Assembly (NCBI RefSeq): GCF_018132105.1
Contig: NZ_JWHL01000014.1
Coordinates: 1-64,000 of the forward strand
Direction: 5' to 3'
DNA length: 64,000 bases
Source: Methanocalculus chunghsingensis
GTDB taxonomy: Archaea > Halobacteriota > Methanomicrobia > Methanomicrobiales > Methanocorpusculaceae
Part shown: positions 1-64,000 of the stretch, one piece after another
Numbering within the stretch: position 1 is the first letter of the stretch
Layout: the number at the start of each line of letters is the position of its first letter
Program-made: the position numbers and the translations under genes
Notes under the pieces: generated by a model
Databases searched by the model: none
What the model saw: the letters and a program-made list of their open reading frames with translations, nothing else
What the model was told of the DNA's origin: nothing

Positions 1-44
1 CACTCGCAGGAAGCCCCCTGCACAAGCGGGGGGTAGTTCACGAA
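1..44 (+). mobile_element. Probable right end of an IS200/IS605-family element, with the last codons of a TnpB-like gene
   Basis: The window opens in an open frame reading HSQEAPCTSGG and then TAG at 34-36. A QEAP-type tail just before the stop is common at the C-terminus of TnpB proteins of archaeal IS605-type elements. The same bases form a GC-rich hairpin: CCCCC at 15-19, GC at 21-22, loop ACAA, GC at 27-28 and GGGGG at 29-33. TAGTTCAC follows. A foldback just inside the right end, overlapping the tnpB stop and the 3' end of its guide RNA, is typical of this family. The rest of the element lies outside the window, so family and completeness cannot be confirmed. Confidence 0.4.
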
Positions 45-142
45 GATATAGATTGCTATAACTCTGATTATTCGATGGAATCAAAAACAATGTGTACACG
101 GTAAGAAGGCTCTTATGGTAGAATGGATGACATAGTATTGTT

Positions 143-331
143 ATGGCAGCGGTAACGACCATATCAGTATCTATCGAGACAGAAGAGATGCTTCGGAGAG
201 CAGGCGAAGAAGGTGAGAGTTATGATGCCATCATACGGAGGCTTCTCTGCGAAGTGCACTGGAAAAGCCTGAATGAACGCTGGAATACCATACTGGAAAA
301 AGATGAATTCATTCCTCTTGATGCACTGTGA
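143..331 (+). CDS. Small antitoxin of a type II toxin-antitoxin pair
   Basis: This 62-residue protein has a short N-terminal beta strand (TTISVSIETEEMLRRAG) followed by GESYDAIIRRLL, the layout of small ribbon-helix-helix-like antitoxins common in methanogens. The acidic, less structured C-terminal half would be the part that binds the toxin. Its stop codon overlaps the GTG start of the next gene in the tetranucleotide GTGA at 328-331, so the two are translationally coupled. A second pair with the same layout lies at 17871-18403. By analogy it should neutralise the toxin and repress the shared promoter. The family is recognised by pattern, not by search. Confidence 0.65.
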   Translation: MAAVTTISVSIETEEMLRRAGEEGESYDAIIRRLLCEVHWKSLNERWNTILEKDEFIPLDAL

Positions 332-594
332 CGTATGCGGTCCTGGTTTCACGAACTTTTCAAAAGCAATTTCAGATACTGGGTGAGGACGCCCGCAACC
401 GAATACGAAACTCATTAAAAGATTTGGCACCGGATCCATTTACTCCCCGTTCCGGCCTTGATATAAAGATCCTTACAGACTCCCATCCAAAAAAATATCG
501 TCTCAGGGTTGGCGAGTACCGTATTATTTATGCCGTCGATAGCTCTTCAGTCAGGATTATTGAAATATTTAGACGGGGCAGAGAGTACCGATGA
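328..594 (+). CDS. RelE/ParE-superfamily toxin
   Basis: An 88-residue basic protein that starts at a GTG overlapping the antitoxin stop. It has the RelE/ParE fold signature: two N-terminal helices with FQKQFQILGEDARNRI, a central turn, then the strand pair KKYRLRVGEYRIIYAVD and the terminal strand SVRIIEIFRRGREYR. The R-x-R-V-G-x-Y-R-I-I-Y core is typical of ribosome-dependent mRNA interferases of the RelE group. ParE-type gyrase poisons share the fold, so the target is not certain. Length is normal for the family and no truncation is seen. The upstream mobile-element end and the isolated position suggest acquisition as a module. Confidence 0.75.
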   Translation: MTYAVLVSRTFQKQFQILGEDARNRIRNSLKDLAPDPFTPRSGLDIKILTDSHPKKYRLRVGEYRIIYAVDSSSVRIIEIFRRGREYR

Positions 595-761
595 CAGACC
601 AGCACCACAACATTCTGGAGGCTCACCTCCTCCATCAGAGATGAAGGGAAGACTTTTCAGGCACAGGAACAACCATCTCATCCTCCGGGAAAGGAAGAGT
701 TTCCAGAGATGGCCGGGAGATCCTTGCGTTTGGGCGGATGATGTAGACGGAATGGCAAGAC

Positions 762-776
762 CCATTATATATAATA
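762..776 (+). promoter_or_regulatory. TATA element of the Cache lipoprotein gene; probably a leaderless transcript
   Basis: The run ATTATATATAATAA is centred near 769, about 27 bases before the ATG at 796. That is the usual TATA-to-transcription-start distance in archaea. No Shine-Dalgarno sequence precedes the ATG. Both facts fit a leaderless mRNA starting at or next to the start codon. Confidence 0.5.
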
Positions 777-795
777 ACCATCAAAAGCATTCCTT

Positions 796-2418
796 ATGCG
801 AAATCGCCTCATTATACAAGGAGGAGTCATCCTCCTCCTCCTTCTTCTTGTATCCGGCTGCACAGGTGCTTCTGAGCAGGTTGACGAAGAACAGACATTT
901 GATGAGATGGTGGCTTTTGTACAAAATGCCTTTGAATATGCTGTGGTTCATGGGAAGGATGAGGCAGTCAGGGCCTTCAATGATCCTGAGGGAGAGTTCA
1001 TACAGGGCGAACTCTATATCTTTGCCTATGAGGAGGACGGACGAACCCTTGCCCTCCCATTCCAGCCAGAGCTGATCGGTACCAGTCGATATGATCACCA
1101 GGATGCAGAGGGAAAATATTTTATCAGGGAGATCATCGAAGCAGGTCGGTCGGGCGGCGATGTTGTCAGATACCTCTATCCGGATCCCTCCAGAGACTTT
1201 GCAACCGAACCAAAGCTGAGCTATGTGATGCCCGGGGGTGAAGGATGGGTGCTTGGATCGGGCATTTACTCAGAAGATGAACCCGGGATTCCGGATCAGG
1301 CTGTCAGGGAGGCACTGAGAAGATTCGTCATGGATGCGGCAGAATATGCAGAGGATGTGGGCAGGGATGAGGCACTTCGTACCTTCAATGATCAAACCGG
1401 TCCATTTGTCCGAGGCGATCTGTATATCCATGCCCTTGATATGAATGGGATTGCTCTCGCCCTTCCACACCAGCCCGAACTGATCGGGACGAGTATGATC
1501 GATCTCCAGGACTCACATGGAGTCAATGTTACAAAAGTTGAGATAGGGCTTGTACAAATCGGTGGAGGGTTCATCTATTATGACTATCCGGACCCGTCAC
1601 ACGGCATGGAAGAGCGGCGAAAGATGGCGTATGTCACAAAGGTCGATGATGACTGGTGGATTGGTGCCGGGATCTACCTGACAGGGAAGAGCACCATCGG
1701 ATCTGAAGCTGTAATGATGGGAGAGAACGCCCGGCTCAAAGAGGAGATCCGGAATCGACTTGCCGCATTTGATCAGGATGTCGCGGATACCGCCCGCCAC
1801 ATTGAAGTAGTCGGGATGGACGATCCCTCAACGGAAGAGGTACTCGCCTATGCTGCAGGCTCGCAGGCGTCCGTGATCGATGTCGTCGTTTACGATGCCG
1901 ATGGGATAATTACAGCTGTCCAGCCCCCGGAGTTTGCTTCATCTATCGGGATAGATATCTCAGCACAATCACATATCCAGAGAGTATTACAGGCGGGAGA
2001 ACCAACTCTCTCACCCCTCTTCCTGTCAGTGGAGGGACCAGATGCAGTATCCATTGCCTACCCTCTCAGAAGCCCGGACAATGAGATCATTGGGGGAATA
2101 TCAGCCATATTCGCCCCGGATATCTTCATCTCCGAGGTTTTGGAGGGAGCAGAGGTCATTGAGCCCTATTCGGTGATGGTGATCCAGACCGATTCTGTCA
2201 TCCTCTATTCTCCGGACGATGCAGAGATTGGCGAGAAACTCTTCTCAGAGGACGGGGTTGGGATCTCTGCTGATCATACAGAATTCCTCAATCGAATCGG
2301 CAATGAGGCGAGAGGAGCTGCCATCATCAACAGTTCAGCCATCTGGCACCACATTGTCTGGGAGACCGTCTCACTCCATGGAACCGACTGGCGGGTTATG
2401 GTAATTACGGAGAGATGA
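796..2418 (+). CDS. Lipoprotein with three extracytoplasmic Cache-type sensor units
   Basis: This 540-residue protein begins with a hydrophobic signal segment and the lipobox VSGC (Cys22), so it should be lipid-anchored outside the membrane. Residues ~30-165 and ~168-300 are two similar units of single-Cache type 2. Both contain a LALPxQPELIGTS stretch, a YPDPS motif and a W-x-x-GxGIY ending. Residues ~305-540 are a third, double-Cache-like unit ending in SLHGTDWRVMVI. There is no transmembrane helix after the sensor part, no HAMP, and no kinase or MCP signalling domain. It therefore looks like a binding protein rather than a complete receptor. Its C-terminal unit resembles the protein at 54250-55071. 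Ligand unknown. Confidence 0.75.
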   Translation: MRNRLIIQGGVILLLLLLVSGCTGASEQVDEEQTFDEMVAFVQNAFEYAVVHGKDEAVRAFNDPEGEFIQGELYIFAYEEDGRTLALPFQPELIGTSRYDHQDAEGKYFIREIIEAGRSGGDVVRYLYPDPSRDFATEPKLSYVMPGGEGWVLGSGIYSEDEPGIPDQAVREALRRFVMDAAEYAEDVGRDEALRTFNDQTGPFVRGDLYIHALDMNGIALALPHQPELIGTSMIDLQDSHGVNVTKVEIGLVQIGGGFIYYDYPDPSHGMEERRKMAYVTKVDDDWWIGAGIYLTGKSTIGSEAVMMGENARLKEEIRNRLAAFDQDVADTARHIEVVGMDDPSTEEVLAYAAGSQASVIDVVVYDADGIITAVQPPEFASSIGIDISAQSHIQRVLQAGEPTLSPLFLSVEGPDAVSIAYPLRSPDNEIIGGISAIFAPDIFISEVLEGAEVIEPYSVMVIQTDSVILYSPDDAEIGEKLFSEDGVGISADHTEFLNRIGNEARGAAIINSSAIWHHIVWETVSLHGTDWRVMVITER

Positions 2419-2808
2419 GGTCTCCCTGCCATCCGGACGACACATTTCCTTTTTTATGATCTTCCCTTTCTCCGTACAGCGACTTCTGTACTCTGCCCGA
2501 TGGTTTTTATAACACGGGAAGCCGGATGAGATGGGCGAACAGATAGACGGAGCAGCCGACTCTCTCCGCATATTCCGGAGCCAGAGCCCGTCATCAGAAC
2601 CATCTCACCCCTCCTCCAATTGGATCTCCCAGGTCTGAAAGACTCTCGAGAAGGGGGGGGCGCCTCAACTCCATTCCTCTTCACTTTCACCCCCCGCTCC
2701 CGATCCTTATGAGGCTATCTGACGGAATACTCAATAATCAGTGCCCTGGAGCGTCTTGACGAGGGGCTTCCTCCTGCAGGAGGATGGAGTGGAGATCTGC
2801 TCAAGGCA
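2419..2808. other. 390-base intergenic stretch with a coding-like open segment at its end
   Basis: No complete gene is supported here. The stretch carries a run of eight or nine G residues near 2655. From 2713 to 2808 a frame stays open into the Rpn gene without an ATG, GTG or TTG, and reads plausibly as protein (EYSIISALERLDEGLPPAGG). A TGA at 2710-2712 closes it upstream. This may be the remnant of a longer N-terminus or a neighbouring gene. No clear TATA box or terminator is seen. Confidence 0.4.
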
Positions 2809-3738
2809 TTGAGGATACAGGAGCGATCAAGGGAGTTGGAAACAATCACAGATTCAGATCACCCATATAAACGCCTCTTCAGCCACAAAGAGATGATGGC
2901 AGACCTCATCTCCGGGTTTCTTGATCCCGGATTTGCTGCTGCCTGTGACGTTACGACACTGAAGCGGTGTAATGGCAGCTATGTGACCGATGATCTCAGG
3001 GAGCGCGAGGATGATCTCATCTGGAGCGTGAGATATGGGGATCGGACCCTGATCATCTATCTCTTAATCGAGTTTCAATCCACACCCGATCCGACGATGC
3101 CGATCCGGATCATGTCCTATATGGCGCTCCTCTGGCAGGATCTGATACGGACAGGAAAACACTCTGTACGAAAACAATTGCCTGGGATACTTCCGATCGT
3201 CCTCTATAATGGCGAGAGTCCATGGAATGTACCGGATGATATCGGTGCAGCCATCCTGATGCCCGACCCCGTTCTCCGGTTCAGGCCGTCAGTCCCGTAT
3301 CTTGTTGTTGATGAGCTGCGGCTGACAATGCATCATCTCGACGAGACGAGAAACCTTGCAGCCAGCCTCTTTGGTCTGGAGCAGTCATCCAAAACTTCGG
3401 ATCTCTTCCTGCTCGGCCAGCGGCTGAACGCATGGATGAGTACGAATCCGGATCTCGATCCTCTGCGCCGGGATTTTTCGCTATTCTTTGAGAATACCTT
3501 AAAGACAGATAACAATAAACCACTACCAAATCCGTTTTGTGGGGAGACTATGCTAGCAGAAAAGGTAAAACGATGGACCGCTGAGCTGAAGGCAGAAGGA
3601 AAGGCAGAAGGGAAGGCGGAAGGAATAGCTGAGGGGCAGCGAAGACTCCTGAAGAGGATGAAGGCGTTTGGGATGCCCATCAGTGAGATCGCAGAGATCA
3701 CCGGACTGCCCGAGGAAGAGATCCGCCACCTTATCTGA
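2809..3738 (+). CDS. Rpn-family PD-(D/E)XK nuclease (YhgA-like, transposase-associated)
   Basis: This 309-residue protein has the diagnostic N-terminus DHPYKRLFSHKEMMADLISGFL of recombination-promoting nucleases (Rpn/YhgA-like). A core with EDDLIWSVRYGDRTLIIYLLIEFQS follows, in which the acidic residues and the E-x-Q fit the PD-(D/E)XK nuclease active site. The region IPIRIMSYMALLWQD and the late LPEEEIRHLI are also family features. The C-terminus carries EGKAEGKAEGIAEG, a four-residue repeat built from 12-bp DNA repeats. The first codon is a TTG at 2809. The family core begins about 18 residues later, so the start could be this TTG or lie upstream. These proteins promote RecA-independent recombination in bacteria; the archaeal role is inferred. 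Confidence 0.8.
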   Translation: MRIQERSRELETITDSDHPYKRLFSHKEMMADLISGFLDPGFAAACDVTTLKRCNGSYVTDDLREREDDLIWSVRYGDRTLIIYLLIEFQSTPDPTMPIRIMSYMALLWQDLIRTGKHSVRKQLPGILPIVLYNGESPWNVPDDIGAAILMPDPVLRFRPSVPYLVVDELRLTMHHLDETRNLAASLFGLEQSSKTSDLFLLGQRLNAWMSTNPDLDPLRRDFSLFFENTLKTDNNKPLPNPFCGETMLAEKVKRWTAELKAEGKAEGKAEGIAEGQRRLLKRMKAFGMPISEIAEITGLPEEEIRHLI

Positions 3739-3883
3739 CAGACAGTTAATCCGGGCTCTGCCCCCGCACTCTTTTACATGATTCAGTTGGCCAGAGATTC
3801 CCTTCTGACCAGGACCAGTGGAGATTTCTGATTTTGCCAGGGGGGGTTCACTTTGAAGAAGCCGGGCCATTCGTAGTGCCAGA

Positions 3884-3947
3884 GACTCTGGCTGTGACTC
3901 TGGCTGTGACTCTGGCTGTGACTCTGGCTGTGACTCTGGCTGTGACT
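3884..3947. repeat. Tandem 12-bp repeat, about 5.3 copies, in the gap 3739-4082
   Basis: The unit GACTCTGGCTGT occurs five times without a mismatch at 3884-3943, and GACT begins a sixth copy. It is the only notable structure in the 344-base gap between the Rpn gene and the convergent MBL-fold gene. The unit is a multiple of three, so minus-strand frames through it read as SQPE or SHSQ repeats. Those frames have no ribosome binding site and are antisense to the Rpn gene or blocked, so they are not called as genes. Perfect copies suggest recent slippage. Confidence 0.9.
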
Positions 3948-4082
3948 GAGCATCTCTTCTGTATCCCATACCAGATCGTGGGAAGATAATTGAAAACCAG
4001 TGCTCAGACGTATCAATCTTCGGTTCATCCATATCATATTCTATGCAGAGCTGCTGAATGCGACGGGGTGAGGCTCACCCCC

Positions 4083-4691
4083 TCACACCTTGTCAGCACG
4101 ACGGCCTGCCCGCACATTTCCAAGTGATGTCTGCAACACCTGGTTGCAGTTCTCAAGGAGTGGCGGGCCATGCCCGAAGTATATCGCCCTGACATCCCGC
4201 TGGCAGATGTCTGCGAGAGCTTGGATAAAACCCTCCTCATAGGTCCCGCCCCTGGACCGGATGACGAGCGGGGTATCGCCTGCAAATAAGACCCCGTCCT
4301 CTTCGCAGAAGAAGCATATCGAGTCATGGCTGTGGCCGGGGGTATGGATCACCTCAAAGATCCGATCACCCGCCTTCAGCCGTTCGCCACCTCTGACGAC
4401 GGTATCAACACCTTCAAGGTGGCCGGAGAAGGCATAGACGACCGGGCAGAAGAGCTCCCTGATCCTCGGAAGGAGGGAGGCATGATCATAGTGGGAATGG
4501 GTGATGATCACCTGGTCGAGTTTCCGCTTCCCGACACCGGTTGAGGCGGCATGGATCGCCTCGATGATCGCCGGATCCCTCCCAGTATCGATGAGGGTAT
4601 TTCGGGTATCCAGTGAACACCATGTTCCGGTGATGAGGTAGGCGTTGGATGTGTATATGCTGCTTTTTTCTGTCAGATTATAGATCTTCAT
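4083..4691 (-). CDS. MBL-fold (metallo-beta-lactamase superfamily) metallohydrolase
   Basis: This 202-residue protein has the zinc-binding motif HSHYDH at residues 65-70 (His65, His67, Asp69, His70). Further ligand positions are VIHTPGHSHDS, LFAGDTPL and YFGHGPPL. This complement fits a two-metal hydrolase of the glyoxalase II-like branch. The N-terminal strand YLITGTWCSLDTRNTLIDTG is typical. The substrate cannot be read from the sequence; thioesters such as S-lactoylglutathione analogues are known for this branch. The gene stands alone between the repeat gap and a CheR-like gene. Confidence 0.8.
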   Translation of the reverse strand: MKIYNLTEKSSIYTSNAYLITGTWCSLDTRNTLIDTGRDPAIIEAIHAASTGVGKRKLDQVIITHSHYDHASLLPRIRELFCPVVYAFSGHLEGVDTVVRGGERLKAGDRIFEVIHTPGHSHDSICFFCEEDGVLFAGDTPLVIRSRGGTYEEGFIQALADICQRDVRAIYFGHGPPLLENCNQVLQTSLGNVRAGRRADKV

Positions 4692-4783
4692 ATCAGCCAG
4701 ACACCCTGTTTGGGATATTCCTTTTCACCTCTTCCGGGCAGTGCCGGAAGAGATGACTCCCTGCATTTCACCACAATCCGATA

Positions 4784-5395
4784 TTATAGAGGTATCTTTC
4801 TGAAGACCTGGGCATTTGAGACGACCGGTTCAAAGAGATCGCCACACTCGGAGGGCAGCTTCTGCGTCTGTTCGGTCAGGAAGAAGCCTCCATCAGCGAG
4901 GCTCTCGTAAAACATCCGGATGACGTTTATCCGCTCTTCCTCGGTGAAGTGTAGGAGGACATTTTTACAGGAGATGAGCGAGATATTGGTTCTCACCGGC
5001 TGGAGGGTGAGAAGATTATGCCGCTGGTAGGTGAGCCGCTTTCGTATCTCCTCAGCAATGATGAAGTTCCCTGGTTTCTCAGGATCAGGAGTGAAGTACC
5101 TGCTGAAATACTCTTTTGGCATCCGTTTCAGTTCCTGCTCAGGATAGCTTCCCTTTGAGATGATGGCATCAAAGAGGTTTGAGTGGTCGATATCTGTTGC
5201 CAGAATGCGGACATTCCGAAATATCATCGACCCCATATTCTCCTTTAATAGAATCGCAATGGTATAGGGCTCCTGGCCCATTGCGCATCCTGCACTCCAT
5301 ACATCAATAGTCCTCCGGCCCTTCAGTGTGGGGAGGATATGATCGGCGATCACCTCCAGCGTCTGGAGATCCCTGAAAAAATATGTAAATGCCAT
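4784..5395 (-). CDS. CheR-type protein-glutamate methyltransferase lacking the N-terminal CheR domain
   Basis: The 203 residues cover only the SAM-binding catalytic domain of CheR. It begins at TYFFRD, the motif that normally follows the ~70-residue helical N-domain. Then come DVWSAGCAMGQEPYTIAILL (SAM motif I region), ILATDID, ISCKNVLLHF and DGGFFLTEQTQ, all in family order. CheR methylates glutamates in MCP signalling helices, and two MCP genes lie about 2 kb away, which supports that role. The N-domain that helps bind receptors is absent, and the 54 bases between this gene and the upstream kinase have no room for it. It may be a short natural variant or a decayed copy. Confidence 0.8.
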   Translation of the reverse strand: MAFTYFFRDLQTLEVIADHILPTLKGRRTIDVWSAGCAMGQEPYTIAILLKENMGSMIFRNVRILATDIDHSNLFDAIISKGSYPEQELKRMPKEYFSRYFTPDPEKPGNFIIAEEIRKRLTYQRHNLLTLQPVRTNISLISCKNVLLHFTEEERINVIRMFYESLADGGFFLTEQTQKLPSECGDLFEPVVSNAQVFRKIPL

Positions 5396-5449
5396 TGTTG
5401 TATCTCCTTATCATATGGTATCCGAATGGATATCCTGTTTTGGTCAGGT

Positions 5450-6607
5450 TCAGGAAGGGATCGTACCAGGAATCCGGATGATGAAGGTGCTCCCTTCTCC
5501 CGGCGAGCTCTGAAGAGTAATATCTCCTCCATGGAGCTGTAGATACCGTTGTGCAAGCGGCAGGCCAAGGCCAAGCCGGTTATATTCCCGTGAGAGGGCA
5601 TTCAGATCTGCGATATGAAACGGCTCAAAGATCTTCTTCTGTGCCTCCGGATCGATCCCGATGCCGTTATCGATAACCCTGATATAGTGTGATGTAGGAT
5701 CTTCTTCATATCGGATGGAGACCTGCCGGGGCGGTTCATTGTACCGGACCGCGTTTCCGATGATGCTTGCGAATACCTGATAAAGGAGACCCGGATCACC
5801 CGGCAGAAGGGCATGGCAGGGGATATCATTGTGAACCTCTGCCTGAGCCCGGTGATCTGATCCCCGGATAATATTCTCAATGAAGTCATGAAGGGGGATG
5901 CTCTCATAGGATGGAATGACCTTCCCCGAGTCGAGGAGGGAGAGTTCGAGGATACGATCGATGATCCTCCTTTCATGATCTATGTTCTGCTGGCAGTGTT
6001 TCAGCATCGTCACCACATCGCCTGAGAGGCCAAATCCTTTGGGATCGGAGGTGAGGAGGCTGAGGTACCCGAGTGCCGGCTGAAGCGGGGTCCGGAGCTC
6101 ATGAGAGGCGACCATCACAAAATCTGACTTGCGTTCGATCTCTTCCTTCAGCGCCTGCTGGGTGATGACCAGCTCCTCAAGCTGTGACCGCGTCTCTTCC
6201 TCTGCCGCGGATAATTTCTCGTTCATCTCCAGCAGAGCTGTATTGGTATGGGAGAGCTCCTCATTCATCTCCTCAAGGCATGCCTCAATCCCACGCGACT
6301 TCTCTGCAAGAACGGTGATGACGATTCCAATGGCGATGAAGAGGAGAACCCGGATCAGCCCGTCATTGAGGTAGGCGAGGCCCGCATACAGAAGGAGCAT
6401 CCCAAGATAGACGAAGGAGAGGATGATGGAGAAGAGGAGGCCGCGCCTGAAGAAGAAGACACAGGCGAGGATGATCGGGATATAGAAGAGATTCTGGAAT
6501 ATAATATAGACCCCGGACGAGAGAGAGATCACTCCGACGACGAGGGAGAGGACAGTGGTGAGGAGGACAGTCCCAAGACGGAGCTGGCTATCAGTCAGCC
6601 GAATCAT
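5450..6607 (-). CDS. Membrane sensor histidine kinase (small multi-helix N-terminus, HisKA, HATPase)
   Basis: The 385-residue protein starts with about four hydrophobic helices (residues ~12-100) with only short loops, so any stimulus is probably sensed within the membrane. A coiled coil (~105-160) leads to the H-box HELRTP with phosphoacceptor His169. The ATP-binding domain shows an N-box (FASIIGNAVRYNEP), DNGIGI and GLGLPLAQRY, and ends normally. It is a close paralogue of the kinase at 18999-20114: the N-termini share SSGxYIIFQNLFYIPII and the transmitter regions align throughout. No response regulator is adjacent; the CheR-like gene follows 54 bases downstream on the same strand. Confidence 0.88.
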   Translation of the reverse strand: MIRLTDSQLRLGTVLLTTVLSLVVGVISLSSGVYIIFQNLFYIPIILACVFFFRRGLLFSIILSFVYLGMLLLYAGLAYLNDGLIRVLLFIAIGIVITVLAEKSRGIEACLEEMNEELSHTNTALLEMNEKLSAAEEETRSQLEELVITQQALKEEIERKSDFVMVASHELRTPLQPALGYLSLLTSDPKGFGLSGDVVTMLKHCQQNIDHERRIIDRILELSLLDSGKVIPSYESIPLHDFIENIIRGSDHRAQAEVHNDIPCHALLPGDPGLLYQVFASIIGNAVRYNEPPRQVSIRYEEDPTSHYIRVIDNGIGIDPEAQKKIFEPFHIADLNALSREYNRLGLGLPLAQRYLQLHGGDITLQSSPGEGSTFIIRIPGTIPS

Positions 6608-6829
6608 CAGGCTCCTCCACCTGATCGGAGGGATGCAGGATTCCCGCCTTTTGTGACAAACATACGGTTCCCTCTCATCTGAACCGGAAGAAGGAATCCG
6701 GAGGGGGGAAACATACTATTTATTTGGTTATTCATGAATAAAAATGATACCGGATAATGAGTGAGATCAGCGGAGAGGGAAGTCCGGGGGTTGGGGGGAA
6801 GACCCTCCTCTTTCTCTCCAGGTATGAGA

Positions 6830-7333
6830 TCACTCCCTGAGCATCTCACCAAGGAGCTGCTTGATATCGATCCAGATGACGAGATCAGTTGCCTCTTTAT
6901 CCTTCGCCTGGTTTTTCTTCTTGATGATCCCAAGGATACAGGAGTCATCATCCGAATCCACCGCCCCGGTTCTGTCAACCTGGTTCGTCTCGAAGGTTGA
7001 GACCGAGAGAACATCATCGACCATGATCCCAACCTTCTTCTTCGTGATATTCTCATCAAGGACGATGATCCGGGACTCCTCCTCAGCCCGGTTCGACCCG
7101 ATGATATTCAGGCGGGCCTTGAGATCGATGATCGTGGTGATCTCGCCACGGAGATCGATGATCCCCTTGATATAGGAGGGGGAGTTGGGGAGGGCGGAGA
7201 TTCGCGTGTACTCCACCACCTCGCGGACCTCAAAGAGGTCAATGGCGAAGGTCTCATCCCCGAGGACGAACTCCACAACCTGGATGGAGCCGTTTGAACG
7301 CATCCCGTCCTCACCTTCTGCTTCACGTACCAT
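6830..7333 (-). CDS. cheW: CheW adaptor protein, copy 1
   Basis: CheW couples MCP receptors to the CheA kinase. The 167-residue protein shows the CheW beta-barrel landmarks QVVEFVLGDETFAIDLFEVREV, ISALPNSPSYIKGIIDLRG, IIDLKARL and VGIMVDDVLSV. The chosen start is the ATG at 7333 (MVREAEGED), 10 bases after the MCP stop. This gives the same length as copy 2 at 11145-11648. An upstream extension would run into the MCP gene and is not supported. The protein is nearly identical to copy 2 except at the N-terminus and in a few C-terminal residues. CheA, CheY and CheB are not in the window. Confidence 0.93.
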   Translation of the reverse strand: MVREAEGEDGMRSNGSIQVVEFVLGDETFAIDLFEVREVVEYTRISALPNSPSYIKGIIDLRGEITTIIDLKARLNIIGSNRAEEESRIIVLDENITKKKVGIMVDDVLSVSTFETNQVDRTGAVDSDDDSCILGIIKKKNQAKDKEATDLVIWIDIKQLLGEMLRE

Positions 7334-7343
7334 TACCCTGCAC

Positions 7344-10300
7344 CTACTTTGCCAGCTTGAACTTCTGGTTTGCCTGAAGTGTCTTGTTTGCAACTTCACT
7401 GACGTTCTCGATCATCTTTGCGACCTCGTCGATGCCGGCCGATGCCTCTTCGGTTGCGGCGGCGGCATCGCCTGCCTCACGGGCGTTCTCCTCGATGAGA
7501 CCGGTCACCTCATGGACACTGGCGGTGATCTCCTCGACGGTTGCCGCCTGCTCTTCTGCGGCACTTGCAACCTCCTCGATTGCACGGGAGATCTTCTCGA
7601 CCGAATCGACGATCTGGTTGAAGGCCTTGATCGTCTGCTCCATCTGGTCAGATCCGGCTTCGACGGCGGTGTTGGCGGTTCCCATCGCATCGACGGCACG
7701 CTTCGCCTTCGTCTGGAGTTCACCGATCATGCTTGCGATGCTCTCGGCGGATGAACCCGACTCTTGTGCGAGCGATTTGACCTCGGCGGCGACGACGGCA
7801 AACCCACGGCCTGCATCACCGGCCCGGGCCGCCTCGATAGCGGCATTGAGGGCGAGGAGGTTCGTCTGGTTCGAGATATCAGCGATGAGGCCGACGATCT
7901 TTCCAATCTGGTTCATCTGGTCGTTGATATCCTTGATGATGGCATCAACATCAGAAGCTGATGTGCTGATCTCGCCAATCCCCTTCTCGGCGGCGGCGGC
8001 AAGTTTTGCACCCTCTTTCGACTGATCATCGGCGTTTCGTGCAAGCGATGCAACTGATTCCGCATTCGAGGTGACCTCCTCGACGGCGGCGGAGAGATCC
8101 TCCATCGCACGGAGGACCTGCCGGGCACCGTTGTTCGCCTTCTCGGAGTTCTCACTGACCCGTCCGGTATTCCGGGCAACCTGCTGTGAACCGGAGGAGA
8201 TCTCCTCAACACTGGCGTTTGCCTCTTCCGAGATGGCGGCAAGCTCCTCCATCAGCCGGGAGACATCAGCAATAGCGAGGGAGACCTGGGTGCTCGTGTT
8301 GTTCATCGCCTTCTTCAGTCTCTCCATATCCCCGCGAGCGGTGACATCCTCAGAGAACCGGGTGCTGAAGTCTGCATTGGCAAAGGCATCGGCGAGCCGG
8401 ATCACTTCATTCACCGGCTGGACGACGGCATCGAGGGTCTTGTTTAAGCCATCGATGACCTTCCGGTAATCGCCGTGATGCTTCGATGCATCGGCACGGG
8501 TGGCAAGTTTCCCTTCAACAGCGGCATCTGCAAGCAGGTTTGCATCGGCAATCAGCATGTTGATTGCATCGATGCACTTGTTGACGCTGACCTTCATCTG
8601 GTTGTAATCACCGGCAAATTCAGCGGTAATCTTCTCAGGGATGTCACCATTGCTGATGCGGTTGACCGAGTCAGCCATCCCGTTGAGCGGTCTGACGACG
8701 GCATCAAGGGTATTGTTCAGGCCGTCGATGACCTTCTTAAAGTCACCCTGGTGTCTGGATCCATCCGCACGAACAGAGAGATTTCCTTCGACGGCACCAG
8801 CGGCAAGATAGTTTGCATCTTCCACCAGGAGATCGACCGCATCGATACACTTGTTGAGGTTGTTCTTGATCTCGTTGAAGTCGCCTTTGTACTCGTCGGT
8901 GATCTTCTCCGGGATGTCACCACTGCTGATCCGGTCGACATATTCGGCAGCGACATTGAGCGGCCCGATGACCGCATCGAGGGTATCATTCACACCATCT
9001 ACAATTGTACGGAAATCTCCCTGATGCTTCGTTGCATCAGCACGGGTATCCAGCCGCCCTTCAACAGCAGCCTCTACAAGCATGTTGGCATCCCCGACAA
9101 GGAGATTAACCGCATCGATACACTTATTGAGGTTGTTCTTGATCTCGTTGAAGTCACCTTTGTATTCGTCGTTTATCTTCTCCGGGATATCACCGTTGCT
9201 GATCCGGTCGACATATTCGGCAGCGACATTGAGCGGCCCGATGACCGCATCGAGGGTATCATTGACACCTTCAACAATCGCTCGGAAATCACCCTGGTGC
9301 TTCGTCGCATCGGCACGGGTATCCAGCCGCCCTTCAACAGCAGCCTCTACAAGAACATTTGCATCCCCGACAAGGAGATCGACCGCATCGATACACTTGT
9401 TGAGGTTGTTCTTGATCTCGTTGAAGTCGCCTTTGTACTCGTCGGTGATCTTCTCAGGAACATCACCGTTGCTGATACGCTCGACGTACTCGGCAGCAAC
9501 ATTCAGTGGACCGATGACCGAGTCGAGGGTCTCATTGACGCCCCCGATGATTCTGCCATAATCACCTTTGAACTGGCCGGCATCACCACGGACATCAAGC
9601 CTCCCTTCAGCGGCGGCAGCACTGATCGTATTCATCTCACTGCCGAACCGCTGGATCGTCGTGACGACATCCCCAAATGCACGTGCAACCTGTCCGATCT
9701 CATCCCCGCTTCCATCGACCTGAACAGTGCCGGAGAGGTCGCCGTCGGTGACACGCCTGCCGAGGGCGACGAGCTCATCCATCCTGCGGGCGATTGAACG
9801 GCCAAAGAAGATCGCGATACCGCCGCCGATGATGATGGCACCGATCACAATGGCAAGGATCGCATTTCTGATCTCATCGATCGGCCCGGTGAAGTCTGCC
9901 CAGTCGGCACCGGCAACGATGTACCAGTCGAGATCAGGGTAATAGGTAAACGAGCTGATCTTGTCATCACCCTCCCAGTTGTACCTGATAACTCCATCCC
10001 TCTCTGCGAGGATCTCCCGGGCAAAGTCGTACTGTGCCAGGCTCTGGCCCTGCATCGTCGGGTGGATCAGAAGGGTGCCGGTGCTGTCCATGACATACAT
10101 ATATCCGGTCTGGCCGACGACGGCATCCCTGATATTCTGCTGAATGACTCCAAGGGTTGCCTCTTCAGGAATCCCGACAAAGAGAATACCGATGACCGCT
10201 CCCTGTGCGTTCCTGATCGGCTCATATGCAGTGATATAGTTAACGCCAACGACATTGGCAGTTCCATAGAAGGTCTCCCCACGCGAGACGACAGCGGTAT

Positions 10301-10793
10301 AGACCTCCTGTGATACCGGGGTTCCAACAACACGCCTGCCATCCGCACCGAAGACCGAGGTGGATACCCGGATCGCCTGGTTGCCCTGCACCTGGAAGAT
10401 GGTTGCAGCAGCACCATCAAGCTGATTTGAGAGGCTGTCGACGAGTTGATGATTATCATTGACAACATAAACCTGCCCTGCTGCATTAACAAGGACAAGC
10501 TGCCCGTCCCGGATCTCCGGAGTCCCCTGAGCATTAAAATTATAGCGGAGGACGTTCAGGCCTCCCCGGACCAGCTGCATCGTCAGGGTATAGACACTCT
10601 CCGTCTCCTGTCGCGTATCCTGAACCATGAGGGCAAACTGCGTTTCAACCTGTTCCTCGATCGCCCCGCTTGCAGAATTATAAGCGACGATACCAAGGAG
10701 CACCGTCGGCAGGATGACGAGTGCGATACAGATGACCAGAATCTTCGTCCCGATCTTCATGTTTCTAAAGCCTGCTAGTACACCATTTGACAT
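7344..10793 (-). CDS. Methyl-accepting chemotaxis protein with a long tandem HAMP array, copy 1
   Basis: The 1149-residue receptor has an N-terminal helix, an extracytoplasmic Cache segment (~45-310; [20 protein letters not shown] and [16 protein letters not shown] fit the Cache3/Cache2 fusion type) and a second helix (~318-340). Next is a canonical HAMP (residues ~340-395) and then about ten further HAMP-like units. These alternate between an [10 protein letters not shown] form (four copies) and an [16 protein letters not shown] form (five copies), closing with a FSTRFSED unit. The last ~300 residues are the MCP signalling hairpin with the tip [26 protein letters not shown]-type sequence. 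The ATG at 10793 is chosen because GGAGGTG lies five bases upstream; the GTG two codons earlier is less likely. It probably forms an operon with the CheW downstream. Confidence 0.93.
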
Positions 10794-11144
10794 AACCACA
10801 CCTCCACCATCAGACCCACTGGAATACCCGGATTCCGGATGGGTTGATTGTATGTATCATTAAAGACCCGTTGATCAGCCAATCTACGGGAACTTATTAT
10901 TTCATTGGAATTCTGATCTCCTCGCCAAAAAACTGATGGATTACGAACCAGAGCAGATCAGACGAGGATAACAAAACAATACCTATAATACATCCTAAGA
11001 TAAAAAAGTTATTTTAAATTATATTTTATTTATAATTATTATATAAATAAAATAGATAGGGAGATATAGATTACTCTAAGATTATAAAAAAGGAATAATT
11101 TCCTGGAGATATACTATCCCCACAGGCGGTTCTGCTTCAGCCCG
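10794..11144. other. AT-rich gap: terminator side of cheW copy 2 and promoter region of MCP copy 1
   Basis: No gene is seen in these 351 bases. The part 11007-11065 is almost pure A and T and contains several TATA-like runs, which could serve the minus-strand MCP gene, though at more than 200 bases from its ATG. On the minus strand a run of six T residues (11087-11092) soon after the cheW stop fits an archaeal terminator. Confidence 0.5.
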
Positions 11145-11648
11145 CTATTCGGAGAGCATCTCACCAAGGAGCTGTTTGATATCGATCCAGATGACGAGAT
11201 CGGTCGCATCCCGATCCTTTCCCTGAGCCTTCTTCTTGATGATCCCAAGAATACACGAGTCATCATCCGAATCGACCGCCCCGGTCTGATCGACATGGCT
11301 CATCTCGAAGGTCGAGACCGAGAGGACATCATCGACCATGATCCCGACCTTCTTCTTTGTGATATTCTCGTCAAGGACGATGATCCGGGATTCCTCCTCG
11401 GCACGGCTCGATCCGATGATGTTCAGCCGGGCCTTGAGATCGATGATGGTGGTGATCTCGCCACGGAGATCGATGATCCCCTTGATGTAGGAGGGAGAGT
11501 TGGGGAGGGCGGAGATCCGCGTGTACTCCACCACCTCACGGACCTCGAAGAGGTCGATGGCGAAGGTTTCATCGCCGAGGACGAACTCAACGACCTGGAT
11601 TGACCCGTTTGCACCCGCCTCCAGCTCATTCTCTGTTCTTGCAGACAT
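11145..11648 (-). CDS. cheW: CheW adaptor protein, copy 2
   Basis: 167 residues with the same CheW landmarks as copy 1 (FVLGDETFAIDLFEVREV, SPSYIKGIIDLRG, IMVDDVLSV). It begins with a distinct N-terminus, MSARTENELEAG. It starts 10 bases after the stop of MCP copy 2, the same spacing as in the first pair, so the two-gene unit was duplicated as a whole. At DNA level the two cheW copies differ at many third codon positions, more than the MCP signalling domains do. Each adaptor may be dedicated to its own receptor, or they may be interchangeable; the sequence does not decide this. Confidence 0.93.
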   Translation of the reverse strand: MSARTENELEAGANGSIQVVEFVLGDETFAIDLFEVREVVEYTRISALPNSPSYIKGIIDLRGEITTIIDLKARLNIIGSSRAEEESRIIVLDENITKKKVGIMVDDVLSVSTFEMSHVDQTGAVDSDDDSCILGIIKKKAQGKDRDATDLVIWIDIKQLLGEMLSE

Positions 11649-11658
11649 TGTCGCACAC

Positions 11659-14600
11659 CTACTTCGCCAGCTTGAACTTCTGGTTCATCTGGAGCGTCTT
11701 GTTGGCAACATCGCTGACATTCTCGATCATCCTTGTAATCTCATCGATGCTTGCCGATGCCTCTTCGGTCGCGGCGGCGGCATCGCCTGCCTCACGGGCA
11801 TTCTCCTCGATGAGACCGGTCACCTCATGGACACTGGCGGTGATCTCCTCGACGGTTGCCGCCTGCTCTTCTGCGGCACTTGCAACCTCCTCGATTGCAC
11901 GGGAGATCTTCTCGACCGAATCGACGATCTGGTTGAAGGCCTTGATCGTCTGCTCCATCTGGTCAGAACCGGCTTCGACGGCGGTGTTGGCGGTTCCCAT
12001 CGCATCGACGGCACGCTTCGCCTTCGTCTGGAGTTCACCGATCATGCTTGCGATGCTCTCGGCGGATGAACCCGACTCTTGTGCGAGCGATTTGACCTCG
12101 GCGGCGACGACGGCAAACCCACGGCCTGCATCGCCGGCCCGGGCCGCCTCGATAGCGGCATTGAGGGCGAGGAGGTTCGTCTGGTTCGAGATATCAGCGA
12201 TGAGGCCGACGATCTTTCCGATCTGGTTCATCTGGTCGTTGATATCCTTGATGATGGCATCAACATCCGAGGCAGAGGTGCTGATCTCACCGATACCCTT
12301 CTCGGCGGCGGCGGCAAGTTTTGCACCCTCTTTCGACTGTTCATCGGCATTCCGGGCAATTGCAGCGACCGATTCGGCATTCGAGGTGACCTCCTCGACG
12401 GCGGCGGAGAGATCCTCCATCGCACGGAGGACCTGCCTGGCACCGTTGTTCGCCTTCTCGGAGTTCTCACTCACCTTTCCGGTATTCCGGGCGACCTGCT
12501 GTGAACCGGAGGCGACCTCCTCTACACCGGCACTCGCCTCTTCGGAGGTTGCGGCAAGCTCCTCCATCATCCGGGAGACATCGGCGACGGCAAGGGAGAT
12601 CTGGGTGCTGACGTTGTTCATCGCGTTCTTCAGCTTCTCAAGATCACCACGGGCGTTGACATCCTCAGAGAACCGGGTGCTGAAGTCGGCGTTTGCAAAG
12701 GAGTCTGCAAGCCGGATCACCTCGTTTACAGGGGTAATGACCGCATCAAGGGTGTTATTGACACCTGCCACGATCTTTCTGAAATCGCCCTGATGTTTCG
12801 TTGCATCGGCACGGGTGGCAAGCTTTCCATCAACGGCAGCCTTTGCGAGCATCTCTGCATCAGCTACAAGAAGGTTCACGGCATTGATGCACTTGTTCAG
12901 ATTGTTCTTGATCTCGTTGAAGTCACCTTTATATTCGTCGGTTATCTTCTCCGGGATGTCACCGTTGCTGATCCGATCAACATATTCGGCAGCAACATTA
13001 AGAGGGCCGATGACGGCATCAAGGGTATCATTCACACCTTCAACAATCGCTCGGAAATCACCCTGGTGCTTCGTCGCATCGGCACGGGTATCCAGCCGAC
13101 CTTCAACAGCAGCCTCAACAAGAACATTTGCATCCCCGACAAGGAGATTAACCGCATCGATACATTTGTTGAGGTTGTTCTTGATCTCGTTGAAGTCACC
13201 GTTATAGGTGTCTGTGATCTTTTCAGGAATGTCACCGTTGCTGATCCGATTGACATATTTGGCAGCAACATTGAGCGGCCCGATGACCGAGTCGAGGGTC
13301 TCATTCACACCTGCCACGATCTTTCTGAAATCACCCTGGTGTTTCGTCGCATCGGCACGGGTGGCGAGCATTCCATCCACTGCCGCCTTTGCGAGCATAT
13401 CTGCATCTGCTACAAGAAGGTCCACGGCATTGATGCACTTGTTCAGATTATTCTTGATCTCGTTGAAGTCACCTTTGTATTCATCGGTTATCTTCTCCGG
13501 GATGTCACCGTTGCTGATACGTTCGACATACTCGGCAGCCATATTCAGGGGACCGACAACTGCATTGAGGGTCTCATTCACACCTTCAACAATTGCTCGG
13601 AAATCACCCTGGTGCTTCGTCGCATCGGCACGGGTATCCAGCCGCCCTTCAACAGCAGCCTCAACAAGCATATTGGCATCCCGGACAAGGAGATCAACCG
13701 CATCAATACACTTGTTGAGGTTGTTCTTGATCTCGTTGAAGTCGCCTTTGTACTCATCGGTGATCTTCTCAGGAACATCACCGTTGCTGATACGCTCGAC
13801 GTACTCGGCAGCAACATTCAGTGGACCGATGACCGAGTCGAGGGTCTCATTGACGCCCCCGATGATTCTGCCATAATCACCTTTGAACTGGCCGGCATCA
13901 CCACGGACATCGAGCCTCCCTTCAGCGGCGGCAGCACTGATCGTATTCATCTCACTGCCGAACCGCTGGATCGTCGTGACGACATCGCCAAACGCACTTG
14001 CTACCTGTCCGATCTCATCCCCGCTTCCATCGACCTTGACGGTGCCGGAGAGGTCGCCGTCGGTGACACGCCTGCCGAGGGCGACGAGCTCATCCATTCT
14101 TCGGGCGATTGAACGGCCAAAGAAGATCGCGATACCGCCGCCGATGATGATGGCACCGATCACAATGGCAAGGATCGCATTTCTGATCTCATCGATCGGT
14201 CCGGTGAAGTCGGCAACATCCGCAGCTCCGACAACATGCCAGTCAAGGGGCGCAAAATACGCAAACCCGGCAATCCGGTCCACTCCATTCCATTGATAAT
14301 GGATGACGCCTTCGCCCTGACTGATTATCCTCTTGATAAAGTCCTCATTTCCAAGATTGTCACCTTCGATGGTTGGATGGACCAGGAGAGTTCCTTGAGA
14401 ATTGACGACAAAGACGTATCCGTTCTCACCAATAACAGTCCGCCGGATCTCCTCCTTGAGAACACCAAGGGACGTCTCTTCAGGAATACCGACGAAGAGG
14501 ATACCAATGATCGCACCACCCGGTCCACGGATCGGTTCATATACGGTGATATACTCTCTACCGACGACATTGGCAGTCCCATAAAAGGTCTCGCCACGCG

Positions 14601-15108
14601 AGACGACAGCAGTATAGACATCCTGTGCCACAGGTGTCCCGACGACACGCCTGCCATCTGCCCCGTAAATCGAGGTGGAGACCCGGATCGCCTGGTTGCC
14701 CTGCACCTGGAAGATCGTCGCAGCCGCGCCATCAAACTGTCTGGCGAGGCCATCGACGACCTCGTGGTTATCATTGACGATATAGACCTGCCCTCCGGCA
14801 TTCACAAGCACCAATTGGCCGTCCCGGATCTCCGGTGTACCATGACTGTTGAAGTTATATCTGAGGACATTCAGCCCTGACTGCACCAGCTCCATCGTCA
14901 GGGTATAGACTCCGTCAGCCATACCTTCGATATCGTGCGATTGAACTGTCAGCCGTCTCTCAATCTGATCTTCAACCGCCCCGCTCGCCGAATTATATGC
15001 GACGACACCAAGGAGCGTCGTCGGAATGATGACGAGCGCCATACATATGATAAGGATCTTCGTCCCCATCTTCATGTTTCGAAATGTTCCAGTAATCCCC
15101 TGTGACAT
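11659..15108 (-). CDS. Methyl-accepting chemotaxis protein with a long tandem HAMP array, copy 2
   Basis: The 1149-residue receptor has the same order as copy 1: helix, Cache segment ([19 protein letters not shown]), helix, canonical HAMP, alternating HAMP-like units and the MCP signalling hairpin. The HAMP array again has four ISNGD-type units and five AAxxGxLxTRAD-type units, but two are of an [12 protein letters not shown] or [12 protein letters not shown] subtype. The start is the ATG at 15108 (MSQGITGTF), aligned with copy 1; a 29-residue upstream extension has no homologue there. A GGGAAGAG stretch precedes it. The C-terminal half is almost identical in DNA to copy 1, while the sensor domain has diverged, so the two should detect different signals but feed the same pathway. 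Confidence 0.92.
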
Positions 15109-15524
15109 GGATCTCTTCCCTCTCATTGCGATGGTGGTGCATGACCAGCGGGGGTGGGGGATTCGATCTGAAGCTCCCGGAGACCTGTCGCCCATCCAGC
15201 GGAGACAGCCCCGATATCAGCACCATACCAATAGCAAGCGTATAGTGTTCTCCATTTATGCAATGATTAATTGATATGCAAATGGATCCAATCACTTTCT
15301 TTTACCCGATATAGTAAAAAGATATCGAAATGATTCAGGGAGGATACATAGCTCTGCGACGAAAAGGAATACCGGAACATCCCGCTATCAATTCCTTTAA
15401 TTCAGGGTAATCAGGCACAGGATTAAAAAAAGACATTTCACACACCCCCGGGATGGAGAGCATGCGAGAGATACCACATACCAGATTACCCCCATGCAGA
15501 AGGGGCCGGAAGAGGCAGAGACCC
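15109..15524. other. 416-base gap upstream of MCP copy 2 and downstream of a histidine kinase
   Basis: This gap holds the promoter region of MCP copy 2 on the minus strand. It has AT-rich elements around 15250-15330 and an imperfect palindrome described separately. On the minus strand the run ATCCTGTGCCTG and a string of A residues at 15425-15432 lie close to the kinase end. No protein-coding frame here has a start, a ribosome site and family-like content. Confidence 0.4.
15252..15285. promoter_or_regulatory. Imperfect 34-bp palindrome upstream of MCP copy 2
   Basis: CCATTTATGCAATGA and TATGCAAATGG face each other around an AT-rich centre (GATTAATTGA). The outer six bases CCATTT and AAATGG pair perfectly, and TGCA occurs in both arms with one base of offset. 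It sits about 145 bases before the MCP start and could be a regulator-binding site overlapping the promoter. No equivalent was found before MCP copy 1. Confidence 0.3.
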
Positions 15525-17537
15525 CTATCTCTTTTCGATCCTGAACTTCCCGGCAGGCACCATAATCTCAAATACCGCCCCCTCACCATACACCCCCGTC
15601 TCGCGGATGGCAATCCCGGTGATGGCAAGGATCCCGCGGGAAAGATAGAGCCCGAAACCAGTGTTTCTGCCAAACCCCTTCTCAAAGATCTCTTCCTTCA
15701 GATCATCAGGAATACCGCAGCCATCATCCTCACAGACGATGACGAGATGATCCTCCCGCTCATAGCACCGGATGTGGACGTTCTCTGCCCCTTTCGCATA
15801 TCGGATAGTGTTGTCATAGAGATTCTGAAAGACCTTCTCAAACATCGGGTCAGCATAGACCAAGTATCCCCCACAGTCATGTCGGATAGGGAGCCGTTCA
15901 TCATAACCGATCATCGCGATGATGGCAGTTACCGACTGCCATGCGGGTGCCAGGATACCGAGATCCTCATACATTTCTGCAAACCGGATCTGCCTTTCGA
16001 TGGCAGCTGCCGCCTTCTCCATACCACCGAGATACCCGGACACTGCCAGATCACCGGAATCCTCCCGTGCCAGTCCGAGATATGCCTGGAGTGCCATGAG
16101 CTGGTTGCGGATATCATGCCGGGTGATGCCGGAGAGGAGCCGGAGTTTTGCATGTGCGGTATGGAGAGCTTCTTCGGCGGCTTTGCGGTCAGTGATATCA
16201 GTCAGGAGAAGGCAGTTCAGATCCCCGGTCGATGCAGTTCTGATCTCAAGATGACGGAGCTGCCCGTCCGGGTCCGGCATGGCCACCGTCACCGGCCTCT
16301 TCCCGGATGGCAGCCCACCTGCATCGAAGAGTGCTGATCCCCACCCGGAATGAACGGTATGGTCGCCACCCCCGTCCGGATGGATGCGATTGCAGAGGGA
16401 TTCGATATCAGGGATATCCTCTCCTGAACATCCGAGTATGTCAAGGAGCCTCTCATTGACATAGATCGTCCTCCATTGCCGGTTCGCGATGAGGATGCCG
16501 GCAGGTGCGAGAGAGGCGAACATCCGGAACTGTGCCTCACTCTCCCGAACCCTCTCCTGATATTCTTCAATGGAATGGAGCATGATATTGATCGAACCGG
16601 CGAGGGATGCAATCTCATCATCACCCCGGACAGAGACGACTCCTTTCTGATCTGGCACAGCCGCGATTCCCCCCACCTCGGTGCTGAGCGTATTGATCCT
16701 TGTCAGGAAGAGGTGGCGGATGAGAAGATAGAGGAAGACAGAGATGATCAGCAGGAGAATGACCATAGCAGCCATCATCGACCGGAATGAGAGAAGGCCA
16801 AGCCTGTAGATCTCCCGATCAAGCGTGATGGAGAGGGTGAGTGCCGGCTCCCCATGGATATCCCAAAGGATGCGGGAACCGGTGATCTCCGAGGCATCAG
16901 GAGATACCACCTTTGCCGGGGGCGACCCGGTATCGAGGGTGATGGGGACGCCCACCTGCGAAGAGATCCCATCCACCCAGGCATCATCGATCAGTCTCGC
17001 AAAGAGGAGGGTACCCATGGGAGGCCCCTCCCCCGAGCTCATCAGAATCGGCCTGGCAGCAACAAGCAGACATCCCGCTTCAGTCCCATACAGCCCGGCG
17101 AGTTCGTCACCCCCGGAGGAGAGGAGATACGAGTTGACCCCATAGACAGCATCCGGGATTTGTATCTCCCCCCCGGTAGCGGCATCAAAACCTCCGGCAT
17201 AGACGACGGTGCCATCACGGTGCGTATAGACGATGATATTGAGATCGAGGTACTCAAAGACATCATCATAGAGGTTGACGGATTCATATTCCGGATACTC
17301 CCCCTGAATATAGCGGTAGGTATCATCCCAGACCGCCCAGTCATGCACAACCGTCAACATGAACTGCTGATCACGCTCAATCGTCCGGACTGCCAGATCG
17401 AGCGTGGCATCAAGATCCTTCTCTTCAAGGGAGATAAACCCGTCAAGGATGAAGAGATGGGATATCACCCCGATACCGCTGATGAGGAGGAGGGAGAGCC
17501 CGATGATAATAAGAATCGTCTTTGCCTGAATATTCAT
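15525..17537 (-). CDS. Sensor histidine kinase: extracytoplasmic CHASE4-like domain, HAMP, PAS, transmitter
   Basis: The protein has 670 residues if it starts at MNIQAKTILIII, which gives a normal first membrane helix. A 15-residue upstream extension is possible but less likely. Residues ~30-255 form an outside sensor with VVHDWAVWDDTYRYIQG, the signature of CHASE4. A second helix (~262-285), a HAMP segment and a PAS domain (~335-455) follow. The transmitter has the methanogen-type H-box GITRHDIRNQLMAL, then NLYDNTIRYAKGAENV (N-box), EDDGCGIPDD and GRNTGFGLYLSRGIL. It lacks a linked receiver. Its 5' flank lies next to a long direct repeat. Confidence 0.88.
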   Translation of the reverse strand: MNIQAKTILIIIGLSLLLISGIGVISHLFILDGFISLEEKDLDATLDLAVRTIERDQQFMLTVVHDWAVWDDTYRYIQGEYPEYESVNLYDDVFEYLDLNIIVYTHRDGTVVYAGGFDAATGGEIQIPDAVYGVNSYLLSSGGDELAGLYGTEAGCLLVAARPILMSSGEGPPMGTLLFARLIDDAWVDGISSQVGVPITLDTGSPPAKVVSPDASEITGSRILWDIHGEPALTLSITLDREIYRLGLLSFRSMMAAMVILLLIISVFLYLLIRHLFLTRINTLSTEVGGIAAVPDQKGVVSVRGDDEIASLAGSINIMLHSIEEYQERVRESEAQFRMFASLAPAGILIANRQWRTIYVNERLLDILGCSGEDIPDIESLCNRIHPDGGGDHTVHSGWGSALFDAGGLPSGKRPVTVAMPDPDGQLRHLEIRTASTGDLNCLLLTDITDRKAAEEALHTAHAKLRLLSGITRHDIRNQLMALQAYLGLAREDSGDLAVSGYLGGMEKAAAAIERQIRFAEMYEDLGILAPAWQSVTAIIAMIGYDERLPIRHDCGGYLVYADPMFEKVFQNLYDNTIRYAKGAENVHIRCYEREDHLVIVCEDDGCGIPDDLKEEIFEKGFGRNTGFGLYLSRGILAITGIAIRETGVYGEGAVFEIMVPAGKFRIEKR

Positions 17538-17593
17538 CAGGCAGACCCCGATTGAAACATCTGAGATGAAAATGACAGGCACGTTCGCTCTGT

Positions 17594-17810
17594 CGCCGGG
17601 AGATGCATACCAGATATTAGAGGGAGAACATCATAAAGACACTGATTTGATGATCGAGCGGCAGAGAGAGGAGGTAAAACGATATCCGATCAAGGTACAA
17701 AGAACCGATACCTATCCGGGAAGATAGGCCCATTCACCAAATTTCATATCAGAAGATTAATAGTATCGAAGATCAATCGAATTATTGAATTGCCAATATG
17801 ATATACATAG
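17594..17810 (+). repeat. Direct repeat, left copy (~217 bp)
   Basis: This segment matches 18678-18894 without gaps at a constant offset of 1084 bases. The central part, from TCATAAAGACACTG to AATTATTG, differs at only a few positions, and the first ~37 bases are more diverged. It lies between the 5' end of the CHASE4 kinase (minus strand) and the second toxin-antitoxin pair. The two copies point the same way, so they bracket the toxin-antitoxin pair and the HsdR remnant. Confidence 0.9.
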
Positions 17811-17870
17811 CCTTCGGGGGACGATCCGGATCATGCAAACTCTCAAATCATCTGCGGAGTATTATATTCT

Positions 17871-18101
17871 ATGGCAAGTGAAGGGGAGACGATCACAATA
17901 AGCCATGAAACAAGGATGAAACTTTCCAGACTGCGAAAGGACGGGCAGTCATATGATTCCCTGATTTCCACTATGGCGGATGAGGTTCTGAAATTATCGG
18001 AAAGTGAAGAGGAGTGGGATGTAGAAAAGATTGAAAACGACATGAACACCATTCGGAAGACTACTACATTCACACCACTCAACGCTCTCTCACGCAGGTG
18101 A
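17871..18101 (+). CDS. Small antitoxin of the second toxin-antitoxin pair
   Basis: A 76-residue acidic protein with ETITISHETRMKLSRLRKDG then QSYDSLISTMADEVLKL, the same pattern as the antitoxin at 143-331: a beta strand, a G-x-SYD-x-I motif and an acidic tail ending TFTPLNAL. The tails also correspond (EFIPLDAL in the first copy). Its stop overlaps the GTG of the toxin gene in GTGA at 18098-18101. The module sits between two direct repeats and next to a restriction-gene remnant, so it looks acquired. Confidence 0.7.
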   Translation: MASEGETITISHETRMKLSRLRKDGQSYDSLISTMADEVLKLSESEEEWDVEKIENDMNTIRKTTTFTPLNALSRR

Positions 18102-18403
18102 TTTCAATATCCGGGTTTGAGATACTCCTGAGTAAAAAGGCAATCAAATATCTTGAAGGACTGGATGATACATCATATAACGTAATTTTGGATGGAATAA
18201 ATAAATGTTTGGATACCTATCTTTTCATTAAAACGACACTATGCAATAAAAAAGCCCTGAAAGGAGCGAGATATAACACCCATCGCCTGCATATAAACAT
18301 GAAATATACCATCTTTTACCAAATCGAGGAAACAGAATCCACTGTTTATGTCATTGACATAATGGGAATCAATCAGGCACACAGCAAATACAAAAGATAT
18401 TAA
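18098..18403 (+). CDS. RelE/ParE-like toxin of the second pair
   Basis: A 101-residue basic protein starting at a GTG that overlaps the antitoxin stop. FEILLSKKAIKYLEGLD and the strand run THRLHINMKYTIFYQIE then TVYVIDIMGINQAH fit the RelE/ParE fold, including a final hydrophobic strand. It is only distantly similar to the toxin at 328-594. The gene is clearly richer in A and T than its neighbours (for example ATGGAATAAATAAATG near 18190), which suggests transfer from another genome. The mRNA-cleaving role is assigned by family, not shown. Confidence 0.65.
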   Translation: MISISGFEILLSKKAIKYLEGLDDTSYNVILDGINKCLDTYLFIKTTLCNKKALKGARYNTHRLHINMKYTIFYQIEETESTVYVIDIMGINQAHSKYKRY

Positions 18404-18417
18404 ACCGTTCACGTCAG

Positions 18418-18609
18418 GTTTCGACCTTCCATACGCCGAAGGCCTTGCGGGAACGGCTGAACACCCACTTCGGGAATACGGTATCCAGGTTCTTCACAGT
18501 TCCCGATAATTCCATGATGCGGCCGTACCATCGGGAGGCATGCGATGCGATCGGCCGGGCAATCAGAGATCGGAAGCAGGTGATGCCCCCTGCAATGGCT
18601 ACCGGCATC
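18418..18609 (+). pseudogene. Remnant of a type I restriction HsdR subunit gene
   Basis: One frame reads VSTFHTPKALRERLNTHFGN, then TVSRFFTVPDN and MMRPYHREACDAIGRAIRDR, then KQVMPPAMATG. That matches the stretch of HsdR (type I R subunit) just before and into helicase motif I: the L-RPYQ-x-EAI-x-AIE block followed by LLAMATGTGKT. The similarity stops abruptly at AMATG, where TGKT should follow, and nothing of the ~800 remaining residues is present. There is no start codon or upstream nuclease domain. It is therefore a dead internal fragment about 64 codons long. No hsdM or hsdS lies nearby. Recognition is by motif, without an alignment. Confidence 0.6.
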
Positions 18610-18677
18610 CGGCTGCTCCCCCCCCCGACCCCTGACCATGGTATCCTGAACACAAATGAGAAGCAGACCTGCCCGGC

Positions 18678-18894
18678 CGCCGGAAGACGCATCGCAGATA
18701 TTGAAGAAGAATAGTCATAAAGACACTGATTTGATGATCGAGCGGCAGAGAGAGGAGGTAAAACGATATCAGGTCAAGTTACAAAGAACCGATACCTATC
18801 CGGGAAGACAGACCCATTCACCAAATTTCATATCAGAAGATTAATACTATCGAAGATCAATCGAATTATTGCATTGCACATATGACATACACAT
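18678..18894 (+). repeat. Direct repeat, right copy (~217 bp)
   Basis: Second copy of the segment at 17594-17810. It carries a short open frame (MIERQREEVKRYQVKLQRTD and on to a TAA) that is closed earlier in the left copy by a T-for-C change giving TAG. That suggests it is not under selection as a gene. The copy ends about 105 bases before the start of the histidine kinase at 18999, so it could contribute to its promoter region. Confidence 0.9.
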
Positions 18895-19009
18895 GCATCA
18901 GGCGATTGTCGGACTCTATCTCATCATGAGACAGAACCCGGCGAATGCCCGGATGAAAGAAGAGGGGAAACAATACGAAGGAGAAGAAGAATCCGGCCAT
19001 GCAGAATAG
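18893..19009 (+). other. Possible 38-codon leader frame overlapping the start of the next kinase
   Basis: An ATG at 18893 opens a frame of 38 codons (MHQAIVGLYLIMRQNPANAR and so on) whose TAG at 19007-19009 lies just inside the kinase gene that starts at 18999. The overlap would allow translational coupling. No strong ribosome site is visible and the second half is rich in Glu and Gly, so it may be chance. Confidence 0.2.
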
Positions 19010-20114
19010 TACCACCTCCTGGAGACCCCTTGCTGCAATCATCTCAACGACCTTCATCTCATTAGCTGTAAGTCTCGCCTCCCTCTCATCAGGTTTTTAC
19101 ATCATCTTTCAGAATCTCTTCTATATCCCGATCATCATCGCCTGTGTCTTTTACATCAGGCGTGGCTTCCTCTTCTCCATCATCCTCTCATTCACCTATC
19201 TCGGAATGCTTCTTCTGTATGCAGGGTATGATCATCTTCTCAATGGACTCGTCAGGGTACTGATCTTCATCACGGTTGCAGCCGTCATCACGCTGCTTGC
19301 AGAGATATCGTGGAAGACCGAGGAGAAGCTCAAAAGAAACTACGAAGAGCTTGCTTTTACTGAAGAAGAGTTACGATCCCAGCTTGAGGAGCTGATCATC
19401 GCCCAGAATGCACTGAAGGAAGAGATAGAACGCAAGTCAGACTTTGTGATGGTCGCAGCCCATGAGCTCCGGACCCCGCTTCAGCCGGCACTCGGATACC
19501 TTACCCTCCTCACCTCCGATCCCGGAGGATTTGGACTCACCGATGAGGTTCTTGAGATTCTGAGCAACTGCGAGAAGAATATCCAGAAGGAACGCCGGAT
19601 TGTGGACCGGATGCTCGATCTCTCGGTTGCGGACTCCGGAAAACTCACACCATCCTCTGAGGATATTGCATTATACCAGATGATCGAGGAGATAATCACT
19701 CTGTCAGGGTACCGGAGGGACGCCGTCATCAGGGATGAGATCCCCCCTTCTGCGATTGTACAGGGAGATCAGATCCTCCTCTCGTATGTATTCAATGATA
19801 TCATTCAAAACGCAGTCCGGTACAATGATCCACCCCGGGAGGTCTCCATCCGCTATGCCCCTGATGGAGGATACCACCAGATCACCATCAAAGATAACGG
19901 CACAGGTATCGATCCATCCCTTCGTCCCAGAATTTTTGAGCCGTTCAGCATCGCAGATCGCCAGCACCTCACCAGAGAGTATAACAGGATGGGGCTTGGA
20001 CTCCCGCTCGCCCTGCGGTATGTGCAGCTGCATGGAGGAGATATCATCGTGGAGAGTACCCTTGGCAGAGGGAGCAGCTTCACCATCCTGTTACCACATG
20101 AGGAGAAAAAATGA
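18999..20114 (+). CDS. Membrane sensor histidine kinase, paralogue of the one at 5450-6607
   Basis: This 371-residue protein has four hydrophobic helices in residues ~10-100, a coiled coil to ~145, the H-box HELRTP with His155, and the ATP-binding motifs FNDIIQNAVRYNDP, DNGTGIDP and GLGLPLALRY. It aligns with the kinase at 5450-6607 over its whole length, including SSGFYIIFQNLFYIPIIIAC, and looks like an old duplicate. The gene overlaps the receiver gene downstream by ATGA at 20111-20114. So unlike its paralogue, it has an obvious partner. Confidence 0.88.
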   Translation: MQNSTTSWRPLAAIISTTFISLAVSLASLSSGFYIIFQNLFYIPIIIACVFYIRRGFLFSIILSFTYLGMLLLYAGYDHLLNGLVRVLIFITVAAVITLLAEISWKTEEKLKRNYEELAFTEEELRSQLEELIIAQNALKEEIERKSDFVMVAAHELRTPLQPALGYLTLLTSDPGGFGLTDEVLEILSNCEKNIQKERRIVDRMLDLSVADSGKLTPSSEDIALYQMIEEIITLSGYRRDAVIRDEIPPSAIVQGDQILLSYVFNDIIQNAVRYNDPPREVSIRYAPDGGYHQITIKDNGTGIDPSLRPRIFEPFSIADRQHLTREYNRMGLGLPLALRYVQLHGGDIIVESTLGRGSSFTILLPHEEKK

Positions 20115-20494
20115 AGAAGACGATAATGGTCATCGATGATGATACAGCAAACCTGGTTATGATGAAACTCCTGCTTGCAAAGCTGGGACACGACACAATC
20201 ACATTTGATAACGGGTGGGACGGGCTTGCCGCCATCCGGGAGAAGATGCCTGATCTCGTCATCCTCGATCTGATGATGACCCCGATCGATGGCTGGCAGG
20301 TTCTTGATGAACTGAAGAGAGACGGGCTGGAAGGCGTTCCTGTCATCCTCTTTACCGCAAAATATGTCTCTGAGAAGGAGATTAAACCGTACCGGGATTC
20401 GATCATCTGCCATCTGCCAAAACCGGTCACATTCCCGGAGCTGAAACAGGTACTGGACACCTACCTCTCAGACCGGGTGATCAGCTCCCGGTGA
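20111..20494 (+). CDS. Stand-alone receiver-domain response regulator
   Basis: The 127-residue protein is a single CheY-like receiver: acidic pocket IDDD at residues 8-11, phosphoacceptor Asp53 in VILDLMM, the switch threonine in ILFTAK and the LPKP lysine. There is no output domain, so it must act by protein contact or pass the phosphate on. Its start overlaps the kinase stop, which makes His155 of that kinase the likely donor. The LDLMMTPIDGWQVLDELK stretch is typical of archaeal stand-alone receivers. Confidence 0.92.
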   Translation: MKKTIMVIDDDTANLVMMKLLLAKLGHDTITFDNGWDGLAAIREKMPDLVILDLMMTPIDGWQVLDELKRDGLEGVPVILFTAKYVSEKEIKPYRDSIICHLPKPVTFPELKQVLDTYLSDRVISSR

Positions 20495-20539
20495 TCCGGC
20501 CAGCATGATGAAACCGCGATTATTACTCTATCTGAAGAG

Positions 20540-22366
20540 GTGATCCCCCTGATATTTGCCAGAAACAACACCACCACAATCTCTGTCCTCTACATCGATG
20601 ATGAGAACACCCTTCTCGAAATCGGGAAGATCTTTCTTGAACGGACAGGCTATCTCTCCGTCACCACATCATCTGATCCCCGTGATGCCCTGGATCTCAT
20701 CAGGACCGGCGAGTTCGATGTGATCGTCTCCGATTACCAGATGCCGGGGATGACCGGGATCGAGCTCCTCTCTACCCTGCGGGCATCCGGAGATACCACC
20801 CCCTTCATCATCTTCACCGGAAGAGGGCGGGAAGAGATCGTCATTGAGGCACTTAATAAAGGAGCCGACTTCTATGTTCAGAAGGGAGGCTACCCGAAGG
20901 CACAGTTTGCGGAACTGACTCATAAAATCCAGCATGCCGCTTCCAGAAAGGAAGCAGAGAGGCGGCTCCTTGAGAGCGAGGAACGGCATCGGAGGATATC
21001 ATCCGTTATGACGGACTTTGCCTGCTCATGTGTCAGGGAGAAGGACGGGAGATGCCACCACGACTGGATGGTCGGTGCAGTCTATGAGATCACCGGCTAT
21101 ACCATCGAGGAGATCCGGCAGAGAGGGGACTGCTCGTTCCTCATCCACCAGGATGATATCCAGCTCTATACGAAGAATATAACCTCAGTCGCCCCTGGCG
21201 ACAGAGTCGGATACGACATCAGGATCAACCACAGGAACGGAGTCGTCCGATGGCTCTTCGTCCAGATGCACTGCCATATTGATGCCGCAGGCGATACCCG
21301 GATCTATATCGGGTGCAGGGATATCACCGAGGAGCGATCCTCAAGATTCGCACTGAAAGAGAGCCTTCAACGGCTTGAACGGGCGATGGATGCAGGAAAC
21401 CTCGCCTGCTGGGAGATGGATATCACCAAAAAGGCGATCAGGCTCTCGAAGCGGGCAGGCCTCATGCTTGGACACCCTCCGGAGATGAATTATCATATAA
21501 ACGATATTCGTCGCCTCATTCACCCGGACGATTATCCTGAGGTACGACAAGCATTGCAGGACCATCTTGATGGAACCGCCGGACGTTTTGAGGTGAGCTG
21601 CCGGGTGGGGCGATCAGATGGATCATATATCTGGCTGAAGGGTGTCGGTGCTGCTGTCGGAGATCCATCATCCGGACAACCGGTGAAGATCGCCGGAATC
21701 ATCGCCGATATCAATGAGCGGAAACGCCAGGAGCTGGAACTCCGCGAGAGAAATTTGCACCTTCTTGAAGCAAACGAAGAGCTTGCAGCAGCAGAAGAGG
21801 AGATGCGGCAGCAGATGGAGGCGATCATCACCACAGAGAGGGCACATAAAAACTCAGAACAGAGAATACAGGAGATCATTGCCTTCCTGCCGGATCCCAC
21901 CTTCATCATCGATACCAGGGGAACAGTCGTCGCATGGAACAAAAAGATGGAGGAGCTGACCGGCATACCACACGGGAAGATGCTCGGGAGGGGCGGAAAC
22001 GCCTATGCAGAACCCCTCTATGGCGTATGCCGGCCGATGCTCGTTGATCTCGTGATGAGCCCGAAGAGCGACGAGATCAGGAGCTGGTACGACAGTGTGC
22101 ATCAGAACGGTGCATCAACCATCGGAGAGATCGCATACCGCCACCCGGACGGCCGGAATCTCACCCTCTGGGGGAAGGCCGCCCCCCTCTATGACAGCGA
22201 AGGGAACATCGCCGGGGCGATTGAGTCGATCCGGGATATCACGACCCTGAAGGAGGCGCTCGGCCGCCTCGAGGAGGCGAACAGAGGACTTCTTTTGAGA
22301 AACGACGACGCCACACCGGGAGAGGGGATGAATAGAAGAGATAATAACGCCGAGGGGGAGATTTGA
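20540..22366 (+). CDS. Receiver-PAS-PAS-PAS signalling protein without a kinase domain
   Basis: 608 residues from a GTG at 20540, 45 bases after the receiver gene. Residues ~12-130 are a receiver with phosphoacceptor Asp65 in VIVSDYQMPGMTG. Three PAS units follow: ~150-265 (ending YIGCRDITEE), ~275-395 (ending IAGIIADINERKR) and ~440-570 (ending AIESIRDITTLKEA). A coiled coil rich in Glu (~395-440) lies before the last. No H-box or ATPase domain exists, so this is a phosphate-controlled PAS protein and not a hybrid kinase. Its last 19 bases overlap the 3' end of the antisense tRNA-Ser gene. The last ~15 residues are unlikely to be structured. Confidence 0.85.
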   Translation: MIPLIFARNNTTTISVLYIDDENTLLEIGKIFLERTGYLSVTTSSDPRDALDLIRTGEFDVIVSDYQMPGMTGIELLSTLRASGDTTPFIIFTGRGREEIVIEALNKGADFYVQKGGYPKAQFAELTHKIQHAASRKEAERRLLESEERHRRISSVMTDFACSCVREKDGRCHHDWMVGAVYEITGYTIEEIRQRGDCSFLIHQDDIQLYTKNITSVAPGDRVGYDIRINHRNGVVRWLFVQMHCHIDAAGDTRIYIGCRDITEERSSRFALKESLQRLERAMDAGNLACWEMDITKKAIRLSKRAGLMLGHPPEMNYHINDIRRLIHPDDYPEVRQALQDHLDGTAGRFEVSCRVGRSDGSYIWLKGVGAAVGDPSSGQPVKIAGIIADINERKRQELELRERNLHLLEANEELAAAEEEMRQQMEAIITTERAHKNSEQRIQEIIAFLPDPTFIIDTRGTVVAWNKKMEELTGIPHGKMLGRGGNAYAEPLYGVCRPMLVDLVMSPKSDEIRSWYDSVHQNGASTIGEIAYRHPDGRNLTLWGKAAPLYDSEGNIAGAIESIRDITTLKEALGRLEEANRGLLLRNDDATPGEGMNRRDNNAEGEI

Positions 22367-22432
22367 ACTCCCGAGGCGCAGAACACCAGTGGCTTTCGAG
22401 GCCACCGCCTTCCCGGGCTAGACTACCTCGGC
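22348..22432 (-). tRNA. tRNA-Ser, anticodon CGA
   Basis: The minus strand folds as a class II tRNA. The acceptor arms GCCGAGG (from 22432) and CCTCGGC (to 22349) pair fully, and a G discriminator lies at 22348. The D arm contains AGCCCGGGAAGGC. The anticodon arm is GTGGC-CTCGAAA-GCCAC with anticodon CGA at 22396-22398. A long variable arm and the T arm GGGAG-TTCAAAT-CTCCC complete it. No CCA is encoded. A class II tRNA with CGA reads the serine codon UCG. Confidence 0.96.
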
Positions 22433-22539
22433 ACCGGGATACTATATTTGCCTTACGGAGGTATTAAGGCTTCTGAATCAGTATATCCATCCTTCCTGAA
22501 AAGCAGAATATAAGGAGGATGGGATACGAACATCCTATT

Positions 22540-23199
22540 ATGCAGAACCGACTGCCCCGCATCCTTATCTTCGACTTCGACGGTGTCATCGCAGACTCGA
22601 TCCCTCTCAAGGCAGAGGCATTCCGCGAGACCTTCTCCTTCGTTCCAGAACATCAGGACGAGATCGTCAGGTACCATCTCGATAACGGCGGCATGTCCAG
22701 ATATGTCAAATTCAAAAATATCTACAGGGATATTCTCCATCAGCCCCTCACCAGGAAACAGGAGGAGGTGCTTGCAACCAGGTACCAGGAGCAGATCCTG
22801 CAGGCGATGTACACCATCCCCCTCATCCCGGGGGCAGAAGCCCTCCTCGGCCGGTATGCGGCAGTCATCCCCCTCTACGTCGTCTCTGCCACCCCTGAAG
22901 AGGAGATGCATACCATCGCGGAGAGGCGAGGGCTTGCCGGCTACTTCATCAGGATCTATGGATCCCCGCGATCCAAAGCAGACTGCATCAGGGAGATCCT
23001 CTCCGAGGCAGGTGTCCACCCGGAGGACGCCCTCTTCGTCGGTGACGCCCCTCAGGACTGGCAGGCAGCCCAGGAGACCGGGGTGCGGTTCATTGCCCGT
23101 GTTGCGGAAGACGATATCAACAGATTTGAGGATCTCCCGGGTGTTGAGACGATCGTCTCCGATCTGCATGAGCTTGGCGACTATCTGGTATCGCGCTGA
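22540..23199 (+). CDS. HAD-superfamily phosphatase (phosphoglycolate phosphatase-like)
   Basis: The 219-residue protein has HAD motif I DFDGVIADS, a helical cap, motif II VVSATP, a lysine in SPRSKADCI and motif IV VGDAPQDWQAA. It would therefore be a Mg-dependent phosphatase or phosphoglucomutase-like enzyme; the substrate is not evident. The start is uncertain. The ATG at 22540 gives the usual short N-terminus, and a TATA-like GAATATAA about 30 bases upstream would make it nearly leaderless. The ATG at 22519 lies directly against an AGGAGG, too close for normal initiation. Confidence 0.82.
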   Translation: MQNRLPRILIFDFDGVIADSIPLKAEAFRETFSFVPEHQDEIVRYHLDNGGMSRYVKFKNIYRDILHQPLTRKQEEVLATRYQEQILQAMYTIPLIPGAEALLGRYAAVIPLYVVSATPEEEMHTIAERRGLAGYFIRIYGSPRSKADCIREILSEAGVHPEDALFVGDAPQDWQAAQETGVRFIARVAEDDINRFEDLPGVETIVSDLHELGDYLVSR

Positions 23200-23235
23200 A
23201 AATAAAAATAAAAGAGAGAGGTTGGGATCCCGCGA

Positions 23236-24819
23236 TTAGTGGGACTGGGTGACCATCATATCGTCAACCCGGATCAGAAGTGCCGCAGTCTCTGCCGCAC
23301 TCTGGATCGCCTGGCGCTTCACCCGCATTGGTTCAAAGACACCTTCTGCAGCCATATCAACGACCGCTCCGGTATAGACATTCAGGCCGGCATTCTTCTG
23401 CCCTTCGCTGTGTGCCTTCTTCAGGGCAACGAGCTTATCGATCGGGTTATACCCTGAGTTCTCGGCGAGGGTAATCGGGATGATCTCAAATGCCTGTGCA
23501 AATGCCTCGATTGCAATCTGCTCACGGCCACCAATGGTTGATGCATAGTCACGGAGACTGATTAAAAGCTCGGTCTCGACAGCGCCGCCACCGATGGTAT
23601 ATTTTCCATCCTCCATCGCATCCTGAATAACACGCTTTGCATCGTTGATGGCACGGTCGAGCTCATCAACCACATACTGGGTCGAGCCGCGGATCAGGAT
23701 GGTGACCGCCTTTGCATTCTCGCATCCTGAGATCTTGGTCAGGTCTTCCCCGTCCATCTGCTCGACCTGCTCTGCGGTTCCGAGAGTCTCGGTTGTGAGA
23801 TCCTCGGGCTTGTTGACGATCTCTCCACAGAGTGCCTTTGCCGCGTACTTCATCTCCTTCTCAGGAACATCCTCAAGGGTATAGATTCCTGCCTTTGCGA
23901 GATAGAACTGAACCGCATCGGCGATTCCCTTCTGGCAGAGGAGGACATTTGCTCCCGAGGCGATGATCTCGTCGGCGATCTTCTTTAAGGATGCACGCTC
24001 GGCATCGCCAAACGCAGCAACCTGCTCTGAGGAGGAGATCCTGATCTTTGACTTCGTCTGGGTCTTGGTGATCTCAAGCGGAGAGCTGATCATTGCGACC
24101 TTTGCACCATTGACCATCTTCGGCATCTGTTCATCGACACGGGCCTTGCCGATGATGACCCCGCGGACAAGTTCGATGTTATCCATCGTATCGCCTTTCT
24201 GGGTCTTGACAAGGATATCATCCTCATCGATGACGATCCGCTCGCCTGAGCGGTTGGCCACGGTTGAGACAGCATCAACGACGATGCCGGATGCCTTCTC
24301 CCGGATCGCCTCGATGGTCTTACCGAGCATCGCGGTGGTGGCGATCTTCTGTAATGTCTCCTTGTCATCAGGGGTGACGGTGATGGAGAGCTCATCGATG
24401 ATCTCAAGAGCCTTCCTCATCCCGAGGCTGTAGCCTTTGGAGATATTTGTCGGGTGGATACCCATCTTGATGAGGCGTTCGGCCTGGTCGAGGAATGAAC
24501 CGACCATGATTGCTGCCGTCGTCGTGCCGTCGCCACACTCATCATCCTGTGCGGTTGCGACCTCAACGACCATCTTCGCGCCAGGGTGCTGGACAGAGAG
24601 TTCACTTAAGATCGTCGCCCCATCGTTTGTTATGGTGATATCATCGCCTGCAACGAGCATCTTATCCATGCCACGGGGGCCAAGTGTCGTCCTGACCGCC
24701 TCCATGATCGCCTTTGCCGCGAGGATGTTCGAACGCTGTGCCTCAAACCCACGGGTCTGATCGACGTTTTGTCGTAAAATAATCACCGGTTGCCCGGATG
24801 ACTGCATGCCTTGTACCAA
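23236..24819 (-). CDS. Thermosome subunit (group II chaperonin)
   Basis: The 527-residue protein is a full-length archaeal group II chaperonin. It has [10 protein letters not shown] and NDGATIL near the N-terminus, [10 protein letters not shown] (ATP-binding and hydrolysis) and late [10 protein letters not shown]. It folds proteins in an ATP-driven double ring in the cytoplasm. The first codon is probably the TTG at 24819, because AGGAGG at 24828-24833 lies eight bases upstream; the ATG four codons later would be 20 bases away. The C-terminus lacks a GGM repeat. It is separated from the operon upstream by its own promoter. Confidence 0.97.
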
Positions 24820-24859
24820 CGTATAATCCTCCTGTATCGGTAAAAATTGCTTTGAAGTT

Positions 24860-24873
24860 CTATATAAATATAT
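24860..24873 (-). promoter_or_regulatory. TATA element of the thermosome gene
   Basis: On the minus strand CATATATTTATATAG is centred near 24866. Transcription would start near 24839, leaving a 20-base leader that contains the AGGAGG site. Spacing of all three elements is consistent. Confidence 0.55.
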
Positions 24874-24891
24874 GCCAGATCATGGAGGAGA

Positions 24892-25515
24892 TCAGTCGAT
24901 CCGGGATATTCTGAAGAGTGAGTAGACCGGGACACCGTCAACCTCGGTGATACCGCGCTTATCAAAGAGAACAAAGACCGCAACCGGAACACCGCCATGC
25001 CTCCTGAGATACCCGATAACTTCGGCAATTGTCTTCCCTGATGTGATGACATCATCGACGATAATACAGCGTTTCTCTACAATAGAGGCGAAATTGCCGG
25101 ATATTGAACCGATGGGCGTCTCAGAGACGGCATGTTTTGCCGGGTGATAGATGGCGAGGCTGCATCCCTCACGTGCACCGATGAGGGTCGCAAGCGGGAT
25201 GCCGGAGATCGCAATGCCGATCATCACATCAGCATCAAGGCTCATTGATCCATTACAGGAGGCACGATACCGGTCGATCATCATCGAGGCGACCGATTCA
25301 AGCTGGTTCGCATCACAGCTGACAGCCGTCCAGTCAATGTGCACATCCCGCGGTGCCACATCTCCTTTTGGCTGGGTGAGAAGCCAGGTGACCGTCTCCA
25401 TCGAGAGGGAGAGTTCATCGGCAATCTGGCCCTGGCTGTGCCCTTCTTCAAGGAGGAGGCGGGCACGCTCTTTCAGATCGGTGAGGGATGACATGGAAGT
25501 ACGATCGATACCCAT
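24892..25515 (-). CDS. PRTase-like DNA-binding regulator (orotate phosphoribosyltransferase-like, GfcR type)
   Basis: The 207-residue protein joins an N-terminal helix-turn-helix ([20 protein letters not shown]) to a type I phosphoribosyltransferase domain with the PRPP loop [13 protein letters not shown]. This architecture is known from the haloarchaeal sugar-metabolism regulator GfcR and is widespread in methanogens, where it is usually annotated as PyrE-like. The HTH makes regulation more likely than orotate conversion. The gene directly follows nob1 (stop TAG, then ATG) in an operon headed by prs, which makes the PRTase's own substrate, PRPP. A sensing role for PRPP or nucleotides is an inference. 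Confidence 0.8.
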
Positions 25516-25971
25516 CTATTTATTTCTTCGTTTCAGCGATGCGCCGCATACCGGGCAGTCAGATCCGGATTCGACCTCACGGAGACACCCTGTACAGACA
25601 AGTTTCCACTGACGCTTCTTTGCCTTCCGCTGAAGGATCGGCCGCGTGGCAACTCCAAGGACGGCAGCGACGTTCTGGATAGCAAAGTCATCGGTTGCGA
25701 TCACCCCGTTGATCTCATCTGCAAGAGCAAGGAGGCCGATATCAGTCTCTGAGAGGACACCAAGATCCCCGCTTGATGCCGCGGCCCTCTTCACCCGGCT
25801 GATGGATCCCGGATTCGGGCTGGCAATGGTGAGCCCCTGCTCCCGGAGAAGGTCGAATCTGCACTTTGATCCCAGATCACGGAGCTCGGATACCACCTCC
25901 GGTGTCGTAACAAGCCCGGCATCCAGAGGATACTCGCCGAAGAAGAAGGAAGCATCACAGACGACCATCAT
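25516..25971 (-). CDS. nob1: Nob1-like PIN-domain ribosome-maturation endonuclease
   Basis: 151 residues. An N-terminal PIN domain (VVCDASFFF, PEVVSELRD, SETDIGLLALADE, IATDDFAIQNVA) keeps the acidic residues expected for a metal-dependent RNase. The C-terminal zinc ribbon has CTGC and CPVC pairs (LVCTGCLREVESGSDCPVCG). This is the archaeal Nob1 architecture, which cuts at the 3' end of 16S rRNA precursor. The start is set at 25971, where ATGA overlaps the rtcA stop; longer starts are not needed. It lies between an RNA 3'-end enzyme and a regulator, a fitting RNA-processing context. Confidence 0.88.
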   Translation of the reverse strand: MMVVCDASFFFGEYPLDAGLVTTPEVVSELRDLGSKCRFDLLREQGLTIASPNPGSISRVKRAAASSGDLGVLSETDIGLLALADEINGVIATDDFAIQNVAAVLGVATRPILQRKAKKRQWKLVCTGCLREVESGSDCPVCGASLKRRNK

Positions 25972-26927
25972 GCCGACGCCTCCACACACCCGTCACGAAA
26001 AGTGAGGGAGAGGGAGTACCCGAACTGTTCAAGGAGATGGATCATCGTCTCCGCATGAAGCGTGAGGCGGGAGGTCCTAATCCTACCCCCAGAGATGGCG
26101 AGGTAGATCAGTAACTGATCAAAGAGATAGGAGTCACAATCACATCCAAGCCCGTCACGGTATGCCTCCGCAGCCATTCTCCCAACCTCCTCTGCCGGAA
26201 GCCCCCTCTTCCCGACGGCTGAACCCCCATGACCGGGGCTCCAGACGGTGCATGTCGAGCCGACCCCGGGTCCGGCCTGCCTGACGATCCGGACAGGAAG
26301 ATCACCAACAACCGCAGCTGCTGCAGCTGCCTGCCGTGATGCGACATGATCAGGGAGTCCTGATGAAGCAGATATGATCCCGGCACCAACTGGTGTACAT
26401 GAACCGAGGGGAGCCAGATCGGATGGCAGAACAGTTACGGTGACTGAGCCCCCACCAACCGGATAGTACCCTCTCCTCTCGATCACCAGATCGATCGCAG
26501 CCCCGTGAGCCCGGAGATAGCCAAGAAAGACCTCGTTAAAGTAATCGATGGTCGGACTATTGATCGCCCCGGTTCCTCCGGTAACGGTGATCACGCCGCC
26601 GGTGAAAAGAGCCTGTGGGAGCCATGCTGAGAGGAGCAGCGGAATACTCCCTGCAGTGCCGATATCAATAGCGACCGTCCTCCTCTCAGGGGTACCGGGA
26701 AGAAAGGTACATTCCCGTGATCCCACCGTGACACCCGTCATCCGGGCATGGCAGACGGCGGCAGCAGCCTTCACGGCGGCAACATGCTGGGCAGCAAGGC
26801 CCGGCGGGGAACGGGCAGCCCTGATATCAATAACCCTGATCTCCTCCCCGGTCAGGGATGCCAGGGCGACGGCGGCCCTGACGATCTGGCCACCCCCTTC
26901 AAGCAGGGCGCCGTCGATAACCTTCAT
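25968..26927 (-). CDS. rtcA: RNA 3'-terminal phosphate cyclase
   Basis: This 319-residue enzyme turns RNA 3'-phosphates into 2',3'-cyclic ends using ATP. The sequence shows the family start IDGALLEGGGQIVRAAVALA, RSPPGLAAQHVAAV, GTAGSIPLLL, RRGYYPVGGGSV and the C-terminal HAETMIHLLEQF, where the His is the adenylated nucleophile in studied RtcA enzymes. Length is a little short of the usual ~340. Its start overlaps the prs stop by ATGA, and its stop overlaps the nob1 start in the same way, so three genes are translationally coupled. Confidence 0.93.
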   Translation of the reverse strand: MKVIDGALLEGGGQIVRAAVALASLTGEEIRVIDIRAARSPPGLAAQHVAAVKAAAAVCHARMTGVTVGSRECTFLPGTPERRTVAIDIGTAGSIPLLLSAWLPQALFTGGVITVTGGTGAINSPTIDYFNEVFLGYLRAHGAAIDLVIERRGYYPVGGGSVTVTVLPSDLAPLGSCTPVGAGIISASSGLPDHVASRQAAAAAAVVGDLPVRIVRQAGPGVGSTCTVWSPGHGGSAVGKRGLPAEEVGRMAAEAYRDGLGCDCDSYLFDQLLIYLAISGGRIRTSRLTLHAETMIHLLEQFGYSLSLTFRDGCVEASA

Positions 26928-27769
26928 CGCCTGAGCGCCTCTGCAATGGAGGGAGCCGCAGAGAATTTTGAGCAGCCCCGCTCGATGGTATCACTCGAGG
27001 CAACATCAGAGAACCCCGCAGCGATAAGACGGGCATATCCACCGCTTGAGAAGACACCATGAACACAGGCAGCCTGGATACTCACCGCACCAAGCTCTCC
27101 AAGCATCTGTGATGCAGTTGCTAATGTCCCTCCCGTCGAGATGATGTCATCAACGATAACAACCCTCCTCCCGTTGACATCGAGGTTCTTCGGCTCAATC
27201 CGGACCTCATGACCGGAGAGGCGGGTCTTCTCAAGGAAATCATACTCCCACGCTGCCATGGATGCAACTCCTCTGGCAAATTCCGATGCACCATCATCCG
27301 GAGCAAGGATGAGAGGATCAACAATACCGGTCCGGGAGAGGTACGTCCCGACAGCCGGTGCGATGGAGATGTTCTCTGCAGGCACCCTGAAGTACTGCAG
27401 TACCGCAGGTTCATGGATATTGACTGTGATGATCCGTTGAACACCCCTGCTCAATGCCGAGGCGATCGCCCGGACACTGATCGGCTCGCCCGGATGAAAC
27501 CGTTTATCCTGGCGTGCATATCCCATATAGGGAAGAACCAGGGTTACATCAGATCCCTCACATGCATCGATCAGCAGGAGGAGCTCGACAAAGGCATCAT
27601 TATCAGGTAATGACGAGACGATCACCGTCTCATCATCAAGGTCCAATGCCCGGAGATAGAACTCTCCATCAGGAAACCGGGATACCTTCACCTCACCCAG
27701 AGGGGCGCCCATTTCTTCGGCAACTCTTGCTCCGAGAATCTGGGTTTTTTCCGTGCATACGACCTTCAT
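26924..27769 (-). CDS. prs: Ribose-phosphate pyrophosphokinase (PRPP synthase), archaeal type
   Basis: The 281-residue enzyme makes PRPP from ribose 5-phosphate and ATP, feeding nucleotide and histidine synthesis. Visible landmarks are FPDGEFYLR, YMGYARQDKRFHPGEPIS (the ATP- and metal-binding flexible loop region), the lysine in FLEKTRLSG and the PRPP loop VVIVDDIISTGGT. The short length without the long bacterial N-terminal segment is normal for class III archaeal enzymes. It heads a four-gene minus-strand operon. Its promoter is shared with the divergent lonB gene. Confidence 0.95.
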   Translation of the reverse strand: MKVVCTEKTQILGARVAEEMGAPLGEVKVSRFPDGEFYLRALDLDDETVIVSSLPDNDAFVELLLLIDACEGSDVTLVLPYMGYARQDKRFHPGEPISVRAIASALSRGVQRIITVNIHEPAVLQYFRVPAENISIAPAVGTYLSRTGIVDPLILAPDDGASEFARGVASMAAWEYDFLEKTRLSGHEVRIEPKNLDVNGRRVVIVDDIISTGGTLATASQMLGELGAVSIQAACVHGVFSSGGYARLIAAGFSDVASSDTIERGCSKFSAAPSIAEALRR

Positions 27770-27812
27770 ATTACGTATCTCCCTGTACTGAAACTACTTA
27801 AACTATTGACCT

Positions 27813-27825
27813 GCTATATATAAGC
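27813..27825. promoter_or_regulatory. Symmetric TATA element between divergent prs and lonB
   Basis: GCTATATATAAGC is the only good TATA box in the 85-base gap and reads nearly the same on both strands. Taking 27 bases to the start site, plus-strand transcription would begin near 27847, eight bases before the lonB ATG. Minus-strand transcription would begin near 27793, 24 bases before the prs ATG, leaving room for GGGAGAT as ribosome site. Confidence 0.5.
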
Positions 27826-27854
27826 ATTCAACGTTTCGTGAGGTATACTTCAGA

Positions 27855-29783
27855 ATGGATACGGTAAAACTGACTGATGAGCCGGTGGCGGATCAGGATG
27901 AGGAAGGACTCTTCGGTGAGATCGACCTTGTCACAACGGCGGATATCGAAGTACCCCAGTCTCTCATCGATCAGGTGATCGGTCAGGAGCAGGCAGTCGA
28001 GGTGATCAGAAAGGCAGCGATCCAGCGACGGCATGTGATGATGATCGGAACACCAGGTACCGGCAAGTCGATGCTTGCAAAGGCGATGTCCGAGCTTCTG
28101 CCAAAAGAGGAGATGCAGGACATTCTCGTCTATCCAAACTCTGATGATAATAACAACCCCCTCATCCGGACCGTACCATCCGGCAGGGGAAAAGAGATCG
28201 TCGGCGCACATAAGATGGATGCACGAAAGCGGGCACAATGGCGAAATATGCTGATGCTGATGATCGTCTTTGGTATCATCGGATATGCCCTCATCTCAGG
28301 GATGCTCCTCATGGGTATCATCGCTGTTGCCTTCATCTTCCTCGCTTTCAGGACGATGATGCCACGCGACGATGTGATGGTGCCAAAACTCCTTGTATCA
28401 ACCAGCAAAGATGCAAAAGCCCCGTTCATCGATGCGACAGGATCCCAGGCAGGAGCTCTCCTCGGCGATGTCCGCCACGACCCGTTCCAGTCAGGAGGTC
28501 TTGAGACCCCGTCCCACGACCGTGTCGAGGCAGGCGCCATTCACCGTTCGCATAAAGGAGTTCTCTTCATCGATGAGATCAACACCCTCACCCCGCATTC
28601 GCAACAGAACCTCCTTACCGCCCTTCAGGAGGGAGAATTCCCGATCACCGGGCAGAGCGAGCGTTCAAGCGGTGCAATGGTCAGGACCGAGCCGGTTCCC
28701 TGCAGGTTTGTCATGATCGCCGCAGGTAATCTCGATGCAATGCAGGGGATGCATCCAGCCCTCAGATCCCGTATCCGTGGGTACGGGTATGAGGTCTACA
28801 TGAAGGAGACGATCGATGATACCCCGAAGAACCGGGAGAAGTTCATCAGGTTCATCGCCCAGGAGGTCAAAAATGACGGGAAGATCCCGCCATTTGACCG
28901 CAGTGCCATCAGCGAAGTCATTCGGGAAGCACGGAGGCGGTCGAACCGGAAGGGGCATCTCACCCTCAAACTCCGTGATCTTGGCGGTCTTGTCCGTGTC
29001 GCCGGGGATATCGCACGGGGAGAAGGTGCTGAGGTGACGACCGCTCAGCATGTCATCGCCGCAAAAGAGACAGCCCGTTCAGTCGAAGACCAGATCTCAG
29101 ACGAGTACATCAGGCGGAGCCGGGACTATGATCTCACCATCGTCTCCGGAACAGCCATCGGGAAGGTCAACGGGCTTGCCGTGATGGGGAGTGACTCGGG
29201 ATCGGTCCTTCCGATCGTCGCTGAAGTGACCCCCGCACAGGGGGCATCCGGGACGGTCATCGCAACCGGTCTCTTAAAGGAGATTGCACAGGAGTCGATC
29301 AAAAACGTCTCTGCAATCCTGAAGAAGTTCACCGGGAAGGATATCAGGAATATCGATATCCATGTCCAGTTCATCGGCACGTACCAGGGTGTAGAAGGCG
29401 ACTCGGCATCCGTCTCGGTGGCAACAGCGGTCATCTCAGCGATCGAAGGCATCCCGGTCAGGCAGGATGTTGCAATGACCGGATCACTCTCGGTCAGGGG
29501 GGATGTCCTCCCTATCGGAGGTGTCACCTATAAGATCGAGGCGGCGGCAAAAGCAGGGATCAAACAGGTCTTCATCCCGGCATCAAATCTGGGGGATGTC
29601 CTCATCGAGAACCGATATAAAAGTATGATAGAGATCATTCCGGTCTCCCATATCGAAGAGATCCTTGAGCGTGCTCTCGTCCCCGAGAACCGGGAAGGCT
29701 TCCTTGTCAAACTCAGGAAGCTCGCCGAACATGCCGTCCAGCCCCAGAAATCACAGAGCCAGACCGAACCAGGTGTTGCATAA
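27855..29783 (+). CDS. lonB: Membrane-anchored ATP-dependent Lon protease, archaeal LonB type
   Basis: The 642-residue protein has a split AAA+ domain with Walker A GTPGTGKS (residues ~65-72). Two transmembrane helices are inserted at ~131-171, followed by Walker B LFIDEIN and a sensor region. The C-terminal protease domain has the catalytic dyad Ser517 in EGDSAS and Lys560 in GVTYKIEAA. The spacing of 43 residues equals that in bacterial Lon. The helices hold the hexamer at the inner face of the membrane, as known for archaeal LonB. It degrades unfolded and regulatory proteins. Two bases separate it from tldD, suggesting a proteolysis operon. Confidence 0.96.
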
Positions 29784-29785
29784 CA

Positions 29786-31123
29786 ATGGATACAAACCTC
29801 AGGTACTGGGATCTCCGGTATGTCAGCGGAGAGCATACAGGAATAGATATCGATAACAGAGATATTGAGGCTGCAGGCGTCTCTTTCTTCTCAAAGGCGG
29901 TCATCCGTGCCCTCGGCCCGAAAGGGTGGGGAATCGTGACCGTCTCCCCCTTTGACCCTGATGATCGGGCCTCGCTCTCTGCGTACCTCAGCCGGGCAGA
30001 AAAAGCTGCAGTAGTCACCCGGGAGGACGTCGTCCTTGCAGACGCAGAGAACCGGAAACCCCTTCCTGTTCCTTCGATGAAGGAGGATCCCCGTGAGGTA
30101 TCCCTCGAGGAGAAGGCGGCACTCCTGATGGAGATCACACAGGCAGCCTCCCTTCCTGGTATTACCAGCACCCGTGGCACCTATACCGAGCGGAACGAGA
30201 CGGTCTTCTTCCTCGACTCGACCGGATATGAGACCTCGCATACCATCTGCAGATCAGGCTTCTCTGTGATGGCTGTTGCAAAACGCAACGGAATGATGGA
30301 GATGGGATATGTCCGCGATCATACGATTGACGGACTCAATATCAGGCACAGGGGATCTGACGGAGAGAAGGCCGGAAAACGTGCGGTTGCACTCCTTGAT
30401 GCAAAGAAGCCGAAGGGAGGACGGATGCGGGCGGTTCTTGATCCGGAACTGGGTGGTGTCTTTGCCCATGAAGCGGTCGGCCATGCAAGCGAGGGAGATC
30501 TCGTCAAGGAAGGTGCATCTGTTCTTGGGAATCGGATCGGTGAAGCGATCGGAAGCCCGGTCGTCACGATCATCGATGATCCGACCCTCAGATCATTTGG
30601 ATTTGAGCCGATCGATGCTGAAGGGATCGGGGGTGCACGGACCGCGATTATCGAAGGCGGCATCCTGAAGCGGTACATCCATTCACGTGAGACCCTTGCA
30701 GCAGTCGGATCCGGAGATGCGGGCCATGCACGGGCGATGCCGGGCAATGTCCCGATCGTCCGGATGAGCAACACCTTCATTGCAGAGGGAGATGCCAGCT
30801 ACGATGAGATCGTCGAGGAATGCCGGGATGGCATTCTCCTTGCGGGGTCCCGTGGCGGCCAGGTCGATCCTGGCCGTGGCGTCTTCCAGTTCAATGCCGA
30901 GTACGGATATCTCATCGAAGGGGGCGAGTTGAAGGAGATGGTTAAGGATGTCTCACTCTCTGGCGAGATACTCCAGACACTCCACACAATAGCCCTCTGT
31001 GGAAATGATCTCCGGATGCATCCGGGATATTGTGGAAAAGGGGGACAGAGCGTCCCTGTATCGGACGGGTCACCCCATCTTCTCCTTGAAGAAGCGATCA
31101 TCGGAGGAAGTGGCGATGTTTGA
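29786..31123 (+). CDS. tldD: TldD-family metalloprotease subunit
   Basis: The 445-residue protein carries the HExxxH zinc motif HEAVGH (His228-His233), which marks the catalytic TldD subunit of the TldD/TldE heterodimer. Other family segments are GMMEMGYVRDHTIDG, RGGQVDPGRGVFQFNAEYGY and the late HPGYCGKGGQSVPVSDGSPH. Known TldD/E complexes clip unfolded peptides and process peptide antibiotics. It begins two bases after lonB and overlaps the tldE-like gene by eight bases, so the three are likely co-expressed. Confidence 0.93.
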   Translation: MDTNLRYWDLRYVSGEHTGIDIDNRDIEAAGVSFFSKAVIRALGPKGWGIVTVSPFDPDDRASLSAYLSRAEKAAVVTREDVVLADAENRKPLPVPSMKEDPREVSLEEKAALLMEITQAASLPGITSTRGTYTERNETVFFLDSTGYETSHTICRSGFSVMAVAKRNGMMEMGYVRDHTIDGLNIRHRGSDGEKAGKRAVALLDAKKPKGGRMRAVLDPELGGVFAHEAVGHASEGDLVKEGASVLGNRIGEAIGSPVVTIIDDPTLRSFGFEPIDAEGIGGARTAIIEGGILKRYIHSRETLAAVGSGDAGHARAMPGNVPIVRMSNTFIAEGDASYDEIVEECRDGILLAGSRGGQVDPGRGVFQFNAEYGYLIEGGELKEMVKDVSLSGEILQTLHTIALCGNDLRMHPGYCGKGGQSVPVSDGSPHLLLEEAIIGGSGDV

Positions 31124-32408
31124 AGGCATTGAAGACGATATCATCGAATATGGGATGGGTATCGTCGATGAAGTTGAGGTCGCCTGCATCAGAAGTGAGA
31201 GCGTCTCGATTGAGTTGAAGAAGACGGTACCGGCTCATGCAGGAGAATCCTATGGCACCGGTCTCATCATCAGGGTCATCGATGGCGGAAGGATCGGATC
31301 ATCGAGCACAAGCAGCCCGGATACATGGCGTTCCTGCCTCGATCAGGCAATAGCAAGCGCCCGCCTGGCAGAGGCAGTCCCATGGGGAGGTCTCCCCGGA
31401 CCGGTTCCACTCCCAGGTGAACCGCTTGCATTCGATCCATCGGTCAGGCTCAATCCGGATGTTGCCCTCTCCTTCTGTAACGACCTTCTCAAAGGTGCAG
31501 AAGAGTATCCCGAAGCAATGGTTGTCGGGGGCGGGGCAGGTTTTTCACTCAGTACCGTCCTCCTTGCAAACTCTGCCGGAATCAGCTACCACGAAGAGCA
31601 TAGTTCGGTCTCCGCATCCCTTGAAGCGATCGCGGATCAGTCCACTGGTTTTGAGTATGACAGATCAGCCTTCATGGACATCGATCCCCATGCAATTGGA
31701 CGGACGGCGGCTGAACTGGCAACAGGATCCAGAAATGGTGTCCCGATGACAACCGGAACCTATGATCTCCTCTTCTCACCGATGGCATTCGCAAGCCTCG
31801 CCGCATCCCTCCTTCAGTCAGCGCTGAACGGAAGAAATGTCCATCTGGGAAGATCCTTCCTTGCAGGCAAGCTCGGAGAGGTGATCGCATCGGAAGATCT
31901 GACCGTCACCGATGATCCCTTCTACCAGGGCGGCCTTGGAAGTACCCGGTTCGATGCAGAAGGTGTCCCCACATCAAAGATAGACCTCATCAAAGATGGT
32001 ATCCTGACATCCTACCTCTATGATCTCAAGACCGCATACCGGTTTGGGACGAAGAGCACCGGAAACGCATCACATGGCGGTCCGGGCGGGGGGATCGGGA
32101 TAGGGATTCATAATATGATCTTTGATGCCGAACGGATGGCTGAGCCGGGTGAGGGAAGATGCGTCTATATCCACGATGTCATCGGCGCCCATACCGCCAA
32201 CCCGCTCACCGGAGACTTCTCGGTCGAAGTACAGAACTCTTTCTTCATGAAAGACGGAGAGAAAGGCGATCCCATCAGAAAAGCGATGCTTGCCGGAAAT
32301 ATCTTTGAGATGCTCGGAAAGATCGTCGGGATGGGGGAGACGCCACGCCGGATCGGATCGGTCATCGTTCCACCAGTCCGGGTTTCGGATATGCGGCTCG
32401 TCGGGTAG
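31116..32408 (+). CDS. pmbA: TldE/PmbA homologue, partner of TldD
   Basis: 430 residues from the ATG at 31116 (MFEGIEDDIIEYGMG). An in-frame extension to 30999 would read through tldD and is rejected. The protein has the TldE fold features (SVSASLEAIADQSTGFEYD, FLAGKLGEVIASEDLTVTDD, a glycine-rich HGGPGGGIG). It lacks the HExxxH motif, as expected for the non-catalytic subunit that closes the active site. The pair would form a heterodimeric peptidase in the cytoplasm. A hairpin and T run after the stop probably end the operon. Confidence 0.92.
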   Translation: MFEGIEDDIIEYGMGIVDEVEVACIRSESVSIELKKTVPAHAGESYGTGLIIRVIDGGRIGSSSTSSPDTWRSCLDQAIASARLAEAVPWGGLPGPVPLPGEPLAFDPSVRLNPDVALSFCNDLLKGAEEYPEAMVVGGGAGFSLSTVLLANSAGISYHEEHSSVSASLEAIADQSTGFEYDRSAFMDIDPHAIGRTAAELATGSRNGVPMTTGTYDLLFSPMAFASLAASLLQSALNGRNVHLGRSFLAGKLGEVIASEDLTVTDDPFYQGGLGSTRFDAEGVPTSKIDLIKDGILTSYLYDLKTAYRFGTKSTGNASHGGPGGGIGIGIHNMIFDAERMAEPGEGRCVYIHDVIGAHTANPLTGDFSVEVQNSFFMKDGEKGDPIRKAMLAGNIFEMLGKIVGMGETPRRIGSVIVPPVRVSDMRLVG

Positions 32409-32413
32409 AGAGA

Positions 32414-32436
32414 CAGGCATCCCTGCCACCTTTTTT
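32414..32436 (+). terminator. Hairpin and T6 run after the lonB-tldD-tldE operon
   Basis: GGCA at 32416-32419 and TGCC at 32424-32427 can pair around TCCC, followed three bases later by six T residues (32431-32436). The position six bases after the tldE-like stop fits termination. Archaeal terminators need mainly the T run. Confidence 0.5.
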
Positions 32437-32501
32437 CCCCAGATCTATCATCAGACAAACATTATCTTTTAAACAAAGAAGACGAGATCAGTCTGGTTTT
32501 C

Positions 32502-33281
32502 ATGATGAAGAAGATTCTGCAACGCTGGTGTACGGATCATGAGATTCCCCTTATGGGGGTGGCGGATGCAACGAGGTGGAGAGGAGAGGTTCCGGAGGAG
32601 TACCACCCGGATTCGATCTATCCGGGATGCAGATCTGTCATCGTCATCGGCCTCCCCATCCATCTCCCATCCCTCGAATCATCGCCATCAATTCAGTACG
32701 CGGAGATGTACAGAACCGTCAATTCCCTCCTTGACCAGTACACCTACCGGATAGCAGAACGGCTCAACCAGGCCGGCTTCCCCTCCGTCTCGATCCCACG
32801 GGATGGATATGGAGGAATTGAGGCGTTGATCAAAAATCCGGTCGCCTTCTTCTCACACCGCCATGCAGCATACCTCGCCGGCCTTGGGACATTCGGGCTG
32901 AATAATATGGTCCTCACACCAGCGTATGGCCCACGGGTCAGGTTCGGATCGGTCCTGACAACAGCTGTCATCGAACCCGATCCCATCCGGGAAGACGAGC
33001 TCTGCACCCGGTGCATGGAATGTGTCACAGCCTGCCCTGTCAGAGCCGTCAGTTCAGAGGGGTATCCGGAAGGAAAGACAAATAAACAGGCATGTGCGAA
33101 ATACAGCGCCTCACTCTCCCGGAAGGGTATCTCCCCCTGTGGCATCTGTATCAAGGTCTGCCCGATCGGATCAGATCGTATCCTGTACGGGAGGGAAGAT
33201 ACCGGAATCTACCGGAAGGAAGGAGGAGATCCCGCCCTGCAGAGAGCCTGGGAGCATATCAGGCGGCATGGAGCCCTTTAA
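32502..33281 (+). CDS. QueG-like 4Fe-4S oxidoreductase (epoxyqueuosine reductase-related)
   Basis: The 259-residue protein resembles the core of epoxyqueuosine reductase. It has a nucleotide or cobalamin-binding-like N-half with SVIVIGLPI and AYLAGLGTFGLNNMVLTPAYGPRVRFG, then ferredoxin-type clusters CTRCMECVTACP and CGICIKVCP. It is shorter than bacterial QueG (~350), lacking the C-terminal repeats. Archaea use archaeosine and queuosine chemistry varies, so the substrate may differ; related methanogen proteins are often annotated only as Fe-S reductases. Its end overlaps the convergent KaiC-like gene by four bases. Confidence 0.7.
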   Translation: MMKKILQRWCTDHEIPLMGVADATRWRGEVPEEYHPDSIYPGCRSVIVIGLPIHLPSLESSPSIQYAEMYRTVNSLLDQYTYRIAERLNQAGFPSVSIPRDGYGGIEALIKNPVAFFSHRHAAYLAGLGTFGLNNMVLTPAYGPRVRFGSVLTTAVIEPDPIREDELCTRCMECVTACPVRAVSSEGYPEGKTNKQACAKYSASLSRKGISPCGICIKVCPIGSDRILYGREDTGIYRKEGGDPALQRAWEHIRRHGAL

Positions 33282-34057
33282 AAGACACTCGCCTCAGAGT
33301 AGACGATAACATCGTCAGGCTGGATCTCATATGGCTTGATCTCCCGTGAGTGCTGGGACCGCCGCATCTTCACCACCTCAACCGCAAGGTGGGTCCCGGA
33401 GAGATCACTTGCCCGGACATACCGGAGCAGCACAACGCAGTCGACGAGATACTCAACCAGCCCGTATTTGCTCGCATAGGGGATCTGTGTATCGGTCTCG
33501 CTTGTCAGCACCAGGGTACAGTTCTCATCCCGCATCATCTCAACGAACCGGAACATCTCAAGCCTCCGGGTCGCCTCATCCGGGAGGAGACCCTCAAAGA
33601 GGGAGATGGGATCGATGACGACCCGTGATGCTTTCGTCTCCCTGATAAGGGCAGGAATATCGTTCTTGATGCTGTTGATGGCAAGCGTGAAATCCGTCGG
33701 ATCCAGTTTTATCAGAAAGAAGGTCTTATTCAGGTAGGTATCAATATCATATCCTCTCCGCCTGATACTCTCCATGATCATCTCTGCCCGTTCATCAAGG
33801 CTGATAAAGACACAGGTCTCTCCTTTGAGAAGCCCTTCAAAAATAAAGCTGATGGCGAAGGTGGTCTTCCCTGTACCGTATGTTCCGATGAGAGACGAGA
33901 CCGAATCCTTGATCAGTCCACCACCGAGCATCTCGTCGAGACCTTCTATCCCGATTTTTATCCTTTTTTCGTCTCTTCCACCCGCCTGTCCTGAAGATCG
34001 GCTCTGCGTTATCTCTTGTACAGGCTCATCCATAAGTGCCGAGAAATCATCTTCCAC
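33278..34057 (-). CDS. KaiC/FlaH-like RecA-superfamily ATPase
   Basis: A 259-residue single-domain KaiC-family ATPase with Walker A GTYGTGKTT, catalytic glutamates in FISLDERAE, Walker B RVVIDPISLF and the terminal KMRRSQHSREIKPYEI typical of KaiC-like modules. The N-terminal ~35 residues are polar and probably flexible. The GTG start at 34057 directly follows the stop of the next gene upstream, 34058-34915. The same two-gene strand lies divergent to a FlaI/FlaJ-like pair; archaellum motors contain a KaiC-like protein, FlaH. A role in that machine is plausible, but signal transduction is the other common context for this family. Confidence 0.85.
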   Translation of the reverse strand: MEDDFSALMDEPVQEITQSRSSGQAGGRDEKRIKIGIEGLDEMLGGGLIKDSVSSLIGTYGTGKTTFAISFIFEGLLKGETCVFISLDERAEMIMESIRRRGYDIDTYLNKTFFLIKLDPTDFTLAINSIKNDIPALIRETKASRVVIDPISLFEGLLPDEATRRLEMFRFVEMMRDENCTLVLTSETDTQIPYASKYGLVEYLVDCVVLLRYVRASDLSGTHLAVEVVKMRRSQHSREIKPYEIQPDDVIVYSEASVF

Positions 34058-34915
34058 TCAGATCACCATCCTGATATTTGCCACCTCAAATCCAGTGGCA
34101 TCGCTGATTTTTACCGCAAACTTGACGAGATCCCGCTCTTCAAGATACGGCATCACTCCACGAAACTTCAGGAAATACATCGTTCTCTGCCGCCGCTGAG
34201 CCGAGCTCTCCTCCCATTGGAAGAGAATGACGGCATCGGCGGCATCACAGATCTCCAGCTCCCGGGAGGGATCAACGATACCACGTGCGAGATGGAGGAG
34301 AATCGTCGTATTCCATGTCTTCGCAACCCTCTGAAGACCATGAAGAAAGGCGACAAGGTTCTTCCATCGTAAGGGATCGGTGTGGAGGCCTGCAAGATCG
34401 GTGAGGGAGTCGATGACAACTAGTCCGTTCTTCTTCCCTGCACCGAGTTCACCGATAAGGTCAGATAAGATGTTGTCATTCTCTGCCTTCTTCCGCTGCA
34501 TCCGTGCAATAATACCTTCCTGGCTGTCATACCAGGTGGCAGGGACGATACTCCGGTCAAAGTATCCGCCTGAAAGATCCGAGAAGGCGACCTTCCCGGG
34601 GATTCCGGATGTGAGATCACCCTTAAATGAGCTGGTTATCTCCCTGACAATATCCTCTTTTGTCCGGGTGATACTGATATAGCGAATCTCCTCAGGAACG
34701 ACATATCCGGTTGCCGGGCTTTCTCCCATCCGGGAATGGCTGATAAGTGAGGTATAGGCAAATTCAGCACTTCCTGCACCAATATCAGAGAGAAGGAGGA
34801 TGAGCGATCCGGGTATCACGCCTCCGTTTAACACCGGATCAAGTGATGCAATCCCGGTCGGCATCCGGCTAACTGTGTCTTCAGGCATATAATAGTTCCC
34901 CACAAGAGATCCCAT
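34058..34915 (-). CDS. KaiC/RAD55-like protein with a degenerate Walker A motif
   Basis: The 285-residue protein has the KaiC-like start MPTGIASLDPVLNGGVIPGS, but where the P-loop should be it reads LLSDIGAGSAEF, without the GK-S/T pair. The Walker B-like strand NGLVVIDSLTDLAGL and the later ATWN-type strand TTILLHLARG remain. It probably cannot bind ATP in the usual way and may be a structural or regulatory partner of the intact ATPase encoded next. The two genes touch (stop TGA followed at once by GTG), suggesting fixed stoichiometry. Confidence 0.75.
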   Translation of the reverse strand: MGSLVGNYYMPEDTVSRMPTGIASLDPVLNGGVIPGSLILLLSDIGAGSAEFAYTSLISHSRMGESPATGYVVPEEIRYISITRTKEDIVREITSSFKGDLTSGIPGKVAFSDLSGGYFDRSIVPATWYDSQEGIIARMQRKKAENDNILSDLIGELGAGKKNGLVVIDSLTDLAGLHTDPLRWKNLVAFLHGLQRVAKTWNTTILLHLARGIVDPSRELEICDAADAVILFQWEESSAQRRQRTMYFLKFRGVMPYLEERDLVKFAVKISDATGFEVANIRMVI

Positions 34916-35012
34916 AATTCATGGGATCCACAATTTCTAAGGATAAGATATATCCCTTTGTGAGATAAGCATACCTGTAATAGCGGAGATTGGACCGTTC
35001 AATGGGGTAATA

Positions 35013-37010
35013 GTGGTGGCTTTCGATGAAGAGAAACAGAATGATCGCGATCTCCCGAAACCGGAGAGCGATCATTTCAGGGAGAACCAGAATACCACAC
35101 CACGAAAGAAAGATTTTTTCTCTTTTTTACGTCGAAAGGGAGAGCAGAAGAGCCCATCTGAACCCAACGACCCATCCAGGGAGGTGAACGATGACCGTAT
35201 CGTACAAGACCCGCTCCAGCAGATCCCTCCTCTCGAAGAGGCCGTGATCCTCCCGGAGAATCGCGAAGAGGAAGAGGCATTGCCCCCTGATGCACCCCCT
35301 TCACCTGATGAGACCCCGGAATCAGAGATGATCACTCCTGATGATCGTATAGGTGAAGAAGAGGAGGGGATCACCTTAACGCGCGCTGATCCGGTCGATG
35401 CCGCCGCTCAGGGACCCGGATTGCCGGAGAGGCGGTCACTCCTCAGAATCTTCGGGAAGAAAGAAGCAAGCCTCCTGATTCCGGAGTATGAATATGAGAC
35501 CATCGGGCCTCTTGTATCTGCCGTCCTGAAGGAGAAAGAGGAGGAGGTCGATTCGTACTGGATTGAACCCGGACTCTCCCTCGTATCGATCACGTACAAC
35601 AGAGAGACGAGGCTGAAGGAATATCATCTCTTCGAACCGATCCTGACAACATTTGAATATGAGCTGCTTGAACGGCTGTACGAGGATCTCCGCGATATCC
35701 TCATCCTGACGGATATTGAGATCCGGGAGAAGCCCGCCATCATCCTCTTCAGAAAGACTGAAGATCTCCTCCACCAGTATGGCCTGATCCTTGAGCCGGA
35801 GACGATGTACAAGATACGGTACTATCTGAAGAGGAACTTCCTCGGCTGGTCACGGATAGAGCCGCTGATGAAGGATCTCGATATTGAGGATATCTCCTGT
35901 GACGGACATGATATCCCGATCTTCCTTTACCACCGTGTCCATCGGAACATCAGAACTAATATCAGATTTCCGGAACGGCAACTGAATTCGCTTGCAATCA
36001 CCCTCGCCCAGCGATCAGGCAAGCATATCTCAATCGGAAACCCGATCCTTGATGCGACCCTCCCCGACGGCTCCCGCCTGCAACTGACGCTTGGAACCGA
36101 GGTGACGAGCCGGGGCTCATCATTCACCATCAGGAAGTTCAGGCCGGAGCCGTTCACCCCGGTGGAACTGATGGAGAAAGGTACCTTCACCGTCGATCAG
36201 CTCGTCTACTTCTGGCTTGCCATCGAGAACAACAAGAGCCTTCTGTATATTGGAGGAACCGCATCCGGGAAGACCTCGTCACTGAATGCGATGTCACTCT
36301 TCATCCCGCCGCTTGCAAAAGTCGTCTCGATAGAAGATACCCGTGAGATTATGCTTTACCGGGAGAACTGGATCGCCAGCGTCACCCGTGAATCGGTCTC
36401 ATCAGAGGGGAGCAGAAGCATCAATATGTTCGACCTCCTCAAAGCGGCGATGCGGCAGCGGCCGGAATATATCATTGTCGGCGAAGTACGTGGACCGGAG
36501 GCGCAGACCCTCTTCCAGGCGATGAACACCGGCCATACCACCTACTCGACGATGCATGCCGGCGGGGTTGATGCAACGATTCACCGTCTCGAATCCGAGC
36601 CCCTGAATGTGCCCAGGAACATGCTCCAGGCATTGAATATCATCTCGGTCCAGGCACTCATCTTCCGGGGAAGTGAACGGGTCAGGAGATGCCAGGAGAT
36701 CGTTGAGATCACAGGGATTGAACCAAACTCAGGGAATGTCCTCCTCAACAACGTCTTTGAGTATGATCCCGTCTCTGATCAGATGAAATATTCCGGGAGA
36801 TCCCATGTCTACTCTGCCATAGCCGCAAACAGGGGATGGAGCAGGGAAGAGCTCTCAGCTGAGATTGAACGCCGCAGGCAGGTGATCACTGCGATGCATG
36901 ACCAGGGAATAACTGATTTCAAATCAGTCTCAGAGATCTTCTCGGTCTTTGCGATCACCCCGGATCTGATCCTCGCAGAGATTGGGGATCTCAGGCAGGT
37001 CCTCACATGA
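35013..37010 (+). CDS. FlaI/TadA-like type IV filament or secretion ATPase
   Basis: The 665-residue protein begins at a GTG with a long acidic, proline-rich, probably disordered region (~1-150). A typical GspE/FlaI domain follows. Its features are SRIEPLMKDLDIEDISCDG, Walker A GGTASGKTS (~414-422), the Asp box IEDTREI, Walker B YIIVGEVRG and the His box GHTTYSTMHAG. It powers assembly of pili, archaella or secretion. Most archaellum FlaI proteins are shorter (~550), so the N-terminal extension is unusual. It overlaps the FlaJ-like gene by ATGA. No preflagellin or pilin gene is adjacent. Confidence 0.92.
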   Translation: MVAFDEEKQNDRDLPKPESDHFRENQNTTPRKKDFFSFLRRKGEQKSPSEPNDPSREVNDDRIVQDPLQQIPPLEEAVILPENREEEEALPPDAPPSPDETPESEMITPDDRIGEEEEGITLTRADPVDAAAQGPGLPERRSLLRIFGKKEASLLIPEYEYETIGPLVSAVLKEKEEEVDSYWIEPGLSLVSITYNRETRLKEYHLFEPILTTFEYELLERLYEDLRDILILTDIEIREKPAIILFRKTEDLLHQYGLILEPETMYKIRYYLKRNFLGWSRIEPLMKDLDIEDISCDGHDIPIFLYHRVHRNIRTNIRFPERQLNSLAITLAQRSGKHISIGNPILDATLPDGSRLQLTLGTEVTSRGSSFTIRKFRPEPFTPVELMEKGTFTVDQLVYFWLAIENNKSLLYIGGTASGKTSSLNAMSLFIPPLAKVVSIEDTREIMLYRENWIASVTRESVSSEGSRSINMFDLLKAAMRQRPEYIIVGEVRGPEAQTLFQAMNTGHTTYSTMHAGGVDATIHRLESEPLNVPRNMLQALNIISVQALIFRGSERVRRCQEIVEITGIEPNSGNVLLNNVFEYDPVSDQMKYSGRSHVYSAIAANRGWSREELSAEIERRRQVITAMHDQGITDFKSVSEIFSVFAITPDLILAEIGDLRQVLT

Positions 37011-38941
37011 TGTTGTACGAACGGATCCGGCGGCTTGCCCGCCGTGACCCTCTCCGGTTCCAGCATATCAGAAATGATATCCTCTCCGCACGGATGGGGA
37101 TCACCGTCGAGCGGTTCTTTTTTAATGCCCTCCTTATGGGATGCCTGACGGGTGGTATCTTCGGTATTCTCTTCTTCTTCCTTGCGGGTGTCTTTGAACC
37201 GATCGTCATATCACAGGCCGCCTATGAGTTCTCCCGCCAGAACCTCCTGAGAGTACCGCTCCTTGGTGAGCTTCCATTTGAGGATCTCCTCTTCCGGAGT
37301 GTTGCATCAATTATCATATTCTGCATATCCGCCTATGCCGCCTTCCGGTTAGCACTTGCATTTCCGGCCCTTGTAAAATCCAATCGTGCAACACGAATTA
37401 ACCTGACACTCCACAATGCCGTCGCCTATATGTATGCGATGAGGAGGGGAGGGGCAGAACTGATCGAGATCTTCCGGTCACTCTCTGAGAACGCTCATGT
37501 CTATGGAGAGGTCTCACTTGAATTTCGGCAGGTGGTCAGGGACTGTGATTTCTTCGGCCATGATATCGTCTCCGCACTCCGTGAACTTCAGCTCTCCACA
37601 CCGTCTGCAAAGATGAAGGACTTCATCCAGGATCTCCTCTCGGTCATCGAGAGCGGGGGGAACATGACAGGGTTCCTCCAGGCAAAGGTCAATCTCTACC
37701 AGGATGAGGCACGGTTTGAGCAGAAACAGTTTCTAAGCACCCTCTCCCTCGTGGCAGAAGGGTATGTCACCCTCTTCGTCGCCGGGCCACTCTTCCTGAT
37801 CATTGTCATGGTTGTTATGGGGATGATGGGGCCTGGCGCACTGATGCAGCTCAACATCGTCATTTATGCCTTGATACCTATCGGAACAGCGATCTTCATC
37901 GTCTTCATCGATATGATCACCTCCCAGCCTGATAAGGTGCAGCGGTATTCAATCGTCCAGGAGCTGCATGAGTACCCCGATGTCAGGGTCAGGGATATAC
38001 AGAAAAGTCATGAGAAAGGACTCATCGAGAGGCTGAAAAAGTACGACAGAATGACACGGGTTCGCGAGTTCTTCTCAGATCCCCTTCATTACTTTCTTGT
38101 CCTTCCAAGTCGGGTCTTTTACTTCACCGTCCCGATTGGGATAATCTATCTCACCTTCTGGTATCTTCAGATCCCCGATTATGGGAATACCGAGCTCTTC
38201 ATCCGGGTATTTGACGATTACGTCATCGCCACATTCCTCATCATCTTCGGCCCGTATGCCATTGCACATACCATCTGGAGCAGGCGGATCAGTGAGATCG
38301 AAGCATCACTCCCCGACTTCCTCCAGCGGCTGGCAGGGATCAATGAGGTCGGCCTCACTATTGCCAAGGCACTCTCAATCCTCGTCAGGACGAATCTCGG
38401 CCTTCTCAGTTATGAGATCAAAAAGATCAAGCGTGATCTCGAATGGGGTGCCAATGTGGAAGATGCTCTTGTCAGGTTTGAGGAACGCCTCTCAACACCA
38501 TCCATCTCCCGCACAGTCACCCTGATCACGCGTGCAAGCGCGATGAGCGGCGAGATCGGACAGGTACTCAACATCGCCGCAAGTGATGCCGAGATGAGCG
38601 AGACCCTCAAGAGAGAACGGGGAGGGGAGATGTTCCTTTATACCGCCGTCGTCTACCTTGCCTTCTTTGTCTTCATCTTCGTCGTGATGGTCATCGGAAC
38701 CCAGTTCCTTCCGGTCATTGAGATGGCAGATACCGATAGTGCACCTGCCGGGACAGCCTTCTCGGCAGTCGGTGCGATATCAGCACTCACCTACGGCCGG
38801 CTCTTCTACCATGCCGTTGTCATCCAGGCGATCTGTTCAGGACTCCTCGCAGGGCTGATGGGCGAATCGACACTGGCTGCCGGCGTCAAGCATTCCTGTA
38901 TCATGGTCCTTGCGGCCTTTGTGATTTTTGCAATCTTTTAA
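37007..38941 (+). CDS. FlaJ/TadC-like polytopic membrane platform protein
   Basis: 644 residues with two type II secretion F-type domains (around ~130-270 and ~440-560) among about nine transmembrane helices, and a charged cytoplasmic middle (~320-360). AYMYAMRRGGAELIEIFRSL and LAGINEVGLTIAKALSIL are the repeated F-domain signatures, and FIQDLLSVIESGGNMTGFL is also typical. It would form the membrane base that the FlaI-like ATPase drives. The gene is translationally coupled to that ATPase. It is followed by an independent promoter for the next operon. Confidence 0.9.
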   Translation: MMLYERIRRLARRDPLRFQHIRNDILSARMGITVERFFFNALLMGCLTGGIFGILFFFLAGVFEPIVISQAAYEFSRQNLLRVPLLGELPFEDLLFRSVASIIIFCISAYAAFRLALAFPALVKSNRATRINLTLHNAVAYMYAMRRGGAELIEIFRSLSENAHVYGEVSLEFRQVVRDCDFFGHDIVSALRELQLSTPSAKMKDFIQDLLSVIESGGNMTGFLQAKVNLYQDEARFEQKQFLSTLSLVAEGYVTLFVAGPLFLIIVMVVMGMMGPGALMQLNIVIYALIPIGTAIFIVFIDMITSQPDKVQRYSIVQELHEYPDVRVRDIQKSHEKGLIERLKKYDRMTRVREFFSDPLHYFLVLPSRVFYFTVPIGIIYLTFWYLQIPDYGNTELFIRVFDDYVIATFLIIFGPYAIAHTIWSRRISEIEASLPDFLQRLAGINEVGLTIAKALSILVRTNLGLLSYEIKKIKRDLEWGANVEDALVRFEERLSTPSISRTVTLITRASAMSGEIGQVLNIAASDAEMSETLKRERGGEMFLYTAVVYLAFFVFIFVVMVIGTQFLPVIEMADTDSAPAGTAFSAVGAISALTYGRLFYHAVVIQAICSGLLAGLMGESTLAAGVKHSCIMVLAAFVIFAIF

Positions 38942-38959
38942 TCGGAAACTTTTCTGCGA

Positions 38960-39000
38960 TACCCTTATTATATCTCTACGGGAAAAGAAACGTAGGTGAT
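38960..39000 (+). promoter_or_regulatory. Promoter and ribosome site before the zinc-ribbon gene
   Basis: CTTATTATATCTC, centred near 38969, is a TATA-like element. Transcription would start near 38996, just before or within the AGGTGA at 38993-38998 that precedes the ATG at 39007. The leader would be about 10 bases. Confidence 0.4.
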
Positions 39001-39006
39001 TGAACC

Positions 39007-39162
39007 ATGTGTACTGTTGGTGGAGCCCATGATGTGGAGATGGAAGAGGATCGGGTAAAGGGGAAGGATTACCGGTGCCGTGACTGCAATGCAACCTTCA
39101 AAGCGGTTGGGAAACATCCCATCTGTCCGACCTGCCAGTCCGATAACCTCACAGAAGCATGA
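39007..39162 (+). CDS. 51-residue zinc-ribbon protein
   Basis: A short gene reading MCTVGGAHDVEMEEDRVKGK and then DYRCRDCNATFKAV with a second pair, CPTC, at the end. Cys24/Cys27 and Cys40/Cys43 form a rubredoxin- or zinc-ribbon-like site. AGGTGA lies upstream and the stop overlaps the next start in ATGA at 39159-39162. Both argue that it is a real gene although it is below common length cutoffs. Function unknown. It could bind zinc or act with the protein encoded next. Confidence 0.75.
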   Translation: MCTVGGAHDVEMEEDRVKGKDYRCRDCNATFKAVGKHPICPTCQSDNLTEA

Positions 39163-39638
39163 TCCTGACACCAGGTGATCGTGCAGTCCTCATCAGAGGA
39201 CATACTTCTTTTCTCATTGTTGCCCGGGCAGGGAGGCGCTTTCCCCTCATCATCGATACCTTCGATGACGAATTTGTCCAGGGTATTATGCCTGATGACA
39301 TCATCGCCGTCTCTGCACCCGAAGGAGGGTTTGTCCGGCCGGCACAGTATCTTCTTGATCTCGTCCGGCTCTATGATCAACCCCTTCTGGTTCTTCCAAA
39401 AGAGCATCCGGGATCAAAAAGGCTCAGATATCTTCTATCAGCAGGCCCGGAGATCCACCTCTCATGCGGGATAATCCGGGGCACACATCCAGAGCAGCAT
39501 CTCCTCTGTTCAGGTGAAGATCTCTCCGGAGGCGTATTATCCGGCAAAGATGGCGTTATTTTTGTTGAAAACCTTTCTGGGGTAAAATCATGGAGCTATC
39601 TCCCGAATGAGCCTCTGGAAACAGAACAACAATTATAA
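39159..39638 (+). CDS. Conserved-looking protein of unknown function upstream of the ATP synthase operon
   Basis: 159 residues, soluble, with no signal peptide or membrane helix. It starts with a compact beta-rich part (GDRAVLIRGHTSFLIVARAG) and has AQYLLDLVRLYDQPLLVLPK, suggesting an alpha/beta fold. I do not recognise a family or catalytic motif. It is coupled to the zinc-ribbon gene by ATGA and lies 46 bases before ahaH on the same strand. Codon use matches the neighbours. A regulatory or assembly role for the ATP synthase is possible only by position. Confidence 0.7.
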   Translation: MILTPGDRAVLIRGHTSFLIVARAGRRFPLIIDTFDDEFVQGIMPDDIIAVSAPEGGFVRPAQYLLDLVRLYDQPLLVLPKEHPGSKRLRYLLSAGPEIHLSCGIIRGTHPEQHLLCSGEDLSGGVLSGKDGVIFVENLSGVKSWSYLPNEPLETEQQL

Positions 39639-39640
39639 GA
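39626..39640 (+). promoter_or_regulatory. Possible TATA element of the aha operon
   Basis: AACAATTATAAGAGC overlaps the end of the preceding gene. The predicted start near 39660 leaves a ~25-base leader containing GAGAGGAGGG, a strong ribosome site, before the ahaH ATG at 39685. Confidence 0.4.
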
Positions 39641-39684
39641 GCTTCCATCAACCAATTATTCTGTTGCCGTGAGAGGAGGGTTGG

Positions 39685-40014
39685 ATGAAAACTGAGGTTC
39701 TGAAGAGCATCAAAAAGACCGAAGAAGAGTACCGTCTGATGATCGAAAAAGCATCGGCTGAGCGTGAGCAGATCATTGCAAATGCCCGGGTTGAAGCTGA
39801 TAATCAGATTGCCAAGGCGGCATCTGTCGCCGAGGAGTACAAGAAGAAGCGTCTCACAGATGCACGAAACGAAGCTGCAAAGAAGCATTCCCTAATCCTG
39901 GAGGAAGGCAGAAAGCAAGCTGAATCACTCAGATCAAAGGGTAATAAGCGACAGAAAGAAGCTGTTTCTTTACTCATCGAGAGATTCAAGGAGAGAGTTC
40001 ATGTTACAGCCTAA
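39685..40014 (+). CDS. ahaH: A-type ATP synthase subunit H
   Basis: A 109-residue, almost wholly helical coiled-coil protein (EEEYRLMIEKASAEREQIIA, many Glu, Lys and Ala). It has the size and position of subunit H, which pairs with subunit E to form the peripheral stalks of the A1AO ATP synthase. A strong GAGGAGG site precedes it. Its end overlaps the start of ahaI by 14 bases, as is common for the first two genes of this operon in methanogens. Confidence 0.9.
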   Translation: MKTEVLKSIKKTEEEYRLMIEKASAEREQIIANARVEADNQIAKAASVAEEYKKKRLTDARNEAAKKHSLILEEGRKQAESLRSKGNKRQKEAVSLLIERFKERVHVTA

Positions 40015-41974
40015 GACGATGACGCGTCTGCTCATTGTTGGATCAAAGGAGCAGATGTCGTCAGCTGTGACTGAACTATATCGTCATCACCTATTTCACA
40101 TCACCGATTATACCGATCAGGGGAAAGAAGGGTTTGAAGGAGTCCGAATCGGACAGCCGATGGCAGGAGCAACTGAGCTCTCAACCGATCTCATCAAGAT
40201 CCGGTCCATCGAGAATACCTTCGGACTGACACCTGACGATTATCTCGGCGCCCCGAAACGTCCTGCGGCCTCGATCAGAGAGATTATCGAGCGTGACCTA
40301 CCAAAAATTGAAGAAAAGGTCAGCAATCTCACGGCACAGCGATCATCGGCCGAAGCACGAATCAGGGTAAACGAACAGCGTATCGCAGAGTTAGAGCCCT
40401 TCTCCGTGATACCACTGGAACTTGGTTTATATCATGGATATGATTCCATATCAGTCATCGCAGGACGAACATCCCGCGACATCGATATTCCTGTTCCACA
40501 TGAAAAATTCTACACACCCGCCAAGAGTGGCGGCACAATGGTCATCTTCTTTAAAAACGGAGATCGGAGTGCCGTCGAAGAGGCTCTGGGGAACGCAGAA
40601 TTCCAACAGATCCCGATTCCGGCGGAGGATGGATCTGTCCGACAGAAGATCGACCAGTACAGGTCAGAGATCTCTACCTTAAACGCAGAGATTGCGGAGA
40701 TCGACCGGAAGATTGAAACACTCAAATCCGAGAACGGGCAGTTCCTCGCAGCATGTGACGAGGTTCTGAGTGCAGATGTCGAGCAGGCAGAAGCGCCACT
40801 CAGGTTCGCAACCACCGAGCTCATCTTCATCGCCGATGGCTGGGTGCCGACGGGTGATGTAGAGACCGTCAAATCCGGGCTGTCACAGGCAACCGGCGAC
40901 CGGATCCTTGTGATGGAAGCGGAAGAGAGTGCGGGTGAACAGAGCAAACCACCGGTTGAGTATAACAACCCGGATTTTGCAAAACCGACACAGACGATTG
41001 TGGATATTTATTCACGACCCAAGTATGACGAACTTGATCCGACATTGATGATTGCGATCATATTCCCATTATTCTTCGGAATTATTCTTGGAGATATAGG
41101 GTATGGATTGGTTCTGCTTGGTCTTGCACTCGGTCTGAAACGGGTGCTGAAAGGTGAAACTGTCGAACATCTACTCAATGTTCTAAGAAACGCCAGTATA
41201 TCAGCCATCATATTTGGTGTCATATATGCCGAGATATTCGGTGCTCATCCAGGTGCCCTGGATATTGAGCTCTGGGAACCACTTCTGAGCAGACACCTGC
41301 TTATCGGATCACACGCCCATCACCAGGGTGATATCGCTGTTCTTCTGGTATTTGCAGTATGGCTGGGCATTCTTCAAATGACCATGGGTAGATGCATGGG
41401 AGTTGTCAACCATTATCGTCACCGTGATATGGTACATGTCATGGGACAGGTTGGCTGGATAGCATTAATGTGGGGTGCACTCCTCCTTATCTGGTCTATT
41501 GCAGCGATTCCGCTGATGCCTGACCTGACGATGCTCCCGGCAGTTGTAATGGGACTGAATGCAGCAGGTATTATTGGTCTTCTGCTTCTTGTGGCAGGAA
41601 CCATTGCAGTCATGAGAGAATCTCCTCTCGAACTTATTGAGATCCCCTCGATCGTCAGCCATGCGCTCTCCTATACGCGTCTTGCCGCTGTCGGTCTTTC
41701 ATCAGTGGCGATTGCAATGGTGGTAAACTTCATCGCTATCGAGATGCTCATTGAGCCAAACCTCAAAGAGCTGACCGTTGTCGGAATTATCATTATTGTG
41801 GTCGGAATTGCCGTCCTTCTCGTAGGCCATCTTCTCAATACGGCACTTGGTCTCCTTGGAGGCGGTCTGCAGTCTCTCAGGTTGCAGTACGTTGAGTTCT
41901 TCACCAAATTCTACAAAGGCGGTGGAGAGAAGTATAAACCATTTGGAATGAAAAAGAGATTAACGGAGGATTAA
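40001..41974 (+). CDS. ahaI: A-type ATP synthase subunit I (a-subunit)
   Basis: 657 residues. The N-terminal half (to ~350) is cytoplasmic and coiled-coil, with MTRLLIVGSKEQM at the start; it connects the peripheral stalks. The C-terminal half has about seven to eight membrane helices, starting with LMIAIIFPLFFGIILGDIGYG. It includes SHALSYTRLAAVGLSSVAIA, where the conserved Arg faces the rotor glutamate, and ends with the typical LQYVEFFTKFYKGGG. This is the stator channel for ion translocation. The sequence alone does not settle whether protons or sodium ions are used. Confidence 0.96.
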   Translation: MLQPKTMTRLLIVGSKEQMSSAVTELYRHHLFHITDYTDQGKEGFEGVRIGQPMAGATELSTDLIKIRSIENTFGLTPDDYLGAPKRPAASIREIIERDLPKIEEKVSNLTAQRSSAEARIRVNEQRIAELEPFSVIPLELGLYHGYDSISVIAGRTSRDIDIPVPHEKFYTPAKSGGTMVIFFKNGDRSAVEEALGNAEFQQIPIPAEDGSVRQKIDQYRSEISTLNAEIAEIDRKIETLKSENGQFLAACDEVLSADVEQAEAPLRFATTELIFIADGWVPTGDVETVKSGLSQATGDRILVMEAEESAGEQSKPPVEYNNPDFAKPTQTIVDIYSRPKYDELDPTLMIAIIFPLFFGIILGDIGYGLVLLGLALGLKRVLKGETVEHLLNVLRNASISAIIFGVIYAEIFGAHPGALDIELWEPLLSRHLLIGSHAHHQGDIAVLLVFAVWLGILQMTMGRCMGVVNHYRHRDMVHVMGQVGWIALMWGALLLIWSIAAIPLMPDLTMLPAVVMGLNAAGIIGLLLLVAGTIAVMRESPLELIEIPSIVSHALSYTRLAAVGLSSVAIAMVVNFIAIEMLIEPNLKELTVVGIIIIVVGIAVLLVGHLLNTALGLLGGGLQSLRLQYVEFFTKFYKGGGEKYKPFGMKKRLTED

Positions 41975-41976
41975 AA

Positions 41977-42231
41977 ATGGATTTAGCAACAGCAATCGTA
42001 ACAGTTGAAATGGTCGAAGCATCGCAGATGGGTATGAAGGCACTTGGAGCCGGACTTGCAGTAGGTCTCACCGGTATTGGTGCCGGTGTTGCCGAAATGG
42101 GTATCGGTGCAGCTGCTGTAGGTGCAACCGCAGAGAACAAGGATATCTTCGGTCTGGCACTTCTGCTTACGGTTATTCCGGAAACGATCGTCATCTTCGG
42201 CCTTGTTGTCTCACTGCTGATCCTGTTCTGA
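41977..42231 (+). CDS. ahaK: A-type ATP synthase subunit K (rotor c-subunit)
   Basis: 84 residues forming one helical hairpin: glycine-rich ALGAGLAVGLTGIGAGVAEM and the second helix LLLTVIPETIVIFGLVVSLL. The ion-binding carboxylate is Glu69 after Pro68. A single hairpin per gene means an 8-kDa two-helix c-subunit, unlike the multi-hairpin fused versions in some hydrogenotrophic methanogens such as Methanocaldococcus. A GGAGG site sits just before the start, inside the end of ahaI. Confidence 0.96.
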   Translation: MDLATAIVTVEMVEASQMGMKALGAGLAVGLTGIGAGVAEMGIGAAAVGATAENKDIFGLALLLTVIPETIVIFGLVVSLLILF

Positions 42232-42243
42232 GTGGAGCCGACA

Positions 42244-42822
42244 ATGGGACTAGAAGTTGTCGCAGAAGAGATCAGGGAGAAGGGGCAGAGAGAAGCCACT
42301 GCTATCCGGAATGAGGCCAACGAAGAGGCCCAACGGATCATAGCTGCAGCAGCAGAAAAGGCATTGTTGATCAAACAGGATGCAGAGACAGAGATAGAGC
42401 GGCAGATCGGCCAGATGATGGCACAGGAGATCTCAGCCGCAAATCTCCTCGTCAAGCGTGAAGTCCTCAACGCGCAGAAAGAGATGCTCGATGAGATCTA
42501 TAACGAGACGAAGGTCGCTATATCAGAGCTTTCCGAGACCGCCCATGCAAAGGCGGTCCGCGAACTCCTCAAGGCGATCGTTAAGGAGATCAAAGAAGGA
42601 CGTGTCTTCTGCAACAGTCGTGATAAACAAGCCGTGGAGGCTGCCCTCTCCGAACTGAAGACTCTGAGCGGATACTCGTTTGGCGGTGTCATCGATATCG
42701 ATGGTGGCGTCGTTGTCAAAAGTGCAGACGATCAGCTGACCATAGACCTCAGCTATCAGACCTTCCTCGACGAAGTCTGGGAATCCGGGTTAAAAGACGC
42801 CTCGGATATTCTCTTTGGGTAG
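42244..42822 (+). CDS. ahaE: A-type ATP synthase subunit E
   Basis: 192 residues from the ATG at 42244 (MGLEVVAEEIREK), with GGAG six bases upstream. A GTG at 42232, right after the ahaK stop, would add four residues but has no ribosome site. The N-terminal half is a long Glu/Ala-rich helix that pairs with subunit H. The C-terminal half is globular with GGVIDIDGGVVVKSADDQLT, the contact region for the A1 head. This is the peripheral stalk. Confidence 0.93.
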   Translation: MGLEVVAEEIREKGQREATAIRNEANEEAQRIIAAAAEKALLIKQDAETEIERQIGQMMAQEISAANLLVKREVLNAQKEMLDEIYNETKVAISELSETAHAKAVRELLKAIVKEIKEGRVFCNSRDKQAVEAALSELKTLSGYSFGGVIDIDGGVVVKSADDQLTIDLSYQTFLDEVWESGLKDASDILFG

Positions 42823-42835
42823 GGGGAATGAGCTG

Positions 42836-43894
42836 ATGTCTGTGGTGACTGGCGGAACAGCGCCCTATGTCTACGTCTGCACGCGAATGCGTGTCCGTAA
42901 ATCCAAACTGCTCCCGCGAGAAGAATACCTCCGGATGCTCAATATGAGCCTTCCCCAGATCACCCGTCATATCGAGGAGATGGAGTATAAACGGGAGATC
43001 GATGAGCTTGCCGCATCCTTCGACGGGATAGATCTCGTCGAGGAGGCACTCTCCTGGAATCTCGCAAAAGAGTTCCAGAAGATTCTGGAGATCACCCCTG
43101 GCATCCTTAAGCAGTTCACCAAATCCTATCTCCGCAGGTGGGACATCCAGAATGTTCTCACCATCATCCGTGGTAAGAACCAGGGGATGAAAGCAGGGAA
43201 GATCAAGGAAGTCGTCGTACCGGCTGGATCACTCGATGTACAGTTCCTGGACCGGATGATCTCAGAAGAGTCCAGCGAACGTGCAATCGAGATGCTCAAA
43301 GGGCTCCCCCTCTATGCCGTCATCGAACGGGAGCTGCCTGCCGCGATCGAGAAGGGATCCTTTGGACGACTTGAGAACGAACTCTACCGCCAGTTCTATG
43401 CCGATCTCATTAATGAGGCATCCGGCGGACTGAAGGGTGGAGATCAGTTCCTCAAATCCATCCAGCTGGATATCGATACCAGAAATATCAAGACAATCTT
43501 CAGGCTGAGAGGGCATGTCAGCTCACAGGAAGAGATGGAAGGTCTTTTCATTCCCGGTGCCTCGTTCAGCGAAGAAGAACTCAGGCGGCTCTCACAGATG
43601 GAGAGTATCGATGAACTTATTGATGCTCTGAAGAAGAAGGTAAGGAGCTCCACACTTGTTGAGGTCCTGGAGGGGCTTCGTGAAGAGAAACCCATTCATG
43701 AAGTCGAAAATGCCCTGATCCGTGCACAGCTTGAGTATATGGATCGGCTCTCGAAGAGAAATCCATTCTCAATTCATCCGATTCTCGTCTATCTTGAGAA
43801 GAAGAAGTATGAGGTGACGAATCTTCGGGCACTCGCACGGGGGAAGCAGGCAAACCTTCCTGCTGAGAGGATCGAGAACTATCTGGTGATATGA
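42836..43894 (+). CDS. ahaC: A-type ATP synthase subunit C
   Basis: 352 residues from the ATG at 42836 ([20 protein letters not shown]), nine bases after AGGGGG. A longer frame from 42815 would overlap ahaE and is not needed. The protein is helical with the repeated three-part funnel structure of subunit C/d, which joins the rotor ring to the central stalk ([28 protein letters not shown]). It ends overlapping ahaF by ATGA. Confidence 0.93.
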
Positions 43895-44196
43895 TGGAGA
43901 TCGCAGTAATCGGAAAAGATGAGTTTATTCTTGGCTTCCGGCTCGCAGGGATTCATAAGACCTATGCAGCTGAAACCCCGGAGAAACTCACAGAGGCGAT
44001 CACTCGGACCCTTGAGGATCCGAATGTGGGCATCCTCGTCCTCCAGAGTACAGATATGGAACAGGTCCCGAGAAAACTCCAGGTAGCCCTCGAGAACTCG
44101 GTGAAACCAACCGTCATCTCCATCGGTGGCGAAACAGGTGGTCTCTCCCTGAGAGAGCGGATAAAGCGATCAGTGGGTGTTGATCTGTGGAAGTAA
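43891..44196 (+). CDS. ahaF: A-type ATP synthase subunit F
   Basis: A 101-residue Rossmann-like protein with [18 protein letters not shown], the family start, and [10 protein letters not shown] in the middle. Subunit F is part of the central stalk and regulates turnover. Its ATG (43891 or the next codon) overlaps the ahaC stop, and its end overlaps the GTG start of ahaA by ten bases. Confidence 0.94.
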
Positions 44197-45935
44197 GAAA
44201 GCAATCAGGAATTCTCAAAAGGATTGCGGGGCCCGTGGTCACCGCAATCAACCTTGACGCACATATGTATGATGTCGTCAAGGTAGGTAATGAGGAGCTG
44301 ATGGGTGAGGTGATCAAGATTGATGGTGAGAATATCATCATCCAGGTCTATGAAGACACCTCCGGTATCAAGCCGGGTGAGCCCGTCACCAACACGGGCC
44401 TCTCGCTCGCAGTCGAGCTTGGGCCCGGGCTCCTGACCAGTATCTATGATGGTATCCAGCGACCTCTTGAGGTCCTCGTCGATAAGATGGGGAACTTCAT
44501 TGAGCGTGGTGTGACTGCCCCCGGTCTTGACAGATCGAAGAAGTGGGAATTTAAAGCACTCGTCAAAGCAGGTGACCGGGTCCAACCAGGCCAGATCATC
44601 GGCGAGGTCCAGGAGACGAACAAGATGCATCGGATCATGATCCCCCCCAACGCAAAGGGCGGGGTCGTCAGGTCGATCAGCTCAGGATCATTTACAGTCG
44701 ATGAGACCGTCATCACCCTTGAGGATGGATCTCAGTACCCGATGATGCAGATCTGGCCGGTCCGTGTTCCACGTCCGGTAACAGAGAAGAAGAACCCGAA
44801 GATCCCGCTCAACACAGGGCAGCGTATCCTTGATGGTCTCTTCCCAATTGCAAAAGGCGGAACGGCAGCTATTCCGGGACCATTTGGTTCAGGAAAGACC
44901 GTTACCCAACAGCAGCTTGCAAAATGGTCTGATGCAGAGATAGTCGTCTATATCGGCTGTGGTGAGCGTGGCAACGAGATGACCGAGGTTCTTACAGAGT
45001 TCCCGCATCTCGATGATCCAAAGACCGGAAAGCCCCTTATGGAGCGGACCGTCCTGATCGCCAACACCTCAAACATGCCGGTGGCTGCACGTGAAGCATC
45101 GGTCTATACCGGAATCACCATCGCGGAGTACTTCCGTGACATGGGCTATGATGTCTCCCTGATGGCAGACTCTACCTCCCGGTGGGCTGAGGCAATGCGT
45201 GAAATCTCAAGCCGTCTTGAAGAGATGCCAGGTGAAGAGGGATATCCTGCATATCTTGCTGCCCGTCTCTCTGAGTTCTATGAGCGTGCGGGTCTCGTCG
45301 ATACGCTCGCAGGTGGATCCGGATCCGTTACTGTCATCGGGGCAGTCTCCCCACCAGGCGGTGACTTCTCCGAGCCGGTTACCCAGAACACACTCCGTAT
45401 TGTGAAGGTCTTCTGGGCACTGGATGCAAAACTCTCCCAGCGGCGGCACTTCCCTGCAATTAACTGGTTAAACTCGTACTCCCTGTACCTTGACCAGCTC
45501 CATGACTACTATGACGAAAATATTTCCCCTGAATGGAACAAGCTCCGTTCCTGGGCGATGGAAGTTCTTCAGAAGGAGTCAGAACTGCAGGAGATCGTTC
45601 AGCTCGTCGGATCCGACGCACTCCCCGAATCTGAGCAGATCACCATCGAGGTTGCCCGGATGCTCCGTGAGATCTTCCTCCAGCAGAATGCCTACGATGA
45701 TGTCGATACCTACTGTGACATGACGAAGCAGTTTGATATCATGAAGGCCATCAAGGTGTATGCTGAGCTTGCATATGCTGCACAGGTTGCCGGTGTTGCT
45801 CCGCAGCAGATCATCAGCATCAAGGCGAAGTCAGATCTCCCGCAGACCAAGTTCACCCGTGACTACAAGCCGATGCTTGAGCAGATCCATAAGGATATGG
45901 AGTCTGAGTTCACCGCACTGAGGGCAGGAGCATGA
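44187..45935 (+). CDS. ahaA: A-type ATP synthase catalytic subunit A
   Basis: The 582-residue catalytic subunit has the P-loop [12 protein letters not shown], typical of A-type enzymes. It also has the non-homologous region insert ([15 protein letters not shown]), [30 protein letters not shown] and [21 protein letters not shown]. No intein interrupts the P-loop region, unlike in some archaea. The GTG start at 44187 lies inside the end of ahaF. Confidence 0.98.
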
Positions 45936-47308
45936 AGGAATATAAGACAGTGACCAAGATCGCCGGTCCTCTCGTCTTTGTCGAGAAGACCGAGCCGGTC
46001 GGATACCAGGAACTGGTCAACATCGTGCTCGCAGACGGCACCATCAAGCGTGGCCAGGTCCTTGATACAAGCGATGATCTCGTCGTCGTGCAGGTCTTTG
46101 AGACGACTGCCGGTATCGGCAGGGACTCTGGGATCAGGTTCCTTGGTGAATCGATCAAGATGCCGGTCGGACGTGAAATGCTCGGCCGTATCCTCTCCGG
46201 AGGCGGGAAGCCCATCGACGGTGGACCTGAGATCGTCCCTGAGAAGCGGCTCGACATCACCGGTGCCGCGATCAACCCATACGCACGTGGAAACCCGAAG
46301 GACTTCATCCAGACAGGTATCTCCACAATCGACGGTACAAATACCCTCGTTCGTGGACAGAAGCTTCCGATCTTCTCAGGATCAGGTCTTCCCCACAATG
46401 ATATCGCGCTGCAGATCGCACGTCAGGCAAAGGTTCCAGGCTCAACTGAGTCTTTTGCTGTCGTCTTTGCTGCAATGGGTATCACAAAAGAGGAAGCCAA
46501 CCACTTCATGGAGGACTTCGAGCGGACCGGTGCTCTTGAGCGTGCGGTCGTCTTCTTAAACCTTGCAGACGATCCGGCTGTCGAGCGTATCATCACCCCG
46601 CGTCTCGCACTGACCACCGCAGAGTATCTTGCATACGAGCTTGGATACCATGTTCTTGTCATTCTCACGGACATGACCAACTACTGTGAGGCGCTCCGTC
46701 AGATCGGTGCAGCCCGTGAAGAAGTTCCAGGCCGACGTGGATATCCGGGATACATGTATACCGATCTCGCCAACATCTACGAGCGTGCCGGTATCATCAA
46801 GGGAGTCAAAGGCTCTGTCACCCAGATTCCTATCCTGACGATGCCGGGTGATGATATCACCCATCCGATCCCTGATCTCACCGGGTACATTACCGAGGGT
46901 CAGATCGTTGTTTCCCGTGAACTTCACAGGAAAGGCATCTACCCGCCGATTAATGTTCTTCCATCGCTGTCGCGTCTGATGAACCTCGGTATCGGCGAGG
47001 GACTGACTCGTGATGACCACAAAAAGGTCTCGGATCAGCTCTATGCAGGATATGCGGAAGGAAACGATCTCCGTGGTCTCGTCGCAATCGTTGGAAAAGA
47101 TGCGCTCTCCGAGCGTGATCGGCTCTTCCTTGAAATTGCAGACTACTTTGAGAACCAGTTCGTCCGTCAGGGCATTAATGAAGATCGGACCATTCAGAGA
47201 ACCCTCGATGTCGGCTGGGAGCTCCTTGCAACACTGCCGGAAGAGCAGCTCGTCAGGATCGACCGTGATCTGATCAGGAAGTACCATCCCAAGTACCGGA
47301 AGGAGTAA
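45932..47308 (+). CDS. ahaB: A-type ATP synthase regulatory subunit B
   Basis: 458 residues. The protein alternates with subunit A in the head. It has [20 protein letters not shown] where a P-loop would be, so it binds nucleotide weakly and is non-catalytic, as expected. [35 protein letters not shown] is the highly conserved middle. It overlaps ahaA by ATGA. Confidence 0.98.
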
Positions 47309-47314
47309 CCTGCC

Positions 47315-47944
47315 ATGGCGCTCCGCGACGTAAAGCCGACCCGATCTGAGCTGATCGCCCTCAAGAGGAGGATCAAGCTCTCAGAGCGCGGCTATAAGCT
47401 CCTGAAGATGAAACGTGACGGGCTGATCCTTGAGTTCTTCAAGATCCTTGAACAGGCGAAGGACACCCGCGACGAGCTTGCCCGGAAGTATGAACGGGCA
47501 CAGGAGATGATCGCCATCGCAGATACGGTTGAAGGCGCCATCGGTGTGAAGGCTGCTGCCTTCTCTGTTGGAGATGTACCACAGATCGAGCTCAAAAGCA
47601 AGAACATCATGGGAGTCGTCGTCCCTGACATCAAATCCTCAAGTGTGAGGAAGAACCCGATGGAGCGGGGATACGGCATCATCGGTACCTCTTCGGTCAT
47701 TGATGAGGCCGCGGATGCGTTTGAGGATCTCCTCGAGACGATCATCCACAACGCTGAGATCGAGACGACGATGAAAAGGCTCCTCGATGAGATTGAACGT
47801 ACCAAACGGCGTGTCAACGCTCTTGAGTTCAAGGTCATCCCCGAACAGACGGAGGCACGTGACTTCATCAAGATGCGTCTCGATGAGATGGAGCGTGAAG
47901 AGCTCTTCCGCTTAAAGAAGATTAAGGCCCGGTCACAGGCCTGA
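47315..47944 (+). CDS. ahaD: A-type ATP synthase subunit D
   Basis: A 209-residue helical protein with the family start DVKPTRSELIALKRRIKLSERGYKLLKMKRDGLI and a C-terminal coiled coil (RRVNALEFKVIP). It is the central rotor shaft inside the A3B3 head. It closes the operon here: no ahaG follows, and a T run right after the stop overlaps the end of a convergent gene. Confidence 0.96.
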   Translation: MALRDVKPTRSELIALKRRIKLSERGYKLLKMKRDGLILEFFKILEQAKDTRDELARKYERAQEMIAIADTVEGAIGVKAAAFSVGDVPQIELKSKNIMGVVVPDIKSSSVRKNPMERGYGIIGTSSVIDEAADAFEDLLETIIHNAEIETTMKRLLDEIERTKRRVNALEFKVIPEQTEARDFIKMRLDEMEREELFRLKKIKARSQA

Positions 47945-48655
47945 TCCATCCTTTTTTAGAATAAAAAACGTATAACCATAATACGACCCATATTCCCGAA
48001 ATATCCTGATCTCCTTCTCCATCTCCGATAAAAAGTCCATAATCCCGGGCGTATCATATATCTTCTTCCAGATCTCAATCTGCCCGATCACTGGCGTGTA
48101 ATACTCTTCCCATGCCTTCCTCGAAAGCCGTGGTGTGGCTATTACAGAATAGCCCGCATCTTCTGCATCCCGTATCCGATCGTCATCCGATCCGATCCCC
48201 GGACAATCTTCTTCCCAGAATCTTCGGAGCTCTTCGGGTGGATCGGATCGATGCCAGCAGATCTCGGATACAACGAGATGTCCCCCCTCTTTCAGCAGAG
48301 GTCGCCAGGCGGTCAGGCCTGCGGAGAAACCCATGGTATAGATCGCCCCCTCAGACCAGATCAGATCAACGGAGCTTTTTTTGCATGGAAGACTATCCAT
48401 CGATCCACAGACAGGAGAGACCTCCCGCATCGCCACCAGCTCCCTGAGGTACGGCAGATGAATATCGGCTGCGATGATCCTGCTATCCGGTTTTGCTGCT
48501 GCAAGTACTCGTGTCTGACGCCCTTTCCCTGATCCGATATCGAGTATCACCGGAGACTCCGGGATCTCAAGAGAGTCGATGATCTCTCTGGTTACCCGGT
48601 CATCCCCCGGTCCCAGCATCGTGAGCTCTTCAAAAAAGGTAAAGATATAATCCAT
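47933..48655 (-). CDS. Class I SAM-dependent methyltransferase
   Basis: The 240-residue protein has SAM motif I VILDIGSGKGRQTRVLA, motif II IIAADIHLPYL and VDLIWSEGAIYTMGF, with KEGGHLVVSEICW after it, the order of the class I fold. The C-terminal part (~155-240) is distinct and aromatic-rich and probably binds the substrate, which is unknown. It is convergent to ahaD and overlaps it by 12 bases. No operon partner is present. Confidence 0.85.
   Translation of the reverse strand: MDYIFTFFEELTMLGPGDDRVTREIIDSLEIPESPVILDIGSGKGRQTRVLAAAKPDSRIIAADIHLPYLRELVAMREVSPVCGSMDSLPCKKSSVDLIWSEGAIYTMGFSAGLTAWRPLLKEGGHLVVSEICWHRSDPPEELRRFWEEDCPGIGSDDDRIRDAEDAGYSVIATPRLSRKAWEEYYTPVIGQIEIWKKIYDTPGIMDFLSEMEKEIRIFREYGSYYGYTFFILKKDGSGL
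47945..47960 (+). terminator. T6 terminator of the aha operon
   Basis: CCTTTTTTAG just after the ahaD stop contains six consecutive T residues (47952-47957), enough for archaeal termination. The site lies within the last codons of the convergent methyltransferase gene. Confidence 0.45.
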
Positions 48656-48736
48656 GATGGATATGCTTGGGCTTTATTAGAAATGAATATTGTCTAGGTC
48701 TTCATATGATATATCAGGAGTTCGGCAGGTAGTTTT

Positions 48737-49954
48737 ATGGCATTTGGTACATTGCAGGATGTTGATATCAGAGGAAAGACGGTGCTTGTGCGGGTGGATT
48801 TCAACTCTCCTATCGATCCCACATCAGAGATGATCCTTGATGATAAGCGTTTTCGAGAGCATATCCCGACGATCAGGGCACTTGAAGATGGAAAGGTCGT
48901 CATTGTTACACACCAGAGCCGGCCGGGGAAGAAAGATTTTACCACGCTTGCATCACATGCAGAGAAGCTTGAACGCTTGATCCACCGGCCTGTCACCTAT
49001 ATTGATGATATCTTCGGACGGACCGCACATGAAGCGATCCGGACGATGCGGGCGGGGGAGATTCTTATGCTCGAAAACGTCAGATTCAATGCCGAGGAGA
49101 ATCTGACGATGAAACCGGAGGATGCGGCAAAGACCCATCTCGTTCGCCGCCTCTCTGAGATGGGGGATCTCTTCGTCAATGATGCCTTCGGAACTGCACA
49201 CCGCTCACAACCAACTGTTGTAGGGATACCACGAGTGATGAAGACGGTCGCCGGTCTTCTGATGGAACGTGAGATAACGATGCTCTCAAAGGTCTCGTCA
49301 GGCGCACCCCACCCGATCACCTTCATTCTGGGTGGAACCAAGGTGGATGATTCCATCGCTGTTGCCGATCATGTTCTCAGGAATGGGATCGCAGACAGGA
49401 TCCTTGCCATTGGTGTCGTGGGAAACATCTTCCTTGCGGCAGAAGGAAGAGCGATCGGAGAGCCTTCACGCCAGTTGATCGAGAGCCTCGGATATACCGG
49501 GGAGATCCAGAAAGCAAGGGATATCCTTGCGCAATATGCGGATCAGGTTCTCCTCCCCGAAACAGTTGCAGTACGAGAGAAGGGGGAGAGGGCCGAGTAC
49601 CCGGTGAGCGGAATTCCACAGGATACTCCGATCCTTGATCTCGGATCCGAATCGGTACGAAGCATGGTTGACCAGATCCGATCCTCAGGCACCATCGTCT
49701 TTAACGGTCCCGCCGGTGTCTTTGAGGATCCAGACTTTGCTATCGGGACGTATGAACTCGTCCGAGCAGCAGCAGGTGTCGAGTTCTCCGTCGTCGGGGG
49801 AGGCCATACCGCCGCTGTCATCGAGAAGATGGGGCTTGAATCAGCATACTCCCACCTCTCAACAGGCGGGGGAGCCTGCATCGAGTTTCTGACCGGCAAG
49901 AAGCTCCCTGCTGTAGCAGCACTTGAGGCATCCTGGGAGTATTTCGGGCGATAG
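48737..49954 (+). CDS. pgk: Phosphoglycerate kinase
   Basis: The 405-residue archaeal phosphoglycerate kinase transfers phosphate between 1,3-bisphosphoglycerate and ADP. It is used mainly in gluconeogenesis in methanogens. VLVRVDFNSPID, RFREHIPTIRAL, THQSRPGKKDF and LVNDAFGTAHRSQPT form the substrate side. The nucleotide side shows FILGGTKVDDS, FNGPAGVFEDP and VVGGGHTAAVIEKM. It stands alone, with 81 bases upstream for its promoter. Confidence 0.97.
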   Translation: MAFGTLQDVDIRGKTVLVRVDFNSPIDPTSEMILDDKRFREHIPTIRALEDGKVVIVTHQSRPGKKDFTTLASHAEKLERLIHRPVTYIDDIFGRTAHEAIRTMRAGEILMLENVRFNAEENLTMKPEDAAKTHLVRRLSEMGDLFVNDAFGTAHRSQPTVVGIPRVMKTVAGLLMEREITMLSKVSSGAPHPITFILGGTKVDDSIAVADHVLRNGIADRILAIGVVGNIFLAAEGRAIGEPSRQLIESLGYTGEIQKARDILAQYADQVLLPETVAVREKGERAEYPVSGIPQDTPILDLGSESVRSMVDQIRSSGTIVFNGPAGVFEDPDFAIGTYELVRAAAGVEFSVVGGGHTAAVIEKMGLESAYSHLSTGGGACIEFLTGKKLPAVAALEASWEYFGR

Positions 49955-49967
49955 GGCAAAGAAAAGA

Positions 49968-50513
49968 TTATTCTTTTGGAGTTTCCACTACCTCATCAAC
50001 GATCGAGCTGATCTGGGTCAGGAGGAGGGGATCAAGACCTTTCGCAGCGCTCAGGTACACCCCCTTGAGATCAAGGAGCCGGATCTTGTTTGAGAGAAAA
50101 TGGATGAATTTTGAGATATTCGGTGATGAGAGATAGATGAGGAGGGTACTGATGGAATCAAATATCAGAGCGGTATCCTCTTCTTTTCGCTTCTTCAAAG
50201 CCTCTGTTATGGCGATACCGAGCTCTGTGAGATTTCCCGGGTTTGAGGTGAACGTGGTATTCTCCTGATCGGCCGGTGCTGAACCGAGCGAATACTTCGT
50301 TATCGCATCGATGAAATGGATCTTCTCCATCACAATACCTTCTTTTCTGTACAGATTTGCAAGGATCGATGACGGGATGTTTGTCGTGACGATGATACAG
50401 GAGGTGTTCTTCCTCACAAGATCATTGACGATATTCAGGTTCATCTGTTTCATTCTGGAAGGATCTGAGATATAGAGATATATCGACGACCCTTCACTAT
50501 CTGCAATACCCAT
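49968..50513 (-). CDS. KaiC-like (RecA-fold) protein without a P-loop
   Basis: 181 residues with alternating strands and helices: SSIYLYISDPSRMKQMNLNI, SCIIVTTNIPSSILANLYR, HFIDAITKYS and TALIFDSISTLLIYLS. The last looks like a Walker B strand of KaiC-family proteins. No Walker A is present; the protein starts where the first nucleotide-binding strand would be. It is probably a regulatory or binding module. It follows a PAS-PAS gene by four bases and ends a three-gene set with a pilin-like membrane protein. Confidence 0.6.
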   Translation of the reverse strand: MGIADSEGSSIYLYISDPSRMKQMNLNIVNDLVRKNTSCIIVTTNIPSSILANLYRKEGIVMEKIHFIDAITKYSLGSAPADQENTTFTSNPGNLTELGIAITEALKKRKEEDTALIFDSISTLLIYLSSPNISKFIHFLSNKIRLLDLKGVYLSAAKGLDPLLLTQISSIVDEVVETPKE

Positions 50514-50517
50514 TCCT

Positions 50518-51522
50518 TCACTCCTCGTCCATCAGGAACCGCCGGTACGATTCCGGTATCTCCTCAAGGCCGCTGATGATGGACTGCTGGAGATCACCGA
50601 CATTCTCGACGATCTTCATCGCATGCTTCACCTGAATGAGAAGTGTTGTACTGAGTTCCTCATCAGTGATGGCACCAGCCTGATGGAGATGGCGAATCTC
50701 CTCGAGAGTATGGGCAATGATCTCGACCGGGTTTTTGATCCGGAGTGCCGCTTCAGTCACATAGGCGATGAGTGCACGTTCTGCCTTTCGGATCTCGGTG
50801 AGATTCCTGCCGATGACCGCTATCCCGGTGACAATCCCTCGCTCATCGAGGATCGGGGAGAGGGAGAGGGAGAGTTCAAGCTCTTCACCACCTTTTCGTA
50901 TCCGGCGTGTCTCCAACTGTTCAATCCGCTCACCACGCTGGACACGCATGAGTATTCCCTTCCAGTCATCCAGATAACCCGGGGGGATGATCTTTGCGAC
51001 ACTTTCTCCGATCATCTCGTCTGCAGAGTACCCGAATGTCTCCTCGGCACCATGATTCCAGGAGATGATCGTTCCATCCGGCTTTTCTCCAAGGATCGCA
51101 TCCGGGGTCATCTCGATGATGGCCCCGAGTACTGCCCGAAGTTCATGAACCTTCTTCACCGTATCGATATTGGTGAGGATATGAACGGCCCCGATGACTG
51201 CCCCGCTCTCGTCCTTCACCGGATCGACGGAGACCTGGTACCAGTGGTTCGCAAGGTTGACGGTATATATCTCGCGTCTTCCTGTTACTTTCGCCTTGAC
51301 AAACGGGCACCCCCGGATGAAGGTCGGGGTATGGTGGACAACCCGGAAGCACTGCTCACCAAGAATCTTCTCGGGCGGGAGTCCGAGGAGTCTGCCTGAA
51401 GCACTGTTTGCATGAAGAATGACCCCGTTTGTATCCAGATAGAAGATGGGGTCCTCGATCGCCTCAAAGGTCCTCTTCAGGATATCAAATTCAGATAGAT
51501 TCAGTTCTTTTCCCTCACTCAT
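50518..51522 (-). CDS. Two-PAS-domain signalling protein with a helical C-terminus
   Basis: 334 residues from MSEGKELNLSEF; a three-residue longer start is possible. PAS 1 is at ~10-125 (DPIFYLDTNGVILHANSASG) and has CFRVVHHTPTFIRGCPFVKA, a cysteine-containing loop seen in some heme or metal PAS domains. PAS 2 is at ~135-250 (DAILGEKPDGTIISWNHGAE, ending GIAVIGRNLTEIRKAE). The C-terminal ~85 residues are helical with ALRIKNPVEIIAHTLEEI, which resembles a dimerisation helix but has no phosphoacceptor H-box or ATPase domain. It likely passes a redox or ligand signal to the KaiC-like neighbour. Confidence 0.8.
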   Translation of the reverse strand: MSEGKELNLSEFDILKRTFEAIEDPIFYLDTNGVILHANSASGRLLGLPPEKILGEQCFRVVHHTPTFIRGCPFVKAKVTGRREIYTVNLANHWYQVSVDPVKDESGAVIGAVHILTNIDTVKKVHELRAVLGAIIEMTPDAILGEKPDGTIISWNHGAEETFGYSADEMIGESVAKIIPPGYLDDWKGILMRVQRGERIEQLETRRIRKGGEELELSLSLSPILDERGIVTGIAVIGRNLTEIRKAERALIAYVTEAALRIKNPVEIIAHTLEEIRHLHQAGAITDEELSTTLLIQVKHAMKIVENVGDLQQSIISGLEEIPESYRRFLMDEE

Positions 51523-51577
51523 CCTGACCAACTAACTGGTATTACCGATTTAAAGCTGATAAACGCTTTGGAATGGT

Positions 51578-52198
51578 TCATGGGGAGAGAAGAGTTGTAT
51601 AGGCCACCCGGTGCGGGATCGACCGCTCGATAGGGATGGCGGTATCCGGCATGAGGAAGATGGAGAGCCGGAGCCGGTCACCTGAAACCAGAGGTCCGGG
51701 AAGGACGATCAGGATATCAAAGCTTTCACCAAGACCGATGGTTGATCTATCACCGGTTTCCCTGATAATACGGGATTCTCTCCGGTGGAGTACCATCCAT
51801 TCACCAGAAGAGAGGGGAGATTGATGCGAGGGGGTGAGCCGGATCTTTTCATCACCTTGATACAAAAAGACCGATATTTTGTTGATATCAACTGCAATAT
51901 CGCCGATAACCGGTGAGAAGGATACCCTGACGGCTCCGATGGCCTCCTCATTATGGACAGAAGGGAGTATTACAACACCATCTGTTTCACGGGGAACCGA
52001 GGAGTAGCCGAGCGGATCACCGGCAACCTGCATCGTGCCGCGGCTGACCTCAATCGCCCGTACATATAGGCCCTTCGGCTCTTCGCCAGGAAAATACATG
52101 AAAAGATACAAGGTGACGGTGATGATCATTATCAGCAGAAGAAGATGAAGAATGATCGAGAGGATCGATATGGCATCATCCTGATCGATCGGTCTCAT
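51578..52198 (-). CDS. Membrane-anchored beta-rich protein, archaellin/pilin-like
   Basis: The 206-residue protein has MRPIDQDDAISILS, then a hydrophobic helix (residues ~11-35) close to the N-terminus, then a beta-strand-rich domain (GAVRVSFSPVIGDIAVDINK and so on). This is the layout of archaellins, FlaF/FlaG-like stators and archaeal type IV pilins. A clear class III signal-peptidase site (basic residues then G or A before the helix) is not visible, so a stator-like or sensor anchor is also possible. It is the first gene of a set with the PAS-PAS and KaiC-like genes. Confidence 0.5.
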   Translation of the reverse strand: MRPIDQDDAISILSIILHLLLLIMIITVTLYLFMYFPGEEPKGLYVRAIEVSRGTMQVAGDPLGYSSVPRETDGVVILPSVHNEEAIGAVRVSFSPVIGDIAVDINKISVFLYQGDEKIRLTPSHQSPLSSGEWMVLHRRESRIIRETGDRSTIGLGESFDILIVLPGPLVSGDRLRLSIFLMPDTAIPIERSIPHRVAYTTLLSP

Positions 52199-52218
52199 CA
52201 GGGGAATTATATAACTAT

Positions 52219-52232
52219 ATTTTTATAAATAT
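52219..52232 (-). promoter_or_regulatory. TATA element of the pilin-like gene; leaderless start likely
   Basis: On the minus strand ATTTATAAAAATATA is centred near 52226, 27-28 bases before the ATG at 52198. No ribosome site precedes that ATG. Confidence 0.45.
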
Positions 52233-52247
52233 TTCCGAGGCAGTCGG

Positions 52248-52304
52248 GAGGTACCCCCACCAGGTACCTCTCATCAGAGATCCCCTCCGATACCCTTAAG
52301 GGTA
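52248..52304. promoter_or_regulatory. Two perfect inverted repeats in the control region of the redox operon
   Basis: GAGGTACC at 52248-52255 and GGTACCTC at 52263-52270 are exact inverted arms around CCCACCA. A second perfect palindrome, TACCCTTAAGGGTA, occupies 52291-52304, 20 bases before the glutaredoxin ATG. The gap is only 125 bases and also carries the divergent promoter, so a shared regulator could bind here. Confidence 0.5.
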
Positions 52305-52323
52305 CTGGCTCCTGTCAGGATAT

Positions 52324-52605
52324 ATGGAATATACTGTAGTTGATGGAGAGGAACGCGGAGATCTGGTCCTCTATGCACTCTCCACCTGCCGGTGGTGTGC
52401 AAAGACAAAAGAGCTGTTGCAGAGCCTGAACCTGAAGTTCCGGTACATCTATGCCGATCTTCTCTCCCCTGAAGAGCTTGAGGCGGTGATCACCGAGGTC
52501 GAGCGGTTCAACCCTGCGGGATCCTTCCCAACCCTTGTGATCAATGGGAAAGAAGCGATCGTCGGCTACCGTGAAGATGACATCCGGAGGCTGTTTGCCC
52601 GATGA
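52324..52605 (+). CDS. Glutaredoxin-family thiol oxidoreductase
   Basis: 93 residues with the thioredoxin fold: an active site CRWC at Cys22-Cys25 in LYALSTCRWCAKTKELL, the cis-proline strand SFPTLVING and the end helix. CxxC glutaredoxin-like proteins in methanogens pass electrons to disulfides rather than using glutathione. It starts an operon. Its stop overlaps the start of the disulfide reductase gene by ATGA at 52602-52605, so that reductase is its likely electron donor. Confidence 0.88.
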   Translation: MEYTVVDGEERGDLVLYALSTCRWCAKTKELLQSLNLKFRYIYADLLSPEELEAVITEVERFNPAGSFPTLVINGKEAIVGYREDDIRRLFAR

Positions 52606-53099
52606 CTCCTGAGCCGACAGAGGAAGAGATTGCCACTCTTGAAGAGATGCTTGGATCTGAAGCGGAGGCACATGGCTACCACCTCACCCCGGACAGGGAG
52701 GCGCTGCATGCACTTCTGAAGGGGCTGATCACAAACTCCCGCCGGTATGGATATCCGGCATGCCCCTGCCGCCTCTCTTTTGGAAGGAAAGAGGAGGATA
52801 TCGATATCATCTGCCCCTGTGACTACCGGGATCAGGACATCGATGAGTATGATGCCTGCTACTGCTCCCTGTACGTCTCAAAAAAGGTTCTCTCAGGAGA
52901 GGAAGAGATCGAATGTATACCGGAACGGCGGCCACCACGTGCTGAACGGAAGAGAGAGATTGTCATAAAAGAAGGGGCTGGATTTGCCCTCCCGGTCTGG
53001 CGCTGTCGTGTCTGTGGATATCTCTGTGCACGGAAACACCCGCCGGAGACCTGCCCGATCTGCGGCGTTGATAAGGATCGGTTTGAGCGGTTCGCCTGA
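52602..53099 (+). CDS. Ferredoxin:disulfide reductase (FTR catalytic-type) fused to rubredoxin
   Basis: 165 residues. Residues ~1-100 are the FTR catalytic-chain fold with CPC (54-56), CPC (71-73) and CYC (86-88). In this family four of these cysteines hold a 4Fe-4S cluster and two form the redox-active disulfide. Residues ~130-165 are a small rubredoxin-like domain with WRCRVC and CPICG (Cys135, 138, 151, 154). The fusion matches FDR proteins known from methanogens, which reduce disulfides using ferredoxin. With the glutaredoxin before it and MsrA after it, an electron path ferredoxin to FDR to glutaredoxin to MsrA is suggested. Confidence 0.92.
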
Positions 53100-53107
53100 G
53101 GTGTATC

Positions 53108-53593
53108 ATGGGTGCGCAAGAGATCGCAACATTCGCGGCAGGATGTTTCTGGGGTGTTGAGGCGGCGTTTGCCGAACTTGACGGTGTCATATCGACACGG
53201 GTCGGATACACCGGGGGGGTAGTGGATAACCCGACCTATGAGGATGTCTGTTCCGGGAGTACCGGTCATGCAGAGGCAGTCGAGGTGACGTTCGATCCCG
53301 CAATCATCTCCTATGATCATCTGCTGATACGGTTCTGGACGATGCATGATCCGACGACACTGAACCGGCAGGGGCCTGATATCGGGAGCCAGTACCGCTC
53401 CGCCATCTTCACGCATTCCGATGAACAGTATGCACAGGCGGTCGCCTCCCGGGATCGGATGGATACGTCAGGCCGGTTCAGACGTCCGGTCGTGACCGAG
53501 ATCATTCCTGCAGGACGATTCTGGCCTGCTGAAGAGTATCATCAGCAGTACTTTAAAAAACAGGGGAAAAACGGCTGTGGAGTGAGGTTCTGA
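53108..53593 (+). CDS. msrA: Peptide methionine sulfoxide reductase A
   Basis: The 161-residue enzyme reduces methionine-S-sulfoxide in proteins. The catalytic site [10 protein letters not shown] has the nucleophile Cys13. YSTGxx-type substrate residues appear in [21 protein letters not shown] and [12 protein letters not shown], with YRSAIF later. Cys157 near the C-terminus (NGCGVRF) is a candidate resolving cysteine that a glutaredoxin could reduce. Eight bases separate it from the disulfide reductase gene. Confidence 0.96.
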
Positions 53594-53595
53594 CG

Positions 53596-54111
53596 ATGGA
53601 GTTTATGGAGGTACTCACCACGCGGTATAGTGTCCGGGCGTATCGTCCGGATCCGGTGAGTGACGAGATCCTGGCAGAGATCCTTGAGGCCGGCCGCCTT
53701 GCGCCGTCTGCAGTGAACCGCCAGCCATATAGGATATACATCCTTCCAACAAAGGGGCATGAAGAGAAACTTGCCGATATCTATCCGAAGAGCTGGTTTG
53801 CATCCGCCCCCCTTCTCCTCTGCGTGACAGCAGCCCCCGCAGAAGCATGGACGCGGAAGGACGGGGTCAACTATGCCCTTGTGGATGCGGCAATTCTGAT
53901 GGACCATATCATCCTTGCGGCAACCAGTCTCGGGCTCGGGACCTGCTGGGTGGCTGCCTTCGATCCCAGGGCGGCACGTCGCCATCTTCATCTTCCGGAC
54001 GGTGAGGAGCCGATCGCCTTTACCCCGCTCGGGTATCCGGCAGACAGACCTCCGGAGAAGAAGAGGAAGCGGATCAAGGAGCTGGTTGTACAGGGATGGC
54101 CTTTGGACTGA
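53596..54111 (+). CDS. Nitroreductase-family flavoprotein
   Basis: 171 residues with the FMN-binding start TTRYSVRAYRPDPV, RLAPSAVNRQPYRIY, then DAAILMDHIILAATSLGLGTCWVAAF and the late LGYPAD. These enzymes use NAD(P)H or another donor to reduce nitro groups, quinones or flavins. It starts two bases after msrA and ends the operon, which supports a role in redox homeostasis. The natural substrate is not evident. Confidence 0.92.
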   Translation: MEFMEVLTTRYSVRAYRPDPVSDEILAEILEAGRLAPSAVNRQPYRIYILPTKGHEEKLADIYPKSWFASAPLLLCVTAAPAEAWTRKDGVNYALVDAAILMDHIILAATSLGLGTCWVAAFDPRAARRHLHLPDGEEPIAFTPLGYPADRPPEKKRKRIKELVVQGWPLD

Positions 54112-54249
54112 CGGGATCATGATACCTGTCGGATCGGTATCTTCACACAACGACAGAGGCGGTTTCAGCATCGGTGATGACCCGTTTCAGGATATAAGAA
54201 CTCCACAAGGAGATAGATATCTTATATCATAAAAAAGAGATGCAGTTAT

Positions 54250-55071
54250 ATGAACAGCCCGGTTCAGACGATAGCCATCGCGATCACCTGCCTCTTCATC
54301 GGGGTTGTGATCGGCTCCCTGGTAACGCCCATCTATGAGAGGGATGATGCATCAACCTCCCTCATCCATCTTCAGTCAGATATCACCGAAGCCCTTGAAG
54401 CGCTTGATCATGACCTCGCTGTCGCCGCATATGCACTCGGCGAAACCGGCATCGAGGGGGATGACGCACGTGAGATCCTCCTCTCACTCAGCAAGCGCCA
54501 TCCGGCGATCATCGACTGCACCACCGTCGATCCGGATGGGATCATCATCGCAGCAGAACCGCCCGCCTATCATACCGTCGAGGGGGTCGATGTCTCCCAC
54601 CAGCAGGCGACCCGACATATTCTCATGACGAAACGACCGATCATGAGCGGGATCATCCCGGTTGTGGAAGGAATGGAGGCGACCTTCATCGGATCCCCCA
54701 TCTTCTCGCATGGCGAGGGGGCAGCTACTGAAGGGCAGTTCATCGGATTTACATCCATCGTCTTTCATCCGGACGTATTCCTCGATGAAATAGTCTCACC
54801 AGTCATGGCGGGAACCCCCTATACGGTAACTATTGTGGATACGGAGGGGCGGGTCCTCTATGATACCGATCCCGACCAGATAGGCCTCCCCCTCGATGAT
54901 CCCGCCTATAGCCCGTTCCCTGAGCTGATTGCTCTTGTCACACGGGTCACTGAGGAGAGGCAGGGAAAAGGAACCTATATCTTCCGCGGAGAGACGAAGG
55001 AAGCGATCTGGACGACAGTCAGCCTGCATGGAGAGGAGTGGCGGGTCTCGGTTGTCCGGGTGGTTGGATGA
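54250..55071 (+). CDS. Membrane-anchored Cache-domain sensor protein
   Basis: 273 residues: an N-terminal uncleaved helix (~7-24), a short coil and one extracytoplasmic double-Cache-like domain. The domain shows AIIDCTTVDPDGIIIAAEPP, ATRHILMTKRPIMSGIIPVV and the end TVSLHGEEWRVSVVRVV. The end matches that of the lipoprotein at 796-2418. There is no cytoplasmic signalling part, so it must act with another protein or as a ligand-binding subunit. A TATA-like CTTATATCATAA centred near 54217 lies ~33 bases upstream of the ATG, giving a very short leader. Confidence 0.8.
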   Translation: MNSPVQTIAIAITCLFIGVVIGSLVTPIYERDDASTSLIHLQSDITEALEALDHDLAVAAYALGETGIEGDDAREILLSLSKRHPAIIDCTTVDPDGIIIAAEPPAYHTVEGVDVSHQQATRHILMTKRPIMSGIIPVVEGMEATFIGSPIFSHGEGAATEGQFIGFTSIVFHPDVFLDEIVSPVMAGTPYTVTIVDTEGRVLYDTDPDQIGLPLDDPAYSPFPELIALVTRVTEERQGKGTYIFRGETKEAIWTTVSLHGEEWRVSVVRVVG

Positions 55072-55099
55072 ACACAGCTCGCACATAACAAGAAAAATT

Positions 55100-55240
55100 T
55101 TCTACTATAAATCAATTTTTATTTACTAAAGATCCAAATACTTGATGAGAATCACGTTTTTTTATATATAGATCAATCATTATCATGAAAAAACGACACC
55201 TTTATACCTTTGCTTAAGATATAGTATTACGATTAGTAAT
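55100..55240 (+). promoter_or_regulatory. Terminator-like T run, TATA box and inverted repeat before the ABC importer operon
   Basis: CAATTTTTATTT near 55112-55122 may end the preceding gene. TTTATATATA at 55161-55170 is the best TATA box and would start transcription near 55192, leaving an ~80-base AT-rich leader. ATTAC (55226-55230) and GTAAT (55236-55240) form an exact inverted repeat around GATTA. It could be an operator, for example for a metal regulator; no known consensus is matched. Confidence 0.35.
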
Positions 55241-55270
55241 TATTTTTCGATGGTAAGGGGTTAAGATACT

Positions 55271-56854
55271 ATGAGAATACACACAGTAGGAATAGTCTTT
55301 GTAACTGTGAGCATACTGCTGACAGCAGGGTGTGTTGGCGGCGACCCGGCTGATCATGAGAACGTCCTCCGGATCGGAACGCCGATGGAGATAAAAAGCC
55401 AGAATGTCTTTGGAGATTATAATCTTGGTATCTTCTTCGCCCTCTCAAACCCGACACTCTCTCGGATGAACGAGAATGGTGAGATTATCGGGTATCTTGC
55501 ATCTCATTATACCGTTTCAGATGATAACCGGATCTGGACATTTTATATCGATGACTCATTCTTCTGGAGTGACGGAACACCAGTCACCCCTGAGGATGTC
55601 GCCTTCTCAATAACCACGTACGGAGAGAAGATACCATCAGCACGCTGGATCGGTGAAAACCTGGATGATATTTTGATAGGTGACAACTATGTCAGCTTTA
55701 TCTTTACCCAGCCGTACACCACCATTGATCTGGAGTTCTGCTCATACAGAATTGTTCCTGCACGAGACTGGGAGTCCATTGATGAGCCTCTCCAATATAC
55801 CAGCAGAGGACCATATACCGGATCAGGGCCCTTCTATCTGGATGATATCAATCTTCAGGCAGGAATACTCACATTCGAGAGAAACCAGCACTGGAGAGGA
55901 GAAGAGCCATCAATCGACCGTATCGAAGTTCATTCGTACAGCAACATTGACAGCGCCATGCTTGCTCTTGAACGGGGAGATGTTGATACCTTCTACCGAT
56001 ATGCTGGATCATATCCATATACCGGCATCCAGCGTCTTGAAGCAACCGGAAATTTCGATTTTATCGAGACAACAAATGTCGGGCTGATATTTCTCGGACT
56101 GAACCTGAAGAGCGCACCAACAGATGATCCGGCATTCCGTGAGGCGATCGCATATGCCATAAACTATGAAGAGATCATCCGGATCGATGCTCTCGGATAT
56201 GGAGAAGTGCCAAACCGTGGATTTGTTCCTCCATCAATGGAATTCTTCAGGGATACACCCCCCCTCTCATACAATCCGGCCCATGCAGAAGCGCTTCTTG
56301 ATGCTGCCGGATATGCGGACAAAACCGGAAACGGCTACCGGCAGGGAAAGGATGGAGAAGAAATCGGGCTTGAGATTCTTATCCGATCAGAATACGCACG
56401 TACCGGCGAGCTGATAGCCGACTATCTCAATGATATCGGGGTGAGAACAACCATCAAGACCGTGGATGCAACAACCTGGTTTACATTAAAGGATAGTTAC
56501 TCCTATGATCTGACGATTACCCGGACGACACCCTGGGGAATGTATATGCATGCAGGATATGGAACCGGGTATTTTGACAGCAGAAGGACCGGGCAGGGTG
56601 TTCTGCATTACCTTGATGACCCCCCCTTCCTTGAACTCTGTGATATGATGCGGGATACAACAGATCCCTCCCTACAGCGTGAGTACGCATGGCAGATGCA
56701 GGATTATTATGCGGAAAACCTCCCTGGAATCGCGCTCTATTGGAATAAGATTGTGACACCCTACAATACGGCATTCACCGGATGGAAGACCGATCCGCTC
56801 TATGGAATCTACAATATGGAGACATTTGTCAATATACAGAGGTCTGGTGCATGA
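55271..56854 (+). CDS. ABC importer substrate-binding lipoprotein, peptide/nickel family
   Basis: 527 residues with signal segment and lipobox LTAGC (Cys21). The body is the solute-binding protein family 5 fold: ENGEIIGYLASHYTVSDDNR, FYIDDSFFWSDGTPVTPEDVAFS, then FREAIAYAINYEEIIRIDALG. Family 5 includes OppA, DppA and NikA. The operon order (binding protein, methyltransferase, two permeases, two ATPases) fits a nickel or oligopeptide importer. Methanogens need much nickel, which favours that substrate, but a histidine or chelate site cannot be verified from the sequence. Confidence 0.92.
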   Translation: MRIHTVGIVFVTVSILLTAGCVGGDPADHENVLRIGTPMEIKSQNVFGDYNLGIFFALSNPTLSRMNENGEIIGYLASHYTVSDDNRIWTFYIDDSFFWSDGTPVTPEDVAFSITTYGEKIPSARWIGENLDDILIGDNYVSFIFTQPYTTIDLEFCSYRIVPARDWESIDEPLQYTSRGPYTGSGPFYLDDINLQAGILTFERNQHWRGEEPSIDRIEVHSYSNIDSAMLALERGDVDTFYRYAGSYPYTGIQRLEATGNFDFIETTNVGLIFLGLNLKSAPTDDPAFREAIAYAINYEEIIRIDALGYGEVPNRGFVPPSMEFFRDTPPLSYNPAHAEALLDAAGYADKTGNGYRQGKDGEEIGLEILIRSEYARTGELIADYLNDIGVRTTIKTVDATTWFTLKDSYSYDLTITRTTPWGMYMHAGYGTGYFDSRRTGQGVLHYLDDPPFLELCDMMRDTTDPSLQREYAWQMQDYYAENLPGIALYWNKIVTPYNTAFTGWKTDPLYGIYNMETFVNIQRSGA

Positions 56855-57609
56855 GTGACGAAGCCGCATGGGTTACAGCACTGAATGCATGCACCTACCA
56901 TAAAATCCTCAAGGAGCGGCAGATAAGCCATGATAAGTTCTGGCGGGAGTATGGTCTCTACGATGAGATGATCCGACACTCAGGGTATCCGGGGGAGATT
57001 GTCCCGACAATTCTCTCCCGTATTGAACCGGAATCAACCATCCTGGATATTGGTGCAGGGACAGGGGCTTTTGCAATCCCGCTTGCAGAAGCGGGCCACC
57101 ATGTCATTGCGCTTGATCCCTCGGAATATCACCTCTCCATCCTTAAAAGCAAAGGTGAATGTGAGATGATCTGTTCTCTATGGGATGAAAAAGCAGCCGG
57201 GGAGATCCCGCCTGTTGATTATACCCTCGCTGCATACAGTTTCATCGATGAAGGTATCACCAGTTTTCTCAGGCGGGCGATCAACCATGGAAAGAAAGGT
57301 TCATTCTTCATCTATCGGGCAGGAGAACGTGATCCCCTCCTTGATTTTGCAAGCGGTCCTGCCGAGCAGATAAGCTACAGGCATATCACCGCTATCCTTG
57401 AAGCCCTCGGTATTGAATACCTGCTTGATGGATTCATACGGAATTTCCATCTTCCCTTTGAACTAGCCCTGAAGCGTGCAAGGAACACACTCAGGACAGA
57501 GGAAGAGATAGTTTCATTTCTCAGGGATCATCAGCGGCTTCATATGGAGAAGGAGATACTTCAGGTTGCTTTTCGGGATGAGGATATGCTGATCACCATC
57601 AAACGATAA
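56851..57609 (+). CDS. SAM-dependent methyltransferase inside the ABC importer operon
   Basis: 252 residues from the ATG at 56851, which overlaps the binding-protein stop by ATGA. Motif I is TILDIGAGTGAFAIPLAEAG, followed by HVIALDPSEYHLSIL and VDYTLAAYSFIDEGI, a class I methyltransferase. The N-terminal ~50 residues (LNACTYHKILKERQISHDKF) are helical and may shape the substrate site. The tight coupling means it is translated with the importer, so it may modify the imported ligand, such as a metal chelator or peptide. No family is recognised beyond the fold. Confidence 0.82.
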   Translation: MSDEAAWVTALNACTYHKILKERQISHDKFWREYGLYDEMIRHSGYPGEIVPTILSRIEPESTILDIGAGTGAFAIPLAEAGHHVIALDPSEYHLSILKSKGECEMICSLWDEKAAGEIPPVDYTLAAYSFIDEGITSFLRRAINHGKKGSFFIYRAGERDPLLDFASGPAEQISYRHITAILEALGIEYLLDGFIRNFHLPFELALKRARNTLRTEEEIVSFLRDHQRLHMEKEILQVAFRDEDMLITIKR

Positions 57610-57626
57610 GGCGGGTCCTTGGGGAT

Positions 57627-58574
57627 ATGCATGCAATCATCTATCGGTGGCCGCGATACCTCATCTCCCTCTTCCTCATCATCACGTTGAATTTTGCCCT
57701 TCCGAGGATGATGCCGGGGGACCCGATAGCCAATCTGATCGGAGAGAGTGCGTACGTCTCTGAGGCGACGATTCAGGAGATCACACAATCTCTCGGACTG
57801 GATCGCCCCCTTCACGAGCAGTTCACACTCTATCTTCAGAGCCTTGCATCCCTTGATCTCGGATACTCCTATCTGCTTCATGCTGAGGTCTCTTCAATCA
57901 TCATCGAACGGATGATCTGGACGCTGGGTTTTGTTGGTATTGCCACTCTGATAGGAGTGATACTCGGTGTTCTGCTCGGTGCAGCCGCGGGAATGAACAG
58001 GTCACAGAAGAGCTCACAGCTCTGGACCTACGGATCCATAGCAATATCAAGCACGCCCCCGTACTTCCTCGGACTTATCGCCCTCTCAATCTTCTCCTTC
58101 CATTTCGGCCTCTTCCCTCTGAAGGGAGCTCCGGCAACGGGCGGTATCCTCACATGGCTTCACCACCTTGCTCTTCCCATCGCTGTCCTCGCACTCTTTA
58201 TCGCTGCACGAAATTGTCTGATCATGAGGGGGAGTGTCATACAGGAGCTTCATGAACACTATCCCCTCTATGCCAAGGCAAAAGGGCTGACCGATCGGAT
58301 GGTTTTGAGACGACATATACTTAAAAATGCATCCCTCCCGGTGATCACACAGATCGCCCTTGATATCGGGTTCATCTTTTCAGGTGCACTTTTTATTGAG
58401 ATCGTCTTCTCAATGCCGGGAATGGGGATGCTCATCTATGATGCCGTCCTCTCCCGCGACTATCCAATTCTTGAAGGATGCCTTCTTGTGATTGCGATTA
58501 TGGTTATCCTCGCAAATATTGCCGCTGATATCCTCTATGGAATCATCGATCCGAGGATCAGGAGGGGGGAATGA
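57627..58574 (+). CDS. ABC importer permease 1 (DppB/NikB-like)
   Basis: 315 residues with an N-terminal helix and the family signature LNFALPRMMPGDPIANLIGE. An extracytoplasmic loop with LGLDRPLHEQFTLYLQSLASLDLGYSYL and five further helices follow. The coupling loop YAKAKGLTDRMVLRRHILKNASLPVITQIAL contacts the ATPases. It overlaps the second permease gene by ATGA. Confidence 0.93.
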   Translation: MHAIIYRWPRYLISLFLIITLNFALPRMMPGDPIANLIGESAYVSEATIQEITQSLGLDRPLHEQFTLYLQSLASLDLGYSYLLHAEVSSIIIERMIWTLGFVGIATLIGVILGVLLGAAAGMNRSQKSSQLWTYGSIAISSTPPYFLGLIALSIFSFHFGLFPLKGAPATGGILTWLHHLALPIAVLALFIAARNCLIMRGSVIQELHEHYPLYAKAKGLTDRMVLRRHILKNASLPVITQIALDIGFIFSGALFIEIVFSMPGMGMLIYDAVLSRDYPILEGCLLVIAIMVILANIAADILYGIIDPRIRRGE

Positions 58575-59374
58575 ATCGGGCAGGTCTTATCGGGTTTGCC
58601 ATTCTCTCGATTTTTTTCCTGATGGCAGTTGCTCCATGGATCTTCGCTCCCTATGATCCATATATCCGGTTCACTCCATATGCAGAACCTGGTACTGACC
58701 ACATCCTTGGAACAAATGATATGGGCCATGATATCCTCTCTGAGCTGATATACAGTGCCCGTGCTTCCCTCTTCGTTGGTTTTGTCGCTGCAATACTTGC
58801 CACCCTCCTCGGGGTGATCATCGGTATCATCGCAGGCTACTATCGTGGGTGGATCGAAGATCTTCTGATGGGGGTAACCGACATCTTCCTGATGATCCCA
58901 AAGATTCCGATGATCATCATCATCGCAGCGTTTCTCGGATCAGGGATCTGGGTTCTGATCCTGGTGTTTGGAGCATTCTCATGGACAGCTATCGCACGGA
59001 TTGCCAGATCCAAAGTCCTTCAGATCCGGGAGAGTGGATTTGTTCTGAGTGCACGCTGCCTTGGGTTCTCCAACAGATTCATCATGGCGAGAGAGATCGC
59101 TCCAAACCTCACCCATATCGTCTTTCCTAAGTTCATGCTCCTGGCTGCATCAGCAATGATCACCGAGGCATCCATCTCCTTCATCGGACTTGGCGATCCG
59201 TCCATGAAGAGCTGGGGGGTGATGCTCTCATTTGCATTCACAAAAGGGGGACTGCTGAATGGTATGTGGTGGTGGTATATTCCACCAGGAATTGCCATCT
59301 CTGTCTGTGTCATGGCAATAGCCCTCATCGGATACTCCCGTGAGAAAGGAGCTGATATCGGGGTGAGAGGATGA
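58571..59374 (+). CDS. ABC importer permease 2 (DppC/NikC-like)
   Basis: 267 residues with about six helices. It has YAEPGTDHILGTNDMGHDILSELIYSARASLFVGF, the hallmark of DppC-type subunits, and the coupling loop RCLGFSNRFIMAREIAPNL. It starts within the previous stop and overlaps the first ATPase gene by four bases. Length is slightly short of the usual ~290. Confidence 0.93.
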   Translation: MNRAGLIGFAILSIFFLMAVAPWIFAPYDPYIRFTPYAEPGTDHILGTNDMGHDILSELIYSARASLFVGFVAAILATLLGVIIGIIAGYYRGWIEDLLMGVTDIFLMIPKIPMIIIIAAFLGSGIWVLILVFGAFSWTAIARIARSKVLQIRESGFVLSARCLGFSNRFIMAREIAPNLTHIVFPKFMLLAASAMITEASISFIGLGDPSMKSWGVMLSFAFTKGGLLNGMWWWYIPPGIAISVCVMAIALIGYSREKGADIGVRG

Positions 59375-60318
59375 GCAGGCTCCTGGATATAAAGAACCTC
59401 TCTGTTTCATTTGTTTCAGGTGAGGAGACCGTCAGGGCAGTAACAGACGTCTCATTCGATCTCTGTGAGGATGAGGTGCTGACACTTGTCGGTGAGACGG
59501 GGTGTGGCAAATCAATCATCGCTCATGCGATCTCCGGCCTCCTTCCACCTGAGGCACTTGTTTCTGGAGAAATCCGGTATAAAGAAAAGGATCTCCAGAG
59601 CATCCCTGAAGAGGAGCGTGTTCTCCTGCGGGGTTGTGAGATCGGGATTGTCCTCCAGAACCCGTCTCGTGCATTAAACCCTCTCTATACCATCGGCCAC
59701 CAGATTCGAGAGACGATCCTCCGCCATACTGAAAAGAGTAAGGAAGAGAGTAATAGAATGGTGGCTGGAGCACTCCGGCGGATGGGGTTTTCAGATCCCG
59801 GTATCGAGATGAAGAGGTATCCGTTTGAGTCATCCGGCGGGATGAACCAGAGGTTCGTCATCGCTTCCTCAACGATCCTCTCCCCGGATCTTCTGATCGC
59901 AGATGAACCAACAACAGGACTTGACCGGTCACGTATTCAGGATGTCATCACTGAGTTTGAGCGAATCATGGAAGAGGAGGAGATGGCTATCATTCTCATC
60001 ACCCATGATCTCGCGGTTGCCCGGAGACTTGCTGACCGGATAGGGATTATGTATGCAGGAGAGGTGGTCGAGATGGGGGATGCAAACCGCATCTTTGAAG
60101 AGCCGTATCATCCCTATACGAAAGGGCTCTTTGGAAGCCTGCCGGAGAACGGATGCGTTCCAATCCCGGGAGTATCACCACCAATGAGTCGTATCGTCTC
60201 TGGGTGCCGGTTCCATCCACGGTGTGGCAAAAGAACGGCAGTCTGTGAGAGAGATCATCCTCAGCTTGGTATGATTGACGATCGATATGTGAGGTGCCAC
60301 CTGTGCCACTCGCAGTAG
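59371..60318 (+). CDS. ABC importer ATPase 1 (DppD/NikD-like)
   Basis: 315 residues: Walker A GETGCGKSI, signature SSGGMNQR (a variant of LSGGQ), Walker B LLIADEPTTGLD and the switch His in ITHDLAVA. The C-terminal extension EPYHPYTKGLFGSLPE and CRFHPRCGKRTAVCERDHPQ is the oligopeptide/dipeptide transporter C-domain, whose cysteines can bind an Fe-S cluster or metal in this family. It overlaps the second ATPase gene. Confidence 0.94.
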   Translation: MSRLLDIKNLSVSFVSGEETVRAVTDVSFDLCEDEVLTLVGETGCGKSIIAHAISGLLPPEALVSGEIRYKEKDLQSIPEEERVLLRGCEIGIVLQNPSRALNPLYTIGHQIRETILRHTEKSKEESNRMVAGALRRMGFSDPGIEMKRYPFESSGGMNQRFVIASSTILSPDLLIADEPTTGLDRSRIQDVITEFERIMEEEEMAIILITHDLAVARRLADRIGIMYAGEVVEMGDANRIFEEPYHPYTKGLFGSLPENGCVPIPGVSPPMSRIVSGCRFHPRCGKRTAVCERDHPQLGMIDDRYVRCHLCHSQ

Positions 60319-61007
60319 AAAATATAGAGAAGAGCTATTTGCGCGGCCATTTCAGAAAAGTCCCGTTTGATGTACTGAAGGGAGTTTCACTGGAGATTCA
60401 GGAAGGGGAGACAGTCGGGCTGATGGGAGACTCGGGATCCGGAAAGAGTACCCTTGCGAGGATTCTCGCCGGACTTGACAGACCGACATCCGGGAGGATC
60501 CTCTACGAAGGGAGTGACATACACCGCATGAAGAGGTCCGAATTCCGATCCTATCGCCGATCCGTTCAGATGGTCTTCCAGGATCCGGCCAGTGCATTAA
60601 ACCCGATGAAGACGATCAGCCGATCCCTTGAGGATGTGGCGAGGCTTGCCGGGGTAGGGAGTGATGGCATTGAAGAGGCGATCAGGGAGATGCTCGCGGT
60701 CGGAGGTCTTGATCCCGAGGTGTTGCGACGATATCCGGACCAGATTTCCGGAGGACAAATCCAGCGGATTGCCCTTGCACGGGTACTCTTTCACAGGCCA
60801 TCCTACCTGATCCTGGATGAACCGACATCAGCACTTGATGTATCGGTGCAGGCACAGATCCTTCAGCTGCTCCGCACTATCCAGAAAGAGACAGGAATGG
60901 GGTGTCTCTTCATCTCCCATGATGAAGCGGTCGTCAGGTTCATATCAGACAGGGTTGTGAGGTTAGCAGACGGAGAGATCTCTTCAGACGAACCGCCGGG
61001 AATCTGA
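60303..61007 (+). CDS. ABC importer ATPase 2 (DppF/NikE-like)
   Basis: 235 residues from the GTG at 60303, with GAGGTG six bases upstream; a GTG at 60294 is the alternative. Walker A GDSGSGKST, signature ISGGQIQRIALAR and Walker B YLILDEPTSALD are all intact. The C-terminal oligopeptide extension is absent, as in NikE. It pairs with ATPase 1 under the two permeases. The end overlaps the convergent ThDP-enzyme gene by 24 bases. Confidence 0.93.
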   Translation: MPLAVENIEKSYLRGHFRKVPFDVLKGVSLEIQEGETVGLMGDSGSGKSTLARILAGLDRPTSGRILYEGSDIHRMKRSEFRSYRRSVQMVFQDPASALNPMKTISRSLEDVARLAGVGSDGIEEAIREMLAVGGLDPEVLRRYPDQISGGQIQRIALARVLFHRPSYLILDEPTSALDVSVQAQILQLLRTIQKETGMGCLFISHDEAVVRFISDRVVRLADGEISSDEPPGI

Positions 61008-62948
61008 GATGACATCAAGGATCACCGGTTTTTCCTGTTTCAATGCCTCTTCGAGAGCAGGGGCGAGATCCTGTGGTTCCAAAACCCGTATCCCAACCCC
61101 CCCGCAGACCTCTGCATAGGCGGCAAAGTCCGGGTTCTTCAGGTCGGTTCCGAAGTTTTCGTAATGCTCCATCAGCTGCTCGACCTGGATCATCCCGAGC
61201 TCCCGGTTATTGATGACGATCACAACCATCGGCAGGTCGTACTTCACTGCTGTGACGAAGTCGGCCATCGCCTGGGAGAAGCCTCCATCGCCGGTGATAC
61301 AGACGACCTTCTTATCAGGATACGCACATTTTGCCGCAATTGCCGCAGGGAACCCAAATCCCATCGTGCCGAGGTACCCGCTCATACAGAACCGCTGCTT
61401 CTTCATCCGGAAGTTACGTCCGAACCACCACTGGTTCTCACCGACATCAAGGGCGATGACGCAGTCATCAGGAAGCGTCTCAGAGAGGACCTGCATAATA
61501 TAGGGGGGACGAATAGGGAGAGCATCGGGATCTGCCTCACGGTTGCGTTGATCGATCCACTCCTGCTTCATACGGGCGATCTCATCGGTAAGACCCGGAC
61601 GCCGCTTCTCAGTCACCATGCCGGTTATGAGCGGGATGGTGAGCGAACAGCTCCCCCAGAGCGGTATCGTCTCCGGACCGATCCCGAGCCGGACCGGGTT
61701 GGTATCAACCTGGATGATCGGTGTCTCTGTCGGGACGTTGGTGAACTTTGAGAAGCTTACGCCATAGGTGATGATGAGATCAGCCCGCTCAACGAGGGTG
61801 CGTGCCTGCGGAGAGCCGAGCGAGCCGAGGACCCCTATCACCCGGGGATGATCCTCGGGGATGATGCCTTTGGAACGGAAGGTGGTCAGAATCGGGGCAT
61901 CGATCTTCTCAGCCTGTGCAATGATTGCGTCACCATCTGGGTATGCACCATATCCGGCCAGGATCACCGGATGCTCGGCGGCCTCAATCGCCTCTGCGGC
62001 CCGGCGAAGCGATTCATCATCGGGTGTGATTCCCGGTTCGGTGATGACGATCTCCCGCCTGCATATCGCCGGATCGAGCCGTTGTTTCTGGATATCATTT
62101 GGGACAGAGAGCTGCGCGACACCATGGCGGAGTCGGGCATACCTGACGGCACGGGTGAGGAGGAGAAGGGTCATCTTTCGATCAGAGATGGTATTATTAT
62201 AAACCGTGATCGGCCGGAAGAAGGCGTCCTGGTCGATCTCCTGCAGCCCATACTCACCGGTGTACTGGATCGAAACCTGGCCGTTAATGGAGAGAACCGA
62301 CGCTCTATCTTCTTTTGCATCATAGAGTCCGGTAGCCAGGTTGGTTGCACCCGGTCCGGCTATGGTGAGGCAGGCAGCCATCTCTCCGGTGAGCTTGTTA
62401 TAGGCTGATGCGGCCATTGCTGCCGCCGCCTCATGCCGGACAACGATATACCGCATCCGCTCATCCCGCCGGATAGCATCGACAAGACCAAGGGAGGATG
62501 TCCCCGGGAGTCCGAAGACGAGGGTAATCCCGGATGCAAGGAGTTCTTCAATAATGGCATCCGATACGGTCTTTTCGGACAGGTCATGGGTGATTGTATC
62601 CCTCCGTACCATCAGAAACGCCGATCGGGCCGCACCACAGACCGGGCATCGCCAGCTGTCATCAAGTTCGGCAAACCGGGTTTCTGCCGGAGTATCGGTC
62701 GCTGGCTCACCAGTCTCTTCATCATACCGGTAGTTGCAGACACCGCACCGCCAGATCATCGGGATGGCGGGACCTGATCGATCTTCGGAAGGGATAGCAG
62801 AAAAAGCGTCCTTTCCAGCCGCACAGACCGGGCATCGCCAGTCATGAGGAAGGAGCTGAAAGAGGGTGTGTGGATCTGTTTTGGTTGAAGGCTCACCCGT
62901 CTCCTCATCATAGATATATCCGCAGACAGAACATCGCCATTGTGACAT
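60984..62948 (-). CDS. Thiamine-diphosphate enzyme with two N-terminal rubredoxin domains
   Basis: 654 residues. Residues ~3-50 and ~65-112 are two rubredoxin domains, each with a WRCxVC pair and a WRCPVC pair (Cys6/9 with 39/42; Cys68/71 with 101/104). The rest is a pyruvate oxidase/acetolactate synthase-like ThDP enzyme. It has the FGLPGTSSLGLVDAI start, the catalytic Glu in VVRHEAAAAMAASAY, LTIAGPGATNLATGLYDA, a middle domain and the ThDP motif GDGGFSQAMADFVTAV ending VIVINN. The ATG at 62948 (or 62951) is preceded by GAGGT. The rubredoxins suggest that electrons released during oxidative decarboxylation are carried away one at a time. The substrate, such as pyruvate or another 2-oxoacid, is not known. 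Confidence 0.9.
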   Translation of the reverse strand: MSQWRCSVCGYIYDEETGEPSTKTDPHTLFQLLPHDWRCPVCAAGKDAFSAIPSEDRSGPAIPMIWRCGVCNYRYDEETGEPATDTPAETRFAELDDSWRCPVCGAARSAFLMVRRDTITHDLSEKTVSDAIIEELLASGITLVFGLPGTSSLGLVDAIRRDERMRYIVVRHEAAAAMAASAYNKLTGEMAACLTIAGPGATNLATGLYDAKEDRASVLSINGQVSIQYTGEYGLQEIDQDAFFRPITVYNNTISDRKMTLLLLTRAVRYARLRHGVAQLSVPNDIQKQRLDPAICRREIVITEPGITPDDESLRRAAEAIEAAEHPVILAGYGAYPDGDAIIAQAEKIDAPILTTFRSKGIIPEDHPRVIGVLGSLGSPQARTLVERADLIITYGVSFSKFTNVPTETPIIQVDTNPVRLGIGPETIPLWGSCSLTIPLITGMVTEKRRPGLTDEIARMKQEWIDQRNREADPDALPIRPPYIMQVLSETLPDDCVIALDVGENQWWFGRNFRMKKQRFCMSGYLGTMGFGFPAAIAAKCAYPDKKVVCITGDGGFSQAMADFVTAVKYDLPMVVIVINNRELGMIQVEQLMEHYENFGTDLKNPDFAAYAEVCGGVGIRVLEPQDLAPALEEALKQEKPVILDVISDSRRFV

Positions 62949-63056
62949 CATCAAACCTCGTATCTCTCAGATGATCTGACGAGATAATAGGTCTTGTGGA
63001 GTGGGGTGATCCGTCTCTTCCATATACCTTAAATAGAAAGAGATTGGAGATTCAGT

Positions 63057-63320
63057 ATGTACGGCTCGATTTTGGGTATCCTGATTGCTGTGGTGATCGC
63101 AGTCGCCCTGTACTATCTCCTGAAGAAGGCGGTATATCTCGTCTATAATGCGATCATCGGTATCGTCCTCCTCTTCCTAATCAATCTGATCAATCTGATG
63201 GGTATCTTTGGAAGGCCGGATATCCCCATCAACCTTGTGACGATCCTGATCAGCGCAATCGGAGGGATCATTGGCGTTGTTATTGTTATCCTTCTCCATA
63301 TCCTCGGAGTGCCCCTCTGA
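63057..63320 (+). CDS. BofA-like small membrane protein
   Basis: 87 residues, almost wholly hydrophobic, with two to three helices. FGRPDIPINLVTILISAIGG and then HILGVPL match the C-terminal signature of the BofA family, named after the sporulation pro-sigma-K processing inhibitor. Archaeal members have no sigma factor to control, so the role is unknown; a link to membrane proteases is only suggested by the bacterial case. A TATA-like AAATAGAAAG lies shortly upstream. Confidence 0.8.
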   Translation: MYGSILGILIAVVIAVALYYLLKKAVYLVYNAIIGIVLLFLINLINLMGIFGRPDIPINLVTILISAIGGIIGVVIVILLHILGVPL

Positions 63321-63459
63321 GGATTATCTTGTTTTCCGGGATTGTCTCTCGAATAGCACTTGCTTTGGAGGGGGATAACAGAGAATAAAGAATTGTTCAA
63401 TCCCGGTGAATAAAACTTTACGAACTGGTGAACAGAAAAAGAGAGGGGGCGGGAGAGAT

Positions 63460-63861
63460 TTACTCAGTTGTCTTCCCGTTGAAATGCTCATGGGATGCTT
63501 CAGCTTCAGCTTTTGTTGTATGGATCGTCTTATCCTGGTGTTCCGGTGGAGAGTAGATGGTATAGATTCTGAGATCGGCTGTTTGTGAGCTATTAATGAC
63601 GTTATGTTCTGCACCGGCAGGAACGATGACGGCACTTCCATCTTTGACGACGTGTTCAACACCATCGATGACAACCTTTCCCTCACCCTGCTCGAACCGG
63701 AAGAACTGGTCGATGTCGTCATGGACTTCAGATCCGATCTCCTCGCCGGGCTTTAAGCTCATCAGCACGAGCTGGCTGTACTTTCCTGTATACAGAACCC
63801 GCCGGAAATCGGTGTTCTCTACTGTGTCTTTCTCAATATCTGCTGCAAAACCTTTCTTCAT
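63460..63861 (-). CDS. Cupin-domain protein
   Basis: 133 residues from the ATG at 63861, with GGAGGAT about six bases upstream; a 15-residue longer frame has no such site. The double-stranded beta helix shows cupin motif 1, GSEVHDDIDQFFRFEQGEG, and motif 2, VIVPAGAEHNVINSS. The metal-ligand residues are His, Glu-position Gln/Phe region and His, and SPPEH near the end adds another His. Small single cupins of this type may be isomerases, dioxygenases or sugar-binding regulators. No function is assigned. Confidence 0.88.
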   Translation of the reverse strand: MKKGFAADIEKDTVENTDFRRVLYTGKYSQLVLMSLKPGEEIGSEVHDDIDQFFRFEQGEGKVVIDGVEHVVKDGSAVIVPAGAEHNVINSSQTADLRIYTIYSPPEHQDKTIHTTKAEAEASHEHFNGKTTE

Positions 63862-64000
63862 ATCTATCCTCCATACTTTCTCACGGCAGATGGCCGTTAT
63901 CACCACTTCGTCAAAGGATTATATTACTGCTTCGGAAAGGGCAATCCAGGAATACATTCACCCTCCGGGGCATGGTTTTTATTGCGCATTGGGAATATGA

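Follow-up and report, generated by a model that had tools for sequence, protein, structure and literature searches.

The closest described relatives of the protein analyzed here are the acetate-forming pyruvate oxidases (POX), namely E. coli PoxB (3EY9/3EYA), C. glutamicum PQO (9EV3-9EV6), and S. aureus CidC/PRK08611, whose electron acceptor is quinone at the membrane (PMC7245740). They adopt the same three-domain thiamine diphosphate (ThDP) fold, share the POX-type Glu and Lys, and provide the best fold and profile matches. L. plantarum pyruvate oxidase (LpPOX; 1POX, 1Y9D), an O2- and phosphate-using enzyme of the H2O2-producing type (PMC7245740), also has this fold, and the positions of its Glu59, Gln122, and Glu483 are conserved in our protein. 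However, it is devoid of the Fe-S domains present in our protein. As for pyruvate:ferredoxin oxidoreductase, the likeness is functional only (i.e., oxidation of a 2-oxoacid to an Fe-S carrier), since this enzyme belongs to another ThDP family and uses CoA and [4Fe-4S] clusters.

The gene under study lies on the minus strand at positions 60984..62948 of the window, by which we mean the whole 64,000-nucleotide stretch of Methanocalculus chunghsingensis DNA that was analyzed. It encodes a protein of 654 residues from an ATG at 62948, in which two rubredoxin (Rd) domains precede a POX-like ThDP enzyme. The same open reading frame reaches 62954 with a TTG start (60984..62954) and contains no internal stop. 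Pfam identifies Rubredoxin twice (E 3.7e-34, the best stretch being residues 3-49), followed in the same frame by TPP_enzyme N, M, and C in this order, each above cut-off like both Rd copies, which were also recovered by a whole-genome search. The first Rd domain (residues 3-49; 62802..62942, minus strand) contains Cys6, Cys9, Cys39, and Cys42, and the second (62616..62753, minus strand) contains Cys68, Cys71, Cys101, and Cys104. All eight cysteines are intact in the translation, which bears out an earlier note's description of two complete four-cysteine rubredoxins in one frame with an intact ThDP enzyme. The enzyme part, also on the minus strand, comprises TPP_enzyme_N (residues 127-241; 62226..62570), where Glu173 aligns with LpPOX Glu59, the FAD-type middle domain TPP_enzyme_M (residues 315-438; 61635..62006), where Arg358-x-Lys360 is invariant in orthologs, and TPP_enzyme_C (residues 501-646; 61011..61448), with GDGG at 553-556 and with Met586 and Glu590 at LpPOX positions 479 and 483. 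Compared to PoxB, to which it is ~29% identical, the protein has Fe-S carriers at its N terminus but no lipid-binding membrane peptide at its C terminus; in the alignment, it stops where this peptide would begin.

Nearby, a cupin-domain protein is encoded on the minus strand (63460-63876). A plus-strand run (55271-61007), coding for a solute-binding protein, two permeases, and two ABC ATPases as judged by translations alone, converges on the fusion gene and overlaps its stop by 24 bases. The neighborhood is not conserved even among close relatives and gives no clue to the substrate.

An enzyme core of the pyruvate oxidase type

Several lines of evidence concur that the enzyme part is of the pyruvate oxidase type and not an acetolactate synthase (ALS). 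Among NCBIfam models, pyruvate oxidase PRK08611 scores best (471 bits, which is below its 742-bit equivalog cut-off), and the best sequence match in the PDB is PoxB. When an AlphaFold2 model of the fusion protein (mean pLDDT 85.8) was ranked against PDB folds, the first 27 ranks were all occupied by POX, PoxB, or pyruvate:quinone oxidoreductase, AHAS appearing from rank 28. Both the fold and the middle domain resemble those of FAD enzymes. In a 63-protein tree, ALS and Gcl are split from all POX with support 100/100, the window protein falling on the POX side; PoxB, LpPOX, and Gcl sit on long branches, so that placement in finer detail is uncertain. At the residue level, alignment of 67 orthologs shows no variation at Glu173, Gln236, and Glu590, which occupy the positions of LpPOX Glu59, Gln122, and Glu483, or at Lys360. 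Glu590 and Lys360 are found in all POX compared, whereas the three ALS compared have Trp/Gln and Ile/Leu, respectively, at these positions. Moreover, the genome encodes a separate ALS elsewhere (at C51).

We therefore regard it as highly improbable that the protein is a plain ALS with nonfunctional rubredoxins, one of the cases that the earlier note had named as fatal to its proposal. In NCBIfam, the scores of some ALS families do come close to those of some POX families, and the protein is roughly as similar to E. coli IlvB as to PoxB (28-29% identity). However, the tree, the PDB folds, the residues at 590 and 360, and the separate ALS all contradict this reading, as does the integrity of the eight cysteines, and it is largely refuted.

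Two positions depart from the characterized enzymes. The position of LpPOX Phe479, whose PoxB counterpart Phe465 aids electron transfer from ThDP to FAD (PMC7245740), is occupied by Met in 67/67 orthologs. The same substitution occurs in an annotated Pseudalkalibacillus POX and in two ALS sequences. The position of LpPOX Phe121 is variable among orthologs, so that pyruvate is a candidate substrate only.

Rubredoxin variants and a Rieske sister clade

A scan of named genomes returned 79 loci, mostly whole- or core-protein orthologs in Methanomicrobiales; Thermoplasmata and Methanomassiliicoccaceae contributed some of them. At E <= 1e-100, the gene is present in 83 of the 150 genomes sampled from the order, and in 64/108 when good-quality genomes are considered; none of the sister-genus genomes listed has it. 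Since the same contiguous architecture recurs in orthologs from other species, a chance arrangement or an artifact of sequencing error or frameshift is excluded. This recurrence across archaea had been proposed as a check in the earlier note, and it comes with a variable number of Rd. Methanocalculus and some others have two fused Rd, while Methanoregula, Methanospirillum, and Methanomassiliicoccaceae have one. Single-Rd versions, about which the note had asked, are thus common among genomes, although we found no paper describing an Rd-POX fusion, including the single-Rd form, in the open-licence literature. In Methanoculleus, including the isolate genomes with loci L051, L060, and L066, the Rd has a gene of its own upstream, which overlaps the beginning of the enzyme gene. 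No Rd was found, either fused in frame or in the 900 bp upstream, in several Thermoplasmata, in Methanofollis, and at L048/L052, which implies that the Rd is not indispensable everywhere. Matches in Rhizobium (H8) and R. binae (H18), long at first sight, were rejected because no Rd was shown. Given the many orthologs with a single Rd, an unfused Rd gene, or no Rd at all, the suggestion that two domains allow two-electron storage is unsupported as a requirement. Judging from these sequences, the double Rd is a lineage variant, and two copies would not be required.

What is new here is a sister clade of the Rd-bearing group (support 100/99 in the 63-protein tree), in which a Rieske [2Fe-2S] domain is fused at the same N-terminal position as the Rd. 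The closest matches in a plasmid collection were haloarchaeal genes and one gene from a Mycobacteroides plasmid, with 38-41% identity. The members of this clade (L099, L100, L101, L109, and L110) are annotated only as thiamine pyrophosphate-binding protein. Their N-terminal extension is identified as Rieske by Pfam in the first three, and the same Rieske sequence motif is seen in L109 and L110. Unlike the Rd-POX orthologs, which have Met at the LpPOX Phe479 position, Rieske-POX members have Lys. On the Mycobacteroides plasmid, the Rieske-POX gene is immediately preceded by a DUF4331 family gene (L099:2796-3809).

The presence of Rd in anaerobes and Rieske in aerobes, on the same end of the same core, is the strongest argument that the rubredoxins would be the electron carriers of the enzyme. 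It suggests that the electron outlet of the core has been swapped to suit host chemistry.

Proposed electron flow and candidate acceptors

These findings make it probable, in our opinion, that the gene product is a soluble POX-type 2-oxoacid:rubredoxin oxidoreductase in which electrons travel from ThDP to FAD to Rd. A 2-oxoacid, for which pyruvate is the leading guess, would be decarboxylated on ThDP, and two electrons would move to the FAD of the middle domain. They would then exit singly via the N-terminal rubredoxin(s), from which other proteins that use rubredoxin in the anaerobic cell would take them up, and the reaction would release a free acid (acetate if from pyruvate). We infer that FAD occupies the middle domain, that iron fills the Rd sites, and that electrons flow outward in this direction. 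The earlier note had likewise envisaged an oxidative decarboxylase unloading electrons into a rubredoxin-linked chain, as opposed to oxygen, CoA-ferredoxin, or carboligation. The POX-type core speaks for this part of its proposal, and a one-electron Fe-S module that persists across the order and gives way to Rieske in a sister clade fits electron unloading into such a carrier; two-Rd storage as a requirement was not supported. Against our reading, we count Met at the Phe479 position, the variable Phe121 position, the score of 471 vs. 742 bits, the Rd-free orthologs, and the unconserved neighborhood.

Some of these points would also suit a carboligase or a simple decarboxylase with a structural FAD, whose rubredoxins would sense redox state or play a structural part instead of letting electrons out. 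ALS and Gcl, which share the fold, hold FAD without net redox. The Met found in two ALS sequences at the Met586 position, the variability at the Phe121 position, and the orthologs that lack Rd are in keeping with this possibility. Yet we consider it unlikely in view of the tree, the POX-type Glu590/Lys360, and the separate genomic ALS. Moreover, if the rubredoxins carried no electrons, it would be difficult to see why the sister clade should have a Rieske domain in their place.

If the protein is an oxidoreductase, as we favor, the window genome offers candidate electron sinks. A flavodiiron-like protein is encoded immediately downstream of an Rd gene (L006:304-1752; G000 C33), and rubrerythrin matches are present; from sequence, this Rd beside the flavodiiron-like protein and the rubrerythrin are possible acceptors. 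The same genome encodes a separate tandem rubredoxin protein of 124 residues (L001:1294-1665; G000 C13). The Rd could even be reduced specifically for the flavodiiron protein or rubrerythrin, the 2-oxoacid paying for the removal of O2 or peroxide, which is a special case of our main explanation and for which the Rd gene and rubrerythrin matches just mentioned speak. We find such a dedicated role quite improbable because the flavodiiron and rubrerythrin genes are physically unlinked to the window gene, and because the sister clade combines an aerobic life with a Rieske carrier.

GltB-like proteins and a possible rewiring of the core

Another candidate partner is a GltB-like FMN protein whose gene adjoins the Rd-POX gene in Methanoregula (L017, L018, and L074) and Methanomassiliicoccaceae (L047 and L065). 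This protein has an N-terminal rubredoxin at L017, L074, and L047, the L018 copy being cut by the contig end. In Salinirubellus, a GltB-like protein with a Rieske domain is encoded near its Rieske-POX. Among 393 genomes of the phylum, Rieske-POX occurs in four and Rieske-GltB in five, all four being within the five (hypergeometric p 5e-9, uncorrected for kinship). In genome G423, the two genes are neighbors on the same strand, separated by 114 bp; in G303 and G269, ~3 kb lies between them. Within the methanogen order, the association between Rd-POX and GltB-like proteins is weak (29/37 vs. 54/113 genomes; Fisher p 0.001, uncorrected for relatedness), and some of the GltB-like matches counted lack the Rd part. 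A fusion of two rubredoxin domains with a GltB-like (Glu_synthase) domain occurs in a Victivallales bacterium (L082:3396-4943).

In the window's own genome, a search for an Rd-GltB partner gave no match at E <= 1e-100, and the only strong Glu_synthase match has a ferredoxin-like N terminus rather than an Rd. Rd-GltB was thus rejected as the acceptor in this genome, which must use a different one. As a tentative proposal, the POX-type 2-oxoacid oxidase and the GltB-like FMN enzyme might form a two-enzyme redox system with interchangeable wiring, in which matched carriers (Rd/Rd in anaerobic methanogens and Rieske/Rieske in aerobic haloarchaea) are exchanged as a set, and the oxidation of one substrate drives the reduction of another. 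Typical rubredoxin potentials lie near 0 mV, which makes it uncertain whether the two could pair as donor and acceptor.

Known pyruvate oxidases pass their electrons to O2 or membrane quinones, from which a soluble rubredoxin-linked form would differ. If our reading is true, the existence of an Rd form and of a sister clade with Rieske at the same site would mean that one enzyme core has been rewired to host electron chemistry, an idea made directly testable by the natural forms with two Rd, one Rd, a separate Rd, no Rd, or Rieske. Many hydrogenotrophic methanogens would then gain a CoA-independent oxidation of 2-oxoacids, which lies outside the textbook scheme.
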